Under the pieces are notes generated by a model, which did not search any database, had not been told where the DNA came from, and was given only the letters and a program-made list of their open reading frames with translations. From contig NZ_QJUE01000005.1 in the NCBI RefSeq assembly GCF_003208055.1, positions 62,001 to 126,000 on the forward strand: 64,000 nucleotides of DNA. Reading direction: 5' to 3'. Source of the DNA: Prochlorococcus marinus XMU1408. Lineage in GTDB: Bacteria; Cyanobacteriota; Cyanobacteriia; PCC-6307; Cyanobiaceae. Within the stretch, counting starts at the first letter, position 1. Every line of letters begins with the position of its first letter. Made by a program: the position numbers and the translations under genes. Positions 1 through 64,000 of the stretch are shown here, one piece after another.

Positions 1-208
1 CCCAGCATTTTTCAAGCAAAGGATTTCGATATACATCCAATCTTGTATCTACATTACCAATTCCACGAAATTCAGTTGTTACATTTAACTTATGTGTGGT
101 GCTTGCGTGACATCCACCAAGTATTGGAATGACACCAAATATAATAATCGTTGATTTAAGTAAAAAATAACCTCCAAGCCTAGATATAGAAGAAAACAAG
201 TAATTCAT
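1..208 (-). CDS. Lipoprotein, partial (cut by left edge)
   Basis: An open frame runs from an ATG at 208 to the left edge, giving 69 visible residues. The N-terminus has a hydrophobic segment at about residues 11-30 and a lipobox-like LGGC with the cysteine at residue 33, so it is probably a lipidated envelope protein. The mature part starts CHASTTHKLNVTTEF and I do not recognise its family. The downstream end is missing, so length and function cannot be judged. Confidence 0.55.
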   Translation of the reverse strand, partial: MNYLFSSISRLGGYFLLKSTIIIFGVIPILGGCHASTTHKLNVTTEFRGIGNVDTRLDVYRNPLLEKCW

Positions 209-593
209 ATTAAACAATAATTTATCAATATTGATTTATTTTATTATAAAAAAATCAATACTTTTTTTTATTCTCACAATTAGCAATAATGATAATAAGT
301 TATCGTACTTCTTAGTACTAAAAGAATACCAAGAGGGTATCCGCAGACTTAATACTTAAAGGATAGTCCTAAACACCTATGAATAGGACTTTACGGATAT
401 ATCGCGAAAAATCACAAAAACATTTAATTCTTTTTACTTACTAACCCTTGAAAACATCATGAATAGAACCAGTCCAACCATTAATGCGACATTACTTTTG
501 GTATATAATATTATGCATCAAAAGAAGTTTAATACAACAAAATAGACCTTCGGTAAAAGAAAGGAATCAACTTTTATTTGTAATTAATTGATC
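209..593. other. Gene-free stretch
   Basis: I see no credible gene in these 385 bases. They are the upstream region of the lipoprotein gene on the left and precede the decayed alpA fragment on the right. The only notable site is a Fur-box-like stretch near 285-303. Confidence 0.5.
285..303. promoter_or_regulatory. Fur-box-like sequence
   Basis: The bases AATAATGATAAT at 285-296 match 11 of the first 12 positions of the classical Fur consensus; the second half is poor. It lies about 80 bp upstream of the lipoprotein start. In AT-rich DNA such a match can arise by chance, so this is only a candidate. Confidence 0.2.
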
Positions 594-815
594 ATGAAAA
601 CACCTTTATCTAAAGGTGTCATGGATAGGTATTTTTTGACTATTCAACAGGTCTCGACCTCGATCGGATTATCACGTTCAACAATTAATAGAGAAAAACC
701 AAAAGGTGCCTTTCCACCAAGATAAAAAATCTCACAACGCAGAGTTGGATACTAGAAAGATTAAGTTGTTATGTGGATGGAAGGTAATTGGTCTAAGGGA
801 GTTAAATTGTCATGA
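594..815 (+). pseudogene. AlpA-like excisionase/regulator, nonsense-disrupted
   Basis: One frame from ATG 594 to TGA 813-815 reads as a 73-codon AlpA-type winged-helix protein. Its core is LTIQQVSTSIGLSRSTINRE, followed by GAFPPR, KISQRRVGY and VVMWMEG in the family order. It is broken by three in-frame stops: TAA at 723, TAG at 753 and TAA at 762. No frameshift is needed to follow the family from end to end. The terminal TGA overlaps the ATG of the integrase fragment at 812 (ATGA), which indicates an ancestral alpA-int operon. AlpA proteins act in excision or regulation of prophages and islands. A working gene would need stop suppression, so I call it a pseudogene. Confidence 0.65.
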
Positions 816-985
816 CTCTCTCCAACGCAAAGATCAAAACAAGAAAACCATCAGAGAAAAGGCAACTAATTCCGATGGATGGAAAAGATCTTTATTTAAT
901 AGTCGAAAAATATCCTCTTAATTCAAAAAGATTTGAGGGGAGAATGAACTTCCCTAGAACAAGTTATTGGAAAACAAAAGACTGA
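812..985 (+). pseudogene. P4-type tyrosine integrase, N-terminal fragment
   Basis: This 57-codon frame starts MTLSNAKIKTRKPSEKRQ and continues MDGKDLYLIVEKYP, NSKRFEGRMNFPR. That is the arrangement of the N-terminal arm-binding domain (DUF4102-type) of P4-like integrases: LTDxxIxxxKPxxK, DGxGLYLxV, then a basic strand. A full integrase is about 400 aa. The core-binding and catalytic R-H-R-Y domains are absent, so this is a relic. It follows the alpA pseudogene with a 4-base overlap. Confidence 0.6.
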
Positions 986-1237
986 AAGTATTAGTCATAC
1001 AAAAAAGTAACCAAACAATTAGTTGGGATGAGGTTACTAAATTAATGAAATCCATGATGGATATGAACCTTTTATTTCTAATAAAATTACAAATGCAAGT
1101 TACTCCTTAAGAGATATTCATTCCAATTGCGAAGGGTATCAACTTTATGCAAATTGGTTGGTTGATTTAAAATAAATAGTAAGTATAATTTAATACCTAA
1201 AATTATTGAAATAGAGCAAGTAAACAAAACTCATAAA
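986..1237 (+). other. Frameshifted coding remnant
   Basis: Coding-like pieces appear in shifted frames. One reads ISWDEVTKLM around 1020-1050. A +1-shifted one reads NEIHDGYEPFISNKI, SLRDIHSNCEGYQ and LYANWLVDLK up to a TAA near 1174. A third frame then runs open into the ORF at 1238. This looks like one or two decayed genes next to the alpA-int relic. I do not recognise the family. Confidence 0.35.
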
Positions 1238-1525
1238 TTGTTTAATCATATTGAAAACTATTCTTCTAATACTACAAAATACTTTTCAGCGGATGAAGTT
1301 GTGGATGGGAGAAGAGACTTACTGCACATAGTTGGAAAAAAGTTCCATCAAATTGCACTTTCATCGCAATTTATGAGTGAAGTCACTTTTGATTTCGAAA
1401 GTACAGATATTTCTTCTTCAAGCGAAACTGAGAACCATGTTTTTATTCAGGTCTGGCTCGTTAAAAATAAGGAGAGGGTGGATGTCCATTTAGCAGGACA
1501 TGTCAGGATATGGAACTACAAATGA
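1238..1525 (+). CDS. Hypothetical protein, possibly a remnant
   Basis: A 95-aa frame begins with TTG; the same frame is open further upstream (to about 1160) but has no ATG. The product is soluble-looking and acidic in its middle (FDFESTDISSSSETE), and ends DVHLAGHVRIWNYK. No domain is recognised. Because the preceding region is frameshifted, this may be the intact end of a larger decayed gene carried with the alpA-int relic. Confidence 0.35.
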   Translation: MFNHIENYSSNTTKYFSADEVVDGRRDLLHIVGKKFHQIALSSQFMSEVTFDFESTDISSSSETENHVFIQVWLVKNKERVDVHLAGHVRIWNYK

Positions 1526-1642
1526 GATCGTTTTTGCATTTTTCCATGGGACACTTTCACTTTTTTAATTAAGAGCATTTTTAAACCGCTCTATCTAAAA
1601 AGCATCGGTCACTCAAACAAAAACAGGTCTAAAGTTCATAAT

Positions 1643-2164
1643 CTATTTATTAACTGCTTTAGATATATCTTCAGCGACCCGAAAGATAAGAGAAGTGCCT
1701 TCTATTAAAACTCTTGTTATCACAATGAGAAGTAAACAACTAAAGAAGTAACCAATATTTGAAGCAATTACATCAGCACCACGAAATAAACTACCTAATG
1801 CAAACGAAATAAACCCTAAACTAGCGCCTGAAAATATACCTTGAAAGATTGCATAAAGTAGAGACAATATTGATAAAGAGGCATACGAAGATAAATTATA
1901 ATCATTAAAAATAATACTCCTCAAGGATTTATCATTGATTTCCTTTCTAGATTTGCTTCTTCTTATCCATGCTGTAACTAAACCAATCAATGAAAATATA
2001 GAGATATAATAGGGATTTGTATTAAGAGTAAAATCATATCCCTCTCTTAAAACAAACTGAAATAGAAAAAGTAATAAGATAATACCTAGATAAATTTTTT
2101 CTCTAGAAGTTAATTTCTCAAGTCTATTCTTTGCAATAGTCTTTACTCGCGTAAGATTTGACAT
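1643..2164 (-). CDS. Hypothetical membrane protein
   Basis: A 173-aa protein with about four hydrophobic stretches: residues 24-40, 53-68, 95-125 and 135-155. The N-terminus is basic (NLTRVKTIAKNRLEKL) and the C-terminus (RVAEDISKAVNK) probably cytoplasmic. The ATG at 2164 is the only clear start. I do not recognise the family. It stands alone on this strand between the decayed element and tRNA-Ser. Confidence 0.6.
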   Translation of the reverse strand: MSNLTRVKTIAKNRLEKLTSREKIYLGIILLLFLFQFVLREGYDFTLNTNPYYISIFSLIGLVTAWIRRSKSRKEINDKSLRSIIFNDYNLSSYASLSILSLLYAIFQGIFSGASLGFISFALGSLFRGADVIASNIGYFFSCLLLIVITRVLIEGTSLIFRVAEDISKAVNK

Positions 2165-2526
2165 GATAAAATTTTAAACATAGTAAATATAGTTTGCATA
2201 GTCTAAGTTTTGGTAAAACTTAATAAAATATTATTTATCCAGGTAAACTGCATCTTAAAATCTTGCCAAATCAAGCAATAAACTAGGGAAGAAATGAAAG
2301 AAGTGTTATTGCTAAAAGAAAACTTCTATTATTCTCATCTAATAAAATCTGTTGGATTTAAATATATTTTATTCCTAGAAACTAATTCTAGTGCATGAAA
2401 TTTCATCGAGTTTTGTGGCATCATCTTTTAACTAGTTAGTTAGTTAATTTTTCGTTAAAGTCGCTAGAAAGTTTCACTTTATGGCACTTACTGTCAACTC
2501 ATGGCAACCCATTTCGTCATAGAAAG
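2165..2526. other. Gene-free stretch
   Basis: The 362 bases between the membrane protein start and tRNA-Ser show no credible gene, structured RNA or repeat beyond a short TTAGTTAG run near 2440. Confidence 0.5.
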
Positions 2527-2613
2527 CGGAGAGGGTGGGATTCGAACCCACGGATAGTTTTACCTATCAAACGATTTCGAGTCGTTCGCTTTCGACCACT
2601 CAGCCACCTCTCC
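2527..2613 (-). tRNA. tRNA-Ser(CGA)
   Basis: The minus strand folds as an 87-nt class II tRNA. The acceptor stem pairs GGAGAGG with CCTCTCC and the discriminator is G. The D arm has GGCTGAGTGGTCGAAAGC, the anticodon loop CTCGAAA gives CGA, a long variable arm follows, and the T loop is GGTTCGAATCC. CCA is not encoded. tRNA genes are common integration sites, and a decayed integrase lies about 1.5 kb to the left. Confidence 0.95.
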
Positions 2614-2687
2614 TTTCTAAAAAATTTTAAAGCAATATTCTATAAACCCTAGTAATTAACAGAATTAAAAAATTAGTTTTTAATTTT

Positions 2688-3713
2688 TTAATTCCATCCA
2701 GCTTTTCTCATAAGCCTGATTGCTTTTTTATTATTTGCGCCTAATTGATCAATGGTCACATTGTCTGGAGAGAATTCGCCAAATTGTTTAACTTCTTGCA
2801 TTGTGTTGAAACCGACTAAAGGATGTTCATATGTTGGACCCGCTAACCCCATACTCCCAGTAGGAGAAGCTAAATACTCCAGCAGCTGAATAGCCTCTTC
2901 TTTATTTTCGGAATATTTAGCAATTCCACCTGCGCTTACATTCACATGTGCAGGATTAGGAGTAAGAACTTTTACTTTTTTAGCCAAATTTTTATCTTTT
3001 TTACCATTAACTCCAGCAAGCATTCTTGAAACATAATAATGATTGACAATACCAACCCCACATTTACCCTGAGCAACAGCTCTAATGACCCCTATATCTC
3101 CAGGGAAAAAAGGTTGCGAAACATTTGAAATCAACCCCTTTAGCCATTCTTTAGTTTTTGCTTCTCCTCTATTAACTATTTGATTAGCTACTAAAGATTG
3201 ATTATATGGACTGCTTCTTTTTCTCACGCAAACAAGTCCCTGTAATGAAGGATTAGCAAGATCTGAATAATCTTTAATTGAATTTATATCGACTTTTTTA
3301 GGATTAGCGACCATAACTCTTACTCTTCTAGTCAGGGCATACCATCTTGCCTGGGGATCTCTATATTCCACTGGAACATTTGCATCTAATTTAGAAGATC
3401 TATATGGCTGTAAAAGTCCACTTTTTGCTGCATTGCTAATTCTTGCAGCATCAACAAGAAGAATTACATCTGCTTTAGATTTTGCCCCTTCTCTCTTCAA
3501 TCTTTCAACTAAAGAAATACCTGTAGCCTCAATTAATCGAATTTTTATGCCAGTTTCTTCATTGAATTTCTTGTATATCTGCTTATCAGTGTTGTAATGC
3601 CTACCTGAATAGATCCTTACTTCTCTTTCAGATGCTTTTACATTATTAAAACCAGAAGAAACTAAAAGTGAACTCGCTATTACAGAAGTAAAAATACTCT
3701 TAATTAAATTCAT
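2688..3713 (-). CDS. futA: Fe(III) ABC transporter substrate-binding protein
   Basis: A 341-aa periplasmic binding protein of the FutA/IdiA/AfuA family, which captures ferric iron for the Fut ABC importer. Residues 1-27 form a signal peptide ending near NVKA. The mature protein begins REVRIYSGRHYNTDKQIY, the usual strand followed by an iron-contacting H-Y region. The C-lobe has NHYYVSRM, supplying the paired tyrosine ligands, and LEYLASPTG, typical of the family. It is divergent from a PiuC-like dioxygenase, an association seen with iron-uptake loci. The transporter's membrane and ATPase genes are not adjacent. A palindrome between the two genes may be the shared iron-responsive operator. Confidence 0.93.
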   Translation of the reverse strand: MNLIKSIFTSVIASSLLVSSGFNNVKASEREVRIYSGRHYNTDKQIYKKFNEETGIKIRLIEATGISLVERLKREGAKSKADVILLVDAARISNAAKSGLLQPYRSSKLDANVPVEYRDPQARWYALTRRVRVMVANPKKVDINSIKDYSDLANPSLQGLVCVRKRSSPYNQSLVANQIVNRGEAKTKEWLKGLISNVSQPFFPGDIGVIRAVAQGKCGVGIVNHYYVSRMLAGVNGKKDKNLAKKVKVLTPNPAHVNVSAGGIAKYSENKEEAIQLLEYLASPTGSMGLAGPTYEHPLVGFNTMQEVKQFGEFSPDNVTIDQLGANNKKAIRLMRKAGWN

Positions 3714-3802
3714 TAATCTATATGAGTAAAGGATTAATATCTTTATAGACTAGACAAGAAGGAAGAGCTAAATTTGGCTTCGCAACTTTTATACGTATTT
3801 AA

Positions 3803-3827
3803 GTATAAATTGATATCATATTTATAC
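3803..3827. promoter_or_regulatory. Palindromic operator candidate between futA and the PiuC-like gene
   Basis: GTATAAAT at 3803-3810 and its exact inverse ATTTATAC at 3820-3827 flank a self-complementary TGATATCA. The site lies in the 145-bp divergent intergenic region, 32 bp before the dioxygenase start and 90 bp before futA. Both genes belong to families usually derepressed by low iron, so a Fur operator is a reasonable inference. The sequence is not a close match to the classical Fur consensus. Confidence 0.35.
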
Positions 3828-3858
3828 TTTATTATAAACATATAATCTAAATACTAAT

Positions 3859-4524
3859 ATGGAATATTTAACTCATTCTTTAATTGATAAATCAGAGGCA
3901 CAACAAATAGTCAAAAAATTAAAGGCCGAGAAAAATTCTTGGCAAGATGGCAAAAAAACTGCAGGAAGCTATGCAGCTAAAATTAAAAATAATTTTCAAT
4001 TAGATAGAAATTCGGAGCTTTCTATTGAACTGAGAGATATTATTTCTAATAAAATCATATCAAATCCTCTTCTTAAAAGTTTTACATTACCTAGTCTTAT
4101 CCATGGCCTCATGCTTACTAAGTCCCTTGCTGGACATGGCTATGGTATTCACATTGATAATCCTTATATGCCATCTGGAAGAAGCGATTTATCTTTTACA
4201 TTATTTTTAAACGACGCAAAAGATTATAAAGGTGGTGAATTATGCATTCAGAAATTTAATAAAACAGAAAACATAAAACTATCTGCTGGTGAAATAATAA
4301 TTTACCCGAGCACACAACTCCATTCTGTTGCTGAAATCAAAGAAGGAGAACGTTATGTATGTGTAGGTTGGATTCAAAGCTATGTTCAAAGCAATGAAGA
4401 TAGAAACTTTTTATTTGGACTTGATGCTGGAGCGAAACGATTGTTATCCAAGCATGGTAGATCAGATGAATTAGATTTAATTTTTCAGGCTTATAGCAAT
4501 TTGCTAAGAAGATTAGGTGACTAA
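3859..4524 (+). CDS. PiuC/YbiX-like Fe(II)/2-oxoglutarate dioxygenase
   Basis: A 221-aa PKHD-type hydroxylase. The metal ligands are visible as H98-x-D100 (GYGIHIDNPYM) and H155 (STQLHSVAEI), with R165 (EGERYVCVGW) placed to bind 2-oxoglutarate. Length and spacing match the PiuC family, often found beside bacterial iron receptors. Divergence from futA supports an iron-related role, although the true substrate of this family is not settled. ATG 3859 is the only good start. Confidence 0.85.
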   Translation: MEYLTHSLIDKSEAQQIVKKLKAEKNSWQDGKKTAGSYAAKIKNNFQLDRNSELSIELRDIISNKIISNPLLKSFTLPSLIHGLMLTKSLAGHGYGIHIDNPYMPSGRSDLSFTLFLNDAKDYKGGELCIQKFNKTENIKLSAGEIIIYPSTQLHSVAEIKEGERYVCVGWIQSYVQSNEDRNFLFGLDAGAKRLLSKHGRSDELDLIFQAYSNLLRRLGD

Positions 4525-4541
4525 ATTGATCACTTTATACA

Positions 4542-4856
4542 GTGAAAAGTAAAAAAAGAACTTTCATTAGCAAGTGCGGCGTATCAAAATATGGACAAAA
4601 GAGACCTTGCATGCCTAGTAAAACTCCTATTGGAATATTTCTTGCAGCAGCAGCAGCTTTAGCAACGAATGCAATTATTCCAGACAATTCAATCGCTGGG
4701 GAAAGACACGGAGATATGGGGGGGCTAAAGGAATGGACTACGGATCAAGAGGCAGACGAAGATGGGAAGCTAGATGCAGCTGCTCAGAAAGCTGCCGAAA
4801 AAGCCAAAAAAGCTGATGTATGCATTCCTATAGGTGAGGGAGAAAACTGCTGGTAA
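4542..4856 (+). CDS. Hypothetical small secreted or membrane protein
   Basis: The longest frame gives 104 aa from a GTG. An ATG at 4611 would give a cleaner N-terminus (MPSKTPIGIFLAAAAALATN), a plausible signal peptide ending near NSIA. The mature part is charged and rich in alanine, lysine and aspartate, and ends CIPIGEGENCW with two cysteines. The upstream extension has an unusual KCGVSKYGQKRPC, so both starts are possible. It starts 18 bp after the dioxygenase gene, so they may be co-transcribed. Family not recognised. Confidence 0.55.
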   Translation: MKSKKRTFISKCGVSKYGQKRPCMPSKTPIGIFLAAAAALATNAIIPDNSIAGERHGDMGGLKEWTTDQEADEDGKLDAAAQKAAEKAKKADVCIPIGEGENCW

Positions 4857-4865
4857 ATTTTAATT

Positions 4866-4894
4866 AAAAAAAGCCCCTTCTAGGGGCTTTTTTT
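4866..4894. terminator. Rho-independent terminator, bidirectional
   Basis: A perfect stem AAGCCCC/GGGGCTT with loop TTCTA is flanked by A-runs and T-runs. It lies between two convergent genes (the small secreted protein and the porin) and can stop transcription from both sides. Confidence 0.85.
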
Positions 4895-4914
4895 AATTGT
4901 CCTAATTATATAAA

Positions 4915-6162
4915 TTAGAATCTGAATTCAGTTAGAAGAACTGCACCAGTGACATCTTTGCCTTCTGCTTCAACATCTGTACTACCAAAGATAGCTGGTG
5001 TAACTGTTACTCCATCATTAACCTTGAAGGAATAATAAGCTTCCCAAACAGAATTGTCCTCTGATGGATCAGAACCACCGCCAACAATATTAGTAGCTGC
5101 AACTCTTGAACCAACAGCAAGTCCTGCTCTGTTTCCATCGATGAATAGATCTTTCCAGTTAAGGCCAACCATCCAACCTGATGCCTCATCAGCATTGCCA
5201 GTTCCAGCATCGTCGATACTAGAAACATCGTAACCAAGCTGGACTGAAGGAAGTGCTCCTGAATTATCAGGTTTCCAATATGCTCTTAAACCGATTGCAG
5301 TTTCAGAACTTCCTGAATCTCTTGACTTACCTTTAGCTGTGGTGAAATAGCTATCAGACCAGCCATTATCTTTAAAAGCAACAGCTCCAGATACCTGCCA
5401 TTGTGGAGTGCCGTATTCGAGCTTAGTTAATAAAGCTGACTTGGCATCTTCTCCAAATAGACCTTGATCTTTTGAAGACTTAGCCCCACCTTGACTTGTA
5501 TAAGCTGCACTTAATGCCCATCTACCATCTGAAGGATCATCAGTTTGCTGAGTCCATGCGGCACCAAAACCAGCTTTAGTACTAGAACCATAAACTGTTC
5601 CATTTCCACCAAGACTGAATTGCTTAGTTATTGGCTTGTAAATAGAAGGAGAACTTGCAAGCATGTAGTAGTTCTCAATTTTTGGTCCAACCCAAACAGT
5701 TAAGCTTTCGCCGACAGGGAACTGATACCAAATCTTGTCAACTTTTAAAGCGTCTGATGTGTTTTTTCCAGCTGATAAATAAGTACCTTGACCTTTGTCT
5801 ACAAAGTGATCTGATACATTACCAGCTTTAATTCTTGTATATAGAAGGTCTTCACCAGTGAAACTGGTATTCATGTTCAACTGATACATGTATTCCATAG
5901 TGATACTGTCAGTATCTGACTCGGAATCATCATCAACATAACCAGTGATGAAAGCAGCTTTCCCACTCATCTTTGTAGAAGAAGAGAACTGACCAGCCTG
6001 GATTTCGCCTAGCTGAGCCTCTACTCCATCAACACGTGCTTGAATAACTTCAGAACTTAGATCTGAGTCGTTGGATACCGCAGTAACGTCGGCATTTGCA
6101 GCTAAAGGTGCCATCAGGCCCAAAGCAGCAGGAGCTACCAGCAAACGCTGAAAAAGCTTCAT
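4915..6162 (-). CDS. Outer-membrane porin
   Basis: About 415 aa from the internal ATG (MKLFQRLLVAPAALG); the frame also opens 5 codons earlier (MCEDT). Residues 1-24 are a signal peptide ending ANA-D. A short helical segment follows (VDGVEAQLGEIQAGQ), then many alternating beta strands ending in the aromatic LLTEFRF, the C-terminal signature of outer-membrane barrels. It resembles picocyanobacterial Som-type porins, but the SLH domain usual at the N-terminus of cyanobacterial Som proteins is absent or very reduced. It probably allows passive entry of inorganic ions or small solutes. Confidence 0.85.
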   Translation of the reverse strand: MKLFQRLLVAPAALGLMAPLAANADVTAVSNDSDLSSEVIQARVDGVEAQLGEIQAGQFSSSTKMSGKAAFITGYVDDDSESDTDSITMEYMYQLNMNTSFTGEDLLYTRIKAGNVSDHFVDKGQGTYLSAGKNTSDALKVDKIWYQFPVGESLTVWVGPKIENYYMLASSPSIYKPITKQFSLGGNGTVYGSSTKAGFGAAWTQQTDDPSDGRWALSAAYTSQGGAKSSKDQGLFGEDAKSALLTKLEYGTPQWQVSGAVAFKDNGWSDSYFTTAKGKSRDSGSSETAIGLRAYWKPDNSGALPSVQLGYDVSSIDDAGTGNADEASGWMVGLNWKDLFIDGNRAGLAVGSRVAATNIVGGGSDPSEDNSVWEAYYSFKVNDGVTVTPAIFGSTDVEAEGKDVTGAVLLTEFRF

Positions 6163-6316
6163 TGTGTCCTCACACAAAATATGTCTTTAATATAATAATG
6201 TATTCATTAAGACATTCCAGAGCACTAACTCTTGCAAGTATCTTTTTATACATAGGAGTATATTATTGGAACTAATTGTTATTAGAAAAACTTGATTTAT
6301 TAAGGTAGGTTAACAA

Positions 6317-7186
6317 TTAATTAGAACAAAGAGGGAACCCAAGGACTTCTCTTTCCTGTACCCAAGCTTCAGCGACCTTACGAGCCAAAGATCGGATTCT
6401 TGCAATAATCTTAGTTCTCTCCGTAACAGATATGACCCCTCTAGCTTCTAATAAATTAAATGTATGACTACATTTCAATACATAATCAAGAGAGGGAGAA
6501 GGAAGTTTTTTAGTTATCAATTGATGAGCTTCTTCTTCATAAATTTCAAAAAGCTTCCTTAAATTATCCGAATTAGATTCTTCAAAATTATATTTACATT
6601 GACCTTTTTCAAAAGGGAGCCAGATCTGACCATATTTAGTCATTTTGTTCCATGAAAGATCCCAAATACTTTCAACATTTTGCAAATACATCGCCAATCT
6701 TTCTAGGCCATAAGTGATCTCAATCGAGACAGGCTTGCAATCAAGTCCACCACATTGTTGAAAATAAGTAAATTGTGTAACTTCCATGCCATCAAGCCAA
6801 ACCTCCCATCCCACGCCCCAGGCACCTAAAGTAGGAGATTCCCAATTGTCCTCAACGAATCTAATATCGTGATCCTTAGCTGAAATCCCTAATACATCAA
6901 GAGAAGACAGATAAATTTCTTGGATGCCATCCAAAGAAGGTTTAATAAGAACTTGATATTGAAAATAATGCTGAGCTCTATTTGGATTGTCTCCATACCT
7001 GCCATCTGTCGGTCTCCTGCAAGGCTCTGGATAAGCTACAGCCCAAGGTTCAGGACCAATCGCTCTCAAAAAAGAATGAGGACTCATTGTCCCCGCACCC
7101 TTCTCTAAGTCGTAAGGTTGTAGCAGCAAGCAACCTTTATCACTCCAGAATTTATTGAGACTTGAAATTATGTCTTGGAAATACAT
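6317..7186 (-). CDS. glyQ: Glycyl-tRNA synthetase alpha subunit
   Basis: A 289-aa class II aminoacyl-tRNA synthetase alpha chain of the bacterial alpha2-beta2 type; it charges tRNA-Gly together with GlyS. The opening [19 protein letters not shown] and the motifs [20 protein letters not shown] and [10 protein letters not shown] are diagnostic. Length is normal. glyS is not next to it here, which is common in cyanobacteria. It is monocistronic on this strand. Confidence 0.97.
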
Positions 7187-7319
7187 ATATAGTGAATTAT
7201 CTAGTTAATTTAAGTTTTAGAATTAATAAATTCATCTATTAAATATACACTTAAATAACAAGTTTATAAGAAAAAACAGAATATGGAAATATTTAAATGA
7301 TTTTAATATTTTAAATATA

Positions 7320-7964
7320 TCAATTAGGCAAATAAGACAGATTTCCTGCTATTGAAATTCTTGGTTCATCTGTTTTGTAAAAAGGATAAACACAATGTCT
7401 TAATTTAGCAGGAAAGAAAACCATATAACCTTCAAATTTTGAAGACAATGTATATCTGTAATTCGCTATTGATCCTAAAGTATCATCATATTCAAATTCA
7501 AAACAACCTGCCTTTATACTTTTATCTTTAATCTCACTATATTGGGGCAATTTCTTTTGATCCTCCCAGTCATATGGAATCTTCAACCAAATGGCGAACG
7601 AATATACACCAGAATGATTATGATAGGGATTAAATTCTGTTTTATATTGATAATTAGCCCAAAACTTATCTAAGACCAATTTACTTCCAGGTCCCAGCAA
7701 TGCATTTTTAGAGACAGGGTCACCTAAATTATGGTTTTTTTCACGATACAATTTTACTAATGGGGCACAGACTGATTTATAAAAAAATTGATCTATATCA
7801 TCAAGCAAAAAACTTTGCGAAATATTACCTTCTAATTTGTTTTTAAAATCTATATTTTTAATTTTGCCAATATCAATAATCTTCCATAAATAATCAACAA
7901 CTTCTTGATCCAATTTAACTTGCAAAAAAGGAGTAACTGGAGGATATATTGGTGTAACTTCCAT
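7320..7964 (-). CDS. 2OG-Fe(II) oxygenase superfamily protein
   Basis: A 214-aa double-stranded beta-helix protein. Likely ligands are H115-x-H117 in NPYHNHSGVYSF, H190 in AKLRHCVYPFY and R202 in DEPRISIAGNL. This pattern (HNH, a hydrophobic strand, late H, then RISIAxN) is shared with the TIGR02466/PF13759-like oxygenases abundant in picocyanobacteria and their myoviruses. The substrate is unknown. It lies at the start of an accessory stretch after glyQ. Confidence 0.7.
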   Translation of the reverse strand: MEVTPIYPPVTPFLQVKLDQEVVDYLWKIIDIGKIKNIDFKNKLEGNISQSFLLDDIDQFFYKSVCAPLVKLYREKNHNLGDPVSKNALLGPGSKLVLDKFWANYQYKTEFNPYHNHSGVYSFAIWLKIPYDWEDQKKLPQYSEIKDKSIKAGCFEFEYDDTLGSIANYRYTLSSKFEGYMVFFPAKLRHCVYPFYKTDEPRISIAGNLSYLPN

Positions 7965-8594
7965 TGCTAATTAAAATCAACAAAAATAATATCAAAATAA
8001 AATACAACTAATTGCCTAAACATTGCATAAACATCTTATATAGCTGTAACACAAACGGTCAGAACGATTGCTAAGACTGACTTCTTAAAGATATAAATAG
8101 ACCTATGCATTTATGTCCTGAAAATACATTAGTGCCGATATATAAAAATGAAAGGGTAGAGCTGACCTTGATTCAACTAGGCAAAAAAAAGGAATTCCAT
8201 CCACCTTAAAGCAATCAATAACATACTAAGACCATCACCTATCAATCCTAATCAACAAATGAGAACTTAAAGATGAGTACTTGGCCAAGAACGAGCCACA
8301 TACTTATCGCTAAGTATAAATACTCATAAAATAAATATAATCTAATAGCAATATTTAATAAAGTTCTTTTTAATTTTCTCTATAAAAAACCAATAACAGT
8401 ATAAAGCAGAAAGGCAAACAGCCTTCAAAGTTAAGAAAAAACAAAAACATGCAAATTTTCATATATTATTTTTTTTATAATACACTTCTATATTGTTAAA
8501 CAGAAAAAACTAATAGACCAATAGGAGATAAATCTACCCAAAAAAATTAATAAACTCTAGTTTTCTTTTGTTTTGCCATGTCCGAAGCAAGACT
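7965..8594. other. Long gene-poor stretch
   Basis: 630 bases with no convincing gene. A 34-codon frame at 8105-8209 (MHLCPENTLVPIYKNERV...) has no supporting context and I do not call it. The right part is the upstream region of the gene at 8662 and ends in a LexA-operator-like palindrome. Confidence 0.5.
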
Positions 8595-8608
8595 GGTACA
8601 CTAGTACC
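8595..8608. promoter_or_regulatory. LexA (SOS) operator, cyanobacterial type
   Basis: The 14-mer GGTACACTAGTACC fits the cyanobacterial SOS-box form RGTACnnnDGTWCB at every defined position. It lies 54 bp before the ATG of the gene at 8662. The lexA gene at 57896 in the same window has a related site (GGTACATATGTATT). Control by LexA is inferred from this match. Confidence 0.6.
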
Positions 8609-8661
8609 TGTTGTTCCGAATCGACACAAGAAGTATATTTAGAGCGTACACGGTTAGACCA

Positions 8662-9276
8662 ATGGACTTAACACCGACAGAGGTGGTTGAACTGGCGAAC
8701 ATCAGCCTTAACAACGAAGTCACCAAAGGCCTGGTCCCGGCTCAGGTTGAGTATGTTAAAGAGTCAGTAGTAGAAATAAATGAAGAGCTAAGCTGTGTAG
8801 GCCAATCACTTAGAGCTGTCGCAGCCAATCTCTCAGACATCAAAGACAACATTAAGCCTGGTAACTGGAGGGCTTTCCTGAAATCAGGAGCGATAAATTG
8901 CTCAGAGAGATTTGCGGTTGATCTTGTCAGCGCATACACAAACTGGCTAGGAGGGGCAGATATTGACGATAACCTTCTCGCATCTCTGACACCTAGATCT
9001 CTAGCCCTAATGGGAAGCAAAGGAGTAACCGATAAAGAGAGACAAAGGGTTTTTCAGGCGGTTGAAAGTGGCGAAAGAATGACTGAAGCTACAGTCAGAG
9101 AAATTGTCAAAGGTACCAAGAAAAAAGCAAGAGTCTACTCTCAAAAAACTGAAAGCGAAAAGGTCAAGTTACTTAAAGAAAAAATTGAAATTTATAAAAA
9201 ATTAATAAATAACCTTCAAGACGAAAACACAAAGCTAACCAAGCTATTATCGAATAGAGAAAAATTTATAACCTAA
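8662..9276 (+). CDS. Hypothetical DUF3102-like protein heading an orphan operon
   Basis: 204 aa from ATG 8662; the frame is open back to a TTG at 8611, but that would place the start 3 bp after the SOS box. The middle (NWRAFLKSGAINCSERFAVD) resembles the 'grow in place, helix-turn-helix' region of DUF3102/phage-type DNA-binding proteins. The C-terminus, from about residue 140, is basic (KGTKKKARVYSQK) followed by a coiled coil (KLLKEKIEIYKKLINNLQDE). A DNA-binding role is an inference. It heads a run of small genes on the same strand. Its N-terminal two-thirds looks less AT-rich than its neighbours, which may mean a different origin. Confidence 0.65.
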   Translation: MDLTPTEVVELANISLNNEVTKGLVPAQVEYVKESVVEINEELSCVGQSLRAVAANLSDIKDNIKPGNWRAFLKSGAINCSERFAVDLVSAYTNWLGGADIDDNLLASLTPRSLALMGSKGVTDKERQRVFQAVESGERMTEATVREIVKGTKKKARVYSQKTESEKVKLLKEKIEIYKKLINNLQDENTKLTKLLSNREKFIT

Positions 9277-9317
9277 CTTAACTTTACTAAAAACATTATC
9301 CATCAATAGTCATCAAA

Positions 9318-9491
9318 ATGCAAAAAAATGATTCTTTCAAGATTTCAAATGAGAGCAGGGAAGATATAATAGATGATCATAAATATAGTATTATAAAAAA
9401 ACTATTAGATAAATATAAGCCGCACAAGAATAATCATTCATTAGGTAAGGCAAGTACAAAACCAAACCTAAACCTGAAAATAATAGCTTAG
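9318..9491 (+). CDS. Small orphan protein, operon member 2
   Basis: A 57-aa frame from ATG 9318 (MQKNDSFKISNESREDIIDD), hydrophilic and lysine/asparagine-rich. It lies 41 bp after the DUF3102-like gene and 6 bp before the next frame. No family recognised. The even spacing of the following frames is the main reason to accept it. Confidence 0.4.
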   Translation: MQKNDSFKISNESREDIIDDHKYSIIKKLLDKYKPHKNNHSLGKASTKPNLNLKIIA

Positions 9492-9497
9492 AAAATA

Positions 9498-9662
9498 ATG
9501 AATAAAAATCTAAATTCAAGAAATGGATTTATCCATTTATATAATCCTAAAAAAGAAGGCTTAGGCTCCTATGACGTTCACTATATTAATGCCTATAAAA
9601 ATATTAATAATAAGAACAAGAATCAAATAGAGGGAAAAGACACAGAGAGGTATGCAGCATGA
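9498..9662 (+). CDS. Small orphan protein, operon member 3
   Basis: A 54-aa frame from ATG 9498 (MNKNLNSRNGFIHLYNPKKE). Its stop codon TGA overlaps the ATG of the next gene as ATGA, the usual sign of translational coupling. It is polar with no predicted membrane segment. Family not recognised. Confidence 0.45.
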   Translation: MNKNLNSRNGFIHLYNPKKEGLGSYDVHYINAYKNINNKNKNQIEGKDTERYAA

Positions 9663-9979
9663 TTCCATTTATTAGAAGTCTTACTGAATTGACGGCAATC
9701 ACCAAATCAAGAGATAATATACATAAAATAGCAATAAGAGAAGAATTAAATACTTTAGCTGAAGATAGTGGGCAAAGGAAAAGGTATATTAGGTCAGAAA
9801 ATGAAGAAAAAATAATTCTTCCCGATTTACCCAAGACATCTCGGCATAAATGGATGAACACTAAAAAGTCTGTATCAAAATTCTTTAATGACTTAGATTA
9901 TAATAATCAAATACAATCATCATATAATCTAACCTTATTAGAAAGACAGCAAAATTATGACAATAAGGATGTTGCTTAA
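9659..9979 (+). CDS. Small orphan protein, operon member 4
   Basis: 106 aa from ATG 9659, overlapping the previous stop by 4 bases. The sequence is charged, with helical stretches (NIHKIAIREELNTLAEDSGQ) and a basic middle (RKRYIRSEN, KTSRHKWMNTKK). It may bind nucleic acid or another protein, but no domain is recognised. It is followed 2 bp later by the next gene. Confidence 0.5.
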   Translation: MIPFIRSLTELTAITKSRDNIHKIAIREELNTLAEDSGQRKRYIRSENEEKIILPDLPKTSRHKWMNTKKSVSKFFNDLDYNNQIQSSYNLTLLERQQNYDNKDVA

Positions 9980-9981
9980 TT

Positions 9982-10317
9982 ATGGAACAAAAAAATAATC
10001 TTTCTCTGTTTGAATACATGTCATTAGCTCTAGTATTATCTTTTTTCGTTAATCATAATATATACTTGGTATTGATTGGTATCATTTTCTCTCTATACTC
10101 GCTTAATAAAAAACATATAAATAAATATATTAATATTAATATTAATAAGTATCATGAATCAAAGATAATAGATAGCGAAGTAGATGGCTTAAGCCAATCA
10201 AATTATGATAACAAAAAAATTATAAAACAAAATTCAGATATAAGCTTAGTTGAAAAAATTGAAGAATTAGGTTATATACCAAAAAGTGATAGCATAAATG
10301 ATACCAATGCTGCATAA
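9982..10317 (+). CDS. Small orphan membrane protein, operon member 5
   Basis: 111 aa. A hydrophobic hairpin covers residues 10-38 (two short segments around NHNIYLVLIGIIF), followed by a very Asn/Lys/Ile-rich linker (HINKYININININ type) and a polar C-terminal tail. It is the last gene of the tightly spaced run begun at 8662. The low-complexity linker reflects extreme AT content. Family not recognised. Confidence 0.5.
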   Translation: MEQKNNLSLFEYMSLALVLSFFVNHNIYLVLIGIIFSLYSLNKKHINKYINININKYHESKIIDSEVDGLSQSNYDNKKIIKQNSDISLVEKIEELGYIPKSDSINDTNAA

Positions 10318-10468
10318 TTAATCAAATTATATAATAATTTGATTATGTTATAGAGTATTATGGTATAATCTTAATAATAGAATTTACTTTTTATTTTATT
10401 TAAATAAATAACTTAGTACTGTACAAACTAGAATATAAAAGTTAGTTTAGAATACATGCATTTAATTA

Positions 10469-10663
10469 ATGAGTAAAGAGCAAAAACAAATAGAAGATAT
10501 ATTAGTCAAAGGACTATCTCATATATTGAGAAGAACTGTAGAAGTAAATTCTGGCGATCAGTTGGCAATAGCCCAAGAATATAAAGAATGGATTAACTGT
10601 ATTTCAGCTAGTGATTTCTCTCACCAAGAGATACTAGTTATAGATAAATATACATTTGATTAA
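10469..10663 (+). CDS. Small orphan protein, paralogue of 13492
   Basis: A 64-aa protein with the pattern EDILVKGLSHILRR... AQEYKEWI...QEILV. The protein at 13492 has the same layout (EEIISVTLNCILIR... YQEFKEWI...QEILC). The shared positions and equal length show a real gene family with two copies 3 kb apart. Soluble, mainly helical. Function unknown. Confidence 0.55.
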   Translation: MSKEQKQIEDILVKGLSHILRRTVEVNSGDQLAIAQEYKEWINCISASDFSHQEILVIDKYTFD

Positions 10664-10978
10664 ATATAACTATTTTTTTAATTTTTCATAACTATAATAT
10701 TTATTTACATGAAATATTATACTAAATAGTAATACTTACTTAATAAATATCACTAAAAGCCAAAATCTATCAATTTCGATACTTATGAATAATCCAAGAA
10801 GAGTTGACTTATTCATAGTATATATGTACTATGAATAAGTCTCTTGATTGGAATGAGCTATCTCTATTGAATTAACCGTTTCTCCAGCATCATTTATTTA
10901 ATGAGCATGATTTTTGAGCTTTTCAAAAAAGCTTGGGATTCTTTTTGAGTTTATCCAACCAAAGAACGAGGGTATGTA
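10664..10978. other. Gene-free stretch with long inverted repeat
   Basis: 315 bases without a credible gene. The only clear structure is the perfect 15-bp inverted repeat at 10806-10841. Confidence 0.5.
10806..10841. repeat. Perfect 15-bp inverted repeat (hairpin)
   Basis: GACTTATTCATAGTA is followed by a 6-base loop TATATG and the exact inverse TACTATGAATAAGTC. No T-run follows, so it is not a standard terminator. It could be a protein-binding site, an RNA hairpin or the end of a mobile sequence. Confidence 0.6.
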
Positions 10979-11158
10979 ATGAAATCGTCAAGCACTTCCA
11001 AGTGGCAATCAACTGTAAGACCAAAACTTTCAGAAAGAAGAGGAATAGGAAGAGAAGCTCTTCTTACAAGCTCTACAAGAGAATTGGTTGAGTTCTACTG
11101 GACAAATCGAAAACGTTTTTCAGAAGGATATAGAGGTTTTCCAGTTGAAATAAGCTAA
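10979..11158 (+). CDS. Small basic hypothetical protein
   Basis: A 59-aa frame from ATG 10979: KWQSTVRPKLSERRGIGREA then TRELVEFYWTNRKRFSEGYRG. It is arginine-rich (pI clearly basic), with GC and codon use less AT-biased than its flanks, which argues it is coding. No family recognised. It may be a small nucleic-acid-associated protein. Confidence 0.55.
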   Translation: MKSSSTSKWQSTVRPKLSERRGIGREALLTSSTRELVEFYWTNRKRFSEGYRGFPVEIS

Positions 11159-11190
11159 AAACCAGTCTTAAAAGTATTAGCTGAAAATTC

Positions 11191-11421
11191 TTATTCATCA
11201 AGATTATTTTTCTCTGATACTCCCTGATATAAATTTGGAGCAAGAATTAAAAATAATATCCACCAGATAATAATAATAACGCTAAATATTAAAGTAATTA
11301 TGATATTTTTTAAGAAAGTCCAACTAAAAGTTAGTAATAGTATTCCAAAACTGATAATTGACCAAGGTTGACACCAATATGGTTTTAAATCCCAATAACT
11401 TTTATTTGAATTTGATTCCAT
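11191..11421 (-). CDS. Small membrane protein
   Basis: 76 aa from ATG 11421 (MESNSNKSYWDLKPYWCQPW); a TTG five codons upstream is possible. Two adjacent transmembrane segments lie near residues 21-45 and 46-65. It begins 17 bp after the repeat-containing protein on the same strand, so they probably form one operon. Family not recognised. Confidence 0.6.
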   Translation of the reverse strand: MESNSNKSYWDLKPYWCQPWSIISFGILLLTFSWTFLKNIIITLIFSVIIIIWWILFLILAPNLYQGVSEKNNLDE

Positions 11422-11438
11422 TACAGCAATAATCAAAC

Positions 11439-11942
11439 CTAAAGAATATTATTTTCTTCAATAGGTTTATCTTCCTCTATTGGTTGATCTTCCTCTGTTG
11501 GTTGATCTTCCTCTGTTGGTTGATCTTCCTCTATTGGTTGATCTTCCTCTGTTGGTTGATCTTCCTCTGTTGGTTGATCTTCCTCTATTGGTTGATCTTC
11601 CTCTGTTGGTTGATCTTCCTCTGTTGGTTGATCTTCCTCTGTTGGTTGATCTTCCTCTATTGGTTGATCTTCCTCTGTTGGTTGATCTTCCTCTGTTGGT
11701 TGATCTTCCTCTATTGGTTTAATTTCTACAATATTCTCTATCGAAGCACTGGTGTTTTTATTTGTGAGAATCTGAGAAATTTTTTGTTCAGATTCAGTCT
11801 CAGATCCTTTAAGCAAAAACTTTAAAACATACCTCAGAGAGACAAACAAAGCTATTGGGAGGACAAATCCTAACAAAATTTTGTAGAGAATTATTCCTAT
11901 GCTTAGGACTACGATAGAGATAAGGATGTTTTTGCTGTTCAT
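11439..11942 (-). CDS. Membrane-anchored acidic repeat protein
   Basis: 167 aa. A transmembrane region at residues 6-40 precedes a short linker and then about 14-15 tandem copies of the hexapeptide QP(T/I)EED, ending in KPIEENNIL. The long acidic tail probably lies outside the bilayer and is likely unstructured. Such tails act as spacers or cation/protein-binding arms in other systems, but no family is recognised. The repeat is encoded by a nearly perfect 18-bp unit and so may vary in length. Confidence 0.65.
   Translation of the reverse strand: MNSKNILISIVVLSIGIILYKILLGFVLPIALFVSLRYVLKFLLKGSETESEQKISQILTNKNTSASIENIVEIKPIEEDQPTEEDQPTEEDQPIEEDQPTEEDQPTEEDQPTEEDQPIEEDQPTEEDQPTEEDQPIEEDQPTEEDQPTEEDQPIEEDKPIEENNIL
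11464..11722. repeat. 18-bp tandem repeat array inside the acidic protein gene
   Basis: About 14 head-to-tail copies of an 18-bp unit (TTGGTTGATCTTCCTCTG on the plus strand). The only frequent change is G/A at the last position, which swaps Thr for Ile. The T-T-I order gives a 54-bp higher-order period with one 72-bp exception. This implies recent slippage or unequal exchange. Confidence 0.9.
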
Positions 11943-12055
11943 TATGATCTATAAATATCTACTAAATCTAAGCTATTTTTTAGCTGTCTACATCAGATGT
12001 CATTAACACGATGTCTATTTAAATAATTTAGATTAACTCAAGAACAAAAAGTACA

Positions 12056-12481
12056 ATGGTGATCAAAGAGAAAGAATTAAAAAAATTCTTTAATTTATCC
12101 TACGGAGACAAAGCTCCTACTAGAGAGGACTGGGAATCTCTATACAATAAAAATGTTAAATTTATAGACCCCACTCAAGAAAAAAATGGTATTGATGCAT
12201 ATATAAAAGCTCAAGATGGATTAATAAACAGATGTGATGACGTTTATCTAGAGTCCCATAATATTGCCATAAATAACAACATTGCTTTTATTGAATGGAC
12301 AATGGGATTAAAAATAAAAGGCATAGAATTTTTATATTATGGAACAACAAGGTTAATATTTGACCAAGAAGGAAAAGTTCAAGAACATAGAGATTATTTC
12401 GATTTTTGCTCAGGCACATTTGGTAATATTCCAGTCATAGGAGTTTTTATTAGATGGCTATACTCTCGCTTTGTTGACTAA
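12056..12481 (+). CDS. NTF2/SnoaL-like protein
   Basis: 141 aa with the cone-shaped NTF2-like fold suggested by: helix (REDWESLYNKNVKFIDP), the 'G..AYI..' segment, the strand pair NIAINNNIAFIEWTMGLKI, and LIFDQEGKVQEHRDYFDF, the usual conserved end of SnoaL-like domains. It lacks a signal peptide. Members are small-molecule enzymes or binding proteins. The ligand is unknown. Confidence 0.7.
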   Translation: MVIKEKELKKFFNLSYGDKAPTREDWESLYNKNVKFIDPTQEKNGIDAYIKAQDGLINRCDDVYLESHNIAINNNIAFIEWTMGLKIKGIEFLYYGTTRLIFDQEGKVQEHRDYFDFCSGTFGNIPVIGVFIRWLYSRFVD

Positions 12482-12717
12482 AGTCGTATATCGTAAGAAC
12501 CATCATATATCAACAAATAATTATTAGGTAAAAAGAAAAATTTTCATCATATTAATTAAACCTTTGAACGGAACTATTTAATAGAATTTATATTTAGGTA
12601 TAAAGCTCGTAGATATATGGATAAAGAATCCAGCAAAATCGTTTTTTAAGTAAATTTTGTCATTTTATTTTATTGGTTACGTAATTCAATTTTTTATTAG
12701 CTATAACTATATAGGTG

Positions 12718-13083
12718 ATGAAGAAATCAATGGAAAAATTAGTTGAAATAATCAAGAAAACCTATGACCACAAAGCATGCCTAGAGATTGCCAATACTGG
12801 TTGTTCTAACGGCGCATGTAATAGACATAACTATCAAGCTGACACTCTTTTACTCTATATGAGTTACTCAGATGAAATTATCAAATACACATCAGAAAGA
12901 CTTGGATATTCCTTTCTTTCTAACCTTGCTAGAGATTTTGGTTCACCACTAAAAGACCATAAAGACCAATTCTCATGGCAAGATGTAGTCTCAGCATGTC
13001 CGAACAAAGATGACTTTAAACATGCTCTTGTATGGAAATTTATTGAATTAGTTGCGAAAGAAAAAAGTTTAGAAATCACTTAA
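12718..13083 (+). CDS. Hypothetical protein with paired cysteines
   Basis: About 121 aa from ATG 12718 (a GTG just before it is less likely). A possible metal-binding stretch reads NTGCSNGACNRHNY. The rest is helical, with DVVSACPNKDDFKHALVWKFI. Soluble, no signal peptide. Family not recognised; the even composition and length suggest a real gene. Confidence 0.55.
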   Translation: MKKSMEKLVEIIKKTYDHKACLEIANTGCSNGACNRHNYQADTLLLYMSYSDEIIKYTSERLGYSFLSNLARDFGSPLKDHKDQFSWQDVVSACPNKDDFKHALVWKFIELVAKEKSLEIT

Positions 13084-13157
13084 ATAACTTGAAAAGTTAT
13101 CCCCAATAATTAATGCTTCAATAATGATTAACAAAACCCATAACTAAAAATTTATCA

Positions 13158-13322
13158 TTAGAAAAATTCGACGAAAGCATTCATCCAATTAGGTTGAAAC
13201 AATAAATACACTAAAAGAAAGAACAAGAAAGCACCAATTATTCCGTAAAATTGAATCTCAATTTCTTCCCAAATTTCTTTTAACCAAATCTTAATTGGTT
13301 TATCATCACTTTGTCTAATCAT
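13158..13322 (-). CDS. Small single-span membrane protein
   Basis: A 54-aa frame from ATG 13322: MIRQSDDKPIKIWLKEIWEE, an amphipathic N-terminal helix, then a transmembrane segment (FYGIIGAFLFFLLVYLLF) at residues 25-42 and QPNWMNAFVEFF. This layout is typical of small cyanobacterial thylakoid or plasma-membrane proteins. No family recognised. Confidence 0.55.
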   Translation of the reverse strand: MIRQSDDKPIKIWLKEIWEEIEIQFYGIIGAFLFFLLVYLLFQPNWMNAFVEFF

Positions 13323-13373
13323 TTATAAATAAATAATAAAATAACGATATATTAATAAAAAATTTTAACAAAT

Positions 13374-13407
13374 GCTATAAAAAAAATATATATATTTTTT
13401 TTATAGC
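13374..13407. repeat. Perfect 34-bp AT-rich palindrome
   Basis: The left half GCTATAAAAAAAATATA (13374-13390) is the exact inverse of the right half (13391-13407), with no loop. It lies between two divergent small genes (13322 minus and 13492 plus). Confidence 0.75.
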
Positions 13408-13491
13408 TTGATAAATTTAATCTAAAGTTTTTAGTAAAAAATCTCAGTAAATAAAATTCGTCACTAAATTATCTAAATATGATTTAAAAGT

Positions 13492-13692
13492 TTGCAAAAC
13501 AACCCATCTGTTGAAGAAATTATTTCAGTAACTCTTAATTGTATCCTAATTAGGATGACTGAAATCGATAGAATAGACAGATCTGTTCTCTATCAAGAAT
13601 TTAAAGAATGGATAGTTAATTCTAATGAAAAGGATCAGAGTCAAGAAATTTTGTGCTTAAAGTATTTAAAAAATGATAGAAAAATTAATTAG
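13492..13692 (+). CDS. Small orphan protein, paralogue of 10469
   Basis: 66 aa. The only available start is TTG 13492. It shares the helical layout and the QE(Y/F)KEWI and QEIL motifs with the protein at 10469. It is somewhat more charged at the C-terminus (KYLKNDRKIN). Function unknown; two copies in one accessory stretch suggest duplication. Confidence 0.5.
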   Translation: MQNNPSVEEIISVTLNCILIRMTEIDRIDRSVLYQEFKEWIVNSNEKDQSQEILCLKYLKNDRKIN

Positions 13693-13784
13693 TTTATCTT
13701 ATACCTAGTATAAGAATTAAATTGGATATTACTTAAACTCTCATTCATAAAAAAAAAGCTTTAATATTTAATAAACTTAAGAGA

Positions 13785-14060
13785 ATGATTTTCTCCTTTT
13801 TTTCATTTATTTTCTCAACTCTACTCTGGGTCCAAGTACCACAGTGGAGTGATAATTGGTCAAAATGTGCTGTAGATGTACCCGATACAGCTTGTCATTG
13901 GTACATTGTTTCTCCAGACAACACATTTGGAAAGGGTTTTGATTGGGCAACAGCTCCATGGTTTGATGCAAATGGATTAAATGATGTAGCCAAAATCTCC
14001 TCAAAAACAGTCCTAGAGAAATTACAATTAAGAAATGAAATTATTAAATCAAATTCTTAG
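13785..14060 (+). CDS. Small exported hypothetical protein
   Basis: 91 aa with an N-terminal hydrophobic segment at residues 1-19 (IFSFFSFIFSTLLWVQVP), probably a signal anchor or peptide. The mature part has two cysteines (SKCAVDVPDTACHWY) spaced for a disulfide and many aromatic residues (FDWATAPWFD). No family recognised. Confidence 0.55.
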   Translation: MIFSFFSFIFSTLLWVQVPQWSDNWSKCAVDVPDTACHWYIVSPDNTFGKGFDWATAPWFDANGLNDVAKISSKTVLEKLQLRNEIIKSNS

Positions 14061-14090
14061 TAATTAAATAAAAATTATTTTTTTATAACC

Positions 14091-14546
14091 TTAATTTCTT
14101 ATTTCACCTAATACTCTAAGTGCCTCATTTACATGAGCAGGACCATTCAAAAGATCGTTGAATATATGTCTGATAAAACCCTTAGAATCAACTATATAAG
14201 TCACACGACCATCAAGTAATCCAAGTACCTTAGGAACTCCAAAAGCTTTTCTTAAAGTATTCTCAGTATCACATAATAATGGAAATGGAAGTTTATTTTT
14301 ATCTGCAAATGATCTATGGCTTGCCTCATCATCTCCACTTACTCCCCAAACCTCTGCACCAAACAGCTTGAAGAGATCATATTTATCTCTAAAACCACAG
14401 TTTTCTGCAGTACAACCTGGAGTATCATCTTTTGGATAAAAAAATAGAACTAGCGGTCTACCCTTTGCTTGTTTATTTGTCCTAGAAACACCTAGTTGAT
14501 CAGATAGAGAAAAATCAGGTATTTGATCACCTAGCTTTAGTGGCAT
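14091..14546 (-). CDS. prxQ: Peroxiredoxin Q / bacterioferritin comigratory protein
   Basis: A 151-aa thiol peroxidase of the AhpC/TSA fold. The motif DDTPGCTAENCGFRDKY holds the peroxidatic cysteine and, five residues later, the resolving cysteine typical of PrxQ. It detoxifies H2O2 and organic peroxides using thioredoxin. No transit or signal peptide; length is normal. It is a single gene on this strand. Confidence 0.95.
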   Translation of the reverse strand: MPLKLGDQIPDFSLSDQLGVSRTNKQAKGRPLVLFFYPKDDTPGCTAENCGFRDKYDLFKLFGAEVWGVSGDDEASHRSFADKNKLPFPLLCDTENTLRKAFGVPKVLGLLDGRVTYIVDSKGFIRHIFNDLLNGPAHVNEALRVLGEIRN

Positions 14547-14738
14547 TTTATAGTTAAATAGTATAAGGATATTATATAAAAAATTTGAGCTTATTGTAGC
14601 AAAATCTTTTTAGGAGCTTTTTTCTAAAATGTCACAAGGATTAATACAATTACTTTGTGTAAAAAGATTGTATATTTATTAAGGTAAATTAACTACAAAA
14701 TTGAGTTTAGTATAATAAAAAAAATTAATTAGAGTTCT

Positions 14739-17078
14739 TTGGGTGGTTTCGGAAAAAAGAAACAAGAGAATAAAGGCTCTTCTAAAAAACTCCTAAAGCT
14801 TCCAGAAAAGGAGCTGAGAGCAAGATCTATCAATAATCATTTAAAAGGTAAATTGGTTGAGGCAGAAAAAGGATATTTAGCTTATATAAAAAATGGATTT
14901 TATGATGCGGATATATTTTCAAATTATGCGCTAATTTGTGAAGAGAAGGGAGAATTAGATAAAGCCATTAAACTATATGAAAAATGCACATTAAATTCTC
15001 CAAACCATATTTTCTCAAAGTTTAACTTATCTTTTTTATACTATAAATTAAATAATCTAGTAAAAGCAGAAATACTAATTGAAAATGCTATAGAATTAAA
15101 CCCAAATTTGCCAAATGGATATTGTATTAAAGGATTAATTTTAAAGAAATTAAATAAATATAATGATTCAAAAAAATCGCTTAATAAAGCTATTGAAATA
15201 GACCCTAATTACTTTGATGCATATATCAATCTAGGATTATTAAGTAAAGATTATAATAAATATAATGATGCAGAAAAATATTATTTAAAAGCAATTAAAA
15301 TAAATAGTAATTCTGCCATAGCTCATTTAAATTTAGGAGCATGCTATAAAGAAAAACTAGAAATAGATAAAGCAATATTATATACAGAAATAGCTATAAA
15401 ATTAGATAGCAAATTAGAAAATTCATATTTGAATCTTGCAACAATCTATAATGAGAAGGGTGACTATAATAAATCAATTGAACTTGCAAAAAAAGAACTT
15501 ACAATCAATCAAAAAAGTGACTTGGTTTTCCAACTTATAAGTGAGATATTAAAAACAAATCAACCGCTAAATATATCAGAAAAAGATAACAGAGAGTACC
15601 TTAAAAATATATTAAATAGAAAAGATATTTCACATCGAGAACTTTTTGGAAGTATCGATAATCTTATTTCAAATCAAATATTAGAAAAATTATCGATTTT
15701 AAAGTCTGAACCATATGATAATAAAGAGTTTAATATTCTTATAAGAGATAAAGAATTAATAAAAGCTCTTTCTTTATTAATTTTTTGCTCCCCTTTATGG
15801 GAAAAAGTTTTACGAAATTTGCGTAAGAATCTGCTTATTAAGTTTTCAGAAGGTATACAAGTCAACAACAATATTTTAAACTTCACAATTGCACTAGGTT
15901 CACAATGCTTCATAAATGAGTATGTCTATTATATATCTGAAGAAGAAAAATATATACTTGATAAAATTAAGAATTCAATTAATAAGAATACTAATCAAGA
16001 TTATAAATTAGCTCTAATCTCTTGTTATCAATCTTTATATTCAATTAATTCTGAATTTATTAATTTGGATAGTTATATATCTAATAATAAAGAATTTAAT
16101 AAATTACTTGATTTACAATTTAATGAGGTATCAAATGAAAAAAACATTTCAAGTGAAATCCTAAAAGTAGGTAATATTGATGATTTAATTTCTAAAGAAG
16201 TGAAAAGCCAGTACGAATTAAACCCATATCCTAGGTGGATATATAATTCATATGCAAAAGAAAAAAAAGTAAACTTTTTATCAATTATCAATTCTGAAAT
16301 TTATCCTAATTCTATTGATGAAAATCTAATCAAATTAACCGACAAAAAATTAAATATACTCATAGCAGGATGTGGAACTGGCATTCAAGTACTAGAAGCA
16401 TCTAGATATAACAACTGTGAGATAACAGCAATTGATTTAAGCAATGCAAGCATCTCATATGCAAAAAGAAAAGTCGATGAATATGGAATGACAAATATAA
16501 AATTTATAGAAATGGATCTTCTTGAACTAAAACAGCTAGACAAAAAATTTGATCTGATTGAATGTTCAGGTGTTCTTCATCATATGAAAGACCCTGCTAG
16601 GGGTTTATCAAATTTAGTTGATTCTTTAGAACCAAGAGGTTTTTTAAAACTAGGTTTATACAGCAAGTATGCACGACAAGAAATACTAAGAGCAAGAGAA
16701 ATAATCAAAGAGAAAAAAATAAATCCAAGTCTTGATAAAATAAGAAGCTTTCGCAATGATGTTCTTAATGGAGATCTAAAACAATTAAACGAAATAACAG
16801 ATTGGTCTGATTTCTACTCAACATCAATGTGTAGAGATCTCTGCTTTCATAGTCAAGAAAAATGTTACTCTCTCATTGAAATCAAAAAGATAATAGAAAT
16901 ATCTAATCTAGAATTCCTAGGATTTACTCTTTCAAAAGACGTAAAAAACAATTTCCAAAGTAAATATAAAAATATAAATTCTTTAAAAGATTTAAAGGTA
17001 TGGGATAAATTTGAAAAAATCTATCCTAATTCTTTTAGAGAGATGTATCAATTTTGGACAAGAAAATCAATTAAATAG
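14739..17078 (+). CDS. TPR protein fused to a SAM methyltransferase
   Basis: 779 aa, starting at TTG 14739 (MGGFGKKKQENKGSSKK). About seven TPR units cover residues 30-260 (repeats of the form A..Y..LG..YKE...DKAI). A poorly defined linker follows, then a class I methyltransferase domain at about 500-650. This has motif I LNILIAGCGTGIQVLEA, the acidic motif TAIDLSNASISYAK and a post-motif GVLHHMKDPARGL. The C-terminus (650-779) holds several cysteines and aromatic residues. The methyl acceptor is unknown; TPRs probably bind a protein partner or substrate. It is related in design to the TPR-enzyme fusions at 40-51 kb but lacks their TFPVPF module. Confidence 0.85.
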   Translation: MGGFGKKKQENKGSSKKLLKLPEKELRARSINNHLKGKLVEAEKGYLAYIKNGFYDADIFSNYALICEEKGELDKAIKLYEKCTLNSPNHIFSKFNLSFLYYKLNNLVKAEILIENAIELNPNLPNGYCIKGLILKKLNKYNDSKKSLNKAIEIDPNYFDAYINLGLLSKDYNKYNDAEKYYLKAIKINSNSAIAHLNLGACYKEKLEIDKAILYTEIAIKLDSKLENSYLNLATIYNEKGDYNKSIELAKKELTINQKSDLVFQLISEILKTNQPLNISEKDNREYLKNILNRKDISHRELFGSIDNLISNQILEKLSILKSEPYDNKEFNILIRDKELIKALSLLIFCSPLWEKVLRNLRKNLLIKFSEGIQVNNNILNFTIALGSQCFINEYVYYISEEEKYILDKIKNSINKNTNQDYKLALISCYQSLYSINSEFINLDSYISNNKEFNKLLDLQFNEVSNEKNISSEILKVGNIDDLISKEVKSQYELNPYPRWIYNSYAKEKKVNFLSIINSEIYPNSIDENLIKLTDKKLNILIAGCGTGIQVLEASRYNNCEITAIDLSNASISYAKRKVDEYGMTNIKFIEMDLLELKQLDKKFDLIECSGVLHHMKDPARGLSNLVDSLEPRGFLKLGLYSKYARQEILRAREIIKEKKINPSLDKIRSFRNDVLNGDLKQLNEITDWSDFYSTSMCRDLCFHSQEKCYSLIEIKKIIEISNLEFLGFTLSKDVKNNFQSKYKNINSLKDLKVWDKFEKIYPNSFREMYQFWTRKSIK

Positions 17079-17234
17079 TTGATCTTCCAATCCTGGTATA
17101 AACATTTTAGATAAGGAGAAAATAAACAATATTGCAAGAATATTTCCTAACATAGCCAAAGCAAAACGAATTCTTAAATCCTTAGCAAATGGAAGTAAGT
17201 TTTCCCAAAGTTGAAGTAATGGTCCGCCTGCCAT
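17067..17234 (-). CDS. Small single-span membrane protein
   Basis: A 55-aa frame from ATG 17234: MAGGPLLQLWENLLPFAKDL, then a membrane segment (FALAMLGNILAILFIFSL) and a short tail. It overlaps the 3' end of the TPR-methyltransferase gene by 12 bp in convergent orientation. The composition resembles small thylakoid membrane proteins. No family assigned. Confidence 0.55.
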   Translation of the reverse strand: MAGGPLLQLWENLLPFAKDLRIRFALAMLGNILAILFIFSLSKMFIPGLEDQLFN

Positions 17235-17333
17235 TGGCTATTAATATTTAATTACTAACAGCTTACAGTGCTAATAGCTTATTGGCTATAGAAGAAACAA
17301 GTTTAAATGGTTAAACAATTATATTTGTCTTTT

Positions 17334-17600
17334 TTACTTAAAATTTGCTCTCATACCAAATAAAATTATCAATCCTATAGATATTAGGGCCAAAGGGTAA
17401 AGCGAGACTAGTAAAATATCTGTTAACTTTTCAGGTCTATTCACAATAAATAAGCCAACTATAAATATTATTATTGGGAAAAGTATAAGAGATTTTATCC
17501 ATAGTCCTTCACTCCATTTTTTTGTCTTATTATCTTCATCTAATAAATTTTTAATTTTCTCTTTTAAAACTTCATCAACATAATCAGTTTGATCTATCAT
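17334..17600 (-). CDS. Small two-span membrane protein
   Basis: 88 aa. A charged N-terminal half (DEVLKEKIKNLLDEDNKTKK) is followed by two transmembrane segments near residues 34-52 and 62-82. ATG 17600 is the start. Divergent from the SemiSWEET gene with about 100 bp between. Family not recognised. Confidence 0.6.
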   Translation of the reverse strand: MIDQTDYVDEVLKEKIKNLLDEDNKTKKWSEGLWIKSLILFPIIIFIVGLFIVNRPEKLTDILLVSLYPLALISIGLIILFGMRANFK

Positions 17601-17696
17601 AAAATTTTAATAATAAAGCTACTAATGTAAGATAAAACTACACGATAATTTATTCATTATCAAATATTTGTTCATCAACCTTTCCAATAAGAAAAT

Positions 17697-17972
17697 ATGA
17701 GTGAATTAAACTATATAGATCTCTTTGGTTTTTTGGCTGCATTACTCACAACTATAGCTTTCTTACCTCAACTCTATAAAACCTGGCGAACCAAGTCAGC
17801 GGATGATGTTTCATTAATTATGTTAATTCTATTTATAATAGGTCTATTTTGTTGGATTATTTACGGTTTTAAAATCAAATCCGTTCCCATTTTAGTTGCT
17901 AACATAATTACCTTTATATTTAATTTTTCAATCTTAGTTTTAAAAATTACTTATAGCGAAACAGACGGATAA
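17697..17972 (+). CDS. SemiSWEET (PQ-loop) transporter
   Basis: 91 aa with three transmembrane helices and the PQ-loop signature: LLTTIAFLPQLYKTWRTKSA in the first helix, then VSLIMLILFIIGLFCWIIYG. Bacterial SemiSWEETs act as dimers and allow sugar (mainly sucrose or glucose) diffusion across the inner membrane. Sucrose is a plausible cargo because picocyanobacteria use it as a compatible solute, but this is inference. Confidence 0.85.
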   Translation: MSELNYIDLFGFLAALLTTIAFLPQLYKTWRTKSADDVSLIMLILFIIGLFCWIIYGFKIKSVPILVANIITFIFNFSILVLKITYSETDG

Positions 17973-18050
17973 AGGGATTCTTTTATATATATTAAATTAT
18001 TTTTTTTGAGCTCCTTTAGAAGCTATAGTTTAAGAAGAATTATTTAATTA

Positions 18051-18212
18051 AATGTCAGGAGAAGAACTACAACTTATTGGCAGATCTTTAGCTCTGCATC
18101 CTCCTGTAATGATAATTACACTAGGTTTATTCATGTATATCAGAGGGAAAGCTATTGCAAGTAGTAACCCAACAAAGAAAGTTACTCCGTTTTTTCCTTT
18201 TAGAAACGTTTA
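18051..18212 (+). CDS. Small single-span membrane protein
   Basis: A 53-aa frame from ATG 18051 (MSGEELQLIGRSLALHPPV), with a short hydrophobic segment MIITLGLFMYIRGKAIASS and a basic tail ending PFFPFRNV. It is not in an operon with its neighbours. No family recognised; size and composition fit a real picocyanobacterial small protein. Confidence 0.5.
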
Positions 18213-18268
18213 AATATTAAATTTGCTATAAACTCTTATCCAAATAAAACAAATTATTTAGCTAACTT

Positions 18269-18790
18269 TTAACCAAAAGGATTTGTTCCTTTAAGTGGCC
18301 CTACAAATAGAAATTCCATAACAGCTCCTGTTATTGCGACAGGAAAAACCCAAATAGACATAAATCTAATTCCCATAAATTTCATTCCTCCTTCTCCAGC
18401 AAATGCATCTTTAGTCATTGTGTAGACGGTTTCAGTGTCTCTTACTGAGTATCTGTTTTCTCCAGGGCTAGAATAAGGTTGAGCAAAATTCAAATTATTA
18501 ATTAAATTTCTTACTTTGTTATGCAACACTATAGGCCAAACCCATAAGAAAAATATACGACTAGCGAATGCAAAAGTATCTGATTGAGGTATTCCTAATT
18601 GCTTATTTGCCTTATCTTTTGGGAAAGCGTCCTCAATAATAGATGAAATTAGATTTTGATCTGTTGGAAATACCTCTTTTTTATTAGCTTCTTTTGATTG
18701 ATTACTTGGTGAAACAAGTTCGGTTTCAGTATTTTCTAAAACAGCCGTAGAGCTATTGTTTTCTTTCAGATTTGATTCTTGACTTTCCAT
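18269..18790 (-). CDS. Hypothetical two-span membrane protein
   Basis: 173 aa. The N-terminal 50 residues are polar and Glu/Ser/Asn-rich. Two membrane segments lie at about 75-90 (FASRIFFLWVWPIVL) and 140-162 (FMGIRFMSIWVFPVAITGAV), separated by a conserved-looking loop (SSPGENRYSVRDTETVYTM). It ends GPLKGTNPFG. It lies just downstream of the PsbF-like gene, separated by a terminator. A photosynthetic-membrane role is only a guess from neighbours. Confidence 0.6.
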   Translation of the reverse strand: MESQESNLKENNSSTAVLENTETELVSPSNQSKEANKKEVFPTDQNLISSIIEDAFPKDKANKQLGIPQSDTFAFASRIFFLWVWPIVLHNKVRNLINNLNFAQPYSSPGENRYSVRDTETVYTMTKDAFAGEGGMKFMGIRFMSIWVFPVAITGAVMEFLFVGPLKGTNPFG

Positions 18791-18923
18791 GACAAACTTT
18801 TTTCTAAGTGAATTATAAGATGCCTTGGTGATTTTTGATTAAAGAAATATATAATTTAAAAATATTCAATAGAAGATTCAATAGAAAATTCAATAGAAAT
18901 TTTAATTGTCTCTTTTTATTCAA

Positions 18924-18957
18924 TAAAAAAAGGCCACCTAACGATAAGCCTTTTTTT
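18924..18957 (-). terminator. Rho-independent terminator for the PsbF-like gene
   Basis: AAAAAAAGGC and GCCTTTTTTT pair around a 13-base loop and lie about 30 bp after the stop of the minus-strand gene at 18986. The T-run is on the transcribed side for that gene. Confidence 0.7.
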
Positions 18958-18985
18958 ATTTTTATTTTTATTTTTATTTTTTAAA

Positions 18986-19279
18986 TTATGCGTTTATTAC
19001 ACCACGGCGAATAAATTGCATTGCAAAAATCGCACCAAGGAAAAACACTGTTGGAATACCTAATGCATTTACTGCCAAAGTTCTTACCGTAAATACAGGG
19101 TATCCATCTTGAGGTCTTCCTTTATCTGCAACGATTGCTGTATCTTCCCAAACCTGCTGGTTTTGAATAGTAGGACCATTATCCCAGACAAATACTCCCC
19201 ATCTTCTCAACCAATAATCAGTAAAAGCAACTGAAAAAATGACTGGGGTAAGTACCAGGAGTAATTTGAAGTTGATCAT
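18986..19279 (-). CDS. PsbF-like (cytochrome b559 beta-like) membrane protein
   Basis: 97 aa with two membrane segments. Residues 1-25 ([19 protein letters not shown]) form the first. The C-terminal third reads [19 protein letters not shown] then [13 protein letters not shown], which closely follows the PsbF consensus FTVRWLAVHxLxxPxVFFLG...AMQFxxR. The residue equivalent to the haem-ligating histidine is asparagine (LAVN), so this is probably not the real cytochrome b559 beta subunit but a paralogue. True PsbF is about 45 aa; this protein has an extra N-terminal span and loop. Function not known; a thylakoid location is likely. Confidence 0.65.
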
Positions 19280-19472
19280 CCATCTATATATTTATCCAAT
19301 AAATACTCGCATACGAGAGCCAAAAAGGCTGATTGATTGATTGACCTTATGGATTCTGTAACAAATTGGGGGGAAATTTAGAAGCTTTAATAACTCTCTC
19401 AGTTGACTTGCAATACTTCTGATATGGTGTCTAAGTTGCCTCTACAAAGGCCTAAATTAATTGGTTTAGTTT

Positions 19473-19907
19473 ATGGAATTTGGTTTTAAAGAAATCCTTT
19501 TTGGACTTGCTGGAGTAAGCATGATTGCTTGGGCTGGAGTAATTGGTCTCTGGCATACATACATGTTCCCAAGATTTTTCAAAGAAGATACCAATAGAAT
19601 TAACAGAGCTTCTCCATTGAGTTCTGACCAGTCAGCTCCACAAACAAGTAGCTCAAATAAACCTTGGTTTATTGACGATGAAGGTGGCCGCCTTACACCT
19701 GATACAGCTCTGGGAGCAATAGGTCTTAGCGATAGAGGAAAATACAGCAAAAAATCTTTTGTAGTTGCTGATTTTAATCCTGTTGAATCTGATTATGGTG
19801 TAAATAGGCTTTACACCTCGATTTTAATTGGATTAGCTATCAGCTCATTTGTCATGATTTCCTTTGGACTTCAAAGTGGATTTGGCATGATGGGACCAAC
19901 CTTATAA
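19473..19907 (+). CDS. Hypothetical two-span membrane protein
   Basis: 144 aa. First membrane segment residues 7-27 (ILFGLAGVSMIAWAGVIGLW). A polar loop follows, with SSDQSAPQTSSSNKPWFIDD, then a second span near 115-135 (TSILIGLAISSFVMISFGL). The tail reads SGFGMMGPTL. Divergent from the PsbF-like gene and possibly controlled with it. Family not recognised; the short stretch before the last helix (NPVESDYGVNRLYTS) is only faintly like PsbL and I do not rely on it. Confidence 0.6.
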   Translation: MEFGFKEILFGLAGVSMIAWAGVIGLWHTYMFPRFFKEDTNRINRASPLSSDQSAPQTSSSNKPWFIDDEGGRLTPDTALGAIGLSDRGKYSKKSFVVADFNPVESDYGVNRLYTSILIGLAISSFVMISFGLQSGFGMMGPTL

Positions 19908-20373
19908 ATTGGTTCGAGTTAAATCTCAAAAAAATAGGGCTAGAAAAATAATTTAATTTGTAGCTATTTAATAGCCCTTAAAAAGTCAGGCTCAATATTT
20001 TAGAGCTTGACTTTTTTATTGAGTAGGAATTCAACTGAAGAAATGTTTTCAGATAAAGATCTAAAAAAATAAAGACTGTGGAAAATTTTTAAATATTTTG
20101 TATTTATTTGATTAAAAAAATAATAGCATTTAATTTTTCCTCCAAAAGCTCCAAATCATTTTCTCTTCAAACCCTTTGATAGCTTTGGTTTCAGAACAGC
20201 GATGAGGAAGTAATGAAAACCAAAGGATTACTCCCCCAACAACAAAAGTGACAGATATTGACTTTTTTATGTATCAAAAATCAATATTCAATAGACAAGA
20301 AAATTTAAAAAAAACCAAATTCACTCTAAATGTGCAAAGCTGCTTTAAAATATCGTTGATTTTAAATTGCTCC
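19908..20373. other. Intergenic region before flavodoxin
   Basis: 466 bases. It contains the terminator at 19979-20017. The frame of the flavodoxin gene is open for 42 codons upstream of its true start (20248-20373), but that stretch has no flavodoxin similarity. Beyond that I see nothing. Confidence 0.5.
19979..20017 (+). terminator. Rho-independent terminator
   Basis: AAAGTCA-G-GCTC and GAGC-T-TGACTTTTTT pair around a 9-base AT loop, 70 bp after the stop of the two-span protein gene. Confidence 0.75.
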
Positions 20374-20889
20374 ATGACTGTAGGAATCTACTTCGCTACA
20401 ACAACAGGTAAAACCGAAGATATAGCTGAACGGCTTCACGGCTTACTTGACTCTGCTGAAGGTCCAAAGGATATTTCAGATGTCGATGACCTTAGTGAAT
20501 TAGCTGGACATGATGGGGTTATTTGTGGCATCCCAACATGGAACACTGGGGCTGATTCAGAAAGATCAGGCACTGCTTGGGACTCAATCCTTGAAGACAT
20601 TGGTGAGCTAAATCTCAGTGGTAAGAAAGTTGCAATCTTCGGCTTAGGAGATTCTTCTACTTATACTGAAAACTATTGCGATGCAATGGAAGAACTCCAT
20701 AGATACTTCCAGCAAGCAGGCGCTTCAATGGTGGGGTATGTTTCAAAGTCTGATTACACATTTGACGAGTCAAAAAGTGTGGTTGGTGAAGAATTTTGCG
20801 GATTACCACTAGATGAAGACAGCGAATCAGATATGACTGATGAAAGACTTTCAGGATGGGCTGAAAAACTTAAAGGGGAAATGTTCTAA
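20374..20889 (+). CDS. isiB: Flavodoxin (long-chain)
   Basis: 171 aa from ATG 20374, where similarity begins (MTVGIYFATTTGKTEDIAER). The FMN phosphate loop is ATTTGKT. The two flavin-stacking loops are GIPTWNTGADSERSG and GLGDSSTYTENYCDAM, and the insertion of long-chain flavodoxins is present. It replaces ferredoxin as electron carrier from photosystem I under iron limitation, so its iron response is expected, although no clear operator is seen. It ends in a strong terminator. Confidence 0.95.
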   Translation: MTVGIYFATTTGKTEDIAERLHGLLDSAEGPKDISDVDDLSELAGHDGVICGIPTWNTGADSERSGTAWDSILEDIGELNLSGKKVAIFGLGDSSTYTENYCDAMEELHRYFQQAGASMVGYVSKSDYTFDESKSVVGEEFCGLPLDEDSESDMTDERLSGWAEKLKGEMF

Positions 20890-20911
20890 TTATCAGAAAC
20901 CAAAATCTTTT

Positions 20912-20946
20912 ATCTTCCTAAGTAATTACTTAGGAAGATTTTTTTT
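20912..20946 (+). terminator. Strong terminator after flavodoxin
   Basis: A perfect 12-bp stem ATCTTCCTAAGT/ACTTAGGAAGAT with loop AATT and a following run of seven T. Confidence 0.9.
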
Positions 20947-21073
20947 GTAAATTTTCAAATGAGATGAAAACACTGGAATGACGAAGGAAAGAATATCTCC
21001 AAAAAAAATTCATTTCTTAAAGCTATTCAAAAAAAACCCCCAAAAAGACCGAAGATATCTTAATGTTTTCTTT

Positions 21074-21313
21074 ATGAACTCAAATAGCTGTCCAGGCCAA
21101 AACATTTCTATTAGCGTAAATCTTTCCCTGAAAGATGAGACTTTGCGTATGTTGATAGAGATGGCTGATGATATGGGAGCTAGTCTTGAAGATGTTTTAA
21201 GCTCCATAGCTGAGGACTCGGTCATCGATTTAAAAAGGCTACAGGATGACTTAGGTATTGTTATTATTCCTGAAAAATGCAGTAAACAAGATTTAATCAA
21301 CTCAATTCAATAG
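21074..21313 (+). CDS. Hypothetical protein
   Basis: 79 aa from ATG 21074 (MNSNSCPGQNISISVNLSLK); the frame is open upstream to 20978 but that part is low-complexity and basic, so the internal start is preferred. The protein has a strand (ISISVNLSLKDETLRMLIEM) followed by helices (GASLEDVLSSIAEDSVIDLK), somewhat like a ribbon-helix-helix or small regulatory fold, but this is not firm. Convergent with the PMT glycosyltransferase gene. Confidence 0.5.
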   Translation: MNSNSCPGQNISISVNLSLKDETLRMLIEMADDMGASLEDVLSSIAEDSVIDLKRLQDDLGIVIIPEKCSKQDLINSIQ

Positions 21314-21327
21314 TTTATAGAGAAGTA

Positions 21328-23166
21328 TCAAAATCTTTCAGGTCTAGGATTTTTCCAAGTAGTAATAACACCTTCTTTTTTTAAATCTTTAGCTCTTCTT
21401 TCAAGCTTTCCTCTATTAATTCTCCAAACGCTATATACACCAAATTCTCCTAATATTTCAGGGTTTAAGCCTTGCCAATAGGTTTTCACAACTGATCTTT
21501 TATCGATAATCAAAAGAGCCGTTTCTGTTCCGTTTTTTCCATATATTGGTCTTCCTTCCCAACCTCTTCTCTTCTCATTGGCAAGTCGATCTGAAACATT
21601 TACCAAGGCATTTTTAGATCGACCTTCAAAAATTATTACTTGATTAGTATAAAAATGAATGGAGGGTTTCATAGCCCCAACCATTACAAAAGTCTCGTTG
21701 TTAATCTTAGATTTTAGAAGTAGATCAGATGCTTGTCTTAGAGGCAGTTGTCTTAATCTATCTGCTAAATTAAAAGTTGGTAGCACAATAAAAAAATGTG
21801 TTAAAAGCAATGGAATCTGAAGAATTAGTAACTTTCCATATAATTTTCTAGAAGAAAATATAATCCCTAGAAAAGCAATTAAAAGAAAGATAAATCCTGC
21901 TTTATAAAGTAAAAAACTATTGATTAATTCTTCCTGAAAACCAGGAATTTCAGGATCATTAAGAAGACCAATCCATAGTTTAGAAGAGAAGAAAATTATG
22001 GAAAAGAGTATAGATAAAAATATTGTAAAATTCCATGCTATAGATTTTAATGATTCCTTTTTTACATGATTTGTTAAAGAAAAAGATATTAAAATTGATG
22101 CTGCAGGAGTAGCAGGAAGCCAATAGCTAGGCAGCTTAGTTGCCGAAATTGTAAAGAAGATAAATACAGATATTAACCAAAAAAATGAAAACTCAAATAA
22201 AGACTTGTCTGGACTTTTAATTACTCTTCTAGTCCATTTAAATATATTGCAAAAATTATTCCAAATACTTATTAATAAAAATGATGTAAAGGGTAAAGAA
22301 GCTATACACAATACTATTAAAAAAAACCACCACGGTTCGCCATGTGAATTTACTACTGAAGTAAATCTTTGAAGATTATGATAACCAAAAAAACTTTCTA
22401 AAAAAGGTTTGCCCTCTATTAGTAATTCAATCAAATACCAAGGAAAACTAATAATAAAAACAATAAATAGACCTGGTATTACCTTTAATAATTTTAAAAT
22501 TCTAGAAAAATCGTTTTGAAATAAACCAAAAAAGAAAATTGTTATCCCGGATAAAATCAACGCAACAGGACCTTTAGTTAAAACTGCCAATGACAAAAAA
22601 ATCCATGACAACCACCAGACTTCACCTTCTGGATTCGCGTATCTTCTCCATTTCAAAAGCAAGCAAATCCCAAGAGTGCTACAAAGCAATGCATCACTTA
22701 CAGCAATTCTTCCCCAAATAACTACTAAAGGCGAAAAGGCGAATGTCATTGCAGCAACAATTGCTGTTCTTCTGCTGCAATAATTTTCTTCTTGTGGATA
22801 TCTCATTATTGTGTCCCCTAAAACAAGCATCAAGAAAATTGTTGATACTGCAGAAGGAAGTCTGGAAGCCCAGGTTCCCAGAGGATCCCAAAAACTATTC
22901 CATGGGATTGAAAAACCAATGCCCATTAACCAATAAACCAAAGGAGGTTTATCAAAACGAGGTAATCCATTAACTTGAGGTGTTAGCCAATTCCCCGTTT
23001 CTGCCATTGCCCTACTAGCTGCAGCAAACAAAGGTGGAGTCTCATCAACTAAACCGGTTGAACCTAATTGCCATATAAAAGTTATGAAGCCAATAAACAA
23101 AATAAAAAGAAGACCTCTTCTTCTTTGTCGAAAAGATGGTATTTGTGAATTCGTTAAGCTTTTCAA
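21328..23166 (-). CDS. PMT/ArnT-family membrane glycosyltransferase
   Basis: 612 aa with about 11-12 transmembrane helices. The first periplasmic loop has the catalytic acidic pair D41-E42 (GLVDETPPLFAAASRAM) followed by FDKPPLVYW, typical of ArnT and other PMT/GT39-83 enzymes. These transfer a sugar from a polyprenyl phosphate to lipid A or another periplasmic acceptor. The C-terminal domain (480-612) is soluble. It abuts the glycosyltransferase gene upstream with no gap; the two, plus the exporter, form one minus-strand operon. Confidence 0.88.
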   Translation of the reverse strand: MKSLTNSQIPSFRQRRRGLLFILFIGFITFIWQLGSTGLVDETPPLFAAASRAMAETGNWLTPQVNGLPRFDKPPLVYWLMGIGFSIPWNSFWDPLGTWASRLPSAVSTIFLMLVLGDTIMRYPQEENYCSRRTAIVAAMTFAFSPLVVIWGRIAVSDALLCSTLGICLLLKWRRYANPEGEVWWLSWIFLSLAVLTKGPVALILSGITIFFFGLFQNDFSRILKLLKVIPGLFIVFIISFPWYLIELLIEGKPFLESFFGYHNLQRFTSVVNSHGEPWWFFLIVLCIASLPFTSFLLISIWNNFCNIFKWTRRVIKSPDKSLFEFSFFWLISVFIFFTISATKLPSYWLPATPAASILISFSLTNHVKKESLKSIAWNFTIFLSILFSIIFFSSKLWIGLLNDPEIPGFQEELINSFLLYKAGFIFLLIAFLGIIFSSRKLYGKLLILQIPLLLTHFFIVLPTFNLADRLRQLPLRQASDLLLKSKINNETFVMVGAMKPSIHFYTNQVIIFEGRSKNALVNVSDRLANEKRRGWEGRPIYGKNGTETALLIIDKRSVVKTYWQGLNPEILGEFGVYSVWRINRGKLERRAKDLKKEGVITTWKNPRPERF

Positions 23167-24282
23167 TTATCTAGGTAAATCTGTAAGCAAATTTTTGTTT
23201 AAACCTTTATTAATCCAACTCTCAACTCGTTTAGCAAAAACCTCGTTAGAAGCTTTTGACTCAAACCAATCTCTGCAATTTCTCCTTTTAATTTTTGAGA
23301 CTGATTGTATTGCTTTTATCATTCCTTCAATATCATTAGGCTGAACTAAAAAGCCATTATATCCATCTTCGATCAATTCTCCAGGGCCTCCAAGATCGTA
23401 TGCAATTACGGGCACACCACAAGCCATAGCCTCAACAATGACATTACCGTAAGCCTCATTCCATTTTGGGGTGTTTATAAAAGCTCTACATTTTCCCAGT
23501 TGTTTTTGAAATTCATTCGTCGGTAAAAACCCTTTCCAATCAACAATTCCTTTCCCAAACTTATTTTCTATTTCTGTTGCATATTCATTGTCTTCCATAA
23601 GTCCCCAAACCAATAATTTTTCATCTAAATAATTGGCAACCTTTACTGCATCTTCTAATCCTTTTTCTGGAGCTATTCTTCCAGCCCAGCCTAATGGTCC
23701 ATTCTGATTTTGATTGAAAACATAATTTTCCATATCAAAACCATTTCCAACAATAATTGGATCTATATTTAATAAATAGTCTTTTGATTGTCTTTTAGTA
23801 TGAAAAGCTAACTGAAAAGGGAATAATTGACTTATTTCAGTAATAATTTCTTTCATTACTAAAGATTCATTACCCATACTAATTAAATGAAATATTTTAA
23901 TTCTCTGTGTTTTTGTTAGCCATAAAGGAAGCCAATCATATGCAAAGTTAATAACAGCGTCATATTGACTTGCTAAGTTAATAACAATCTCCCATAATTT
24001 CGGTAAAACACTATTAGAAGGAATCAAAACGGGATCAGTTTTTTTTTGATGCTGCCAACTTGGCTGATCAATTCCATCTATTAATCTTATTTCAAGATTT
24101 TCACTTTCGAATGGTACTTTTGATCCTTTTGGAGCGACTAAAATAATTTTATGACCTAAAGATATTAATCCTTTCATCAAAGAAATAATAGTCAATTCAA
24201 CTCCTCCACCTTTTCCACTTCCTAAAAAACCAATAGGCGTACTTACAAGAATAAGTTTTAGTTGCTTATTTGTTCCTTTCAT
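23167..24282 (-). CDS. GT4-type glycosyltransferase
   Basis: 371 aa of the GT-B fold. The N-terminal domain begins KLILVSTPIGFLGSGKGGGV, a donor-side glycine loop. The C-terminal donor-binding site has WAGRIAPEKGLEDA, NTPKWNEAYGNVIVEAMACG with the usual E..Y/N..E..A pattern, and GGPGELIEDGYNGFLVQP. It probably builds a cell-surface glycan. It sits directly between the EamA exporter and the PMT enzyme, with the reading frames abutting. Confidence 0.9.
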   Translation of the reverse strand: MKGTNKQLKLILVSTPIGFLGSGKGGGVELTIISLMKGLISLGHKIILVAPKGSKVPFESENLEIRLIDGIDQPSWQHQKKTDPVLIPSNSVLPKLWEIVINLASQYDAVINFAYDWLPLWLTKTQRIKIFHLISMGNESLVMKEIITEISQLFPFQLAFHTKRQSKDYLLNIDPIIVGNGFDMENYVFNQNQNGPLGWAGRIAPEKGLEDAVKVANYLDEKLLVWGLMEDNEYATEIENKFGKGIVDWKGFLPTNEFQKQLGKCRAFINTPKWNEAYGNVIVEAMACGVPVIAYDLGGPGELIEDGYNGFLVQPNDIEGMIKAIQSVSKIKRRNCRDWFESKASNEVFAKRVESWINKGLNKNLLTDLPR

Positions 24283-25233
24283 TTAAGCTTCCTCTATTAA
24301 TTTGTTATTACTTTTACCTCCCCAAAATCTTCCCCTTTGACTTACGAATAATACAGAAATCAAAACCAAAACTACTCCAATCCATTGGAGAAAAAATAGT
24401 CTCTCCCCCAACCATATTCCACCAGTAATCAAAGCAAAAACTGGTGTTAAGAAAGCAAGGGTACTAAAACTTGTTAATTCTTTGCGGCTTGCAAACCAAA
24501 AAAACAATCCATAAGCAAGTGCGCTCCCAAATAAGCTTGAATAAGACATTAAAGTCCATTCAAAAGCCGACCAATCTGGTACTAAAGGCCAGTTCTTGTC
24601 AAAAGCATGCCAAACGAGTAGAGGAATACTCCCTAAAACCATATGCCAACCTGTTACTGCTACGGGATCACTATTTTTGCAAGCAAATCGAATAAGGACT
24701 GTTCCCAAGGCCATAGAAGTTGCTGCGCATATCATCCAAATTTCACCATGGCTTAAAAAATTACTTCCCGATTCAAATTTGCCAAGCAAAAACCAATTTC
24801 CAAGAAGTTCAGTAGGAACGCCTAGACAGATAATTCCCACCAAGCCAAGAACCAAGCCAAGCCATCCAATTGGATTTATTGCATCTCCAAACAAAACTCT
24901 TGCTAATAGAGCAACCATCAAAGGTTGAGAATCAATAAGAACAGACCCTAATCCTGCTCCTGTTTCCATTAAGCCTTTTGCTAGAAAAATCTGAAATAAT
25001 GTTGCGTCAATAAGAGTAAATACAAAAAACCACACCAAATCATCTTTTGAAATATTCCAACTCCTCTTCAAAAAAGGAACCGAAGCTAAAACAATAAGGC
25101 CTGCAGGCAAAAGCCTTAGTGAGGCAACAATCTCAGGTCCCGCCGCATTAACTAAAGGTGCCATTGCCGCCATTGAGGTACCCCAAAGAGCGAATGGCAA
25201 AATCATCAAAAACCAATTCCAAATGACAAACAT
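24283..25233 (-). CDS. EamA-family (DMT) transporter
   Basis: About 316 aa from ATG 25233 (MFVIWNWFLMILPFALWGTS); the frame extends 32 codons upstream but that overlaps the divergent sppA start. Ten transmembrane helices in two EamA repeats, with GTSMAAMAPLV and a second-repeat LTSFSTLAFLTPVFAL. Such proteins export metabolites or nucleotide-linked compounds. The substrate is not evident. First gene of the minus-strand operon. Confidence 0.88.
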   Translation of the reverse strand: MFVIWNWFLMILPFALWGTSMAAMAPLVNAAGPEIVASLRLLPAGLIVLASVPFLKRSWNISKDDLVWFFVFTLIDATLFQIFLAKGLMETGAGLGSVLIDSQPLMVALLARVLFGDAINPIGWLGLVLGLVGIICLGVPTELLGNWFLLGKFESGSNFLSHGEIWMICAATSMALGTVLIRFACKNSDPVAVTGWHMVLGSIPLLVWHAFDKNWPLVPDWSAFEWTLMSYSSLFGSALAYGLFFWFASRKELTSFSTLAFLTPVFALITGGIWLGERLFFLQWIGVVLVLISVLFVSQRGRFWGGKSNNKLIEEA

Positions 25234-25286
25234 GAGGTCAGAAAGCAATCTCCTTTTTAAGATCAATAAAGTTATGCATAATTTGA

Positions 25287-26096
25287 ATGATTTGGCCCTT
25301 GAGCCGCAAATCCAAAAAAAGGATGGCACGAATCTGTATTGAAGGTCCTATCAATGCAGAAACTCGAAAAAATGTTCTCAAAGCATTAAAGCAAATTGAG
25401 GAAAGAGAATTCCCTGCTCTATTACTTCGCATTGATAGCCCAGGAGGAACAGTAGGTGATAGCCAGGAAATTCATGGTGCTCTCTTGAGGCTAAGAGAAA
25501 AAGGTTGTCACGTCGTAGCTAGTTTTGGCAATATCTCAGCCTCTGGAGGTGTCTATATAGGAGTTGGAGCTGAAAGAATTGTTGCCAATGCAGGAACAAT
25601 AACAGGATCAATAGGAGTGATTTTAAGGGGAAACAATTTATCAAAGCTATTAGAAAAAGTCGGCATAAAATTTGAGACTGTAAAAAGTGGGATTTACAAA
25701 GATATACTTTCCCCTGATCGTCCTTTATCAACTGAGGAGAGGGCACTTCTTCAATCTTTGATTGATAGCAGTTATGAACAATTTGTTTCAGCAGTTGCAA
25801 AAGGAAGAAATTTATCAACTGATACAGTCAAAAGCTTTGCCGATGGAAGAGTTTTCACTGGAGAGCAAGCTAAAGAATTTGGCCTAGTAGATGAGATTGG
25901 AGATGAAAATGATGCAAAATTACTTGCTATAAAAATTGCAAATCTAGATGAAAAAACGAAGCCAATTACCTTTGGCAAAACTAAGAAAAAGTTATTAGGT
26001 CTCATACCAGGAGGTAAAATAATTCACGATTTTTTAATTGCATTAAATTTAGAGTTGGGGGGAAATGGACAAATTCTTTGGCTCTATAAGCCATGA
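25287..26096 (+). CDS. sppA: Signal peptide peptidase SppA, short form
   Basis: 269 aa, an S49 serine/lysine protease that degrades cleaved signal peptides. Catalytic Ser86 is in GNISASGGVYIGVGA and the lysine general base, K138, in KSGIYKDILSP. The ALLLRIDSPGGTVGDS strand is typical. It is the short single-domain form without an N-terminal anchor, as in many cyanobacteria and archaea. The start ATG 25287 overlaps the divergent DMT coding extension only. The stop overlaps aroH by 4 bases. Confidence 0.93.
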   Translation: MIWPLSRKSKKRMARICIEGPINAETRKNVLKALKQIEEREFPALLLRIDSPGGTVGDSQEIHGALLRLREKGCHVVASFGNISASGGVYIGVGAERIVANAGTITGSIGVILRGNNLSKLLEKVGIKFETVKSGIYKDILSPDRPLSTEERALLQSLIDSSYEQFVSAVAKGRNLSTDTVKSFADGRVFTGEQAKEFGLVDEIGDENDAKLLAIKIANLDEKTKPITFGKTKKKLLGLIPGGKIIHDFLIALNLELGGNGQILWLYKP

Positions 26097-26470
26097 GATT
26101 TCAAAATGAATTCAATTATCTATGTGCATTGAGAGGTGCTACTACTTGTGAAAACAATTCCGTTGAGTCAATTACTACGGCGGTGGAAGAATTGCTAACA
26201 CAACTAGTATCCAGAAATAATTTGATCCCAGATCAAATTATTTCTGTTACTTTCTCTGTCACCACAGACTTAGATGCTTGTTTCCCTGCTTCAGTCGCTA
26301 GAAAAAAAACTGGCTGGGAAAAAATAGCACTTTTAGACTGCCAACAAATGTCGGTCAAAGGGGATTTATCTAAATGTATTCGGCTACTTGCTTACGTTTG
26401 GTTACCTAAGGAACAAACTCCCCAAAATCCTTATATCGCCAGGGCAAAGAAACTTCGTCCAGATCGATAA
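26093..26470 (+). CDS. aroH: Chorismate mutase, AroH class
   Basis: 125 aa of the trimeric AroH fold, converting chorismate to prephenate for Phe/Tyr synthesis. The opening LRGATTCENNSVESITTAVE, the middle VTFSVTTDLDACFPASVARK and the LDCQQMSVKGDLSKCIRLLA end are diagnostic. Its ATG overlaps the sppA stop (ATGA), so the two are co-translated. Confidence 0.94.
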   Translation: MRFQNEFNYLCALRGATTCENNSVESITTAVEELLTQLVSRNNLIPDQIISVTFSVTTDLDACFPASVARKKTGWEKIALLDCQQMSVKGDLSKCIRLLAYVWLPKEQTPQNPYIARAKKLRPDR

Positions 26471-26569
26471 TTCCAGAGATTTTTGCCAACAAACGATTAT
26501 ATTTAGTTAACTTCACGCAAATGCACTTGAAAATATTCAAGTGATCAATATTTTCAAGCAACTTAAATC

Positions 26570-27145
26570 ATGTTCAAAAAGCAATCATTTCCATTTATCA
26601 AGAAAGTTTTTTTTATTGGATTGTCAGCTTTTTTATTTGGAACAGGAGCTATTAGCTTAGCTCCAAAGTCTTCAGCATCTCCTGGTTTTTTTGAATATCA
26701 ATGGGATCCAGAGCCAGGGTACAAACAACTAAAATACTATCAATCCTCAAATGAAAGAAATGATAGAGCAACTTATTACTTTTTCCTTAGAGGTAAAGAA
26801 AGGAAAGAAGATATTATTAAATTAACTCTTGCTATTCCTGATTATTTTGATGCAAAAATAAAGACAAAAAAGCTAAGTTTATGTAAAGTAAAGATAGGTG
26901 GATATACTGAAAGGACTCGTTGTCTTCAAAATATTCCATCTTTAATTAATGTAAATGCAAAACAAACTTCTATTGAGATAGTTCCCGAAAAACCAATTCC
27001 TTTAAATAAAGATAACTACGCAGTTGTAATGAAAATTTTTAATCCTAGAAAAAGAGGCATGTTTCAATTCAGAGCCCTTTCTCAACAAGCAGATGACATT
27101 ACTGTCTCAACATATTTAGGTACCTGGAACATAGACATACAGTGA
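26570..27145 (+). CDS. DUF2808 exported protein
   Basis: 191 aa. Signal peptide residues 1-36 ends SSAS-PG. The rest matches the cyanobacterial DUF2808 family: WDPEPGYKQLKYY, a disulfide-type cysteine pair (KLSLCKVKIGGY..TRCLQ) and FNPRKRGMFQFRAL. These proteins are periplasmic or outer-membrane associated, with unknown function. Confidence 0.85.
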   Translation: MFKKQSFPFIKKVFFIGLSAFLFGTGAISLAPKSSASPGFFEYQWDPEPGYKQLKYYQSSNERNDRATYYFFLRGKERKEDIIKLTLAIPDYFDAKIKTKKLSLCKVKIGGYTERTRCLQNIPSLINVNAKQTSIEIVPEKPIPLNKDNYAVVMKIFNPRKRGMFQFRALSQQADDITVSTYLGTWNIDIQ

Positions 27146-27193
27146 ACTGATAAATTAACCTTTGTATCTAATCTAATAAGGGCATAAATAGAA

Positions 27194-27331
27194 ATGACAA
27201 AAAGGACCTTTGGAGGAACCAGCAGAAAAAGAAAAAGAGTTTCTGGTTTCAGAGTGAGGATGAGATCTCACACTGGCAGGAGAGTAATCAGAACTCGTAG
27301 AAAAAGAGGCAGAGCTCGTTTAACAGTCTAA
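27194..27331 (+). CDS. rpmH: Ribosomal protein L34
   Basis: 45 aa, strongly basic: [20 protein letters not shown], then [20 protein letters not shown] and RLTV. It is the L34 protein of the large ribosomal subunit. Position before rnpA is the conserved bacterial order. Confidence 0.97.
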
Positions 27332-27370
27332 AAACAGCCTCATCAAGATAATTAAAAAAAGTTTCTCATA

Positions 27371-27757
27371 ATGGTTTTGCCAAAACGAATGAGACTAAAA
27401 GGTCATAGATCTTTTGACTTCATCTATAAGGAAGGCTCAAGATTCCACAGCTCGTCAATGGTCCTGAGAGTTACACAAGCGAATAAAAAACTCATAGCAA
27501 AAGACATAAGCTCAAAGAATAAGCCATCCATAAAATGTGCCATATCAATAAGCAACAAAGTAAGCAAAAAATCGGTTATTAGAAATAAGCTTCGTCGGGT
27601 ATTCCACCAACATTTGTCATACAGACTTTCTAAGATGACTTTGGATAATGAAGTATGGGCTTTTATTTCTTTGAAACCTTCATGCTTGAAAAATCACACT
27701 AGCACTCTACTTAAAGAATGTGACAAACTACTCATCAAAGCTGGATTAACTCAATGA
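27371..27757 (+). CDS. rnpA: Ribonuclease P protein component
   Basis: 128 aa. The family start LPKRMRLKGHRSFDFIYKEG and the RNA-binding signature SVIRNKLRRVFHQHL (RNR motif) are visible. It supports RnpB in trimming tRNA 5' ends. It is 39 bp after rpmH and overlaps the following PH-domain gene by 4 bases. Confidence 0.95.
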   Translation: MVLPKRMRLKGHRSFDFIYKEGSRFHSSSMVLRVTQANKKLIAKDISSKNKPSIKCAISISNKVSKKSVIRNKLRRVFHQHLSYRLSKMTLDNEVWAFISLKPSCLKNHTSTLLKECDKLLIKAGLTQ

Positions 27758-28164
27758 CTATTAGTCCTAATGAAGATATTTTTTACGAAGGTGGTCCTGC
27801 AGGTGGAGATTTAGTAATAAATTTGTTAGCTGGAATAACATTAATTGGTCTCCCTTTCACTTTTGGAGCATTAGTCAGAGCCCTTTGGGTTCGATACAAA
27901 ATAACTACACGTAGGATCTCAGTCACTGGTGGCTGGCTTGGTCGTGATAGAACTCAGGTTGTTTATAGCCAAATAGCTGAAATCAGAGCAATTCCAAGAG
28001 GTTTAGGATCATATGGTGATATGGTTTTAGTCTTAAAAGATGGAGCTCGTCTTGAGATGAGATCAATTCCAAATTTTCGTGAAACAGAAAATTATATCCT
28101 AGATAAAATAGAAAATTCTTCGACCAATAAGGTCAATAAAGATGTTCAAGGTTTTTCAAACTAA
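27754..28164 (+). CDS. PH-domain (bPH2-like) membrane protein
   Basis: 136 aa. Two closely spaced membrane segments (residues 24-50: LVINLLAGITLIGLPFTFGA) precede a bacterial PH domain (YKITTRRISVTGGWLGRDRT, VVYSQIAEIRAIPRGLGSYG, GARLEMRSIPNF). It sits between rnpA and yidC in place of yidD, overlapping rnpA by ATGA. A role in membrane protein insertion is inferred from the position. Confidence 0.85.
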   Translation: MTISPNEDIFYEGGPAGGDLVINLLAGITLIGLPFTFGALVRALWVRYKITTRRISVTGGWLGRDRTQVVYSQIAEIRAIPRGLGSYGDMVLVLKDGARLEMRSIPNFRETENYILDKIENSSTNKVNKDVQGFSN

Positions 28165-28248
28165 TGAGCCCTTACAAATATGTGAGACAAGAGCACATCT
28201 TCTAAGGCAAACTGTCCTAACAACCTCAATCTTTCAACACTAAAAACC

Positions 28249-29397
28249 GTGATCGGGTACATCTCAGACAATCTACTTATCCCGATCCTAGATTTTTTCT
28301 ACGGATTAGTTCCAAGTTACGGACTAGCGATTGTCGCATTAACCATAGTTATTCGCTTAGCACTTTTCCCTCTTAGCGCTGGTTCTATTAGAAGCGCAAG
28401 AAGGATGAAAATAGCTCAGCCTGTCATGCAAAAAAGACAAGCTGAGATCAAAAGTCGCTATGCAAGCAATCCTCAAAAGCAGCAAGAAGAATTAGGGAAA
28501 TTAATGGGTGAATTTGGAAGTCCATTAGCTGGATGCCTTCCCTTACTTGTTCAGATGCCTATTTTGTTTGCATTATTTGCAACTTTGAGGGGTTCACCTT
28601 TTGCTGATGTACCTTATTTAGTCAATCTTAAAGTTTTACCCTCAGACCAAATAGCAGCTGTAGAACCAAAACCTTTTAAAACAGCAAAGCATTCAATTTT
28701 TATAACCGAAAAGAATCATTTCCCTGTTATTGCAGCTCTTCCGGGTGGCACAAAAATTGGTTCAGGGGATTCAGTCAAAATTAACTTGCAAACCTTGAAT
28801 GGAGATTCCTATGTAAATGAATTAAAGAAATATGAAGATGGCCCAAAATTTTCTCCTTCGTGGAAAGTAACTAAAGGAGAAGACATTGTAAAAGTATCTT
28901 CTGATGGGACAGTAAATGCACTTACTCCTGGAGATGCAACAGTAGAAGCAAAGATTCCTGGGTTAGCAGCTAAAAGCGGATTCTTGTTTATAAAGGCTTT
29001 GGGGAATGTTGGCTTTTATGTCGATGGGGCCATACATTGGGATATTGCAATTCTAGTCGCAAGTTTTGGGTTGACTCTTGTCATTTCTCAAGTTCTCTCT
29101 GGAAGAGGAATGCCAGTGAACAAACAACAATCAACTGCTAATAAAATCACACCGGTAATGATAACTGGAATGTTTTTATTCTTCCCCTTGCCTGCTGGTG
29201 TTCTTCTTTACATGGTTATTGCCAATATCTTTCAAGGTTTACAAACCTTTCTTCTAAGCAGAGAAGCTCTACCAGAAAATTTACAAAAAATTCTTGATGA
29301 CCAATTAAAACAAAAAGATAAACCCTCTGTTTCTATTGCTTCTGAAATAATTTCTGATTCAGATAGATTACCTTTTGAACCAAAAAGCAATAAATAA
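28249..29397 (+). CDS. yidC: Membrane protein insertase YidC/OxaI
   Basis: 382 aa from GTG 28249. The five-helix insertase core starts near residue 18 ([20 protein letters not shown]), with [20 protein letters not shown] as the cytosolic hairpin region, and [20 protein letters not shown]. Between the second and third conserved helices lies a periplasmic insertion at about residues 125-245. Part of it, [20 protein letters not shown], resembles a bacterial Ig-like (BIG2) repeat. It inserts thylakoid and plasma-membrane proteins. Confidence 0.95.
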
Positions 29398-29454
29398 ATA
29401 TAGCGAAAGCTTATTATGAAAATTGAGCTAAATATAGAATTAAATTAATAACTG

Positions 29455-30933
29455 ATGTCTAATTGGGATGAACAACTTGATCTACTAATTAGAGCCAGAA
29501 CACCTATTATCTGGATAAGGAGTAATGAAGAAGAAAGAGTTGAAACACTTTTAAAGAATTCCACTAAAAGGCTCTCCCCCAGAAGACTTGCAACTTGGGA
29601 TTATATTGATGGAATTAGTAATATTCTTAATTGCAATAATCTAGGATCAAGACAGCCAATGGCCGTCCTTGAATGGCTGAAAAAACTGGATGAAAGTTCT
29701 CCTACGATTCTTTTGTTAAAAGATTTTCACCATTTTTGTGATGATCCAGGCATTCTTAGAATGCTTAAAAATTTAACTATTAATCTTCGTTCAAAACCTC
29801 ATTCAATAATTATCAGTTCTGGGTTATGGAGCCCTTCCAATGATTTAGAAGAAGACCTAACAATTCTTGACCTTCCTCTACCTAAGGGAAATGAAATTAA
29901 GACACTTTTATCCAATATTGCTGAGGCTAGTAAATCTCAATTAGATGAAAGCGTTCTAAAGGAACTTACAAATGCATGTAGTGGTCTAAGTGAATCCAGA
30001 ATTCGTAAAGTAGCAGCAAGAGCTCTTGCTCAAAGAGGTCAAATAGGTAAAGAAGATTTAGTAGAAGTATTAGAAGAAAAACGACAATCTATTGCTCGAA
30101 GCGAGGTACTGGAATATTGCAAAACAAATAAATCACCAAAAGATGTTGGTGGTTTACAAATACTGAAAGATTGGTTAAAGCAAAGAAAACAAGCTTTCTC
30201 AGAAGAAGCAAAAGATTTTGGATTGCCTCTTCCAAAAGGCGTTTTGCTAGTTGGTCCTCAAGGTACAGGCAAATCTCTAGTATCAAAAGCGATAGCCAAT
30301 AGTTGGTCTATGCCATTGTTAAGACTAGATGTAGGAAGATTATTTGCTGGTTTAGTGGGAGCCAGTGAAGCTCGTACAAGAGAAACTATTCAACGTGCTG
30401 AAGCAATGGCGCCTTGCATTTTATGGATTGACGAAATTGACAAAGCTTTTGGGGGCGATGGAAGAAGTGACGGAGGAACAAGTCAGAGGGTTCTTGCAAA
30501 CATTCTCACCTGGATGTCAGAGAAAACTTCTTCTGTTTTTCTAGTAGCAACTGCAAATGGAATAGATAAACTTCCTGCAGAGCTACTAAGAAAAGGAAGG
30601 TTTGATGAAATTTTCATGTTGGAATTACCTACTAAAAACGAGAGACATAGTATTCTTGAACTTCATCTTCAACAAAGAAGACCTAATTTAAAAATTGATT
30701 TAAGAGCTACTGTTGATAGAACTGAGGGATTTTCTGGTGCAGAATTAGAACAATCAGTAATTGAGGCAATGTATTTTGCATTTGCTGAAAAGCGAGAGCT
30801 TCTTGAAAGTGATCTAATTCTTGCCACCAGTCAACTAGTTCCTCTCTCTAGAACCGCAAGAGAGCAACTTGAGTCTTTAAAAGATTGGGCTTCGAGTGGA
30901 AGAGCAAGAGCTTCATCTCCAAAACTTTTTTAA
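29455..30933 (+). CDS. ycf46: AAA ATPase Ycf46
   Basis: 492 aa. After an N-terminal region (about 1-240) comes one AAA+ module: Walker A GPQGTGKS near 266, Walker B CILWIDEIDKAF, sensor VATANGIDKLP and LLRKGRFDEIF arginine-finger region. Ycf46 is a chloroplast- and cyanobacteria-conserved ATPase linked to CO2 use and photosynthesis regulation in Synechocystis. Normal length. Confidence 0.93.
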   Translation: MSNWDEQLDLLIRARTPIIWIRSNEEERVETLLKNSTKRLSPRRLATWDYIDGISNILNCNNLGSRQPMAVLEWLKKLDESSPTILLLKDFHHFCDDPGILRMLKNLTINLRSKPHSIIISSGLWSPSNDLEEDLTILDLPLPKGNEIKTLLSNIAEASKSQLDESVLKELTNACSGLSESRIRKVAARALAQRGQIGKEDLVEVLEEKRQSIARSEVLEYCKTNKSPKDVGGLQILKDWLKQRKQAFSEEAKDFGLPLPKGVLLVGPQGTGKSLVSKAIANSWSMPLLRLDVGRLFAGLVGASEARTRETIQRAEAMAPCILWIDEIDKAFGGDGRSDGGTSQRVLANILTWMSEKTSSVFLVATANGIDKLPAELLRKGRFDEIFMLELPTKNERHSILELHLQQRRPNLKIDLRATVDRTEGFSGAELEQSVIEAMYFAFAEKRELLESDLILATSQLVPLSRTAREQLESLKDWASSGRARASSPKLF

Positions 30934-31055
30934 ATTTTCTATTAATTTGAGTTTTTAAGACAAAAAAATAGTTCTTAATTTAAAAGCGCTTATAAAGTTT
31001 AATTATTTATAGGAACAGTTAACGATTAGGCTAAAAGGAGTTCTTCAATCAGATA

Positions 31056-32336
31056 GTGATAGATCAGCGACTACTAAGAGAAAATCCTAAACTAATTGAA
31101 GAAGGGCTTAAATCAAGAGGAATAGATATTGATTTAGGTTCTCTTCAGAAATTCAGCAAAGATCTTAAAAAGCTAGAAGAAAAGAAAAATACACTACAAG
31201 CCGAAGGAAATGCAATTGGTAAAGAAGTTGGACAAAACATAAAAAGAGGCCTCTCTCAAAGTTCTGAAGAAATTTCAAACCTTCGTAGCAAGGGAAATCA
31301 AATTAAAAAACAAGTTGCGCTAATTGAAGAGGAAGAAAAATCAATATCACAAAAATTAAATGAAAAAATACTTTGCTTGCCTAATCTTCCAGAAAAAGAT
31401 TGTATTAAGGGAAAAAGCGAGAAAGATAACAAGCAAATCAGAATCTGGGGGCAACCTTTTTCAGGCAATAATCTTAAGGAGCATTGGGAAATTGCTAATA
31501 AGTTAAAACTCTGGGATAGTGAGAGATCTTCATTAATAGCCAAAAGTCGATTTGTAACCCTATTTAACCAAGCTGCAAAACTTGAAAGATCACTTATAAA
31601 TTTCATGCTTGATTTGCATGTTAAGAAAGGATATTTAGAAGTTCTTCCTCCAGCACTTGTAAACACAGCCAGTCTTACAGGATCGGGACAGCTTCCAAAA
31701 TTTGCGGAAGAGAGTTTTCGATGCGCAGATGATGATTTATGGCTTACACCTACCGCTGAAGTTCCCTTAACATCTCTTCATCGAGGTGAGATTATTCCTA
31801 AAGACTTACTCCCTTTAAAATATGTAGCTTATAGTCCTTGCTTTAGAAGAGAAGCTGGAAGTTACGGAAGGGATACTAGAGGCCTTATAAGACTTCATCA
31901 ATTCAATAAAGTTGAACTTTATTGGTTTTCGACCCCAGAAAACTCTGAAGAAGCTTTAGAAACAATTACTTCTGATGCAGAATCTGTTCTTAGAGAACTC
32001 GAACTGCCTTATAGAGTAATTCAGCTTTGTACAGGAGATTTAGGTTTCTCTGCAAAAAAAACTTATGATTTGGAGGTTTGGTTGCCAGGTGCTAATGCCT
32101 ATAGAGAAATATCTAGTTGCAGCAATTGTGGAGACTTCCAAGCGAGAAGATCATCAATACGAACAAAAGATAAAAATAAAAAGAATATACTTTTGCACAC
32201 TTTAAATGGAAGTGGATTGGCTATAGGCCGTACTATGGCAGCGATTTTAGAAAATGGTCAACAATCTGATGGAAGTATCAATTTACCAAAAGCCTTAATA
32301 CCTTACTTCGGTTCGAACAAATTAAAGCCAGAATAA
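31056..32336 (+). CDS. serS: Seryl-tRNA synthetase
   Basis: 426 aa from GTG 31056. The N-terminal coiled-coil arm (residues 25-105) grips tRNA-Ser. The class II core has motif 2 PCFRREAGSYGRDTRGLIRL and motif 3 NGSGLAIGRTMAAILEN. It charges tRNA-Ser such as the one at 2527. Normal length. Confidence 0.97.
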   Translation: MIDQRLLRENPKLIEEGLKSRGIDIDLGSLQKFSKDLKKLEEKKNTLQAEGNAIGKEVGQNIKRGLSQSSEEISNLRSKGNQIKKQVALIEEEEKSISQKLNEKILCLPNLPEKDCIKGKSEKDNKQIRIWGQPFSGNNLKEHWEIANKLKLWDSERSSLIAKSRFVTLFNQAAKLERSLINFMLDLHVKKGYLEVLPPALVNTASLTGSGQLPKFAEESFRCADDDLWLTPTAEVPLTSLHRGEIIPKDLLPLKYVAYSPCFRREAGSYGRDTRGLIRLHQFNKVELYWFSTPENSEEALETITSDAESVLRELELPYRVIQLCTGDLGFSAKKTYDLEVWLPGANAYREISSCSNCGDFQARRSSIRTKDKNKKNILLHTLNGSGLAIGRTMAAILENGQQSDGSINLPKALIPYFGSNKLKPE

Positions 32337-32355
32337 CCCAATCAAAACCTAATTA

Positions 32356-33438
32356 ATGAACGTTCTTTTATCAATAGCCGTACTTGGCCTACTAATTTTT
32401 TTTCATGAGGCTGGTCATTTTTTAGCAGCCGTACTCCAAAAAATTAAAGTAAGTGGTTTTTCAATTGGTTTTGGACCAGCTCTTTTTAAAAAGGAAATAA
32501 ATGGAATTACTTATTCAATTAGATCTCTTCCTTTAGGTGGATTCGTCTCCTTTCCCGATGAAGAGACTGATTCAGTTGTTAAACCCAATGACCCTGATCT
32601 TTTAAAAAATAGACCTATCCATCAAAGAGCAATTGTTATTTCAGCAGGTGTACTAGCAAATTTATTACTAGCTTGGATAGTACTTATAGGACAAGCAAGC
32701 TTTGTAGGTATTCCTAATCAACCTGAGCCAGGGGTAATCATCATGGGTATTCAACCAGATGAACCTGCTTTCAAATCAGGCTTAGAGGCAGGTGATCGAA
32801 TTATGAGTGTAAACGGACAAGCATTAGGAAGCGGTAAAGAGGGGATTATGAACTTAGTCAATATTATTCAGAAATCATCAGGAAAAGAATTAATTTTCGA
32901 GAGAGTTAATGACAATGAAAGTAATAATGTTTCAATAACCCCCTCTGAAAATGAAGGGAATGGAAGGATAGGAGCCCAATTACAACCAAATCTTCCAAAT
33001 GAAGTATCTAAAGCAAAAAATATTAATGAAATAATTAACAGCTCAAATTCACAATTTTATGAATTACTAAGCAGAACAGTTATTGGATATAAGAGTTTAA
33101 TTACTAATTTCTCTTCAACTGCTCAACAATTAAGTGGACCAGTCAAGATTGTTGAAATTGGTGCTCAGCTTTCAGAGCAAGGTGGATCGGGACTTGTACT
33201 CTTCTCTGCATTAGTTTCAATTAATCTTGCTGTTCTAAACTCATTACCCTTACCACTTTTAGATGGAGGGCAATTAGTTCTTCTCATTTTAGAAAGTATC
33301 CGCGGTAAGCCCGTTCCTGAAAAAATTCAATTAGCTTTTATGCAATCAGGATTTGTGTTACTTGTTGGCCTAAGTGTAGTTTTGATTATTCGTGATACGA
33401 CTCAACTTTCTCTTGTGCAGCAATTGGTACACAGATAA
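32356..33438 (+). CDS. rseP: Site-2 zinc metalloprotease (RseP family)
   Basis: 360 aa. The zinc motif HEAGH is at residues 17-21 in the first helix (LLIFFHEAGHFLAAVLQK). One PDZ domain follows (GIQPDEPAFKSGLEAGDRIM) and the third metal ligand region is NSLPLPLLDGGQLV near the C-terminus. It cuts membrane-spanning regulators or signal anchors inside the membrane. It starts 19 bp after serS. Confidence 0.94.
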   Translation: MNVLLSIAVLGLLIFFHEAGHFLAAVLQKIKVSGFSIGFGPALFKKEINGITYSIRSLPLGGFVSFPDEETDSVVKPNDPDLLKNRPIHQRAIVISAGVLANLLLAWIVLIGQASFVGIPNQPEPGVIIMGIQPDEPAFKSGLEAGDRIMSVNGQALGSGKEGIMNLVNIIQKSSGKELIFERVNDNESNNVSITPSENEGNGRIGAQLQPNLPNEVSKAKNINEIINSSNSQFYELLSRTVIGYKSLITNFSSTAQQLSGPVKIVEIGAQLSEQGGSGLVLFSALVSINLAVLNSLPLPLLDGGQLVLLILESIRGKPVPEKIQLAFMQSGFVLLVGLSVVLIIRDTTQLSLVQQLVHR

Positions 33439-33565
33439 TTAAACTTACGCTCTATTAATTTGTTGAAATCACAGAAATTATTTTGAAAATAAATTGCCGC
33501 TAATGGCTTAAAACATTCATCCTAGGAGTTAAAATGATATTTAATTAAGTCCAAAACGCCCCTGA

Positions 33566-33868
33566 ATGGCCAAAAAGTCAATGATAGCGCGTGATGTAAA
33601 GCGCAAAAAACTAGTCGAAAGATACGCCGAAAAGCGTAAAACTCTTATTAATGCTTTTAAATCAGCTAAAGACCCTATGGAGAGATTAGAAATCCATAGG
33701 AAGATTCAGGCTTTACCAAGAAATTGTGCGCCAAATAGAATTAGAAATCGTTGTTGGGCAACTGGCAAACCTAGAGGAGTTTATAGAGATTTTGGACTTT
33801 GCAGAAATCAACTTAGAGCCAGAGCTCATAATGGAGAATTACCTGGAGTTGTAAAATCAAGCTGGTAA
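33566..33868 (+). CDS. rpsN: Ribosomal protein S14
   Basis: 100 aa. Starts [20 protein letters not shown] and ends with the S14 block [40 protein letters not shown]. It is the zinc-free (C-minus) form. It is followed by a strong terminator. Confidence 0.97.
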
Positions 33869-33895
33869 AAACTAACAGAAAATTTAAAAACACTT

Positions 33896-33932
33896 AAGAA
33901 GTGGGAAACTTTATATATCCCACTTCTTTTTT
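33896..33932 (+). terminator. Terminator after rpsN
   Basis: AAGAAGTGGGA pairs with TCCCACTTCTT around an 11-base loop, followed by a T-run. Confidence 0.9.
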
Positions 33933-34053
33933 AGTTATATCGATTTAGTAATTGTGGTAAATGTTTCCTCTAACAAACAAATCTAGCTAGATTTTTACTC
34001 AGTTAGTCCCATTAAGTGTAAGAATGCTTAAAGACAAAAAGCTATAAAGTCAC

Positions 34054-36222
34054 GTGCAAGGTCAGACAAAATCCGTTTCCTTCGATGGTAGAGAGATAAA
34101 GCTCACTACAGGGAGATTTGCTCCACAAGCTGGTGGTTCAGTATTGATTGAATGCGGGGACACCTCCGTTCTAGTAACAGCAACAAAATCGACAGGTCGA
34201 GAGGGGGTTGATTTCCTACCTTTAATGTGTGAATACGAGGAAAGGCTTTACGCAGCAGGAAGGATTCCAGGTAGTTTTATGCGTCGCGAAGGACGTCCTC
34301 CAGAGAGAGCTACGTTGATTTCAAGACTAATTGATCGTCCAATGAGACCTCTTTTCCCTGGATGGATGAGAGACGATATACAAATAGTTGCAACATGTCT
34401 TTCTTTAGACGAAAGAGTTCCTGCTGATGTCCTAGCTGTAACAGGAGCTTCAATGGCAACATTGATAGCAGGTATTCCTTTCCAAGGTCCTATGGCTGCT
34501 GTTCGGGTTGGGTTATTGGGGGATGACTTTGTTCTCAATCCAAGTTACCGAGAAATTGAAAGAGGTGATCTTGACTTAGTTGTTGCAGGGACTCCAGACG
34601 GTGTTGTAATGGTTGAAGCTGGAGCTAATCAGCTATCAGAACAAGACGTTATTGAAGCTATTGATTTTGGCTACGAAGCCATTACTGAATTAATTAATGC
34701 ACAGAAAGAAGTTTTAAAAGAATCAGGAATCAAACAAGTTACCCCCGAAACTCCTGAAATAGACGACACAATTCCTAATTATTTAGATAAAAATTGTACA
34801 AAGTCAATTAGTGAAGTTCTCAAAAACTTCGAGCAATCGAAAGAAGAAAGAGATAATAAAATTGAAGAAATAAAGATAAGTATTACTTCAAAAATAGATG
34901 GACTAAAAGATGATAATGCTGTTAAAAAATCACTAGCTTCAAATAGCAAGCTACTAGAAAATAGCTATAAAGCTTTAACAAAAAAATTAATGAGAGAACA
35001 GATAATTAAAGAAGGAAAGAGGGTTGACGGAAGAGCATTAAATGAAGTTAGAGAAATCGATGCTGCTGCTGCTGTTTTGCCTAACAGAGTACATGGATCA
35101 GCTTTGTTTCAAAGGGGTTTAACTCAAGTCCTTTCCACTGCAACATTAGGCACTCCAAGCGATGCGCAAGAAATGGATGATCTAAACCCAAATACTGATA
35201 AGACCTATATACACCACTACAATTTTCCGCCTTACTCAGTAGGGGAAACTCGACCAATGAGAACTCCTGGAAGAAGAGAAATTGGTCATGGGGCTTTAGC
35301 AGAAAGAGCACTAATTCCTGTATTACCCGCAAAGGATACTTTCCCTTATGTTTTAAGAGTTGTTAGTGAAGTTTTAAGTTCAAATGGCTCAACTTCCATG
35401 GCTTCTGTATGTGGAAGTACTTTAGCGCTCATGGATGCAGGAGTCCCTTTGAAGGCCCCTGTAGGTGGAGCAGCAATGGGATTAATTAAAGAAGGAAAAG
35501 ATATCAAAATATTGACTGATATTCAAGGAATTGAAGACTTTCTTGGAGATATGGATTTCAAGGTTGCAGGAACAGAAAAAGGTATTACTGCATTGCAAAT
35601 GGATATGAAAATAACTGGGCTTTCAATTGAGACAATTGGAGAAGCTATCAATCAAGCACTTCCTGCTAGAACTCACATTTTAGGGAAAATGTTGGAGGCA
35701 ATTGAGACTCCTAAAGATAATCTTTCTCCTCATGCCCCTCGTCTATTAAGTTTTAGAATAGATCCAGAACTTATTGGAACTGTAATTGGACCTGGCGGAA
35801 GAACAATAAAAGGAATTACAGAAAGAACAAACACAAAAATAGATATAGAAGATGGAGGGATAGTAACTATTGCATCTCATGATGGAGCAGCTGCAGAAGA
35901 AGCTCAGAGAATTATTGAAGGCCTAACAAGAAAAGTACATGAAGGAGAAATTTTCTCTGGGTCAATTACCCGTATTATTCCAATTGGAGCATTTGTTGAA
36001 ATTCTTCCTGGCAAAGAGGGTATGATTCATATTTCTCAGTTATCCGAAGCAAGAGTAGAAAAAGTTGAAGATGTAGTAAAAGTTGGAGACCAAGTTACTG
36101 TAAGAGTAAGAGAAATTGATAATCGAGGACGCATTAATTTAACTTTAAGAGGAGTACCCCAAAATGGTGGGATGAACAATTATCCTGAGCCAACCCCTAC
36201 CCCTGTAGCGCCTCTTACTTAA
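34054..36222 (+). CDS. pnp: Polynucleotide phosphorylase
   Basis: 722 aa from GTG 34054. Two RNase PH domains are clear. The first starts [20 protein letters not shown], the second about residue 315 with [20 protein letters not shown] and [12 protein letters not shown]-like phosphate-site region. A KH domain ([20 protein letters not shown]) near 570 and an S1 domain ([20 protein letters not shown]) near 640 follow. It degrades RNA 3'-5' by phosphorolysis. Convergent with cysQ, 2 bp apart. Confidence 0.97.
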
Positions 36223-36224
36223 TA

Positions 36225-37139
36225 TTAGACTTTGAATTTCGGTTCTTCTTTAGAGAAAAACTTCATAGCTTTTTTACAAATGTTTAGGTGAGATTTTCCA
36301 TGGCTAGCTATTAAACAACCGGACTGAGAATAGTCGGATTTTTGGTAAATCAAATTAGCTCCATCAGCATGAGAGAACATTCCACCTGCCGCCTCAATAA
36401 GGGCATGAGGCGCAGCCATATCCCAATCCTTTGGAGCAGTCTTTCCTGATAGAGAGATATATACATCTGATTCTCCTCTCAAAATTGATGCAACTTTGCA
36501 ACCGACACTCCCTATTCTCTTTGTTTTAGAAAAGGACAAAGTTGATAGAAGATTTAAAAGTGTTGATTGTTGATGATTTTTGCTTGAAACGAGTACAAGT
36601 TCAGAGATATCTAGCCTTTCACTAAAAGAAATATCCTTTTTAAAACCATTGCGATTTTCACACCAAGCACCACTTCCAATAATTCCAACCCAAAGCTCAT
36701 TTCTCTCAGGGATAAGAACTAATCCAATTTTTGGTTTTTTTTTATGCGCCAAAGCAATATGAACTGCATAGTTTTCAGATCCTTGAAGAAAATCTTTTGT
36801 TCCATCAAGTGGATCAAGAATCCAACACCAATCTTTTTTATAATTAGTTCGATGAAAAGTTTTTTCCTTAGTAGTTTCTTCACTTAAAATATCCCAATCT
36901 TGAAAAGTGAAATTATCCTTCAATCCAGAGATCAATAATTCATTAACTGCCATGTCAGCTGCAGATACAGGTCCATCTCCACCCTCCTCAATCGTTAAAG
37001 ATTTTGGGAAACCATAAGGTGGTTCTTGACCTCGGGCATAGGCCATCAAAACATCAGCAGCAGCCCAGCTAAGCTTTCTAAGTTCATCCAATAAAGTCGT
37101 TAATTCGACATTTTCTGGCACAACAAGATCAATTGACAT
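36225..37139 (-). CDS. cysQ: 3'(2'),5'-bisphosphate nucleotidase, CysQ-like
   Basis: 304 aa of the inositol-monophosphatase superfamily. The metal sites are the LSEETTKE acidic loop, WILDPLDGTKDFLQGSENYA, and KDWDMAAPHALIEAAGG. It removes the 3'-phosphate from PAP made in sulfate assimilation. The start ATG 37139 is one base from the divergent rsmI start, so one of the two true starts may lie further in. Confidence 0.92.
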   Translation of the reverse strand: MSIDLVVPENVELTTLLDELRKLSWAAADVLMAYARGQEPPYGFPKSLTIEEGGDGPVSAADMAVNELLISGLKDNFTFQDWDILSEETTKEKTFHRTNYKKDWCWILDPLDGTKDFLQGSENYAVHIALAHKKKPKIGLVLIPERNELWVGIIGSGAWCENRNGFKKDISFSERLDISELVLVSSKNHQQSTLLNLLSTLSFSKTKRIGSVGCKVASILRGESDVYISLSGKTAPKDWDMAAPHALIEAAGGMFSHADGANLIYQKSDYSQSGCLIASHGKSHLNICKKAMKFFSKEEPKFKV

Positions 37140-37140
37140 A

Positions 37141-38031
37141 ATGGATTTAATTGATGATTACCAGCCTCAACAAGATAGAACAGAACCTTGCCCAGGGACT
37201 CTTTATATAGTGGGAACACCAATTGGGAACTTAGGTGATTTATCTCCAAGAGCAAAGTCCATTCTCAAGAGGGTTTCACTAATAGCTTGCGAAGACACTA
37301 GAAGAAGTGGTCAACTGATGAAAATAATAGAATCCAAAGTCCCCCTTCTTAGCTATCACAAACACAATTTCAAAAGTCGACAAAAACAATTACTAGAATT
37401 GTTGAAAAACAATCAAAGTATTGCTCTCATTAGCGATGCTGGCTTGCCTGGGATAAATGACCCTGGAGAAGAGTTAGTTAAAGCTGTAAGAACAATCAAA
37501 CATGAAGTCATTTGCATACCTGGCCCATGCGCAGCTACAACAGCATTAGTTGTCAGCGGATTAGCATGTCAAAGGTTTTGCTTTGAAGGATTTCTTCCAA
37601 AAAAACATGGGGACAGAAAACATCGGCTAAAAATAATTTCTGAAGAGCCGAGAACTACAATCGTCTATGAATCTCCACATCATTTACTTAAACTATTAAA
37701 AGATTTATCTACTTTTTGCGGGGAAGAGCGCCCAATACAGATTGCGAGAGAACTCACAAAAAGATATGAAGAATCTATAGGTAGTACAATAGGAGATGTT
37801 ATTAAACATTTTGAGATTAATAAGCCAAAAGGTGAGTTCACATTAGTTATTGAAGGAAAAAAAGAAAAGAATCAAGAATATAAAATAAGTGAATCAGAAG
37901 CATTAAATAAACTCAAAAAATTAATCAATCAAGGTGAGAAATCTAATATTGCAGCTCGGAAAGTTGCAGAAGAAACAGGCTATGAAAAGAAATGGCTTTA
38001 TTCAAAATTACATAAGAAACTTGACAAATAA
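37141..38031 (+). CDS. rsmI: 16S rRNA (cytidine(1402)-2'-O)-methyltransferase
   Basis: 296 aa. The tetrapyrrole-methylase fold of RsmI is seen in GTLYIVGTPIGNLGDLSPRA, CEDTRRSGQLM, SYHKHN, ALISDAGLPGINDPGEELV and CIPGPCAATTALVVSGL. It methylates C1402 of 16S rRNA. Normal length, C-terminal helical tail. Confidence 0.96.
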   Translation: MDLIDDYQPQQDRTEPCPGTLYIVGTPIGNLGDLSPRAKSILKRVSLIACEDTRRSGQLMKIIESKVPLLSYHKHNFKSRQKQLLELLKNNQSIALISDAGLPGINDPGEELVKAVRTIKHEVICIPGPCAATTALVVSGLACQRFCFEGFLPKKHGDRKHRLKIISEEPRTTIVYESPHHLLKLLKDLSTFCGEERPIQIARELTKRYEESIGSTIGDVIKHFEINKPKGEFTLVIEGKKEKNQEYKISESEALNKLKKLINQGEKSNIAARKVAEETGYEKKWLYSKLHKKLDK

Positions 38032-38081
38032 GCTGTTTCACTTAATGCTAATTAAAAGGTTGATTTTAATGAATTTTTTAT

Positions 38082-38306
38082 ATGTTTTTTAGATTAAAAC
38101 TTTTCACTCTAAATATTGCCACGGCAATATTACTAATTTTCTTCCTTTGCTTAGGATCCCAAAATCTAGGTAAGAGATATAGTTTAAATTTAATATTCAA
38201 TAAGACTGTTCCTCTGCCAATTGGTTTTTTAATTGGTACTTCTTTTACTGTAGGGTTAATCTCAGGCGGCCTAACTTCAATTCTAATTATTAAAGATGAG
38301 AATTAA
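38082..38306 (+). CDS. LapA-like small membrane protein
   Basis: 74 aa, two membrane segments (LFTLNIATAILLIFFLCLGS and PIGFLIGTSFTVGLISGGLT) separated by a short loop. The layout matches the LapA/DUF1049 family of small inner-membrane proteins. It starts about 50 bp after rsmI. Confidence 0.6.
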   Translation: MFFRLKLFTLNIATAILLIFFLCLGSQNLGKRYSLNLIFNKTVPLPIGFLIGTSFTVGLISGGLTSILIIKDEN

Positions 38307-38318
38307 ATTATAGATTTA

Positions 38319-39140
38319 CTAATTATCTAAAGCAATTAGTGAATCTTCAAGAATTAGTCTAGTAACTCCTTTTGAAATTAGATATGATTTAGATAACCCG
38401 AAAATACTTGTATTTGGAATTTTTATAACCCTTTGATTTCTTGAACAACTTCTATTAGCGGAACGTTTGTTAGAAAATAGTAAAATTGCATTCCTTTTTA
38501 ATTCATTCTCTGGCAAAAAGCTCCATTCTGGTAAGTCTGAAATCAGTTGTAAATCTAGTTCAACTTTTTTATCAACAATCATATAAACGATCTCAGGAAG
38601 GGATTTATAATTAAGTATCTGAAAATCTGATTTTTGCTTGACTTGATCAAAGTCAAAATCAGAAATCAATGGTGCTATCTCTTCAAAACCTTGATCAAAG
38701 TTCTGATTTTTTTTATTGCTATCATAATCTTTATTGTTTTGACTTTCGGATGATTTTTCTGCTCTGAAATCTTCTTCCTCATCAAGAGTTAAAATAGTTA
38801 TCTGATCTAATTCCGCACTATAAAAACCTTCATTTATTTGCACGCATTTATCTTCTTCTATAACGTCTTCTTTTAATGAAATTAAAGGGTTTATCTGTTC
38901 TGAATCCTTTGTTTCTTCCTTAACAAGTTCATTATTTATCAATTCTCGTTTTTTATTATTCTTTGATCTTCTTTCTTTTAAAGATGTATATTCTCTATCT
39001 GATAATAAAGTTTTAACTGTTCTATTTATAGTATTAGGTGTGCAACCATATTTTTCCGCTAGGGCATTAGTATTATCTCCTGCTCGATAAGCTTCTACTA
39101 TTTCAGCTTTTTGAATCTTCGTTAACCTTCTTGAAATCAT
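38319..39140 (-). CDS. HTH protein with long acidic linker
   Basis: 273 aa from ATG 39140 (MISRRLTKIQKAEIVEAYRA); an ATG 13 codons upstream is possible. The N-terminal 60 residues form a helix-turn-helix (GDNTNALAEKYGCTPNTINR). An acidic, Ser/Asn-rich linker spans 75-170, then a C-terminal domain (SLPEIVYMIVDKKVELDLQL..) with a basic region RSANRSCSRNQRV. It looks like a DNA-binding regulator conserved in picocyanobacteria. Targets are unknown. Confidence 0.75.
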   Translation of the reverse strand: MISRRLTKIQKAEIVEAYRAGDNTNALAEKYGCTPNTINRTVKTLLSDREYTSLKERRSKNNKKRELINNELVKEETKDSEQINPLISLKEDVIEEDKCVQINEGFYSAELDQITILTLDEEEDFRAEKSSESQNNKDYDSNKKNQNFDQGFEEIAPLISDFDFDQVKQKSDFQILNYKSLPEIVYMIVDKKVELDLQLISDLPEWSFLPENELKRNAILLFSNKRSANRSCSRNQRVIKIPNTSIFGLSKSYLISKGVTRLILEDSLIALDN

Positions 39141-39444
39141 TTCTTTCAGTTCTGTATATCCAAGATAAGACCAAATCATCGGAAGTAGTAAAAATGATTT
39201 TTAACCCATAAAAAACTCTTATATAAGTTCAGAAATCACACATCCTTAAATATCGCTGCTAAAAAATTGAAAAACTTAATTTTTTTAGGATGTACTTTTT
39301 ATTCAAGATCCTATGGAACAAATCAAAATCTATTGTTGGTCTGCTTAATTCTGCTTGTGATGAGCTACGTCAGTATGTAATCTTAAATAGTTGACGTTGA
39401 TTTTAGGTTAAGTTTCTCTAAACACTTTACCTAAGATTCATCAA

Positions 39445-39518
<74 letters not shown>

Positions 39519-39757
39519 TACTCAAGCAACTTTGATAATTAGATATGTCAGTCATTCCTCGAAGAGCTACTTGATTGACTGGCTATAAAAATAAATCTCT
39601 AAATTTTGATATTTTGCGCAATCATAGGAGCGCCTAAACCATTCCGGTAAAAAAATTAAAGCTAATAAGGTGTATAAAAATCTTTAGTACGAACGAAGCA
39701 GGGGCATTGCGATTTAACTAAAATGCAATTGAATCTCCTTAGTAGTCTCTAATCTAA

Positions 39758-39961
39758 CGAAGCGAAGAAAGTAAATTCATTGATATAAAAAGCGTTGAAA
39801 AAGTTCTCGATACTTTTCCGAAGGAAAAAATTTTTACACGAGGTAAAAGCGGTGGAAAATTATCAAATGCCATTATTTCCAAAGGGTCTAGCTGAATTAC
39901 TTTTCCAACAAATGGATTAATTATGTTTATTTGCAACCGATTTATCTTTTCAGAAAGCTAG
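39758..39961 (+). pseudogene. Decayed ORF, weakly phage-terminase-like
   Basis: An open-like frame (67 codons) with one internal TGA at 39893 reads FIDIKSVEKVLDTFPKEKIF, then TRGKSGGKLSNAIISKGSS, stop, then ITFPTNG. The GSSxTFxTN-type pattern recalls the mid-region of phage terminase large subunits, but this is a weak call. It lacks any start and lies beside a T7-like RNA polymerase relic on the other side of the TPR gene. The minus-strand frame over the same bases is a shadow. The 240 bases before it (39519-39757) hold nothing I recognise. Confidence 0.3.
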
Positions 39962-40019
39962 AATCATTGATCAGTAATAGAATAAATTAAATTATTAAAG
40001 TTATAAACTATAATTAGAT

Positions 40020-41597
40020 GTGACCGAAAGAGAAATAGATCCAAAGCAAACAAAGGCTGAAATAAATACATTCCCAGTTCCATTTGCCTTAAGAGAAAAT
40101 CAAGGAAATCTTACTATTAAAACAAATACTGCTAAGCAAACGTCTAAAGAACAAATAATCAATCAAGCATTTAAGTTTCATTCACAAGGAAACATTTCAG
40201 AAGCAGCAAAACTTTATCAATATCTAATTAACCAAGGTTTTAAAGATCAAGGAGTTTTCTCTAATTATGGAGTCCTCTTAAAAGATCTTGGCAAATCACA
40301 AGAAGCAGAATTATCTACCCGCAAAGCAATTGAACTGAATCCTAATTTCGCTCAAGCTCATTACAATCTGGGAAACATTTTGAGAGACCTTGGTAAATCA
40401 CAAGAAGCAGAATTGTCATACCGCAAAGCAATTGAAATCAAACCTGATTACGCAAATGCTCATTCAAACCTAGGGCTCATATTGAAAGATCTTGGAAGAT
40501 TAGAAAAAGCAGAAGCATCACAACGCAAAGCCATTGAACTGAATCCTGATTTCGCTGAAGCTCATGGCAATCTAGGAATCATGCTCCTCGAAAAAGGGGA
40601 GTATGACTTATCCCTAAAATATTTTTCTGAATGTGCTCAGTTACTCCGATTACAGAAAAATCAAGAATCAAATCTCGCAAAATTCAAAACTATCAGTAAG
40701 GCAAAAATAGATCATGATATTGAACAATTTGAATATTTAGCTTCGAAAGGTTATGAGACTAAAAAATTTTTTGATCTTGCCACTCTTTATAAAAAAGTTG
40801 CCGCTGAAATCAATTGGCCCTCTGAAACCCAATTGATTACTCTAAAGAATAAACATCAAAGACTGCTTAAAGATAGCTATAATCGTCTAATTCATCGAAT
40901 AAAAGCTCCTAGATTAGAAAAAGAAGTAATCAATAATTCCTTGAATATTGAGGAAATCACAAATAACTATTTCGATCACGAGTTCGGATTAACTTACATT
41001 GATAATTTATTAAGTACTACAGCTCTTGAATCTCTTAGAAAATTTCTACTAGGAACAACAATTTGGTTTGATATCAAAAGTGGTGGCTATCTCGGAGCAT
41101 ATTTAAAGGAGGGTTTAGCTAATCCACTAATTATTCAAATAGGAGAAGAATTAAGAAAAAAATTACCAAAAATCTTCAAAAATCATCCAATTAAGCAGAT
41201 ATGGGCTTACAAGTATGATAGTCGCACAAAAAATGAAAATTCATTACTCCGAGGAATAAAAGTTCACGCAGATCAGGCAGCAATAAATGTAAATTTTTGG
41301 ATTACTCCTAAAGAAGCCAACTTAAATTCTGATTCTGGTGGTTTAATTGTCTACGACGTAGAAGCTCCACATGATTGGGATTTTAAATTTTACAATACTT
41401 CTTATGACAAAACAAAAATACGAGAAGAACTAAAAAAAAGTAAAGGCAATACACAAGTTATTCCATATAACGAAAATCGTGCTGTTATCTTCAATTCAAA
41501 TTTATTTCATGAAACTGATAATTATGAGTTCAAAGAAGGATATGAAAATCGTAGAATTAATGTCACGATATTATTTGGTGATAGAAGGAATAAGTAG
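40020..41597 (+). CDS. TFPVPF-TPR protein with 2OG-Fe(II) oxygenase domain
   Basis: 525 aa from GTG 40020. TFPVPF lies at residues 17-22 and an HSQGNISEAAKLYQYLI helix near 50-70. Then come about four TPRs (about 70-210; LGKSQEAELSTRKAIELNPN type), a linker with KIDHDIEQF, and a C-terminal dioxygenase-like domain. This has H-x-D in GIKVHADQAAINVNFW, a distal His in NSNLFHETD and Arg in RRINVTILFGD. Such domains in TPR fusions hydroxylate peptides or modify surface molecules; the substrate here is unknown. It shares its N-terminal module with the genes at 43990, 46203 and 48699. Confidence 0.8.
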   Translation: MTEREIDPKQTKAEINTFPVPFALRENQGNLTIKTNTAKQTSKEQIINQAFKFHSQGNISEAAKLYQYLINQGFKDQGVFSNYGVLLKDLGKSQEAELSTRKAIELNPNFAQAHYNLGNILRDLGKSQEAELSYRKAIEIKPDYANAHSNLGLILKDLGRLEKAEASQRKAIELNPDFAEAHGNLGIMLLEKGEYDLSLKYFSECAQLLRLQKNQESNLAKFKTISKAKIDHDIEQFEYLASKGYETKKFFDLATLYKKVAAEINWPSETQLITLKNKHQRLLKDSYNRLIHRIKAPRLEKEVINNSLNIEEITNNYFDHEFGLTYIDNLLSTTALESLRKFLLGTTIWFDIKSGGYLGAYLKEGLANPLIIQIGEELRKKLPKIFKNHPIKQIWAYKYDSRTKNENSLLRGIKVHADQAAINVNFWITPKEANLNSDSGGLIVYDVEAPHDWDFKFYNTSYDKTKIREELKKSKGNTQVIPYNENRAVIFNSNLFHETDNYEFKEGYENRRINVTILFGDRRNK

Positions 41598-42315
41598 CTA
41601 GTTTCACTTTGATATAGAACATATTCTCATCTAATATTTCTGATCTCTTTGTTGAAGATTTTGGAGAGGTCAAGTCAATGGAGGTAGCTTATAATCAACA
41701 TATACGAAGACGAATCAAGTACTGTCGAGAGGTCTACAGAAGCTGAGTGAGCCGTGGAAATTTCTCAGATGACACTTCGATCTCATCAGCTAAACGAGCC
41801 AATGGATCGCCTTTGCGAACTTGAACAAACCTATGTTTTATCCTTACTTTTGCTTTATCCATATAGTTAGGGAGAACCTTTAAAAAATCGTGTATTAAAG
41901 CTATTGGTTGGTTCCAATCTTGGAAGAAAGATTTGAAGACTTCTGCGTCATAGCTATGTATGAATGTGGGAGCAATTGTTTCTTCTATTGCTTTGTCATC
42001 AATTCTCTGTCCTTCGCCCATGGCCAATTCTTACTCTCCATAAGTGTGTTCTTTCTATATGTATGACATCAACTTTCATTTTATATAAGTGAATGTTGCC
42101 ATGGTTTGGTGTTGTACAAATCACTGTAGTTGATCCATCTTTTCGAGCTTGTTACCATAGCTTCTTAAACCAAATCAATACTAACTTTCACTATTAACCA
42201 TATGAATGTAATATAAAAAATATCCAAATTATTTACTATCGTATTTAAATAAATTACATTCACTGAATGATCTTTTAATTAAATACAAATTCACCATACA
42301 AAAGATTCTAGGGAC
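41598..42315. other. Intergenic region with phage relic
   Basis: 718 bases without a working gene. The left half contains the T7-like RNA polymerase relic on the minus strand; the right 290 bases are AT-rich with nothing recognised and form the upstream region of the aminotransferase gene. Confidence 0.5.
41676..42027 (-). pseudogene. C-terminal relic of a T7-like phage RNA polymerase
   Basis: A 97-codon frame (TTG 42027 to stop 41734) reads EGQRIDDKAIEETIAPTFIH then SYDAEVFKSF and PIALIHDFLKVLP. This follows the C-terminal palm/fingers of T7 RNA polymerase (IDAHKQESGIAPNFVHSQDG ... FALIHDSFGTIP), including the catalytic-region HD pair. After a frameshift near 41740, the next frame reads SVDLSTVLDSSSYML, equivalent to the T7 end (NLNLRDILESDFAFA). 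About 760 N-terminal residues are missing. It is a fossil of a podovirus-type gene, not a working enzyme. Confidence 0.75.
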
Positions 42316-43476
42316 ATGGATAAAAAATATAATGTATTAAAACCTGTTTATGATATTGATAATATAACCAATAGCATAAAAACTACACTTAAATCTGGCT
42401 GGACAGGTGATGGTGGGCTTACAAAAGTATTTGAGAAAAAATGGTCACAATATACAGGTTATAACAATAGTATTTATGTAAATTCATGCACAGCAGCATT
42501 ACATCTATCATTACTAGTTTTAAAAGATAAATATCCTAGAAAAAGAAAAGTAATCGTTCCAGATATTACATTTATATCTTCAGCTGCTGTAGTTCTTCAG
42601 TCTTCTCTAGAATTAATTCTTTGTGATGTAGATGAATCTCTATGCCTAGATCCAAAGGCACTCAAGAAACTTGTTAGCGATGAAATATTGGCCGTTGTTT
42701 TTGTGGGAATAGGTGGAAATAGCCAGAATCTAATACAAGTAAGTGAAATTTGTAAATCTAGCAATATTTCACTCATCTTAGATGCAGCGCACATGTCAGG
42801 TAGCAAAATTTCACCTGAACATTCACCTCATCTAGGAGAATATTCTGATTACGTTTGTTATAGCTTTCAAGCAGTTAAAAATCTTGGAATTGCAGATTCA
42901 GGAATGTTATGCACACAAAGCCAAGATTCCCTAGAAGAAATTTCAAAATATCGCTGGATGGGAATAGATAAGACCACTTATCAAAGAACCGAATCATTAG
43001 AGAAAAACATCTATAAATGGGAATATGAAATCGATAGGTTGGGATACAAATATAATGGTAATGCTTTGGTAGCTTCATGTTGCCTGGCAATATTGCCAGA
43101 TCTCGATAAAAACAACAAATATAGGAGATCATTGAGAAATAAATATATTAAAAGCTTTAGCTCATTGGATGAAATAAAAGTCATTCCTCACTTAAATGAA
43201 AATTCAACATCGGCTCATCTTGCTCAAATTCTTCTAAAAGAGAGTAAGTCTTCAAATGAACGAAATGAATTTATTTCAAAATTAAATAGGCATAATATTT
43301 TCCCTGGCGTACATTATAGATCAATTTCCAAATTCAAATACTATAAAAAATTCGGTCAAAACATAATTAATAGTAATAATATTTCTGATAAAATAATTTC
43401 ATTACCATGTCACCTTGACATAAGCATAAATGACATTGATTTCATTTTAGATAAAATAAAATCTGTCTTAGCATGA
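42316..43476 (+). CDS. DegT/DnrJ/EryC1 aminotransferase
   Basis: 386 aa, PLP-dependent sugar aminotransferase fold (type I). The motifs are GWTGDGGLTKVFEKKW, NSCTAALHLSLL, VIVPDITFISSAAVV and LDAAHMSGS, with the PLP lysine at about residue 188 in YSFQAVKNLGIADSGML. These enzymes make 3- or 4-amino sugars for surface polysaccharides. It overlaps the GNAT gene by 4 bases, so the pair likely makes and acetylates an amino sugar. Confidence 0.9.
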   Translation: MDKKYNVLKPVYDIDNITNSIKTTLKSGWTGDGGLTKVFEKKWSQYTGYNNSIYVNSCTAALHLSLLVLKDKYPRKRKVIVPDITFISSAAVVLQSSLELILCDVDESLCLDPKALKKLVSDEILAVVFVGIGGNSQNLIQVSEICKSSNISLILDAAHMSGSKISPEHSPHLGEYSDYVCYSFQAVKNLGIADSGMLCTQSQDSLEEISKYRWMGIDKTTYQRTESLEKNIYKWEYEIDRLGYKYNGNALVASCCLAILPDLDKNNKYRRSLRNKYIKSFSSLDEIKVIPHLNENSTSAHLAQILLKESKSSNERNEFISKLNRHNIFPGVHYRSISKFKYYKKFGQNIINSNNISDKIISLPCHLDISINDIDFILDKIKSVLA

Positions 43477-43958
43477 GATATATTAGTGAGCTAGGATGTA
43501 ATAATATTACACTGGAATCAATTTACAGGATATACGGTTGGAGATTCAAGACTTATAATGATAAATTCTTGATTTCAAAAATAGCAAACATAGAAGAACA
43601 TCTATTATTCATAAATTCAGAATTAAATAACTCAAATTCGACTTGGTTTGCATATTTTGAAAAAATCGATTCAATTCAATTACCTCGAATTATTGGTTGT
43701 TCAAGTTTATATAACTATTCGGCAAATTCATCATCTGTAAGTTTAGGAAGATTAATGGTAGACCCATCTTTCACATCTTTAGGAATAGCATCAAAACTAA
43801 TCAAATATTCAGTTGACTATGCAAAAAATAAATTAAACTGTAAAACAATAAACTTGATAGTAAAAAATTCTAATCATAGAGCAATTAAGATATACGAAAG
43901 ATTTGGGTTTGAGTTGTTAGAAAGTGATGAATCAAGAAAATATATTTTAAAAATATGA
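43473..43958 (+). CDS. GNAT-family N-acetyltransferase
   Basis: 161 aa. The acetyl-CoA loop is in SLGRLMVDPSFTSLGIASKL, and the later motif NLIVKNSNHRAIKIYERFGF is the GNAT motif B. The ATG overlaps the aminotransferase stop (ATGA). It probably acetylates the amino group added by that enzyme, as in 4-amino-sugar pathways; this is inferred from context. Confidence 0.88.
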   Translation: MRYISELGCNNITLESIYRIYGWRFKTYNDKFLISKIANIEEHLLFINSELNNSNSTWFAYFEKIDSIQLPRIIGCSSLYNYSANSSSVSLGRLMVDPSFTSLGIASKLIKYSVDYAKNKLNCKTINLIVKNSNHRAIKIYERFGFELLESDESRKYILKI

Positions 43959-43989
43959 TTTTTCATTATTAATAGGTTAATTATCATAA

Positions 43990-45966
43990 TTATATAGATA
44001 TTAAATCTTGATATTTCTCCTCTAAATCTCTTGTGAAAGTTTCTGAATTAAAATAAGTTGAATCAAGTTGTCTCTGTTTAAGTATATGCTTTATAGATAA
44101 ATGCTTTTCCGATGTGGTCGCAATTTCAAAGGCGATTCTTTCGTATTCATCTTTATCCTTTGCAATTAAATCATTCATATTAATTGCAGAAAGAATACTT
44201 GTAGATATCCTTGCAGAAAAGCTATTTCCAGAACATGTCAAAACAGGTAATCCTGATCTAAGTGCCAAAAAAGTCATCAGACCAGAATTATAATTAAAAG
44301 TATCTAAAAATAAATCAGCACATTTTTGTCTACTCATATGTAAATCTATAGGCATTTTACTTGAAAAGATAATTCTTGACTCATCTACCCCCCTTTTCCT
44401 TGCTTCATTAATTAAATTATTTTTTGATAATGAATTAGATTCAAGAAGCCACAAAATACTATTTTCAACTTTAATTAATAATTTCATCCAAATATTAAAT
44501 TCAATTTCACTAATCTTGTAATTATTAGCAAAATTACAGAAGACAAAAGAATCTTCTTTTAATCCAATCTCTTTTCTCGTGAATGTTTTTTTAGAACTTC
44601 TAAGTGTATCATCAATACATTGAAGAGAGTTTGGCATATAAATGATTTTCTCACTATAAAATTTCTTATTAGCTTCGGGAATAATATTTTTATCCGCTAT
44701 TAAATAATCAATGCAATCTGCTCCTGTTGAACCAGGATAATCTAAATAAGAGATCTGAGTAGGTGCAATTCTATTAGCAAAAATAGTCATCCTAGATATC
44801 CTCGTATGTCCCATTAGATCTATCGCAATATCTAATTTATCATTCTTAATTATTTGAATAGCCTCTTTATCACTTAATTCCCCCAGTTCTCTATAGAAAT
44901 TAAAAGTTTTTCTGACTCTCTTGGTATAAGAGTCCTCCATCCTGTTTCTTAAAGAATATGCAAAGACTTCAAAGTTTGATTTATCATGAAGCTCAAATAC
45001 TCTAGCCATTAATATCATCACAGGGTGTTTACAGAAATTTGCAGAAAAATATCCTATTCTTATTTTTCTGTTTATATTTCTTTCTTTTTGTATAAATAAA
45101 TTCCTTTCACTAATATCTAGATGAATATTTTGTTTATAAAATCTTCTTGCACGAATTAAATGTTTCATAGGTTTATCTTCTAATGACATAAAAATCATCG
45201 GGGACACAGCTAAACCAGTTATTCCTAGATTCTCTAACCAATTTAAATTCCTTCTTCTTAAACTCCAATCACAGATAAAAGCCTGGATTTCAATTATTCC
45301 AGCCTTTGCTAGAGAAGAAGTCGGATCTATTTCTATTGCTTTCTCATATGCCTTTAAAGCCTCTATGAGATTTAACTCATTATGATTTAACTTGAATATT
45401 TGATTTAATATTGTTCCTAAGTTTTCATATCCATTGACAAAATTAGGATTAATTGTTATAGATTTTCTTGTATGACTTTCTGCTTCTTCTAGTCTATTTA
45501 ATTTAATTAATATAACACCTAAGTTATAATGGGCCTGATAATAATCTGGTTTAATAGAAATTGCTTTCTCTATATAAAACTTAGCTTCTTTTAATCTCTC
45601 AAGATTTATAAGTATGGTGCATAGATTAGAATAAGCATCTGGGCTATTAGGAAATAAGCTTATTGATTTTTCAAAAAGCTCTATTGCCTTATATATTTTA
45701 TGCTCATGTTTATTTATTAAACCATAATTCGATAATACTAATGGATTATTAAAACCTTGATCAAGGAAATATTGATAATATTTAGAAGCTTCTATGATAT
45801 TACCTTCAGAATGAAACTTAAATGCTTTAGCTATAATTTTATTTTTAAGATCATTAATCGACTGATTCTTAGAATTAGTAATATTAATTTCTTCTAAAGG
45901 AACTTGAACAGAGAATGTAGGTATCTTATTTTTCTGATCCATAGATTCATTTTCTTTATCAATCAT
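43990..45966 (-). CDS. TPR-GT41 (SPINDLY/OGT-like) transferase
   Basis: 658 aa. N-terminal module has a diverged TFSVQVPLEEINI at residue 17 and FKFHSEGNIIEASKYYQYFL near 50-70. About five TPRs cover 70-230 (LGVILIKLNRLEEAESHTRK type). The C-terminus is a GT41 transferase: RIGYFSANFCKHPVMILMAR, DLMGHTRISRMTIFANRIAP and a final GLPVLTCSGNSFSARISTSI, the O-GlcNAc transferase donor site. It adds a sugar (GlcNAc or other) to a protein or surface acceptor. Single gene on the minus strand. Confidence 0.88.
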   Translation of the reverse strand: MIDKENESMDQKNKIPTFSVQVPLEEINITNSKNQSINDLKNKIIAKAFKFHSEGNIIEASKYYQYFLDQGFNNPLVLSNYGLINKHEHKIYKAIELFEKSISLFPNSPDAYSNLCTILINLERLKEAKFYIEKAISIKPDYYQAHYNLGVILIKLNRLEEAESHTRKSITINPNFVNGYENLGTILNQIFKLNHNELNLIEALKAYEKAIEIDPTSSLAKAGIIEIQAFICDWSLRRRNLNWLENLGITGLAVSPMIFMSLEDKPMKHLIRARRFYKQNIHLDISERNLFIQKERNINRKIRIGYFSANFCKHPVMILMARVFELHDKSNFEVFAYSLRNRMEDSYTKRVRKTFNFYRELGELSDKEAIQIIKNDKLDIAIDLMGHTRISRMTIFANRIAPTQISYLDYPGSTGADCIDYLIADKNIIPEANKKFYSEKIIYMPNSLQCIDDTLRSSKKTFTRKEIGLKEDSFVFCNFANNYKISEIEFNIWMKLLIKVENSILWLLESNSLSKNNLINEARKRGVDESRIIFSSKMPIDLHMSRQKCADLFLDTFNYNSGLMTFLALRSGLPVLTCSGNSFSARISTSILSAINMNDLIAKDKDEYERIAFEIATTSEKHLSIKHILKQRQLDSTYFNSETFTRDLEEKYQDLISI

Positions 45967-46202
45967 TTCATTATGGTTTTATAGTAATTTGAAAAGAATC
46001 AAATTAAATAAATAATAATAGCACAAATATTTTTCAAAAAAATTGATATTCTTTATATTTCCACCTCAAAAAACACTAAATTTAAAGCAACACCTGAATA
46101 CCTAAAATAAATAATACTTCTAATACTTTTAGCAATCTGATCAACATTGATTCAAATAAAGCTCATCATACTTGAGAGTTTTAGCTTTACTTCTTGTTGA
46201 AT

Positions 46203-48209
46203 TTAAGGGTTTTTGCGCTTAGCTGGTCTTTGCTGGCAAGTTTGGCAAATAGATGGAAGGGGATATTCCCCAAGCATACTGGCACGCAATTTTTGAGCTG
46301 CATCACTTTGGATCACAGTTTCTATAGAAGAGTCACGAACATTACCTACTTTTAATTTGCCATCGTGATCAAGGCAACATAGTGTTACGTCACCATTCCA
46401 TAGGACACCAACGTGAGAGAAAGGATGATGACAATATGACGATTGTCTTGTCGTTTCTAAGTCGAATTCATTACTTACCCTAGTGTTCGCGAATGTAAAC
46501 GCTCTCCAAAATGTCAAAGTTATCCCATGCTGTAATGAGTAAGTGGTAGACGTACAATTATTATCCCGAACTAGATCAGCGGCATTGTGATCTTTGCGCT
46601 CATAGGGAGTCATTCCTAACTGATGCTCAGCTTCAGCGACAAAATCGTTCCACTCTTTCAGGATCGCACCAGCCTCTTTTGCACTCTCAATGATACTGAC
46701 ATTTGATGCAGTATCCTGAGTAACCATAACCCTTATATCGATATTATTTTTAGTCGCATTTCCTTCAGCTAAACGTTTCATATATTCAGTAACTAACAAG
46801 CGAAGATTCGAGATATATCGATCCCATGAAATGCCAACTGCACCTCTAATATGATATGTCTCTTCAGTAGGAGTCATATGGCTGGCAGTTACTGTGCCAT
46901 ATAAGGTGTCTAATATCTTTGAAACATTTTTTTTCCCAAGTGTACTGATATTAGTTGTTAAATTAGTCTCTACATTTTTTAATGATCCAAATTTTAAAAT
47001 CTCAATCAAATCAGGATGCAAGGTTGGCTCACCCATTAAATGAAGTTGGACTATCTTAGAAATTTTTTTATCAGCATTCTCTTCGTAGAGTTTTTTAATA
47101 AGTTCTAAATCCATCGAACCCAGCAGACGTTCTTGTGAGTCCGATGGACAAAATGAACAATGGAAATTACATTTGTTAGTCAATTCGAAAAAAATATCAG
47201 TAACGGCTGGCGCCAGCGCATAGTCTCCCACTGGGCTGATACCTGTACGGTTAACAAAAGCTTGTTGATTAATAGCAACAGACTCTTCAAATCTACCCAA
47301 TTCTTGAAGCGTGACACCCAAGTTACTTTGGGCTTCTGCAAAGTCAGGCTTTATCGCTATTGCTTGTTTATAACTTGCTTCAGCTTCGTCAAACCGGCCC
47401 AGTTCTTGAAGCGTGACACCCAAGTTACTTTGGGCTTCTGCAAAGTCAGGCTTTATCGCTATTGCTTGTTTATAACTTGCTTCAGCTTCGTCCAACCGGC
47501 CCAGTTCTTTTAGCGTGTTACCTAAATTATTATGGGCTTCTGGGTAGTTAGGCTTTATCGCTATTGCTTGTTTATAACTTGCTTCAGCTTCGTCCAACCG
47601 GCCCAGTTCTTTTAGCGTGTTACCTAAATTATTATGGGCTTCTGCATAGTTAGGCTTTATCGCTATTGCTTGTTTATAACTTGCTTCAGCTTCTTCCAAT
47701 CGGCCCAGTTCTTTTAGCGTGATACCCAAATTGAAATGGGCCGCTGGATCTTTGGGAGATAAATGTACAGATTTTTGCGCAGGAATTAATGACTCATTAA
47801 TCCTGCCAGTCTGTTGAAATACCGCGCCAAGTACTTTCCAGGAGAATGGATGATTTGGAAACCTTTCAGAAAGTAATACTGCAAACTTCTCTGCTTCAAC
47901 AAATTCCCTGTTTTGATACATCCGTAATAATTGATTTAGTTCTGAACCTATTGGTTTCTGCTTAATTACTAACTCATTGAGTTTCTTGTCATTTCCACCT
48001 TTCTGCTTTGCTTTTTCAATAATTTTTTCTTTAGAGGCATTCTTAGCTTTATTGCTGTTGATAATGATATTTTCATTATTTTTTTCTAAGGCAAATGGAA
48101 CTGGGAATGTTTTCGGTTCAGATCCTTCTTTCTTTTTGCCTGCGTTTATCTCAGTCACATCAATTTGATTTTTTTTTAAAGATTTATTAGTAAGGATTAT
48201 ATCTTGCAC
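46203..48209 (-). CDS. TFPVPF-TPR-radical SAM-SPASM enzyme
   Basis: 668 aa. The N-terminal module TFPVPFALEKNNENI lies at about residue 34. TPRs near 100-310 include five almost identical 34-aa units (LGRLDEAEASYKQAIAIKPN type). A radical SAM domain with CNFHCSFCPS (CxxxCxxC, about 345) and HLMGEPTLHPDLIEI follows. A C-terminal SPASM-like cysteine cluster has CCLDHDGKLKVGNVRDSS and CQTCQQRP. Such enzymes modify peptides or carbohydrates. The substrate is unknown; the TPRs may present it. Confidence 0.85.
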   Translation of the reverse strand: MQDIILTNKSLKKNQIDVTEINAGKKKEGSEPKTFPVPFALEKNNENIIINSNKAKNASKEKIIEKAKQKGGNDKKLNELVIKQKPIGSELNQLLRMYQNREFVEAEKFAVLLSERFPNHPFSWKVLGAVFQQTGRINESLIPAQKSVHLSPKDPAAHFNLGITLKELGRLEEAEASYKQAIAIKPNYAEAHNNLGNTLKELGRLDEAEASYKQAIAIKPNYPEAHNNLGNTLKELGRLDEAEASYKQAIAIKPDFAEAQSNLGVTLQELGRFDEAEASYKQAIAIKPDFAEAQSNLGVTLQELGRFEESVAINQQAFVNRTGISPVGDYALAPAVTDIFFELTNKCNFHCSFCPSDSQERLLGSMDLELIKKLYEENADKKISKIVQLHLMGEPTLHPDLIEILKFGSLKNVETNLTTNISTLGKKNVSKILDTLYGTVTASHMTPTEETYHIRGAVGISWDRYISNLRLLVTEYMKRLAEGNATKNNIDIRVMVTQDTASNVSIIESAKEAGAILKEWNDFVAEAEHQLGMTPYERKDHNAADLVRDNNCTSTTYSLQHGITLTFWRAFTFANTRVSNEFDLETTRQSSYCHHPFSHVGVLWNGDVTLCCLDHDGKLKVGNVRDSSIETVIQSDAAQKLRASMLGEYPLPSICQTCQQRPAKRKNP
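47290..47720. repeat. 102-bp tandem repeat within TPR coding region
   Basis: About four copies of a 102-bp unit (one 34-aa TPR) inside the gene at 46203-48209. Adjacent units differ by only a few bases over most of their length. At the protein level the repeat gives GRLDEAEASYKQAIAIKPN units. Confidence 0.8.
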
Positions 48210-48352
48210 TAGTTTTTAACTTTCTAATAGCAAATATTTTCAATCTTAATTTTTTGTTTCTAAGAATTCTTGTATGTTTCTTAAATTCTTTTAATTAAAA
48301 CCATTAATCCTTTATTAAAATGAATGTAAACGATTTTTCTAGAAAAGCTTAA

Positions 48353-48425
48353 TGGAGCCAAGCGGACTCGAACCGCTGACCCCCTGCATGCCATGCAGGT
48401 GCTCTACCAGCTGAGCTATGGCCCC
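48353..48425 (-). tRNA. tRNA-Ala(GGC)
   Basis: 73 nt on the minus strand. Acceptor GGGGCCA/TGGCTCC (one G-T pair) with discriminator A, D arm TAGCTCAGCTGGTAGAGCA, anticodon loop ATGGCAT giving GGC, and T loop GGTTCGAGTCC. A truncated second copy lies at 50985-51034. Confidence 0.96.
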
Positions 48426-48698
48426 AAATCGTTGACATGACAGTGATTGCAATCAATCTCAAGCAACATAACCATTATACTTCACCACTCAAATATACCC
48501 AAATACACACTGCCATAAAAGGCGAAGACATAATTATTACAATCAGAACAAGGAACAGATAAATAAAGGCAAACAGAAAAGGAATATGGAATTAGAATCG
48601 ACTATTGCTTACATTGCAGAGGATCAATTTATTTTTAAAGTTTAATTTTTAGTGCAATGTATAATGCTCATTCATAGATTCTTTGCAAAACAAATAAT

Positions 48699-50768
48699 TT
48701 GACCAAGGGGAAAAGGAATCAAAAGAAAGCAGGATTGGGATTTAAAACATTCCCAGTTCCATTTTCATTAGGAGAAAGCAAAGAGAATATTACTATTTCT
48801 ACTAATACTTCTTATAAACCTTCTAAAGAACAAATAATCGATAAAGCATGTAAGCTTCATTCACAAGGAAACATTTCAGAAGCAGCAAAACTTTATCAAT
48901 ACTGTATTAATAAGGGTTTTGATTATCCAACAATTTATTTGAATTATGGAGTCATATTGCGAGATCTTGGCAAATTAAAAGAAGCAGAAACCTGTTATCG
49001 CAAAGCTATTGAACTTAATCCCAAGTACACAGAAGCTCATTCCAATCTCGGAAATGTATTGAGAGATCTTGGCAAATTAAAAGAAGCAGAAACCTTTTAT
49101 CGCAAAGCTATTGAACTTAATCCCAAGTACACAAAAGCTCATTCCAATCTCGGAAATGTATTGAGAGATCTTGGCAAATTAAAAGAAGCAGAAACCTTTT
49201 ATCGCAAAGCTATTGAACTTAATCCCAAGTACACAGAAGCTCATTCCAATCTCGGAAATGTATTGATAGATCTTGGCAAATTAAAAGAAGCAGAAACCTT
49301 TTATCGCAAAGCTATTGATTTAAATCCTAACTATGCAATAGCACACTCAAATCTAGCAAAAATTTTACAAGAGCTAGGCAACATAAAAGAAGCTGAATTA
49401 CATGTACGCAAAGCGATTAAATTGAAACCGGATTTTGCAAACGCATATTATAATTTAGGAAACATATCAAAAGATCTAGGTAACATAAAAGAAGCTGAAT
49501 CATCACAACGCAAGGCAATTAAAATTAAACCTAATTTCGCAGAAGCACATTCTAATCTAGGTCTTATATTACAAGATCTAGGCAAGTTAAAAGAAGCTGA
49601 ATTACATGTACGCAAAGCAATAGAGATCAATCCTAACTATTCAAATGCATATTCAAATCTAGGAAATATATTAGAAAATAATGGAAAATTAAAAGAAGCT
49701 GAGTTATATACACGTCAAGCAATAACTCTAGACCCAAGTCATCCAGATGCTCATTTTAACTTGGCACATATTCTTCTTAAAAGAAAAGAATTTATTGAGG
49801 GATGGCAAGAACATGAATCGAGATGGAACATGACAAATATAATGATAAGTTGCGGAAATCACCTGAAAACAAACAAGCCTGAATGGGAACCTGAGCGTAG
49901 AGGTCGTCTTTTGTTATGGCCTGAACAAGGTCTCGGTGATGAAATTATGTTTTTATCACTTGTTCCAGATTTAATTGATCATGTCGATCAATTAATCATT
50001 CAAACGGATCCAAGATTGATCCCTCTCTTACAGAGATCACTTAATCAAGCAAAAATTGAATATATACCCAAACAGGAACTTATCGATGAAAACAAATATG
50101 ATTTTCATATCGCGATGGGATCACTTCCAAAGTTCCTAAGAAATTCTTTGAATGATTTCAAAGACTCCAAACAATTCATACTAAACGTTGATCAAGCCAG
50201 ATCTAATCAATTAAGAGAACAATTAACTGATAATCGGTTCCAGAAAATTGTTGGTATTTCTTGGAAATCAATATCTCTTAGTAAAAAAAATAAATCATTA
50301 TCCCTTGAACAATTTATACTTGGTATTTATTCACCAAATATTAGATTTGTTTGCCTTCAATATGGTGATGTAACAGAAGAAATTGAGAATATAAAACAGA
50401 AACATAATATCGACATTTGTGAAGTTAAAGAAGTTGATAAGTTTAACGATATTGATGCTCTTTCTGCATTAATCAAAGCTTGTGATGAAGTTGTCTCTAT
50501 TCACAATGTCACTGTGCCATTAGCAGGAGCCCTTGCTGTTAAAACCAAAGTACTTACGGTCAGAAACAATGCATGGTGGTGGGGAATCGATGATGATGAA
50601 AGTTACTGGTATCCCTCAATCAAACTTTATAGACAAAGTCAAGATGATCAATGGGAAAAGGCCTTGCAACAAATAAAAACTGAACTTCAAGTACATCAGT
50701 CTTATGCAAATAAGACTAATCAATCAAAGATTAACTCTAATTTAAATGATGAGGAATTATCTTATTAA
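48699..50768 (+). CDS. TFPVPF-TPR protein with GT9-like glycosyltransferase domain
   Basis: 689 aa; the only start available is TTG 48699 (MTKGKRNQKKAGLGFKTFPV). TFPVPFSLGE is at residue 17, then HSQGNISEAAKLYQYCIN. About nine TPRs follow (70-360), the first four nearly identical at DNA level. The C-terminal domain begins near 375 with EWEPERRGRLLLWPEQGLGD, the usual start of TPR-linked GT9-like transferases, and includes VGISWKSISLSKKNK and HNVTVPLAGALAVKTKVLTV. It likely extends a surface glycan. It lies between tRNA-Ala and a truncated copy of that tRNA. Confidence 0.85.
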   Translation: MTKGKRNQKKAGLGFKTFPVPFSLGESKENITISTNTSYKPSKEQIIDKACKLHSQGNISEAAKLYQYCINKGFDYPTIYLNYGVILRDLGKLKEAETCYRKAIELNPKYTEAHSNLGNVLRDLGKLKEAETFYRKAIELNPKYTKAHSNLGNVLRDLGKLKEAETFYRKAIELNPKYTEAHSNLGNVLIDLGKLKEAETFYRKAIDLNPNYAIAHSNLAKILQELGNIKEAELHVRKAIKLKPDFANAYYNLGNISKDLGNIKEAESSQRKAIKIKPNFAEAHSNLGLILQDLGKLKEAELHVRKAIEINPNYSNAYSNLGNILENNGKLKEAELYTRQAITLDPSHPDAHFNLAHILLKRKEFIEGWQEHESRWNMTNIMISCGNHLKTNKPEWEPERRGRLLLWPEQGLGDEIMFLSLVPDLIDHVDQLIIQTDPRLIPLLQRSLNQAKIEYIPKQELIDENKYDFHIAMGSLPKFLRNSLNDFKDSKQFILNVDQARSNQLREQLTDNRFQKIVGISWKSISLSKKNKSLSLEQFILGIYSPNIRFVCLQYGDVTEEIENIKQKHNIDICEVKEVDKFNDIDALSALIKACDEVVSIHNVTVPLAGALAVKTKVLTVRNNAWWWGIDDDESYWYPSIKLYRQSQDDQWEKALQQIKTELQVHQSYANKTNQSKINSNLNDEELSY
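48955..49320. repeat. 102-bp tandem repeat within TPR coding region
   Basis: Three to four copies of a 102-bp unit (ATTGAGAGATCTTGGCAAAT and following) in the gene at 48699. Consecutive units are almost identical, with changes such as aca/aga at single sites. Confidence 0.85.
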
Positions 50769-50913
50769 AAAGTTTAAATGTGATCCTCAAAAGAAGACTA
50801 TTGTTTGGCTAACTACATGGGGTGATATATCATAAGTAGAAAAATATCTAAAGACAATTTCATCACTAAGTAACAATCATAATGTCGTTGTAAGACCTCA
50901 TCCACAGCGGTAA
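50749..50913 (+). pseudogene. Capsule/CDP-glycerol-polymerase-like fragment
   Basis: A frame beginning inside the end of the previous gene (ATG 50749) reads KKFKCDPQKKTIVWLTTWGD, TAA at 50833, then VEKYLKTISSLSNNHNVVVR and PHPQ before another TAA at 50911. The 'TIVWLTTWG...VVRPHPQ' order is that of the TagB/TagF glycerophosphotransferase or capsule-synthesis family. Only about 54 codons survive with a nonsense codon inside. It is a relic, not expressed as a whole. Confidence 0.5.
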
Positions 50914-51257
50914 ATTGTGCGGCAATTATCTATTACTTAACGAGAAAACCTAGTGATTGCAATAACTTTTAAGGGTTTGATTTTCTGCATGCCATGCAGT
51001 TGCTCTACCAACTGAGCTATGGCCCCAAATCGTTTTGAACTCTGTTCTATCAAGACTTTATAAAGAATTTAGTGTTTATGCCAAATTAAGATGAAAGTAC
51101 TTGAAAAAGCAATTTTGCTGAAAAAATCCGCAAAGGATTGCTAAATTCAGAATAATTTATAGTTTAGTCCCTGTAGCGGAATATTGCTAATATGATAATA
51201 AAATCTACAACAATAGCATTACTTGGAGTTACCAGATTTTTTAAATAATTGTTTAAT
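50914..51257. other. Intergenic region with truncated tRNA-Ala copy
   Basis: 344 bases without a gene. They contain the truncated tRNA-Ala copy at 50985-51034 and the 12-bp repeat AGTGATTGCAAT at 50952-50963, which also occurs at 48442-48453. Otherwise nothing recognised. Confidence 0.6.
50985..51034 (-). pseudogene. Truncated second copy of tRNA-Ala(GGC)
   Basis: On the minus strand these bases repeat the 5' part of the tRNA-Ala gene from the acceptor through the anticodon stem, plus 8 bp of its upstream flank (AAATCGTT on the plus strand). There are only two mismatches over 50 bases. The variable loop, T arm and 3' acceptor are missing, so it cannot be a working tRNA. Confidence 0.85.
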
Positions 51258-52160
51258 ATGAAATTAATCTTACATGCAGGCACGCACAAGACAGCCTCAA
51301 CTTCTTTCCAAAACAATTGTTTTTTAAATTCTAAATATCTCAATAATTTAGGCATTCATTATCCTAAACTGCATTTCCTCCCCAAAGATAATTTATTAAA
51401 ACAAGAGATTTTACTTCAAAAAAAAAGTCCTCTTGATCTACAACAGCATAGTTTTATACCAAGATTTATAAATAAAGGTTTCATAAATGACTTGAAAAGA
51501 TTTTTTCTAGAGACCTATCAAGCAGCTAAAGATATCAATGCAAATTATGTTTTGTGCAGTGGCGAAGATATGGAAAATTGTCTGGTAGATTTATTGCTAG
51601 GTAGAGAAATTGTTAATCAAGCTAAAATAATAGGTTTTAAAAGTGTGGAATGGATATTTATAAAAAGGAAATCAGTAGAATACTATTTTTCTCTATATTC
51701 TCAATTGGCAAAGCAGAGAATTACTTGTGATCCAATTACAATGATTGAATCAATAGAAAATAATGGTTATTTAACGGCGCAAAATATGCACGGCACTTTT
51801 TATTATGTATTTGATTTAATAAACAGAACAAAAAGATTAGAAGATTTCACTGATACAACTATTTCTGTGATCAATTTTCATGATTTTATAAATATTTCTC
51901 CTGGATATAATCTTATAAAAACCTATTCACCTATGAAAAGTGACCTATCATTTTTTAAAGAAAATATTAAAATAAATACAACAAAAAAAGATGAAGGAAT
52001 TGAAATAAAACATCTTTTTAATTTCCTTAGCTTAGATCATTCAAATCAAAATTATTACAAGCGTCAAAATATTTATGACGAAGTTATTAGAAGAAGGAAA
52101 TATGTAATTGAATCTGGTATAAAGCCAACTATTGAATCAAGGCTATCTAAATTTGATTAA
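51258..52160 (+). CDS. Sulfotransferase-like protein
   Basis: About 300 aa from ATG 51258 (a TTG three codons earlier is possible). The opening KLILHAGTHKTASTSFQNNC matches the 5'-phosphosulfate loop of bacterial sulfotransferases (HxGTHKTGTTSxQ). The middle has SGEDMENCL and the basic segment EWIFIKRKSVEYYFSLYSQL. It probably sulfates a carbohydrate using PAPS. The 3'-phosphate-binding motif is less clear, so the exact class is open. Confidence 0.75.
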   Translation: MKLILHAGTHKTASTSFQNNCFLNSKYLNNLGIHYPKLHFLPKDNLLKQEILLQKKSPLDLQQHSFIPRFINKGFINDLKRFFLETYQAAKDINANYVLCSGEDMENCLVDLLLGREIVNQAKIIGFKSVEWIFIKRKSVEYYFSLYSQLAKQRITCDPITMIESIENNGYLTAQNMHGTFYYVFDLINRTKRLEDFTDTTISVINFHDFINISPGYNLIKTYSPMKSDLSFFKENIKINTTKKDEGIEIKHLFNFLSLDHSNQNYYKRQNIYDEVIRRRKYVIESGIKPTIESRLSKFD

Positions 52161-52248
52161 TTTTGGACTTCGAATTTAGTCTTATTAGTAAATATTTTGT
52201 TTTAATTAATATTTAATCTGCATAAATATTCTACTTATTTACGTACTC

Positions 52249-53255
52249 TTAAAAATCCCACTGATTGTTACTCTTATATGCACAAAAATTTGGAAGTTTT
52301 TTCCAAGAAGAGTCAAAAAAAGAAGAAATATCAGAAGTTTTTACTAAAACACTAGTACACGCAACCCAATCCTCTATAGGCCTAATGCCAAAAAAAGGTA
52401 TTTCAACATATCCTAATGACTTGATTATATTTATACTATTTCGATACCACTCAGAATTATCAAAAAAGATTAATCCGTTAAATTTCTTCTCTACAATATA
52501 TCTAGAAACATTTGATCTGCTTTGAGCAGAATCAATTAGTAAAACATCATATGAATGAATATTGTCTGCTTTAAGTGCTGATATTATCGAATCACATTTA
52601 ACTAAATTCACTGAGTTTGGTATCTCTGAGAGAAGATTTTGATACCATTTTTCATTAGTCTCATATGAGGTTATAGATTTGAAGAAATTAGCGAAATACA
52701 ATGTAGAGCTTCCGCTTCCTAATTCTAAAAAATTATAATTGGACCATGCTTGAGTCTCAAACCAATTAATAAAGCTATTTGTAAGAAGAGGTATAGCTGA
52801 GCCATTAACTTTCATTATTTCATTAGAGTTTTCGCACTGAAAAATATCTACATCATCTAAATATTTATAGAAAAAGTTTAATTTAGTATGAGGATTAAGT
52901 TTTGCATTTAATGAAATTATTTCATCTAAATTATTATCAAAATTATTCTTAACCTCATCAAAATAATCTCTAGCCTCATTAATACGACCCAAGTGTATTA
53001 AGTTATTAATCAATGATTGCAGATATTTAATTTCATTTGGTTTTTCTTTAGCGCTAAAATATAAGAAGGAAGTGAGTCTTTATAATTTCCAAGTTTAAAA
53101 AGAATCTTCGCAAGTAAATGATTAAATTTCGGATTTTGAGCTTCTTTTTTTAGAAGGTCCTTAATTATCCTTAAACTCTTTTCCAATTGATCTTCTATGT
53201 AATACCTTGATGCCAATTCATAAGCCTGATCAATTCCTACATTCTCTTCAAGCAT
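52249..53255 (-). pseudogene. Frameshifted TPR-methyltransferase
   Basis: Two frames make one protein. The upstream part (53255 to about 53010) is an 81-aa TPR segment (GNYKDSLPSYILALKKNQ). The downstream part from 53013 (TTG) is 254 aa with a class I methyltransferase-like fold: NFLELGSGSSTLYFANFFK as the SAM loop, YDVLLIDSAQSRSNVSRY and FFDNSEW. Coding similarity continues in the second frame upstream of its start (FSAKEKPNEIKYLQSLINNL), so a 1-base indel near 53055 probably split one 330-aa gene. The alternative is two coupled genes overlapping at TTGA. Confidence 0.6.
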
Positions 53256-53313
53256 TTAAATTTTTAATCTAACGCCACTATAATATGAAATAAAATAAAA
53301 GGCTCTAATTGAA

Positions 53314-54531
53314 ATGAGTAATAAAACTATAGATGCTAAAGGCGAAATAACAGGGCTGCGCGAAAAAAAACTATTCAACGAAGCAATTCAATATCAAAAA
53401 GAAGGTAAATATAAAGAATCAGAAAATTGTTACCGTATCTTACTTAAGGAAGATATAAATGATCCTATATTATTCTCAAATTTAAGTGTTATTCTTACAC
53501 AAACTTCCAGAATAGAAGAAGCTATAAATCTATTAGATAAATCAATTAGTATCCACCCAAATAATCATCTAGCATACTCAAATCTTGCAACAATATATAT
53601 GCAAAAAGGGCAAACAGATAAAGCAAAAGATTTAATTAAAAAATCAATTGAAATAAAAAGCGATAATGCAGATGCTTATATCACTCTAGGAGCAATACTG
53701 AAAAGAAAAGGTCTGTGCAAAGATGCTGAAATTGCAACAAGAAAAGCTCTAGAGCTAAAGCCCGAAATGGCCTTAGGTCATTTTAATTTGGGGATTATTT
53801 GCACAGATAATAGTAAACTAGACGAGGCTCAGTCTTGTTTTAAAAAAGTTCTTAAGATAATTCCTAATCATGCAGAAACATATTCATTAATGGGAAAGAA
53901 TTTTTATAAATTAAAGAACCTTAATGAAGCTGAGGTCTATATGAGACAGGCTATACAATTGAGTCCTAATAATGCAGATAATTACTTTACAATCTCAAAT
54001 ATCCTAATAGATCTCGGGAGGAAAAATGATGCAGAAATCTCTCTGAGAAAAGCTATTGAAATAAATCCAAATCATTCAGAATCATACTGTAATCTTGGAA
54101 ATATACTAAAGGATCTTGGCAAATACGATCAGGCGGCTATTAAACTCAAAAAGTCAATTACTTTAAACTCAAATTGTGCTGAGGCCTATAGTAATCTAGG
54201 AGCAGTTTTAATTGAACTAAATGAATTAAAAGAAGCTGAAGAATTATTAATTAAAAGTATAAATTTAAAGCCTGATTTTACTCAAGCATATCTAAATCTT
54301 GGAAATATATATACAACTCAAAATAAATTAGATGAGGCAGAAGAATCTTTTAGAAAAGTATTAGAAATAGACAATAATAATGCATATGCCAACTATAAAC
54401 TAAGTCAACTATATTGTTTAAGAAATAATTTTAAAGATGCTCTTAATGAAATTGAAAAAGCTATCAATAAAGATCCCACAAACTTTATCTATTTAGGTGA
54501 GTCAACAAGAATAAAGTATTTATTAGAGTAA
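53314..54531 (+). CDS. TPR-repeat protein
   Basis: 405 aa made almost only of about eleven TPRs (34-aa units such as ADAYITLGAILKRKGLCKDA and AESYCNLGNILKDLGKYDQA), without a recognisable enzyme domain. No signal peptide. It resembles the TPR part of the fusion proteins nearby and may act as a scaffold for them. Divergent from the frameshifted TPR-methyltransferase with about 60 bp between. Confidence 0.8.
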   Translation: MSNKTIDAKGEITGLREKKLFNEAIQYQKEGKYKESENCYRILLKEDINDPILFSNLSVILTQTSRIEEAINLLDKSISIHPNNHLAYSNLATIYMQKGQTDKAKDLIKKSIEIKSDNADAYITLGAILKRKGLCKDAEIATRKALELKPEMALGHFNLGIICTDNSKLDEAQSCFKKVLKIIPNHAETYSLMGKNFYKLKNLNEAEVYMRQAIQLSPNNADNYFTISNILIDLGRKNDAEISLRKAIEINPNHSESYCNLGNILKDLGKYDQAAIKLKKSITLNSNCAEAYSNLGAVLIELNELKEAEELLIKSINLKPDFTQAYLNLGNIYTTQNKLDEAEESFRKVLEIDNNNAYANYKLSQLYCLRNNFKDALNEIEKAINKDPTNFIYLGESTRIKYLLE

Positions 54532-54554
54532 TTGATTTTAATATTAGAATCAAC

Positions 54555-54707
54555 CTAAGAATCTCTTATATATATATTATTGAATGCAATATGAAGGTCT
54601 TGCTTAACTTTATTATTTATAGTATCAGATTCTCTCTTAAGAATACTTGGTATAATCCTTTTTAAGAAAAAACAATCACAAGCACTACCATAAAGTAGAT
54701 ATTTCAT
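54555..54707 (-). CDS. Small hypothetical protein
   Basis: A 50-aa frame from ATG 54707: MKYLLYGSACDCFFLKRIIP, then KVKQDLHIAFNNIY. Basic, soluble. Only the length and lack of another feature support it. Confidence 0.3.
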   Translation of the reverse strand: MKYLLYGSACDCFFLKRIIPSILKRESDTINNKVKQDLHIAFNNIYIRDS

Positions 54708-54892
54708 TTTTTATTTACTAGTTACTTTCATAAAATTTAAATAATTTATTTTGCAAATCTTAACCTACAGAATAATAAAGTAACTTTTTAAGGTTAATTA
54801 TAAACATAAAATATTTCTATTTAATAATTAAAAAGGTTATTCTTATACTATTTATAAACCTATTTACTACATAAACTTTATATTTTATATCT

Positions 54893-55375
54893 TCAAGCTA
54901 ATCCAACTCCTCTAGCCATAAGTGTTGCTAAAAATGGAATTGAGGCAAATCCTATAAGTTCTATATTCAATATTAATCTTAATCTTAGAACTAAACTTTG
55001 AGTAACTTGTGGAAGAGTACCCTTGCTTAACGGTATTGCCCAAAGGACATATGTAATTGTTGGATATAGAGATAATGAACCCACAAGACCAAAAACGACT
55101 ATTTTTGTCCAAAAGATAGGATTATTTGTATAAAATTCGGATCCTTGGCCAAATTTTATAACTCTATAAATTCCACTGATTAAAAGTGCAATTCCTGCAA
55201 TACCATAAATAATGTCTGCAATAACCATGTTGATTGCTTCATGCCTATTTGGATCGGGCTTTAATGAAATTCGTTCATATACCAACGCACCAAAACAAAC
55301 CATAAAACTTAAATAATGTACATAAGCAATGGAAGCTGATTTCAGCAAATCAATAGGTAGAGCCAGACCAATCAC
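54893..55375 (-). CDS. DUF2214 membrane protein
   Basis: 160 aa, four to five membrane helices, beginning with GTG (MIGLALPIDLLKSASIAYVH). Characteristic DUF2214 features include YVHYLSFMVCFGALVYER in the first helix, DIIYGIAGIALLISGIYRV and a C-terminal RLRLILNIELIGFASIPFLA. Such proteins are predicted inner-membrane proteins of unknown function. Confidence 0.8.
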   Translation of the reverse strand: MIGLALPIDLLKSASIAYVHYLSFMVCFGALVYERISLKPDPNRHEAINMVIADIIYGIAGIALLISGIYRVIKFGQGSEFYTNNPIFWTKIVVFGLVGSLSLYPTITYVLWAIPLSKGTLPQVTQSLVLRLRLILNIELIGFASIPFLATLMARGVGLA

Positions 55376-55632
55376 AATTAATTTTTCCGATCAAATTATA
55401 CGATAGCAAAAATCATTAAGCACAGTCGTGGAGATGGCTATTTGGAGGCGTAAAAGAAAAAATTAAAGCCACTCAAATAATGTAATCAGGTTGAGTAGAA
55501 CCTTTTCAAAATCAAAATGTTCATACGCTATTGATTTTAAAATATCTAATAATACTTAAATTATCTGTAACAAGTTTATGATTAGTACCCCTTAAGACAA
55601 TTAATTAGAGTAATTTAAAAAAACTTGGTTAA

Positions 55633-56031
55633 ATGGGAATGGAAAAATTTAAAAAATTGATTTTTCGACTTTTTGCTGTAATTCTTATACTCACTTCGCC
55701 CTTTATTGGATCTCATTCAGGCATGACATTATCCATAGAGAATGATTCATCTAGTTATATACAAAGAATTTCTAAATCCTATACTAAAAAATATTGCAAT
55801 GCTATTGCTTTTGGTCTCTCAAAAGAAAGTGCTATGAACTTCTCTCTAGAAGAAAACAATAAAGTATTTGAGAAAAAAAAATATATGAAACTCATAAATA
55901 AAGACGTTCTTGCTGAAGAGATAGCAATCTCTGTTGTAGAAAAATGTGGCTATCCAATCAATTTAATTGGTCAAAAAGGTATTCAAGAGTTCAAAAGTTA
56001 TTATTTATCAAAAGATAGAAAACACTCTTAA
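55633..56031 (+). CDS. Exported hypothetical protein
   Basis: 132 aa with a signal peptide at residues 1-27 (FKKLIFRLFAVILILTSPF). The mature part has YCNAIAFGLSKESAMNFSLE and VLAEEIAISVVEKCGYPINL, a compact helical domain with two cysteines. No family recognised, but the composition is regular and the gene is well formed. Confidence 0.6.
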   Translation: MGMEKFKKLIFRLFAVILILTSPFIGSHSGMTLSIENDSSSYIQRISKSYTKKYCNAIAFGLSKESAMNFSLEENNKVFEKKKYMKLINKDVLAEEIAISVVEKCGYPINLIGQKGIQEFKSYYLSKDRKHS

Positions 56032-56414
56032 GCTCATTAAAAAATAATTTACTTCAATTTATTAGCCAAAAATAGTAATTAATGAAAATCTGATCATTTC
56101 GTTTTGTTGATATATAGTCATTTTCTATCTAACTAAAAAAGCTAGCTAAAGAAGATTCTGAAGAAATTTCTCTAATATTCCAATGAATTTCAAAAGTCTT
56201 CTTTATTTTTCTTATTTTCTGCGGTTGCTCCATTAATAAAATTAAATTATCTAATAAATAAATTTACTCGCTTTTTAAAGAGTTGCCCCAAAAGAAATAT
56301 TCATAACAAAAATTCATATCAAATATTAAAGGAATAAAAAAAAACCAGACACTCTTCAAGCACGAAAATTGGGTTGGTAGAACCTTTTCAAGAGATGGGA
56401 GTACAAACTGATAC

Positions 56415-56423
56415 TTTTCCACA
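56415..56423 (+). promoter_or_regulatory. DnaA-box-like site
   Basis: TTTTCCACA, the cyanobacterial DnaA box form, on the plus strand. Confidence 0.35.
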
Positions 56424-56618
56424 TTTTTTCTGTTTCCTCATATTACAAAAAGTTTTATCCGAGAATTTTGACAAGAACTTTTTAATGTATCAAGAGATAC
56501 TAAATGCTTGAAAATTGTTGCAGGAGAAGGGTTTTTACTATACACATGATTTTCTGTAATTAATCCACTTATACAATTGCCATCGTTCCTATTGAGATTT
56601 TTTTTAAAGTATGAATTT

Positions 56619-56635
56619 TGTGGAAAAGTGGAAAA
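56619..56635 (-). promoter_or_regulatory. Double DnaA-box-like site
   Basis: On the minus strand, TTTTCCACA (56619-56627) is followed head-to-tail by TTTTCCACT (56627-56635), sharing one base. Confidence 0.35.
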
Positions 56636-56740
56636 ACTCTTTTAAAAGAGCATTTAAAAATCAAAAAAAAATAATTTTTCAATTTTTAAGAAAAGACAAA
56701 TAAGCTCTAACATCAAACACAGATAGTAGTTCTAGTATTT

Positions 56741-56881
56741 CTAGCTTGAACAAGATTTCATCTCTTCTACTTCTTTCGTTAATAAATCCAGTTCTTTTTC
56801 TAGAGCTTCCATTGTTTTAAATCCCAAGACATCAATCGTCTCATTGCCCAGTGAATTTTCAAATAAAACTTTTTCCATCAT
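56741..56881 (-). CDS. Small acidic hypothetical protein
   Basis: A 46-aa frame from ATG 56881: MMEKVLFENSLGNETIDVLG, then a helix KTMEALEKELDLLTKEVEEM ending KSCSS. Helical, probably soluble or coiled-coil. Family not recognised. Confidence 0.45.
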   Translation of the reverse strand: MMEKVLFENSLGNETIDVLGFKTMEALEKELDLLTKEVEEMKSCSS

Positions 56882-57039
56882 CTAATTTTTATTAATAAAG
56901 TAAATAATTAAAGACAAATTTCAATTAATTATGTTGAAAGTAAATTTTAGATAGTAAATAATTAGTTCATCTTGATTTATTTACTTTAAATTGCTGACTT
57001 AAAGCCTAATAGAGTCTCTTATACAGTCATATTGTAAAT

Positions 57040-57264
57040 ATGACTAATCCTTTTTCTCTTTATTGGAATAAAAACTGGACATTTCAAATTGTTCACATGG
57101 AAGGTGGGATTTACTTAGAAGCAAAAGGATTGGGAATTCAATTACGAAAACCTTTTTTACCTACTGAAAACCCACTAATTGCCGCAGATAATTTAGTTTG
57201 CATAGAAGACAAAAATAGAAAATCGTTGTTTAACTCATGGAAATCAAAAAGTTTTATAGCTTAG
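57040..57264 (+). CDS. Small hypothetical protein
   Basis: 74 aa, with aromatic-rich NPFSLYWNKNWTFQIVHMEG and YLEAKGLGIQLRKPFLPTEN. Convergent with lexA. Soluble. No family recognised. Confidence 0.5.
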   Translation: MTNPFSLYWNKNWTFQIVHMEGGIYLEAKGLGIQLRKPFLPTENPLIAADNLVCIEDKNRKSLFNSWKSKSFIA

Positions 57265-57287
57265 ATTAACTGTTTCAAAAATTTAAA

Positions 57288-57896
57288 TTAGGTTTTCCTC
57301 CAAACAGCCGCCAATTTTCCTTGAACATGCACTTGTTCAGCATCAATTTCTATGGGTTCATAATTTGGATTAGCCGCTTCTAGTCGAACTAAACTCCCAT
57401 TCCGAAAAAAATGTTTCAAAGTAGTTCCAAGTCCAGGGACCATTGCGCTAACTATGGTTCCATTTCTCAATCGAGAAGGATCATTAACAGGTTCCATTAA
57501 GACCATATCCCCATCAGCAATAAAAGAATCAATCATTGAATCTCCATTTACCGTTAAAGCAAAAAGTCCTTTTAATTGAAGTATGGAATTAAAATCCAAG
57601 GTTTCCTGAACATCATCAAAAGTTTCAACTAATCCACCTGCAGCTATTGAACCCATAACAGGAATACCGGAAATACTTTCTTCTATTAATTGCAAAGTTC
57701 TTGCTTGTCCTTCTTGCCATTTTATCCAACCTTTTTCCTGTAAGTGTCTTAAGCGACTTTGTATAGGCGCTGGAGATCTTAAGCCCATGGCTTGCATCAT
57801 TTGCCTAATCGAAGGGCTATGATGATGATTACCGATAAAATCAACAAGCCAATCGTAGAGTTCTTGCTGAGCAGTAGTTAAAGCTTCGTCAGGCAT
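57288..57896 (-). CDS. lexA: LexA repressor
   Basis: 202 aa. N-terminal winged helix (SIRQMMQAMGLRSPAPIQSR LRHLQ region, residues 20-60). The self-cleavage region has GSIAAGGL with an Ala-Gly bond, catalytic Ser in VNGDSMIDSFIADGD and Lys in GLGTTLKHFFR, so it looks cleavage-competent. It represses DNA-damage genes until activated RecA triggers cleavage. A near-consensus operator lies 29 bp upstream, suggesting autorepression. Very short spacing (about 65 bp) from argF upstream. Confidence 0.95.
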   Translation of the reverse strand: MPDEALTTAQQELYDWLVDFIGNHHHSPSIRQMMQAMGLRSPAPIQSRLRHLQEKGWIKWQEGQARTLQLIEESISGIPVMGSIAAGGLVETFDDVQETLDFNSILQLKGLFALTVNGDSMIDSFIADGDMVLMEPVNDPSRLRNGTIVSAMVPGLGTTLKHFFRNGSLVRLEAANPNYEPIEIDAEQVHVQGKLAAVWRKT

Positions 57897-57924
57897 TCGG
57901 ATAGATTAGGCACATTTGTCCTGC

Positions 57925-57938
57925 AATACATATGTACC
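57925..57938 (-). promoter_or_regulatory. LexA operator before lexA
   Basis: On the minus strand GGTACATATGTATT fits the cyanobacterial SOS box RGTACnnnDGTWCB with one mismatch (T for C in the second half). Its position fits autoregulation. Confidence 0.55.
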
Positions 57939-57961
57939 ACGATTTAAAAAAATCGCAACCC

Positions 57962-58918
57962 TTAAAGGCCGCCAAGTTGAACAGCGAGCAAGGCTTGCTG
58001 AACATGTAGTCGGTTTTCTGCCTGATCAAAAACACTACTATTTTTTCCTTCCAGCACCTCTTCCGTAACTTCCTCACCTCGATGAGCTGGTAAGCAATGT
58101 AAAAGGACTACCGAATCATCAGCAAGGTCTATTAATTTTTGATCAACTTTATACTGTTCAAAAATTTCTTTCCTTTTTAAATGTTCCTTCTCTTGTCCCA
58201 TAGAAGCCCATACATCTGTGTAGATAACTTGAGCCTCTTTGGCTGCTTTAAATGGATCATTACAAATAGATATTTTCGAACCAAATTCAGTGAGAGATCG
58301 AGCCTTTTCTAAAATATTTGAATCAGCTTCAAAGCCATTTGGAGAACAAATATTCACATTTACTCCTAACAATGCTCCGCATATCATCAATGAGTTTGCG
58401 ACATTATTCCCATCTCCAATGTATGAAAGATTGATCCCTTTAAGCTCTCCAAATTTCTCCTGAATTGTTAAATAATCAGCCAGTGCCTGACAAGGGTGTT
58501 CAAGATCTGTCAAAGCATTAATTACTGGAATAGAAGACCACTCTGCATATTCTTCTATTTCTTGCTGCGAGAAAGTTCGAATTGCTAGGGCATCACAGTA
58601 ACGACTTAAAACCCTTGCTGTGTCTTTAATGGGTTCACCTCTGCCAAGTTGTGTTACTTGTGGATTCAAATCAACTGTTTGTCCTCCAAGTCTTGCCATT
58701 GCCACTTGAAAGCTTACTCTTGTCCTAGTAGAGGCTTTTTTGAATATCAAACCCAGGACCCTATTTCCAAGGTCTATTCTTCTATTGCCTACTTTTAACT
58801 GCTTTGCTAATTCAAATAAAGACAATATCTGATTTGTATTTAAATCAGATGATGAGAGAAAATTGTTTTTACTAAAGGAAGATAATTTAGAAGCTAAGCC
58901 AGAAGATGCTGAAGCCAT
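57962..58918 (-). CDS. argF: Ornithine carbamoyltransferase
   Basis: 318 aa. Carbamoyl-phosphate site KKASTRTRVSFQ, EHPCQALADYLTIQE, and the ornithine loop VVLLHCLPAHRGEEVTEEVL are all intact. It makes citrulline in arginine synthesis. ATG 58918 is the start. It is followed by lexA on the same strand. Confidence 0.97.
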   Translation of the reverse strand: MASASSGLASKLSSFSKNNFLSSSDLNTNQILSLFELAKQLKVGNRRIDLGNRVLGLIFKKASTRTRVSFQVAMARLGGQTVDLNPQVTQLGRGEPIKDTARVLSRYCDALAIRTFSQQEIEEYAEWSSIPVINALTDLEHPCQALADYLTIQEKFGELKGINLSYIGDGNNVANSLMICGALLGVNVNICSPNGFEADSNILEKARSLTEFGSKISICNDPFKAAKEAQVIYTDVWASMGQEKEHLKRKEIFEQYKVDQKLIDLADDSVVLLHCLPAHRGEEVTEEVLEGKNSSVFDQAENRLHVQQALLAVQLGGL

Positions 58919-58970
58919 AAAAAAGCCTCAAATATCCTTTATCGGGGATAAAGGATATAAAGTCAAGTAA

Positions 58971-60845
58971 TTAATTTAAAACTTTTTCAGGCATAACACT
59001 ACTAGACAGCATTTCTTTAAGTTCATCACCCTCTATGACTTCTTTCTCAAGAATTTTCTGTGAAATATCCTCTAATAAAGAAAGATTATTTTTAAGAATA
59101 TTTAAAGCACTTTCGTGTGCATCATCTACCAAGCTTCTAACTTCTTTATCAATAGCTTGAGCGGTAGCATCACTAAGTTCTCTTCTAGGATTGTTATTAC
59201 CTCCAAGGAACTGACCACCTCCCTGCTTATCATACGCCAGAGGACCAAGAATATCACTCATTCCATATGTTCCAACCATTTGCTCAGCTAAATCAGTAGC
59301 TCTCTGGAGATCATTTGAAGCACCAGTTGTGATTTTTCCAAAAATTATTTCTTCTGCAGATCTTCCCCCTAAAAGAGTAGCTATCTGACCTTGTAATTCT
59401 TCTTTTGAATTTAAAAATCTTTCCTCTGTAGGAAGTTGAAGGGTATATCCCAATGCACTCATGCCTCTTGGCACAATTGATATTTTCGCAACTTTGCTAC
59501 CGCCAGGCATTAAATGACCAACTATTGCATGCCCAACCTCATGGTATGCCACAATCTTCTTCTCATCGTCTTGCAACACTCGACTTTTCTTCTCTAAACC
59601 AGCAACGACTCTTTCAATAGCTTCATTTAAATCTTGTTGTTCAACTTCAACTCGTTTGCCTCGTGCAGCTAATAAAGCTGCCTCGTTAACCATATTTGCT
59701 AAATCAGCTCCTGCAAATCCACTTGTGGCTTGAGCAATACGGTCTAAATCAATATTGTTTGAGAGCTTTACTTTTTTTGTATATATTTCGAGGATTGTTT
59801 TTCTACCAGATAAGTCTGGTCTATCAACTAATACCTGTCTATCAAATCTACCAGGGCGTAATAGTGCAGCATCTAATACCTCAGGTTGGTTTGTAGCAGC
59901 AAGTACTATCACTGGTTTATCAGTTGAGGCAAAGCCATCCATTTCTGTGAGTAGCTGATTGAGAGTTTGCTCTCTCTCGTCATTACCTCCGACAACACCC
60001 ATTGAACCTGATCTACTTTTACCTATTGCATCAAGTTCATCAATAAAGATTATGCATGGTGCTTTCTTCTTTGCTTGCTCGAATAAATCTCTAACTCTTG
60101 CTGCACCTGCACCAACAAATAATTCAACAAATTCAGAACCAGATATTATGAAGAATGGTACTTCTGCTTCACCAGCAACGGCCTTTGAAAGAAGTGTCTT
60201 ACCAGTTCCTGGAGGTCCTACTAAAAGAACGCCTTTAGGGATTCTTGCTCCAATATCCGTATATCGTTGAGGCTTTTTGAGAAAATCTACTATTTCTGTT
60301 AATTCATCTTTAGCTTCATCTACTCCAGCAACGTCATCGAAGGTTACTTTTGATTCATCGTCGGGGACATATACCTTTGCCTTACTTTTAGTGAAACTCA
60401 GAGCTCCTTGAGCACCTCCCCCTCCCATACTTCTTCTAGCAAAGAACTGAAGAACAAGAATAAAAATTAATGGGGGTACGACCCAACTCAAAATAGTTGT
60501 AAAGATATTTGGTTTCTTAGGAGGAGCAGCTGCAAATTCAACGCCTTTATTCTCCAATCTTTGAGGTAAATCCATATCAAAAATTGGAGTAGTCGCTAAA
60601 ACTGAAGGGGCGCCTTCTTCAGTAGAGGACAATTCATATCTAATTTGATCTTGAGTAATATACGCTCGTTTTACTTCACCATCATTAACTTGATTGATGA
60701 AAAGAGAGTATGGAACTCTCGGGACTTGCATATTCTGACTTGGGAAAAAACTACTAAAAAGTAGTAGTGCTCCAAAACCTATTAGAACTAAATTAATTAT
60801 TCCAAAACGTTTATTAGGTTGATTTTCGTCCTGTCGTATTGGCAT
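58971..60845 (-). CDS. ftsH: ATP-dependent zinc metalloprotease FtsH
   Basis: 624 aa from ATG 60845 ([20 protein letters not shown]). N-terminal membrane anchor residues 16-34, second span around 118-135, AAA module with Walker A GPPGTGKT and [16 protein letters not shown]. The zinc site [15 protein letters not shown] and the third ligand in [19 protein letters not shown] are present. It degrades damaged D1 and other membrane proteins in photosystem II repair. The frame upstream of 60845 lacks similarity. Confidence 0.97.
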
Positions 60846-60950
60846 TAGCAGAAAATTAATTGATACTAAGTTAAACAATTTTCAACCCAAATCGACCTGT
60901 TTAACTGGAGGGAGATCCGAACGAATATATAATTCTAAAGAATTAACCCA

Positions 60951-62045
60951 CTAAAAAAATAGTCTCCAACAAAGATCTTCCATTTTTCGATCTAAAAAAG
61001 AATGTTGCAATTTGTAGGAAGATTTTATTGATTCAAATCCAAAACTGTTTAGAGGTGTCATTGCTGACTTGCCTCCGAGGAGTTTTGGGGCAATAAAAAC
61101 CACTAACTCTTGAACACAATTCATCTCGATTGCTCTTGTAGCAAGAAGAGGGCCACATTCCCAAAGGATTTTATTGCAGCCTCGTTTACCAAGTGCAGAA
61201 AGTAATTCAGATGGTTCACTTAAAATTAAAGGCAATTTATCTGGTCCATCTGGTAAGTCATCAAAGAAAGCTTCATTACCCTCAGGTCCATAAGCAATAA
61301 TTGTTTTAGCAAGTTTTGTATCCCAAAGTCTTGCAGTTTTAGGCAAGTCCAATGACCTAGAGAAAACCACTCTCAAAGGTTCAAAACTTGATAATCCTCT
61401 TGATGTCAAAAGAGGATTATCAGCTCTTAGAGTTCCGCCTCCAATAATTACAGCATCACATTTTGCTCTTATCTGATGAACATTCTCCCTCGCATATTCG
61501 CTAGTAATCCATTTACTGCATCCATTAGGTAAGCCGATTCTTCCATCAAGACTCATTGCCCATTTAAGAATTCCCCAGGGTCGGCCATTAAGAATTCGGA
61601 AAATAAATTCGCGATTAATCCATTCACATTCTTTTCTCAAAACACCCTCAATAACCTCTAATCCAGAATCTTTGAGTCTTGAAATGCCATTTCCTGAAAC
61701 CCTAGGGTCTGGATCAACCATACCAATAACAACTCTCTTTAACCCTGATTTTAGGATTGCTTCAGTACAAGGAGGGGTTAGCCCATGGTGGCAGCAAGGC
61801 TCCAGAGTTACAACTATCGTTCCATCGATTGATTTGTCTTTGGCTTGAGCAAGTGCCTCTATTTCAGCATGAGCTTTTCCTGCCCCTGAATGAAATCCTT
61901 CTCCAACAAGTTTTCCATTTGCGTCCAAGACTACAGCTCCAACAAGGGGATTTGGGCTTGTCCTACCCTCTGCCAGAAGAGCTAGCTGGATTGAGCGCCT
62001 CATCCATGGCACCCATATTTTTTGATCGAAAGGCAAATCAATCAT
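60951..62045 (-). CDS. ribD: Bifunctional riboflavin biosynthesis protein RibD
   Basis: 364 aa from ATG 62045 (MIDLPFDQKIWVPWMRRSIQ), chosen because it follows the DUF3122 stop by one base; nine codons more are open upstream. The deaminase has HAEIEALAQAK and TLEPCCHHGLTPPCTEAI as zinc ligands; the reductase domain starts WAMSLDGRIGLPNGCSKWIT. It carries out the second and third steps of riboflavin synthesis. Third gene of a minus-strand operon. Confidence 0.95.
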   Translation of the reverse strand: MIDLPFDQKIWVPWMRRSIQLALLAEGRTSPNPLVGAVVLDANGKLVGEGFHSGAGKAHAEIEALAQAKDKSIDGTIVVTLEPCCHHGLTPPCTEAILKSGLKRVVIGMVDPDPRVSGNGISRLKDSGLEVIEGVLRKECEWINREFIFRILNGRPWGILKWAMSLDGRIGLPNGCSKWITSEYARENVHQIRAKCDAVIIGGGTLRADNPLLTSRGLSSFEPLRVVFSRSLDLPKTARLWDTKLAKTIIAYGPEGNEAFFDDLPDGPDKLPLILSEPSELLSALGKRGCNKILWECGPLLATRAIEMNCVQELVVFIAPKLLGGKSAMTPLNSFGFESIKSSYKLQHSFLDRKMEDLCWRLFF

Positions 62046-62046
62046 T

Positions 62047-62544
62047 TTATCCAGCCAATGTTCTCCATTCACTCACTAAATAAGGAGGGATTGGTAAATC
62101 ATTTATCAATCCAGGCAAACTAAGTCTCAAAGGCCTATTTTTGTCCAACCCAGCAACCAAAGGGGTTAGATCAAATTCTGCAGCAGAATCATTCAAAAAT
62201 TCAACATTAGCTTTGTTTGTCTTAGTTATATCTTTTAGAAGCCACGTCTTTCTGCCTGAGTTAACTGTTAAATCAACAGGATGATCAATCCTCAAAGAAC
62301 CAGGATATCCCAATATTCTTAAAGTTAAATTGTTTGAGACTTTATTACTTGGATAAACAATAATTTGCCATGTTTGATAGTCTATATCTCGCAAGCTTTC
62401 TAGACTTCTTTTAATCTCATTTTTATCAAAATTTCCATTTACTTTTGAATCTGCATAGATATTTTTTGGATTAGTAAAAAAGCAACCAAAAATAAAACAA
62501 CCTGCAATTATCCAACAAAAAGTCCGACGAAATATTTCAATCAT
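62047..62544 (-). CDS. DUF3122 exported protein
   Basis: 165 aa from ATG 62544 (MIEIFRRTFCWIIAGCFIFG). The start overlaps the stop of the preceding gene by 8 bases. A signal peptide or anchor spans residues 1-24. The DUF3122 core reads YQTWQIIVYPSNKVSNNLTL, RIDHPVDLTV, AAEFDLTPLVAGLDKNRPLR and VSEWRTL. Cyanobacteria-specific family of unknown function. Confidence 0.82.
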   Translation of the reverse strand: MIEIFRRTFCWIIAGCFIFGCFFTNPKNIYADSKVNGNFDKNEIKRSLESLRDIDYQTWQIIVYPSNKVSNNLTLRILGYPGSLRIDHPVDLTVNSGRKTWLLKDITKTNKANVEFLNDSAAEFDLTPLVAGLDKNRPLRLSLPGLINDLPIPPYLVSEWRTLAG

Positions 62545-62812
62545 TAATGTCATATTTTTCAGATTCAAGAAGGGCATCTAATGCTATTGCTGAGCGAACG
62601 AGTGACTGATATTTCTTAATGATACGTTGATTACGTTCAATTATTTTAGAAGAATCATATTTTTCTGAGCGATTAGTGGGATTATTAAAAATTTGTACGC
62701 CGTCGTCCATTAATTCTAAATCTTTTTGTTGGTTAATAAGAGCTATCAAAATCTCATGAAGTCTAAACCTTCTGCTTAATGACTCTTCAGTTTCATTTCT
62801 TTTAAGATTCAC
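62537..62812 (-). CDS. Hypothetical protein
   Basis: 91 aa, helical and charged (RRFRLHEILIALINQQKDLE and QRIIKKYQSLVRSAIALDAL). It is the first gene of the operon with the DUF3122 gene and ribD, which supports its reality. Family not recognised. Confidence 0.6.
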   Translation of the reverse strand: MNLKRNETEESLSRRFRLHEILIALINQQKDLELMDDGVQIFNNPTNRSEKYDSSKIIERNQRIIKKYQSLVRSAIALDALLESEKYDIND

Positions 62813-62910
62813 AAAATTTTTAAAATAACTATTGAAGTTTTAGTTGATTTTAAGCGGAAAAATAGTAAAGCTATAAAAAAAGCAATTTTATTCGTATATT
62901 TATCTCAGCT

Positions 62911-64000
62911 ATGCCTAATGAGTCTAAGCAGATACACGTAATAGGAATTGATACTTCAAATGCTGAGGGTCTTTTTGAATCCAAAAAAAATCAGATTTTC
63001 AAAGCTGAAATAATCGCTGGGCCACAAAGAATTTTAGATTCATTTCAAGTCTGGTTGAAAGAAAACAAAGTGAATAATTACAGAGGAAAGTTCATTTCCA
63101 CTGATCAATTAAATGATTTCATATCTGTATTAAAAGAAGAAGACAAACAAACAATTATATTTTCAGGAGGCGATCCTCTTTGGTTTGGGATTGGTAGGTT
63201 ATTAATTCAAAACTTCCCTTTATCAAAGCTTAATTTTGAGCCAGCTGCTACTTCTTTCCAACTAGCTTTTTCTAGACTTGGTAAACCTTGGCAAGACACT
63301 CAATGGATCAGTCTTCATGGAAGAGATCCTTTTTTATTTGAAAAAGCAATTAAAAAGCTTCCATCTTCTCTCATAGTATTAACTGATTCGAAAAGAGGAG
63401 GGGCTAAAGAAGTTTATAAACTACTTAATTCATTTGGACTTGAGGAAAAATATGAATTTTGGACTTTTGAAAGACTTGGATATAAAGATGAAAGGATTAA
63501 AAGAATTAATTCCACTGGTGATTTTCCCATTGATTTGGATCCATTACATCTAGTTATTCTTTTTGAAAAATCAGATCCAATAAACAAGACAACTGAATTA
63601 CCTTTATTTGGAATTAACGATTCAGTTTTTCTTCAAAATCCAGACTGCCCTGGATTGATGACAAAAAAAGAAGTTAGAGTTCAACTTCTTGCTGAACTTA
63701 ATCTTCCAAGGCGAGGAGTAATATGGGACATTGGTAGTGGCGTTGGCAGCATAGGTCTGGAAGCATTAAGGCTCTCTCCTCATCTGAAATTAGTCTCAGT
63801 TGACAAAAGGATTGGTAGTAAAAATATAATTGAAGAAAACGCAAGGAGACTTGATGTTAATCCATCTTTAATAATAGAAGATGAAGCATTAAATATATTA
63901 AAAAAGAACAAAATAAGCAATGATCTTATACATCCAGATAGAGTTATAATAGGAGGTGGAGGCTCAAGTTCACATTTAATTATAAAAGAGGTATTAAAAA
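62911..64000 (+). CDS. cobL: Precorrin-6Y C5,15-methyltransferase (CobL/CbiE-CbiT fusion), partial
   Basis: Begins at ATG 62911 (MPNESKQIHVIGIDTSNAEG) and runs off the right edge after 363 codons; the full protein is usually about 410 aa. The CbiE half has IIFSGGDPLWFGIGRLLIQN and FEPAATSFQLAFSRLGKPWQ. The CbiT half starts near residue 250 with MTKKEVRVQLLAELNLPRRG and VIWDIGSGVGSIGLEALRLS as its SAM loop. It methylates precorrin-6Y and decarboxylates in cobalamin synthesis. Confidence 0.95.
   Translation, partial: MPNESKQIHVIGIDTSNAEGLFESKKNQIFKAEIIAGPQRILDSFQVWLKENKVNNYRGKFISTDQLNDFISVLKEEDKQTIIFSGGDPLWFGIGRLLIQNFPLSKLNFEPAATSFQLAFSRLGKPWQDTQWISLHGRDPFLFEKAIKKLPSSLIVLTDSKRGGAKEVYKLLNSFGLEEKYEFWTFERLGYKDERIKRINSTGDFPIDLDPLHLVILFEKSDPINKTTELPLFGINDSVFLQNPDCPGLMTKKEVRVQLLAELNLPRRGVIWDIGSGVGSIGLEALRLSPHLKLVSVDKRIGSKNIIEENARRLDVNPSLIIEDEALNILKKNKISNDLIHPDRVIIGGGGSSSHLIIKEVLK

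Follow-up and report, generated by a model that had tools for sequence, protein, structure and literature searches.

An alpA pseudogene with three in-frame stops

What kind of mobile element left a broken alpA-integrase pair beside a tRNA-Ser gene in Prochlorococcus marinus XMU1408, and how much of it survives? The window analysed here is a stretch of 64,000 nucleotides of this genome (1.795 Mb, 32.7% G+C), and positions are counted from its first letter. A first-pass annotation, made from the sequence alone, had described at 594-985 an alpA relic read end to end through three stops and joined to the N-terminus of a P4-type integrase. The observation of a decayed pair is confirmed. Positions 594-815 (+ strand) form a single 73-codon AlpA frame, a pseudogene of an excisionase or regulator that is interrupted by TAA at 723-725, TAG at 753-755 and TAA at 762-764 (codons 44, 54 and 57). 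With X placed at the stops, the read-through translation matches Pfam Phage_AlpA (PF05930) with an E value of 4.8e-7 and 30 bits, over a cut-off of 21, and PHROGs groups it with phage excisionases (phrog_66, E 1.3e-8). In a six-frame search of its own genome it is the sole AlpA match at E <= 0.001, with one TAG and two TAA inside; with its three in-frame stops, 594-815 is not an intact AlpA frame.

The relic is 38-47% identical to four intact AlpAs of 72-73 amino acids. We carried out the comparison with intact homologues that had been proposed and found that all nine columns invariant among eight intact AlpAs are preserved, as are 15 of the 19 columns invariant in the four closest, the other four being altered. 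Since the invariant columns are mostly kept, the decay of alpA is not deep. The first-pass annotation had found it curious that three stops arose without an indel. We simulated decay with AT-biased substitutions on two intact alpA genes, at assumed indel/substitution ratios of 0.1 to 0.02. Three stops were reached after a median of 40-42 substitutions, and the chance of zero indels by then was 0.06 to 0.45. Three stops without an indel are not improbable in 219 bp; the pattern is unremarkable and needs no special cause.

A fragmented integrase gene in the same operon

The final TGA of alpA (813-815) overlaps the ATG of the integrase frame (812-814) as ATGA at 812-815, just as had been annotated. 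From this start codon on, the relic is homologous to the tyrosine integrases of four genomes, G066, G078, G109 and G194. Its first piece (812-976, + strand; residues 1-56) is an open frame that is 46% identical to the integrase of locus L066 from residue 1 (tblastn E 9e-10 in a 4-kb search); it matches L065 at a tblastn E of 3.6e-8 and a profile of nine integrases at 31.0 bits (i-E 4e-11). The second piece (976-1056, + strand; about residues 210-240) lies in another frame, beyond a deletion of about 150 codons. Here the nine-integrase profile matches at i-E 3.8e-4 over 925-1056, a broader profile at 0.026, and tblastn gives E values of 0.023-0.039 to L065-L067 and L072. The third piece (1300-1353, + strand; about residues 348-368) surrounds the HxxR box and gives weak matches: E 4.8e-4 to L067, with 71% identity over 14 amino acids (1303-1344, about residues 352-368), E 0.003-0.004 to L065, L066 and L072, and i-E values of 0.024 and 0.46 with the nine-integrase and the broader profile. 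Pieces 2 and 3 are weak individually and become credible because they stand in the right order and direction. The earlier statement that no indel had occurred holds for alpA and fails for the integrase, which has lost about 150 codons after 976.

The complete catalytic set of a tyrosine integrase comprises R, K, HxxR and Y. In the relic the HxxR piece reads HSWK, its arginine lost, and neither the C-terminal tyrosine piece nor most of the catalytic domain was found by tblastn or profile search; the complete set of the G066/G078/G109/G194 integrase family is not present. A match of 812-985 to DUF4102, the older name of Arm-DNA-bind_3, had been expected and did not materialize: the 57-amino-acid ORF has no Pfam match at E <= 1, Arm-DNA-bind_3 included. 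The four closest intact integrases fail in the same way (no Arm-DNA-bind_3 in any of them at E <= 0.01), as do the integrases of G023 and G034, and the domain is present in that of G018.

The state of the integrase also bears on whether alpA could still be alive, with readthrough or recoding of its stops as part of a functioning switch. The lack of any frameshift in 73 codons and the retention of the nine columns shared by the eight AlpAs would fit such a gene. Against it, four of the 19 columns of the closest AlpAs have changed, neutral decay yields three stops without an indel at the probabilities given above, and a partner integrase without some 150 codons and the HxxR arginine leaves little to switch. 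Because the integrase is broken we reject recoding, to which we attach almost no credence.

An ORF at 1238-1525 was considered as a gene and set aside as probably spurious, since it runs across integrase piece 3 in a different frame and takes in the att copy; it has no family match over the cut-offs of Pfam or PHROGs. Elsewhere in its own genome, the relic's integrase alignment has no match at E <= 1e-10. The sole Phage_integrase match of this genome at E <= 0.001 is a 390-amino-acid open frame (G000:C2:247592-248008).

Intact relatives of the operon

AlpA matches were found in eight of 60 genomes searched, seven of the eight belonging to the window's genus (the window's own genome counted in each figure). 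A query alignment built from three alpA-linked integrases found a match in 62 of 300 genomes of the family. Among these 62, four genomes, all of other genera than the window's, have intact alpA-integrase operons with an AlpA close to the relic's: G066 and three named relatives, Prochlorococcus sp. AG-363-O06 (G078), AG-363-N20 (G109) and AG-412-P08 (G194). The ATGA stop/start overlap recurs in all four (in G078 with an internal ATG of the longest ORF). As in the window, the operon of G078, G194 and G066 belongs to the tRNA-Ser(CGA) island and reads toward the tRNA, with a futA-like frame, recognized by eye, beyond the tRNA; the short contig of G109 holds no tRNA. The elements of G078 and G194 extend about 6.1 and 7.2 kb from tRNA to att.

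Like the relic, these four elements have an AlpA of 72-73 residues, the ATGA overlap, the same integrase family and the same promoter region; att copies are present in 4/4, and the tRNA-Ser(CGA) and the orientation agree in the three in which the tRNA was found. They differ from the relic in that alpA and the integrase are intact and other genes are carried, whereas the relic is broken and has lost its cargo.

AlpA together with a P4-type integrase is typical of P4-like satellites, and the relic could, with its PHROGs placement among phage excisionases, be the integration module of a P4-like phage satellite or prophage and not of a cargo-carrying genomic island. We checked eight of the proteins of intact relatives, the window's own cargo being gone, against PHROGs (seven from inside the G078, G194 and G109 elements, one from beyond the att of G078). 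None fell in a structural or packaging family; four matched nothing, one an unknown family, one a DNA invertase/integrase and two exonuclease-like families. Among viral contigs, none of 147 pattern-matched stretches encoded a relative of the integrase alignment. We consider a satellite or prophage origin improbable.

Across the wider family, 28 of the best 30 loci contain an integrase ORF 300 or more residues long. The fetched stretch contains tRNA-Ser(CGA) in 19 of these 28 and another tRNA in none. Those 19 integrases are encoded downstream of the tRNA and point away from it, an arrangement that is the commoner one and the opposite of that in the window. One site in G018 (G018:C2:33479-34735; L026, L032) has an intact 427-amino-acid integrase with Arm-DNA-bind_3, 176 bp from tRNA-Ser(CGA) and reading away. 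In G023 and G034 an intact integrase comes immediately after alpA and overlaps it by one base (in G034 with an internal ATG as start). These belong to a related alpA-integrase clade with that overlap (L007 in G023, L009 in G034, L060 in G083 and L061 in G271), in which no tRNA was found within the fetched stretches of 12-17 kb. A small serine recombinase of 193 amino acids lies inside intact-operon islands at L091 5172-5750 and G066:C1:690380-690961, its Resolvase domain confirmed for L091 and recognized by eye for G066. Two further loci have an alpA. L002/L011 (G011:C1) combines an alpA of another type, a sulfotransferase-like gene (by eye) and an att copy at this same tRNA-Ser; three integrase queries had no match there. 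At tRNA-Ser(GCT) in L015 (6713-8750; G013:C8) a weak 3'-end copy at 8731-8750 (85%, E 0.94) and an alpA match at about 8344 possibly follow a similar pattern.

Target tRNA, att copies and control region

The tRNA-Ser annotated about 1.5 kb to the right is a tRNA-Ser(CGA) at 2526-2613 (- strand; ARAGORN), 1.54 kb beyond 985, and its 3' end faces the island. The gene beyond it is iron-transporter-like; we take it to be futA. A search of the flanks for a tRNA-Ser duplicate, suggested in the first-pass annotation, returned two copies, a decayed one at 328-342 and another at 1470-1480. Both are on the tRNA's strand, so that a direct repeat of the tRNA 3' end lies at the far side of the element, and the relic measures about 1.15 kb between them. 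The nearer copy, GGACATCCACCCTCTCCT (1470-1487, - strand), forms the boundary between the alpA-integrase remnant and the next cassette. Its 11-base core (1470-1480) has one mismatch, and at that threshold the core has no match on either strand of a 117-kb control from the same genome.

The distal copy (328-342, core 329-339, - strand) reads GGATACCCTCTTGGT, where relatives have GGACACCCTCTCCG; it has three mismatches in 14 scored bases and aligns with the att copies of L090 and L092. At up to three mismatches, GGACACCCTCTCCG has no match in 234,602 strand-bases of same-genome control DNA, a motif that was picked after the relatives had been seen and of which three looser versions match the control 2, 3 and 16 times. 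The version with 16 control matches also has one opposite-strand match at -1139. From att core to alpA start there are 255 bases in the relic, 255 in G109 (L090), 268 in G078 (L092) and 289 in G194 (L091), and the att copy before alpA in these three relatives reads CACCCTCTCCG. G066 departs from this short spacing, since one has to go 6.5 kb past alpA to reach the nearest att copy, as against about 0.26 kb in the relic.

The region between att and alpA (329-593, + strand) also resembles that of the relatives. A TATAAT at 504-509 is kept in all five aligned sequences, the relic included, and is probably the alpA promoter. Between att and promoter, a direct repeat of 11-12 bases is visible by eye as two units in all but one of the four relatives; in the relic about one unit is missing, and the profile alignment shows an 11-base gap upstream of alpA. 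These repeats are presumably arm sites or AlpA sites. We built nhmmer profiles from the four intact relatives only, leaving the window out; composition-bias corrections were large. The profile of the upstream DNA matches 329-540 at E 2e-15 (bias 26.0 bits), and one spanning att, promoter, alpA and the integrase 5' end matches 329-964 at E 3.2e-53 (174.7 bits, bias correction 58.1), the next match within the 64 kb having an E of 1.9. A window-free profile that separates the locus from the next match to this degree excludes chance resemblance.

Between the nearer att copy and the tRNA lies a gene for a 173-amino-acid protein (1643-2164, - strand), a membrane protein by eye, with no Pfam match over its cut-off and a homologue within G027's tRNA-Ser island (L057, E 2.7e-12). 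Going outward from the tRNA, one meets this cassette first, then the att copy at 1470-1480, the remains of integrase and alpA and, farthest out, the decayed att copy at 328-342. As insertion is expected at the tRNA, the cassette nearest to it should be the younger. To the left of 328, five - strand genes (-3289 to 217; G000:C5:58711-62217) reach to a conserved gene of 223 amino acids. One of the five has a Pfam match (Ysc84); against the fetched loci at E 1e-4 one matches L051 and L052 and the other four match none. The empty sites of relatives have no room for these five genes.

Origin of the relic

We interpret 328-1480 as the remnant of an integrative element of the tRNA-Ser(CGA) 3' end, with a tyrosine integrase and an AlpA-type excisionase, which later received a cassette on its inward side; we put the probability of this reading at about 0.93. 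An old integrative element, perhaps of a tRNA-targeting type and marked by a dead alpA-integrase operon, is what the first-pass annotation had proposed, and the homologues, the operon overlap, the order and orientation of the parts, the target tRNA, the att copies and the empty sites of relatives bear this out. The relic is larger than the 594-985 first delimited and takes in the distal att copy, the promoter region and three ordered integrase fragments. Counting against the reading are the weakness of integrase pieces 2 and 3, the three mismatches among 14 bases of the att at 328-342, the large nhmmer bias, the distant att copy of G066, the lack of a tRNA on G109's short contig, the opposite orientation of the 19 integrases beside tRNA-Ser(CGA) among the 28 related ones, and four occupied sites of the genus with no att copy at the threshold used; the relatives compared are strains without an intact version of the window's own copy.

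An element of this kind would have been inserted at the tRNA-Ser(CGA) 3' end by its tyrosine integrase, and the small AlpA-type protein encoded in the same operon, as excisionase or activator, would have set the direction of the reaction. Judging from the intact layout in G078 and G194, its two limits would have been the tRNA and a short duplicate of the tRNA's 3' end, with alpA 268-289 bases inside the far end, the integrase reading back to the tRNA and cargo in the remainder. In the window the cargo would have been lost while the integrase became fragmented and alpA acquired its three stops; broken in both genes, the relic should be unable to excise. The att-bounded membrane-protein cassette (1481-2525) would have been inserted later, between relic and tRNA. 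The kind of element is already known; here it is well resolved, as a dead representative of a family that targets tRNA-Ser(CGA) and is controlled by AlpA.

Variation at tRNA-Ser(CGA) across the genus

A search with futA matched in 31 of 41 genus genomes; G019 and G031 were omitted because the futA match lies at a contig end, leaving 29 tRNA-Ser(CGA)-futA sites. We scored a site as empty when a conserved gene of 213-223 amino acids has its end no more than about 100 bp from the tRNA. By this measure nine sites are empty, 19 are occupied and one (L053), which has only 8 bases of island, was counted as neither, so that nine of the 28 assessable sites of relatives are empty. L050 was scored as empty at the tRNA despite two large genes elsewhere in the interval, and L052, the rest of G001, stands outside the site counts.

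We then counted the 11-base core CACCCTCTCCG by strand, which we preferred to a wide blastn search with the tRNA over 126 kb, too noisy by itself. At up to one mismatch, and excluding the tRNA itself, the 29 sites contain 26 copies on the tRNA's strand (14 of them exact) and none on the opposite strand; the control, 117 kb of the window's genome only, has none. Copies occur in 15 of the 19 occupied sites and in 0/9 empty ones; the occupied sites with no copy at the threshold used are L032, L049, L056 and L058. Counts are lower bounds for L051, L054-L058 and L016, which are partial or end with the contig. An additive island is marked by repeated copies of the tRNA 3' end at a single variable site, a pattern that is seen here. 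The loci L046 (G003:C6:32132-48008) and L016 (G016:C30) have five and four same-strand copies besides the tRNA. A block common to the two (2011-2733 in L016, 1021-1754 in L046, tRNA strand) is 91% identical and starts exactly at an att in both.

Might the site be an anchored gene-cassette array throughout the genus, in which visiting AlpA-controlled elements move cassettes in trans and then decay? Cassettes bounded by att, mostly without an integrase of their own, would pile up 3' of the tRNA, and the relic in the window would be the corpse of a driver inside an array it once served. In favour of this, an intact integrase was found in one of the 29 sites (G018; tblastn, three queries), against att copies in 15, and eight of 31 listed inter-strain blocks, such as those shared by L016 and L046 and by L037 and G194, have an end no more than 30 bp from an att copy in both strains. 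The other 23 do not; the listing is limited to blocks of 120 bases or more that lie clear of the tRNA and of the far 1.1 kb, and the att-end count has no chance control. We consider such an array unlikely, though less so than the satellite origin discussed above.

Relation to described elements

Is the element a tycheposon in the strict sense (Hackl et al. 2023)? Tycheposons are given as 4-200 kb in length and as using seven tRNAs in Prochlorococcus (as cited in PMC10872708). By description only, they resemble the relic's family in their host, tRNA-adjacent position, tyrosine recombinase and variable cargo; the relic differs in spanning only about 1.15 kb from one att copy to the other. A tRNA target, a tyrosine recombinase and variable tRNA-adjacent cargo in named Prochlorococcus relatives speak for membership, as do the lengths of the G078 and G194 elements, which fall inside the range quoted in PMC10872708. 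On the other side, a picocyanobacterial integrase is described in PMC10187409 as distinct from the tycheposon ones, so tRNA-linked integrases are of several kinds. Membership in the strict sense is possible, at somewhat less than even odds.

The element of PMC10187409, as described there, is defined by its integrase and is found in marine picocyanobacteria near tRNA-Phe or tRNA-Cys, often near a small serine recombinase. Like the relic's family it combines a tyrosine integrase near a tRNA with a Prochlorococcus/Synechococcus host and a small serine recombinase, as seen in G066 and G194; other tRNAs and an atypical domain structure set it apart, on the description and not on sequence. The accumulation of copies has parallels too. 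Recurring tRNA-Lys 3'-end repeats are reported from additive flexible genomic islands of 'Ca. Methylopumilus' (PMC10872708), which share with the tRNA-Ser(CGA) site several tRNA 3'-end copies and a variable island size; they differ in tRNA and organism, and the passages available from that paper tie no integrase or AlpA to the repeats. A tRNA-Met island of Prochlorococcus MIT9313 likewise has several partial tRNA and putative att copies at one variable site (PMC2784084); it differs in its tRNA, its degraded transposases and its role as proposed target of the siphovirus P-SS2, and the corresponding passages mention no AlpA. The same source describes, in Synechococcus RS9917, an island bounded by tRNA-Ser that contains remnant prophage genes, and additive islands with a tRNA 3'-end duplicate are known from Alteromonas (PMC5217437). 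Among the titles and abstract openings listed, none described the tRNA-Ser(CGA) alpA-integrase family, a search that leaves most subscription journals uncovered and is not proof that the family is unpublished.

The anatomy of this family and the strand-polar att array at its target are more interesting than the relic. End, promoter, excisionase and target can now be placed for a family of small elements that varies genomes at one tRNA, and the 11-base signature on the tRNA strand allows dead and integrase-less insertions to be counted. A single relic is ordinary; within the array, it has a bearing on gene acquisition by the small genomes of oceanic cyanobacteria.

Follow-up and report, generated by a model that had tools for sequence, protein, structure and literature searches.

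The tRNA-Ala gene and its partial copy

The window, i.e., the whole 64,000-nt stretch of Prochlorococcus marinus XMU1408 DNA analysed here, contains an intact tRNA-Ala gene with a GGC anticodon and a partial copy of the same gene. Between the two lie a long TPR-repeat gene and a fragment of another. The features of the locus are the following:

48352..48426, minus strand: intact tRNA-Ala(GGC) (ARAGORN)
48384..48399, minus strand: putative left att core (crossover region) in the anticodon stem-loop; edge common to 5'-half and 3'-half copies of the genus
48427..48517, minus strand: putative left arm of an element ("type A"), now the tRNA upstream region (84-95% identity over exactly that stretch in at least 8 copies)
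48442..48452, minus strand: 11-nt motif TTGCAATCACT at 16 nt from the 5' end of the tRNA (position constant in the majority of left arms, whatever their type)
48474..48479, minus strand: TATAAT, the probable -10 box now driving the tRNA (common position in 23 copies)
48699..50768, plus strand: cargo gene for a TPR-repeat protein of 689 aa (list of open reading frames, Pfam)
50751..50904, plus strand: piece from the interior of a second, different gene of TPR type, truncated on both sides (70-80% identity, 11 loci)
50907..50984, minus strand: putative right arm (together with the core 90-92% identical to the right ends in genomes G028 and G004)
50952..50962, minus strand: second TTGCAATCACT motif, starting 22 nt after the core (arm comparison)
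50985..51000, minus strand: putative right att core (repeat comparison, half-copies of the genus)
50985..51034, minus strand: putative displaced original 5' half of the tRNA-Ala with 7-8 nt of upstream flank (repeat comparison, genome search, half-copies of the genus)
51028..51162, minus strand: putative former tRNA upstream region ("type C"), still directly upstream of the intact tRNA-Ala in relatives

The partial copy extends from the tRNA 5' end to the anticodon stem-loop and includes 7-8 nt of upstream flank. Positions 50985-51034 and 48384-48433 agree at 48 of 50 positions (96%, two mismatches). With E = 3e-17 against the whole genome, the match is far beyond chance, and the repeat is real as a previous sequence-only reading had described it. 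The GGC anticodon tRNA is found only once in the 1.795-Mb genome, with the next full-length match being another tRNA-Ala at 85%. The tRNA-Arg and tRNA-Ser genes have no partial copies of their own within the window. The two cores are 2601 bp apart and read CCTGCATGGCATGCAG in the sense of the tRNA, with the crossover most likely inside the anticodon stem-loop, CTGCATGCCATGCAG. The tRNA-Ala at 48352..48426 appears to be a chimera of a native 3' half and a 5' half brought by an element. The 5' half is assigned to the element because the region upstream of it is the element's arm. The copy at 50985-51034 would be the displaced half of an attL/attR pair. The sequence-only reading had taken a copy of the 5' half as an argument against a classic attL/attR pair. 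The argument is not supported. The pair would be of a less common polarity, with the element supplying the 5' half.

The predicted uninterrupted target was built by joining the left flank in the window (to 48383) to the sequence from 50985 onward. The joined flanks match an intact tRNA-Ala with its upstream region contiguously in G002, G003, G018, G025 and G036, at 76-80% over ~200-240 nt, an identity that reflects a set of relatives holding no pair of same-species strains. The contiguous match marks 51028-51162 as the likely former upstream region of the tRNA. Comparison with sister genomes, suggested earlier as a check, favours insertion, given a single tRNA-Ala whose upstream sequence continues unbroken into the region beyond the partial copy of the window. 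The relatives do not share an arrangement with both copies and the same gene between them.

The location of the tRNA-Ala itself differs among genomes. Most relatives have the order tRNA-Arg, a DUF2214-like gene, a 132-aa gene, tRNA-Ala and LexA. In the window, the tRNA-Ala lies on the tRNA-Arg side of the DUF2214-like gene (48352-51162 versus 55633-57896), and G029 has the identical order. The 763 bp holding the tRNA in G002 are missing at 56021-56030 of the window, between the 132-aa gene and LexA. The tRNA-Ala locus appears to have moved relative to its conserved neighbors, with a rearrangement history going beyond an account of insertion. The whole block of tRNA-Ala, unit and partial copy might have been imported or moved by homologous recombination, following an insertion that happened elsewhere. 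The unusual position next to the tRNA-Arg and the empty usual place are in line with such an event, which we consider conceivable if somewhat unlikely. Block import would still leave site-specific insertion as the source of the paired ends and shift only its place and time.

Arms, cargo and larger related units

The upstream regions of the two tRNA copies are unrelated beyond 8 nt, and each matches a different class of sequences elsewhere. Homology of the left arm stops at one common point in at least 8 copies, including the copy in G032. There, an arm 95% identical to the left arm of the window is followed by an intact tyrosine recombinase gene of 423 aa. The family call for this type A recombinase is based on PHROGs integrase matches, on a weak PF00589 match below the curated cut-off and on the motifs GLR, LRHG, MGH and HYG, which are common to four such recombinases. 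Neither the list of open reading frames nor Pfam reveals a recombinase between the cores of the window unit. At a threshold of E <= 1e-5, the genome of the window encodes nothing related to the type A integrase, and its sole PF00589 protein is of a 390-aa type present in most genomes of the genus. Viral contigs yielded neither an exact hit to the right-arm pattern nor any protein related to the type A integrase or the 120-aa right-end protein, and a phage collection gave no match to the type A integrase.

On the right side, homology of the window arm stops at 50907, whereas G028 and G004 continue for several hundred bases into genes of 84 aa and ~120 aa. Both genes are present in most of the larger 5'-type units. 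G028 is an intermediate, having both arms of the window, an integrase stub of ~25 codons, cargo and the right-end genes. At locus L058 of G028 (16148 region), the first integrase codons run straight into the start of the TPR gene, as if fused by deletion. G030 carries a 12.2-kb unit at the identical core with an intact 428-aa integrase, a VapE-type helicase and other arms. An 8.6-kb unit of G004 (L040 4581-13245) lies on the 3' side of the tRNA-Ala and encodes a tyrosine recombinase and an HK97-type capsid with prohead protease. Judged by its gene content, this 3'-side unit is likely a phage satellite.

The 12-bp repeat AGTGATTGCAAT reported by the sequence-only reading is present at 48442 and 50952. 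The repeat is uninformative alone, and its position is fixed and conserved in related elements. In most left arms, regardless of type, the end of the 11-nt motif is 16 nt ahead of the first base of the tRNA, and most right arms have a related motif starting 22 nt past the core. The arms of the G030 unit carry TTGATATTACT and TTGATATAACA, and the two motifs of a pair are less alike in G001, G017 and G026. Because of the fixed spacing and the partly matching sequence, the TTGCAATCACT arm motifs are probably a site for the recombinase or an accessory protein.

The left arm may also have consequences for the expression of the tRNA. Among copies whose arms are of type A or related to it, 23 have a TATAAT at -53 to -55. 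In the window, it is at -54, and no TATAAT precedes the displaced tRNA copy. The match to a -35 box is weak, and a generic promoter scan of the window does not list the TATAAT. The element likely took over expression of the tRNA through this predicted promoter.

The gene at 48699 had been read as a TPR-glycosyltransferase. The TPR part is borne out by eight repeats detected by Pfam, and a glycosyltransferase family is absent among the matches listed for the cargo gene (25 Pfam rows). The gene belongs to a large TPR family of these islands, with 25 matching places in its own genome. The piece at 50751-50904, earlier described as decayed and "capsule-type", is indeed a gene fragment. At 11 of 11 loci in relatives, a stretch 70-80% identical to it lies within a long open frame that belongs to another type of TPR gene. 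A conserved tail of the cargo gene was considered for this stretch and ruled out in favor of an internal piece of another TPR-type gene. The unit seems to have once carried, or been joined to, a second TPR gene, of which the internal fragment was left directly against the right arm. Such a reduction supports deletion inside the element. Elsewhere in the window, an open reading frame at 11439-11942 has a long acidic EEDQPT/EEDQPI repeat at its end.

Half-copies across the genus and the origin of the unit

Searches of 41 genomes of the genus for partial copies of the tRNA-Ala recovered two classes in the alignment, 5' halves ending at and 3' halves beginning at the anticodon stem-loop, where nearly all half-copies break. 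Twenty-eight half-copies share a contig with an intact tRNA-Ala. The predicted side and strand, with 5' halves upstream, 3' halves downstream and both in the orientation of the tRNA, is found in 26 of these (P = 5e-14 versus a 1-in-4 expectation, with copies from related genomes not being fully independent). One of the two exceptions is a weak match of 25 nt, the other an inverted copy in G004. In the latter genome, the intact tRNA-Ala is flanked by three 5' halves on one side and three 3' halves on the other, in addition to the inverted 5' half. The layout across the genus points to repeated insertions at one core, which would have driven older half-copies outward on both sides with the tRNA being rebuilt each time. 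3'-half copies also occur outside the genus among the matches listed in a wider search of the family.

Several further observations concern the tRNA genes of these islands. Beside tRNA-Ala half-copies in G003, G017 and G031, there are geneless 3'-type units of ~130-145 bp consisting of barely more than two ends (L042 14301-14446, L054 12538-12683, L064 6481-6612). G003 also has a second full-length tRNA-Ala (L042 6234), decayed to 89%, in opposite orientation and of no obvious origin. The tRNA-Arg(TCT) at 39445-39518 of the window looks like a second target. Near the DUF2214-like gene, six relatives (L044, L066, L070, L079, L088, L090) have 3'-half copies that start at the anticodon stem-loop of this tRNA, and the window has none.

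A partial tRNA could also come about without any site-specific recombination, if the tRNA region were duplicated locally and a deletion followed. Both duplication and recombination occur frequently in this TPR-rich island, as the many places matching the cargo gene indicate. Yet, dozens of half-copies in many species follow one breakpoint and side rule, and elements with an integrase have matching arms. As the two upstream regions differ, we rejected duplication of the tRNA region and consider such an origin highly improbable. The sequence-only reading had pointed to a different mechanism or to duplication and deletion. Deletion is upheld inside the element, affecting the integrase, the right-end genes and most of the second cargo gene, but does not hold as the origin of the tRNA copy.

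We suggest instead that the segment between the cores very probably is an element integrated into the tRNA-Ala by a tyrosine recombinase and since reduced to its two ends and one TPR gene. The proposal builds on the paired ends with their common core, the empty site in relatives, the identity of the arms with those of larger units and the absence of an integrase. A mobile element now at ~48400-50984 would have entered by site-specific recombination in the anticodon stem-loop of the tRNA-Ala(GGC), carrying a copy of the tRNA 5' half and its own upstream arm. Integration would have restored a complete tRNA gene, now preceded by the upstream region of the element, and displaced the original 5' half with its upstream region by 2.6 kb. 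Later losses would have removed the integrase gene beside the left arm, the two small genes at the right arm and the greater part of a second cargo gene, leaving two recombination ends around a single TPR gene. The losses presumably occurred mostly in place, and the unit should now be mobile only if a matching integrase is supplied.

The unit could also have arrived small and integrase-less, moved by a recombinase in trans rather than shrinking in place. Consistent with such an arrival, an intact integrase was tallied in one of the 13 5'-type units bounded on one contig, and geneless 3'-type units exist. G004 repeats one arm-to-TPR junction in three half-copies with differing right arms, though these repeated junctions may be duplications. 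Arm-to-cargo junctions otherwise vary among genomes, and integrase stubs of varied length lie beside arms in several, as separate in-place deletions would give. The truncated second cargo gene in the window unit likewise speaks against arrival in trans, which we regard as unlikely. A more speculative scenario extends recombination in trans to the locus as a whole. The tRNA-Ala would serve as a two-sided, integron-like acquisition site. Recombinases in trans would serially add small units without an integrase, many of them carrying just one cell-surface gene, and 5'-type units would swap the promoter of the single-copy tRNA gene each time. We give such a scenario little credence.

Comparison with known systems

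Reduction in place of an integrated element leaves the window unit as what appears to be a CIME-like, tycheposon-related remnant with one TPR cargo gene. Tycheposons are a tRNA-targeting family of Prochlorococcus with sizes of 4-200 kb (PMC10872708). The unit shares with them (PMC10872708, PMC11389934) the genus or near relatives, integration into tRNA genes by a tyrosine recombinase and the presence of cargo genes. Some tycheposons are phage-satellite-like and invite comparison with the 3'-side unit of G004 with its HK97-type capsid and tyrosine recombinase. The gene content of the larger related units comprises a recombinase, a VapE-type helicase and, in a single unit of the 3' type, a capsid. 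In contrast to tycheposons, the window unit has no recombinase of its own, which is present beside the matching arm in G032, and at 2.6 kb the unit falls below their size range. CIMEs are elements that keep both att sites and have lost the genes for integration (PMC5704250). The window unit resembles them in lost integration genes, retained attL/attR and the accretion of further elements at one site. CIMEs are, however, decayed conjugative or mobilizable elements (PMC5704250), and no conjugation gene was noticed in the related units read.

Insertion of a 5' half is a rare known class and not a new mechanism. The Islander survey reported 5' fragments in 159 of 3919 tRNA islands and anticodon-centered sites in 2083 (PMC4383910). 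As in the 5'-fragment islands of this survey, the window has a tRNA with a displaced 5' fragment upstream in the same orientation, and the anticodon-centered crossover is a common subsite. Regarding the criteria for tDNA islands, the unit shows a whole tRNA with a displaced fragment on the correct side and strand, as well as an uninterrupted target in five relatives, and lacks an integrase inside the island. Islander demands such an integrase and would reject the unit (PMC4383910). The exact ends allow each inserted unit to be recognized even without a recombinase, whereas searches requiring an integrase reject such units.

The aspects of interest are the recurrent two-sided insertion and the probable promoter takeover at a single-copy tRNA. 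The former illustrates how a hypervariable Prochlorococcus island with many TPR and sugar-modification genes can expand outward to either side of a single tRNA gene. With respect to the latter, bacterial tRNA genes restored by integration nearly always retain the promoter they had (PMC8371274). The pTN3-like archaeal elements also use the tRNA 5' half, and the rebuilt tRNA is expressed from a promoter of the element (PMC8371274). In those elements, it is the promoter of the integrase that is used, and integration splits the integrase gene, whereas the integrase of the relatives studied here is intact beside the arm and reads away from the tRNA. The tRNA-Ala locus would be a bacterial case in which elements with several types of arm have repeatedly replaced the sequence upstream of a single-copy tRNA gene, a situation seldom met in bacteria (PMC8371274).
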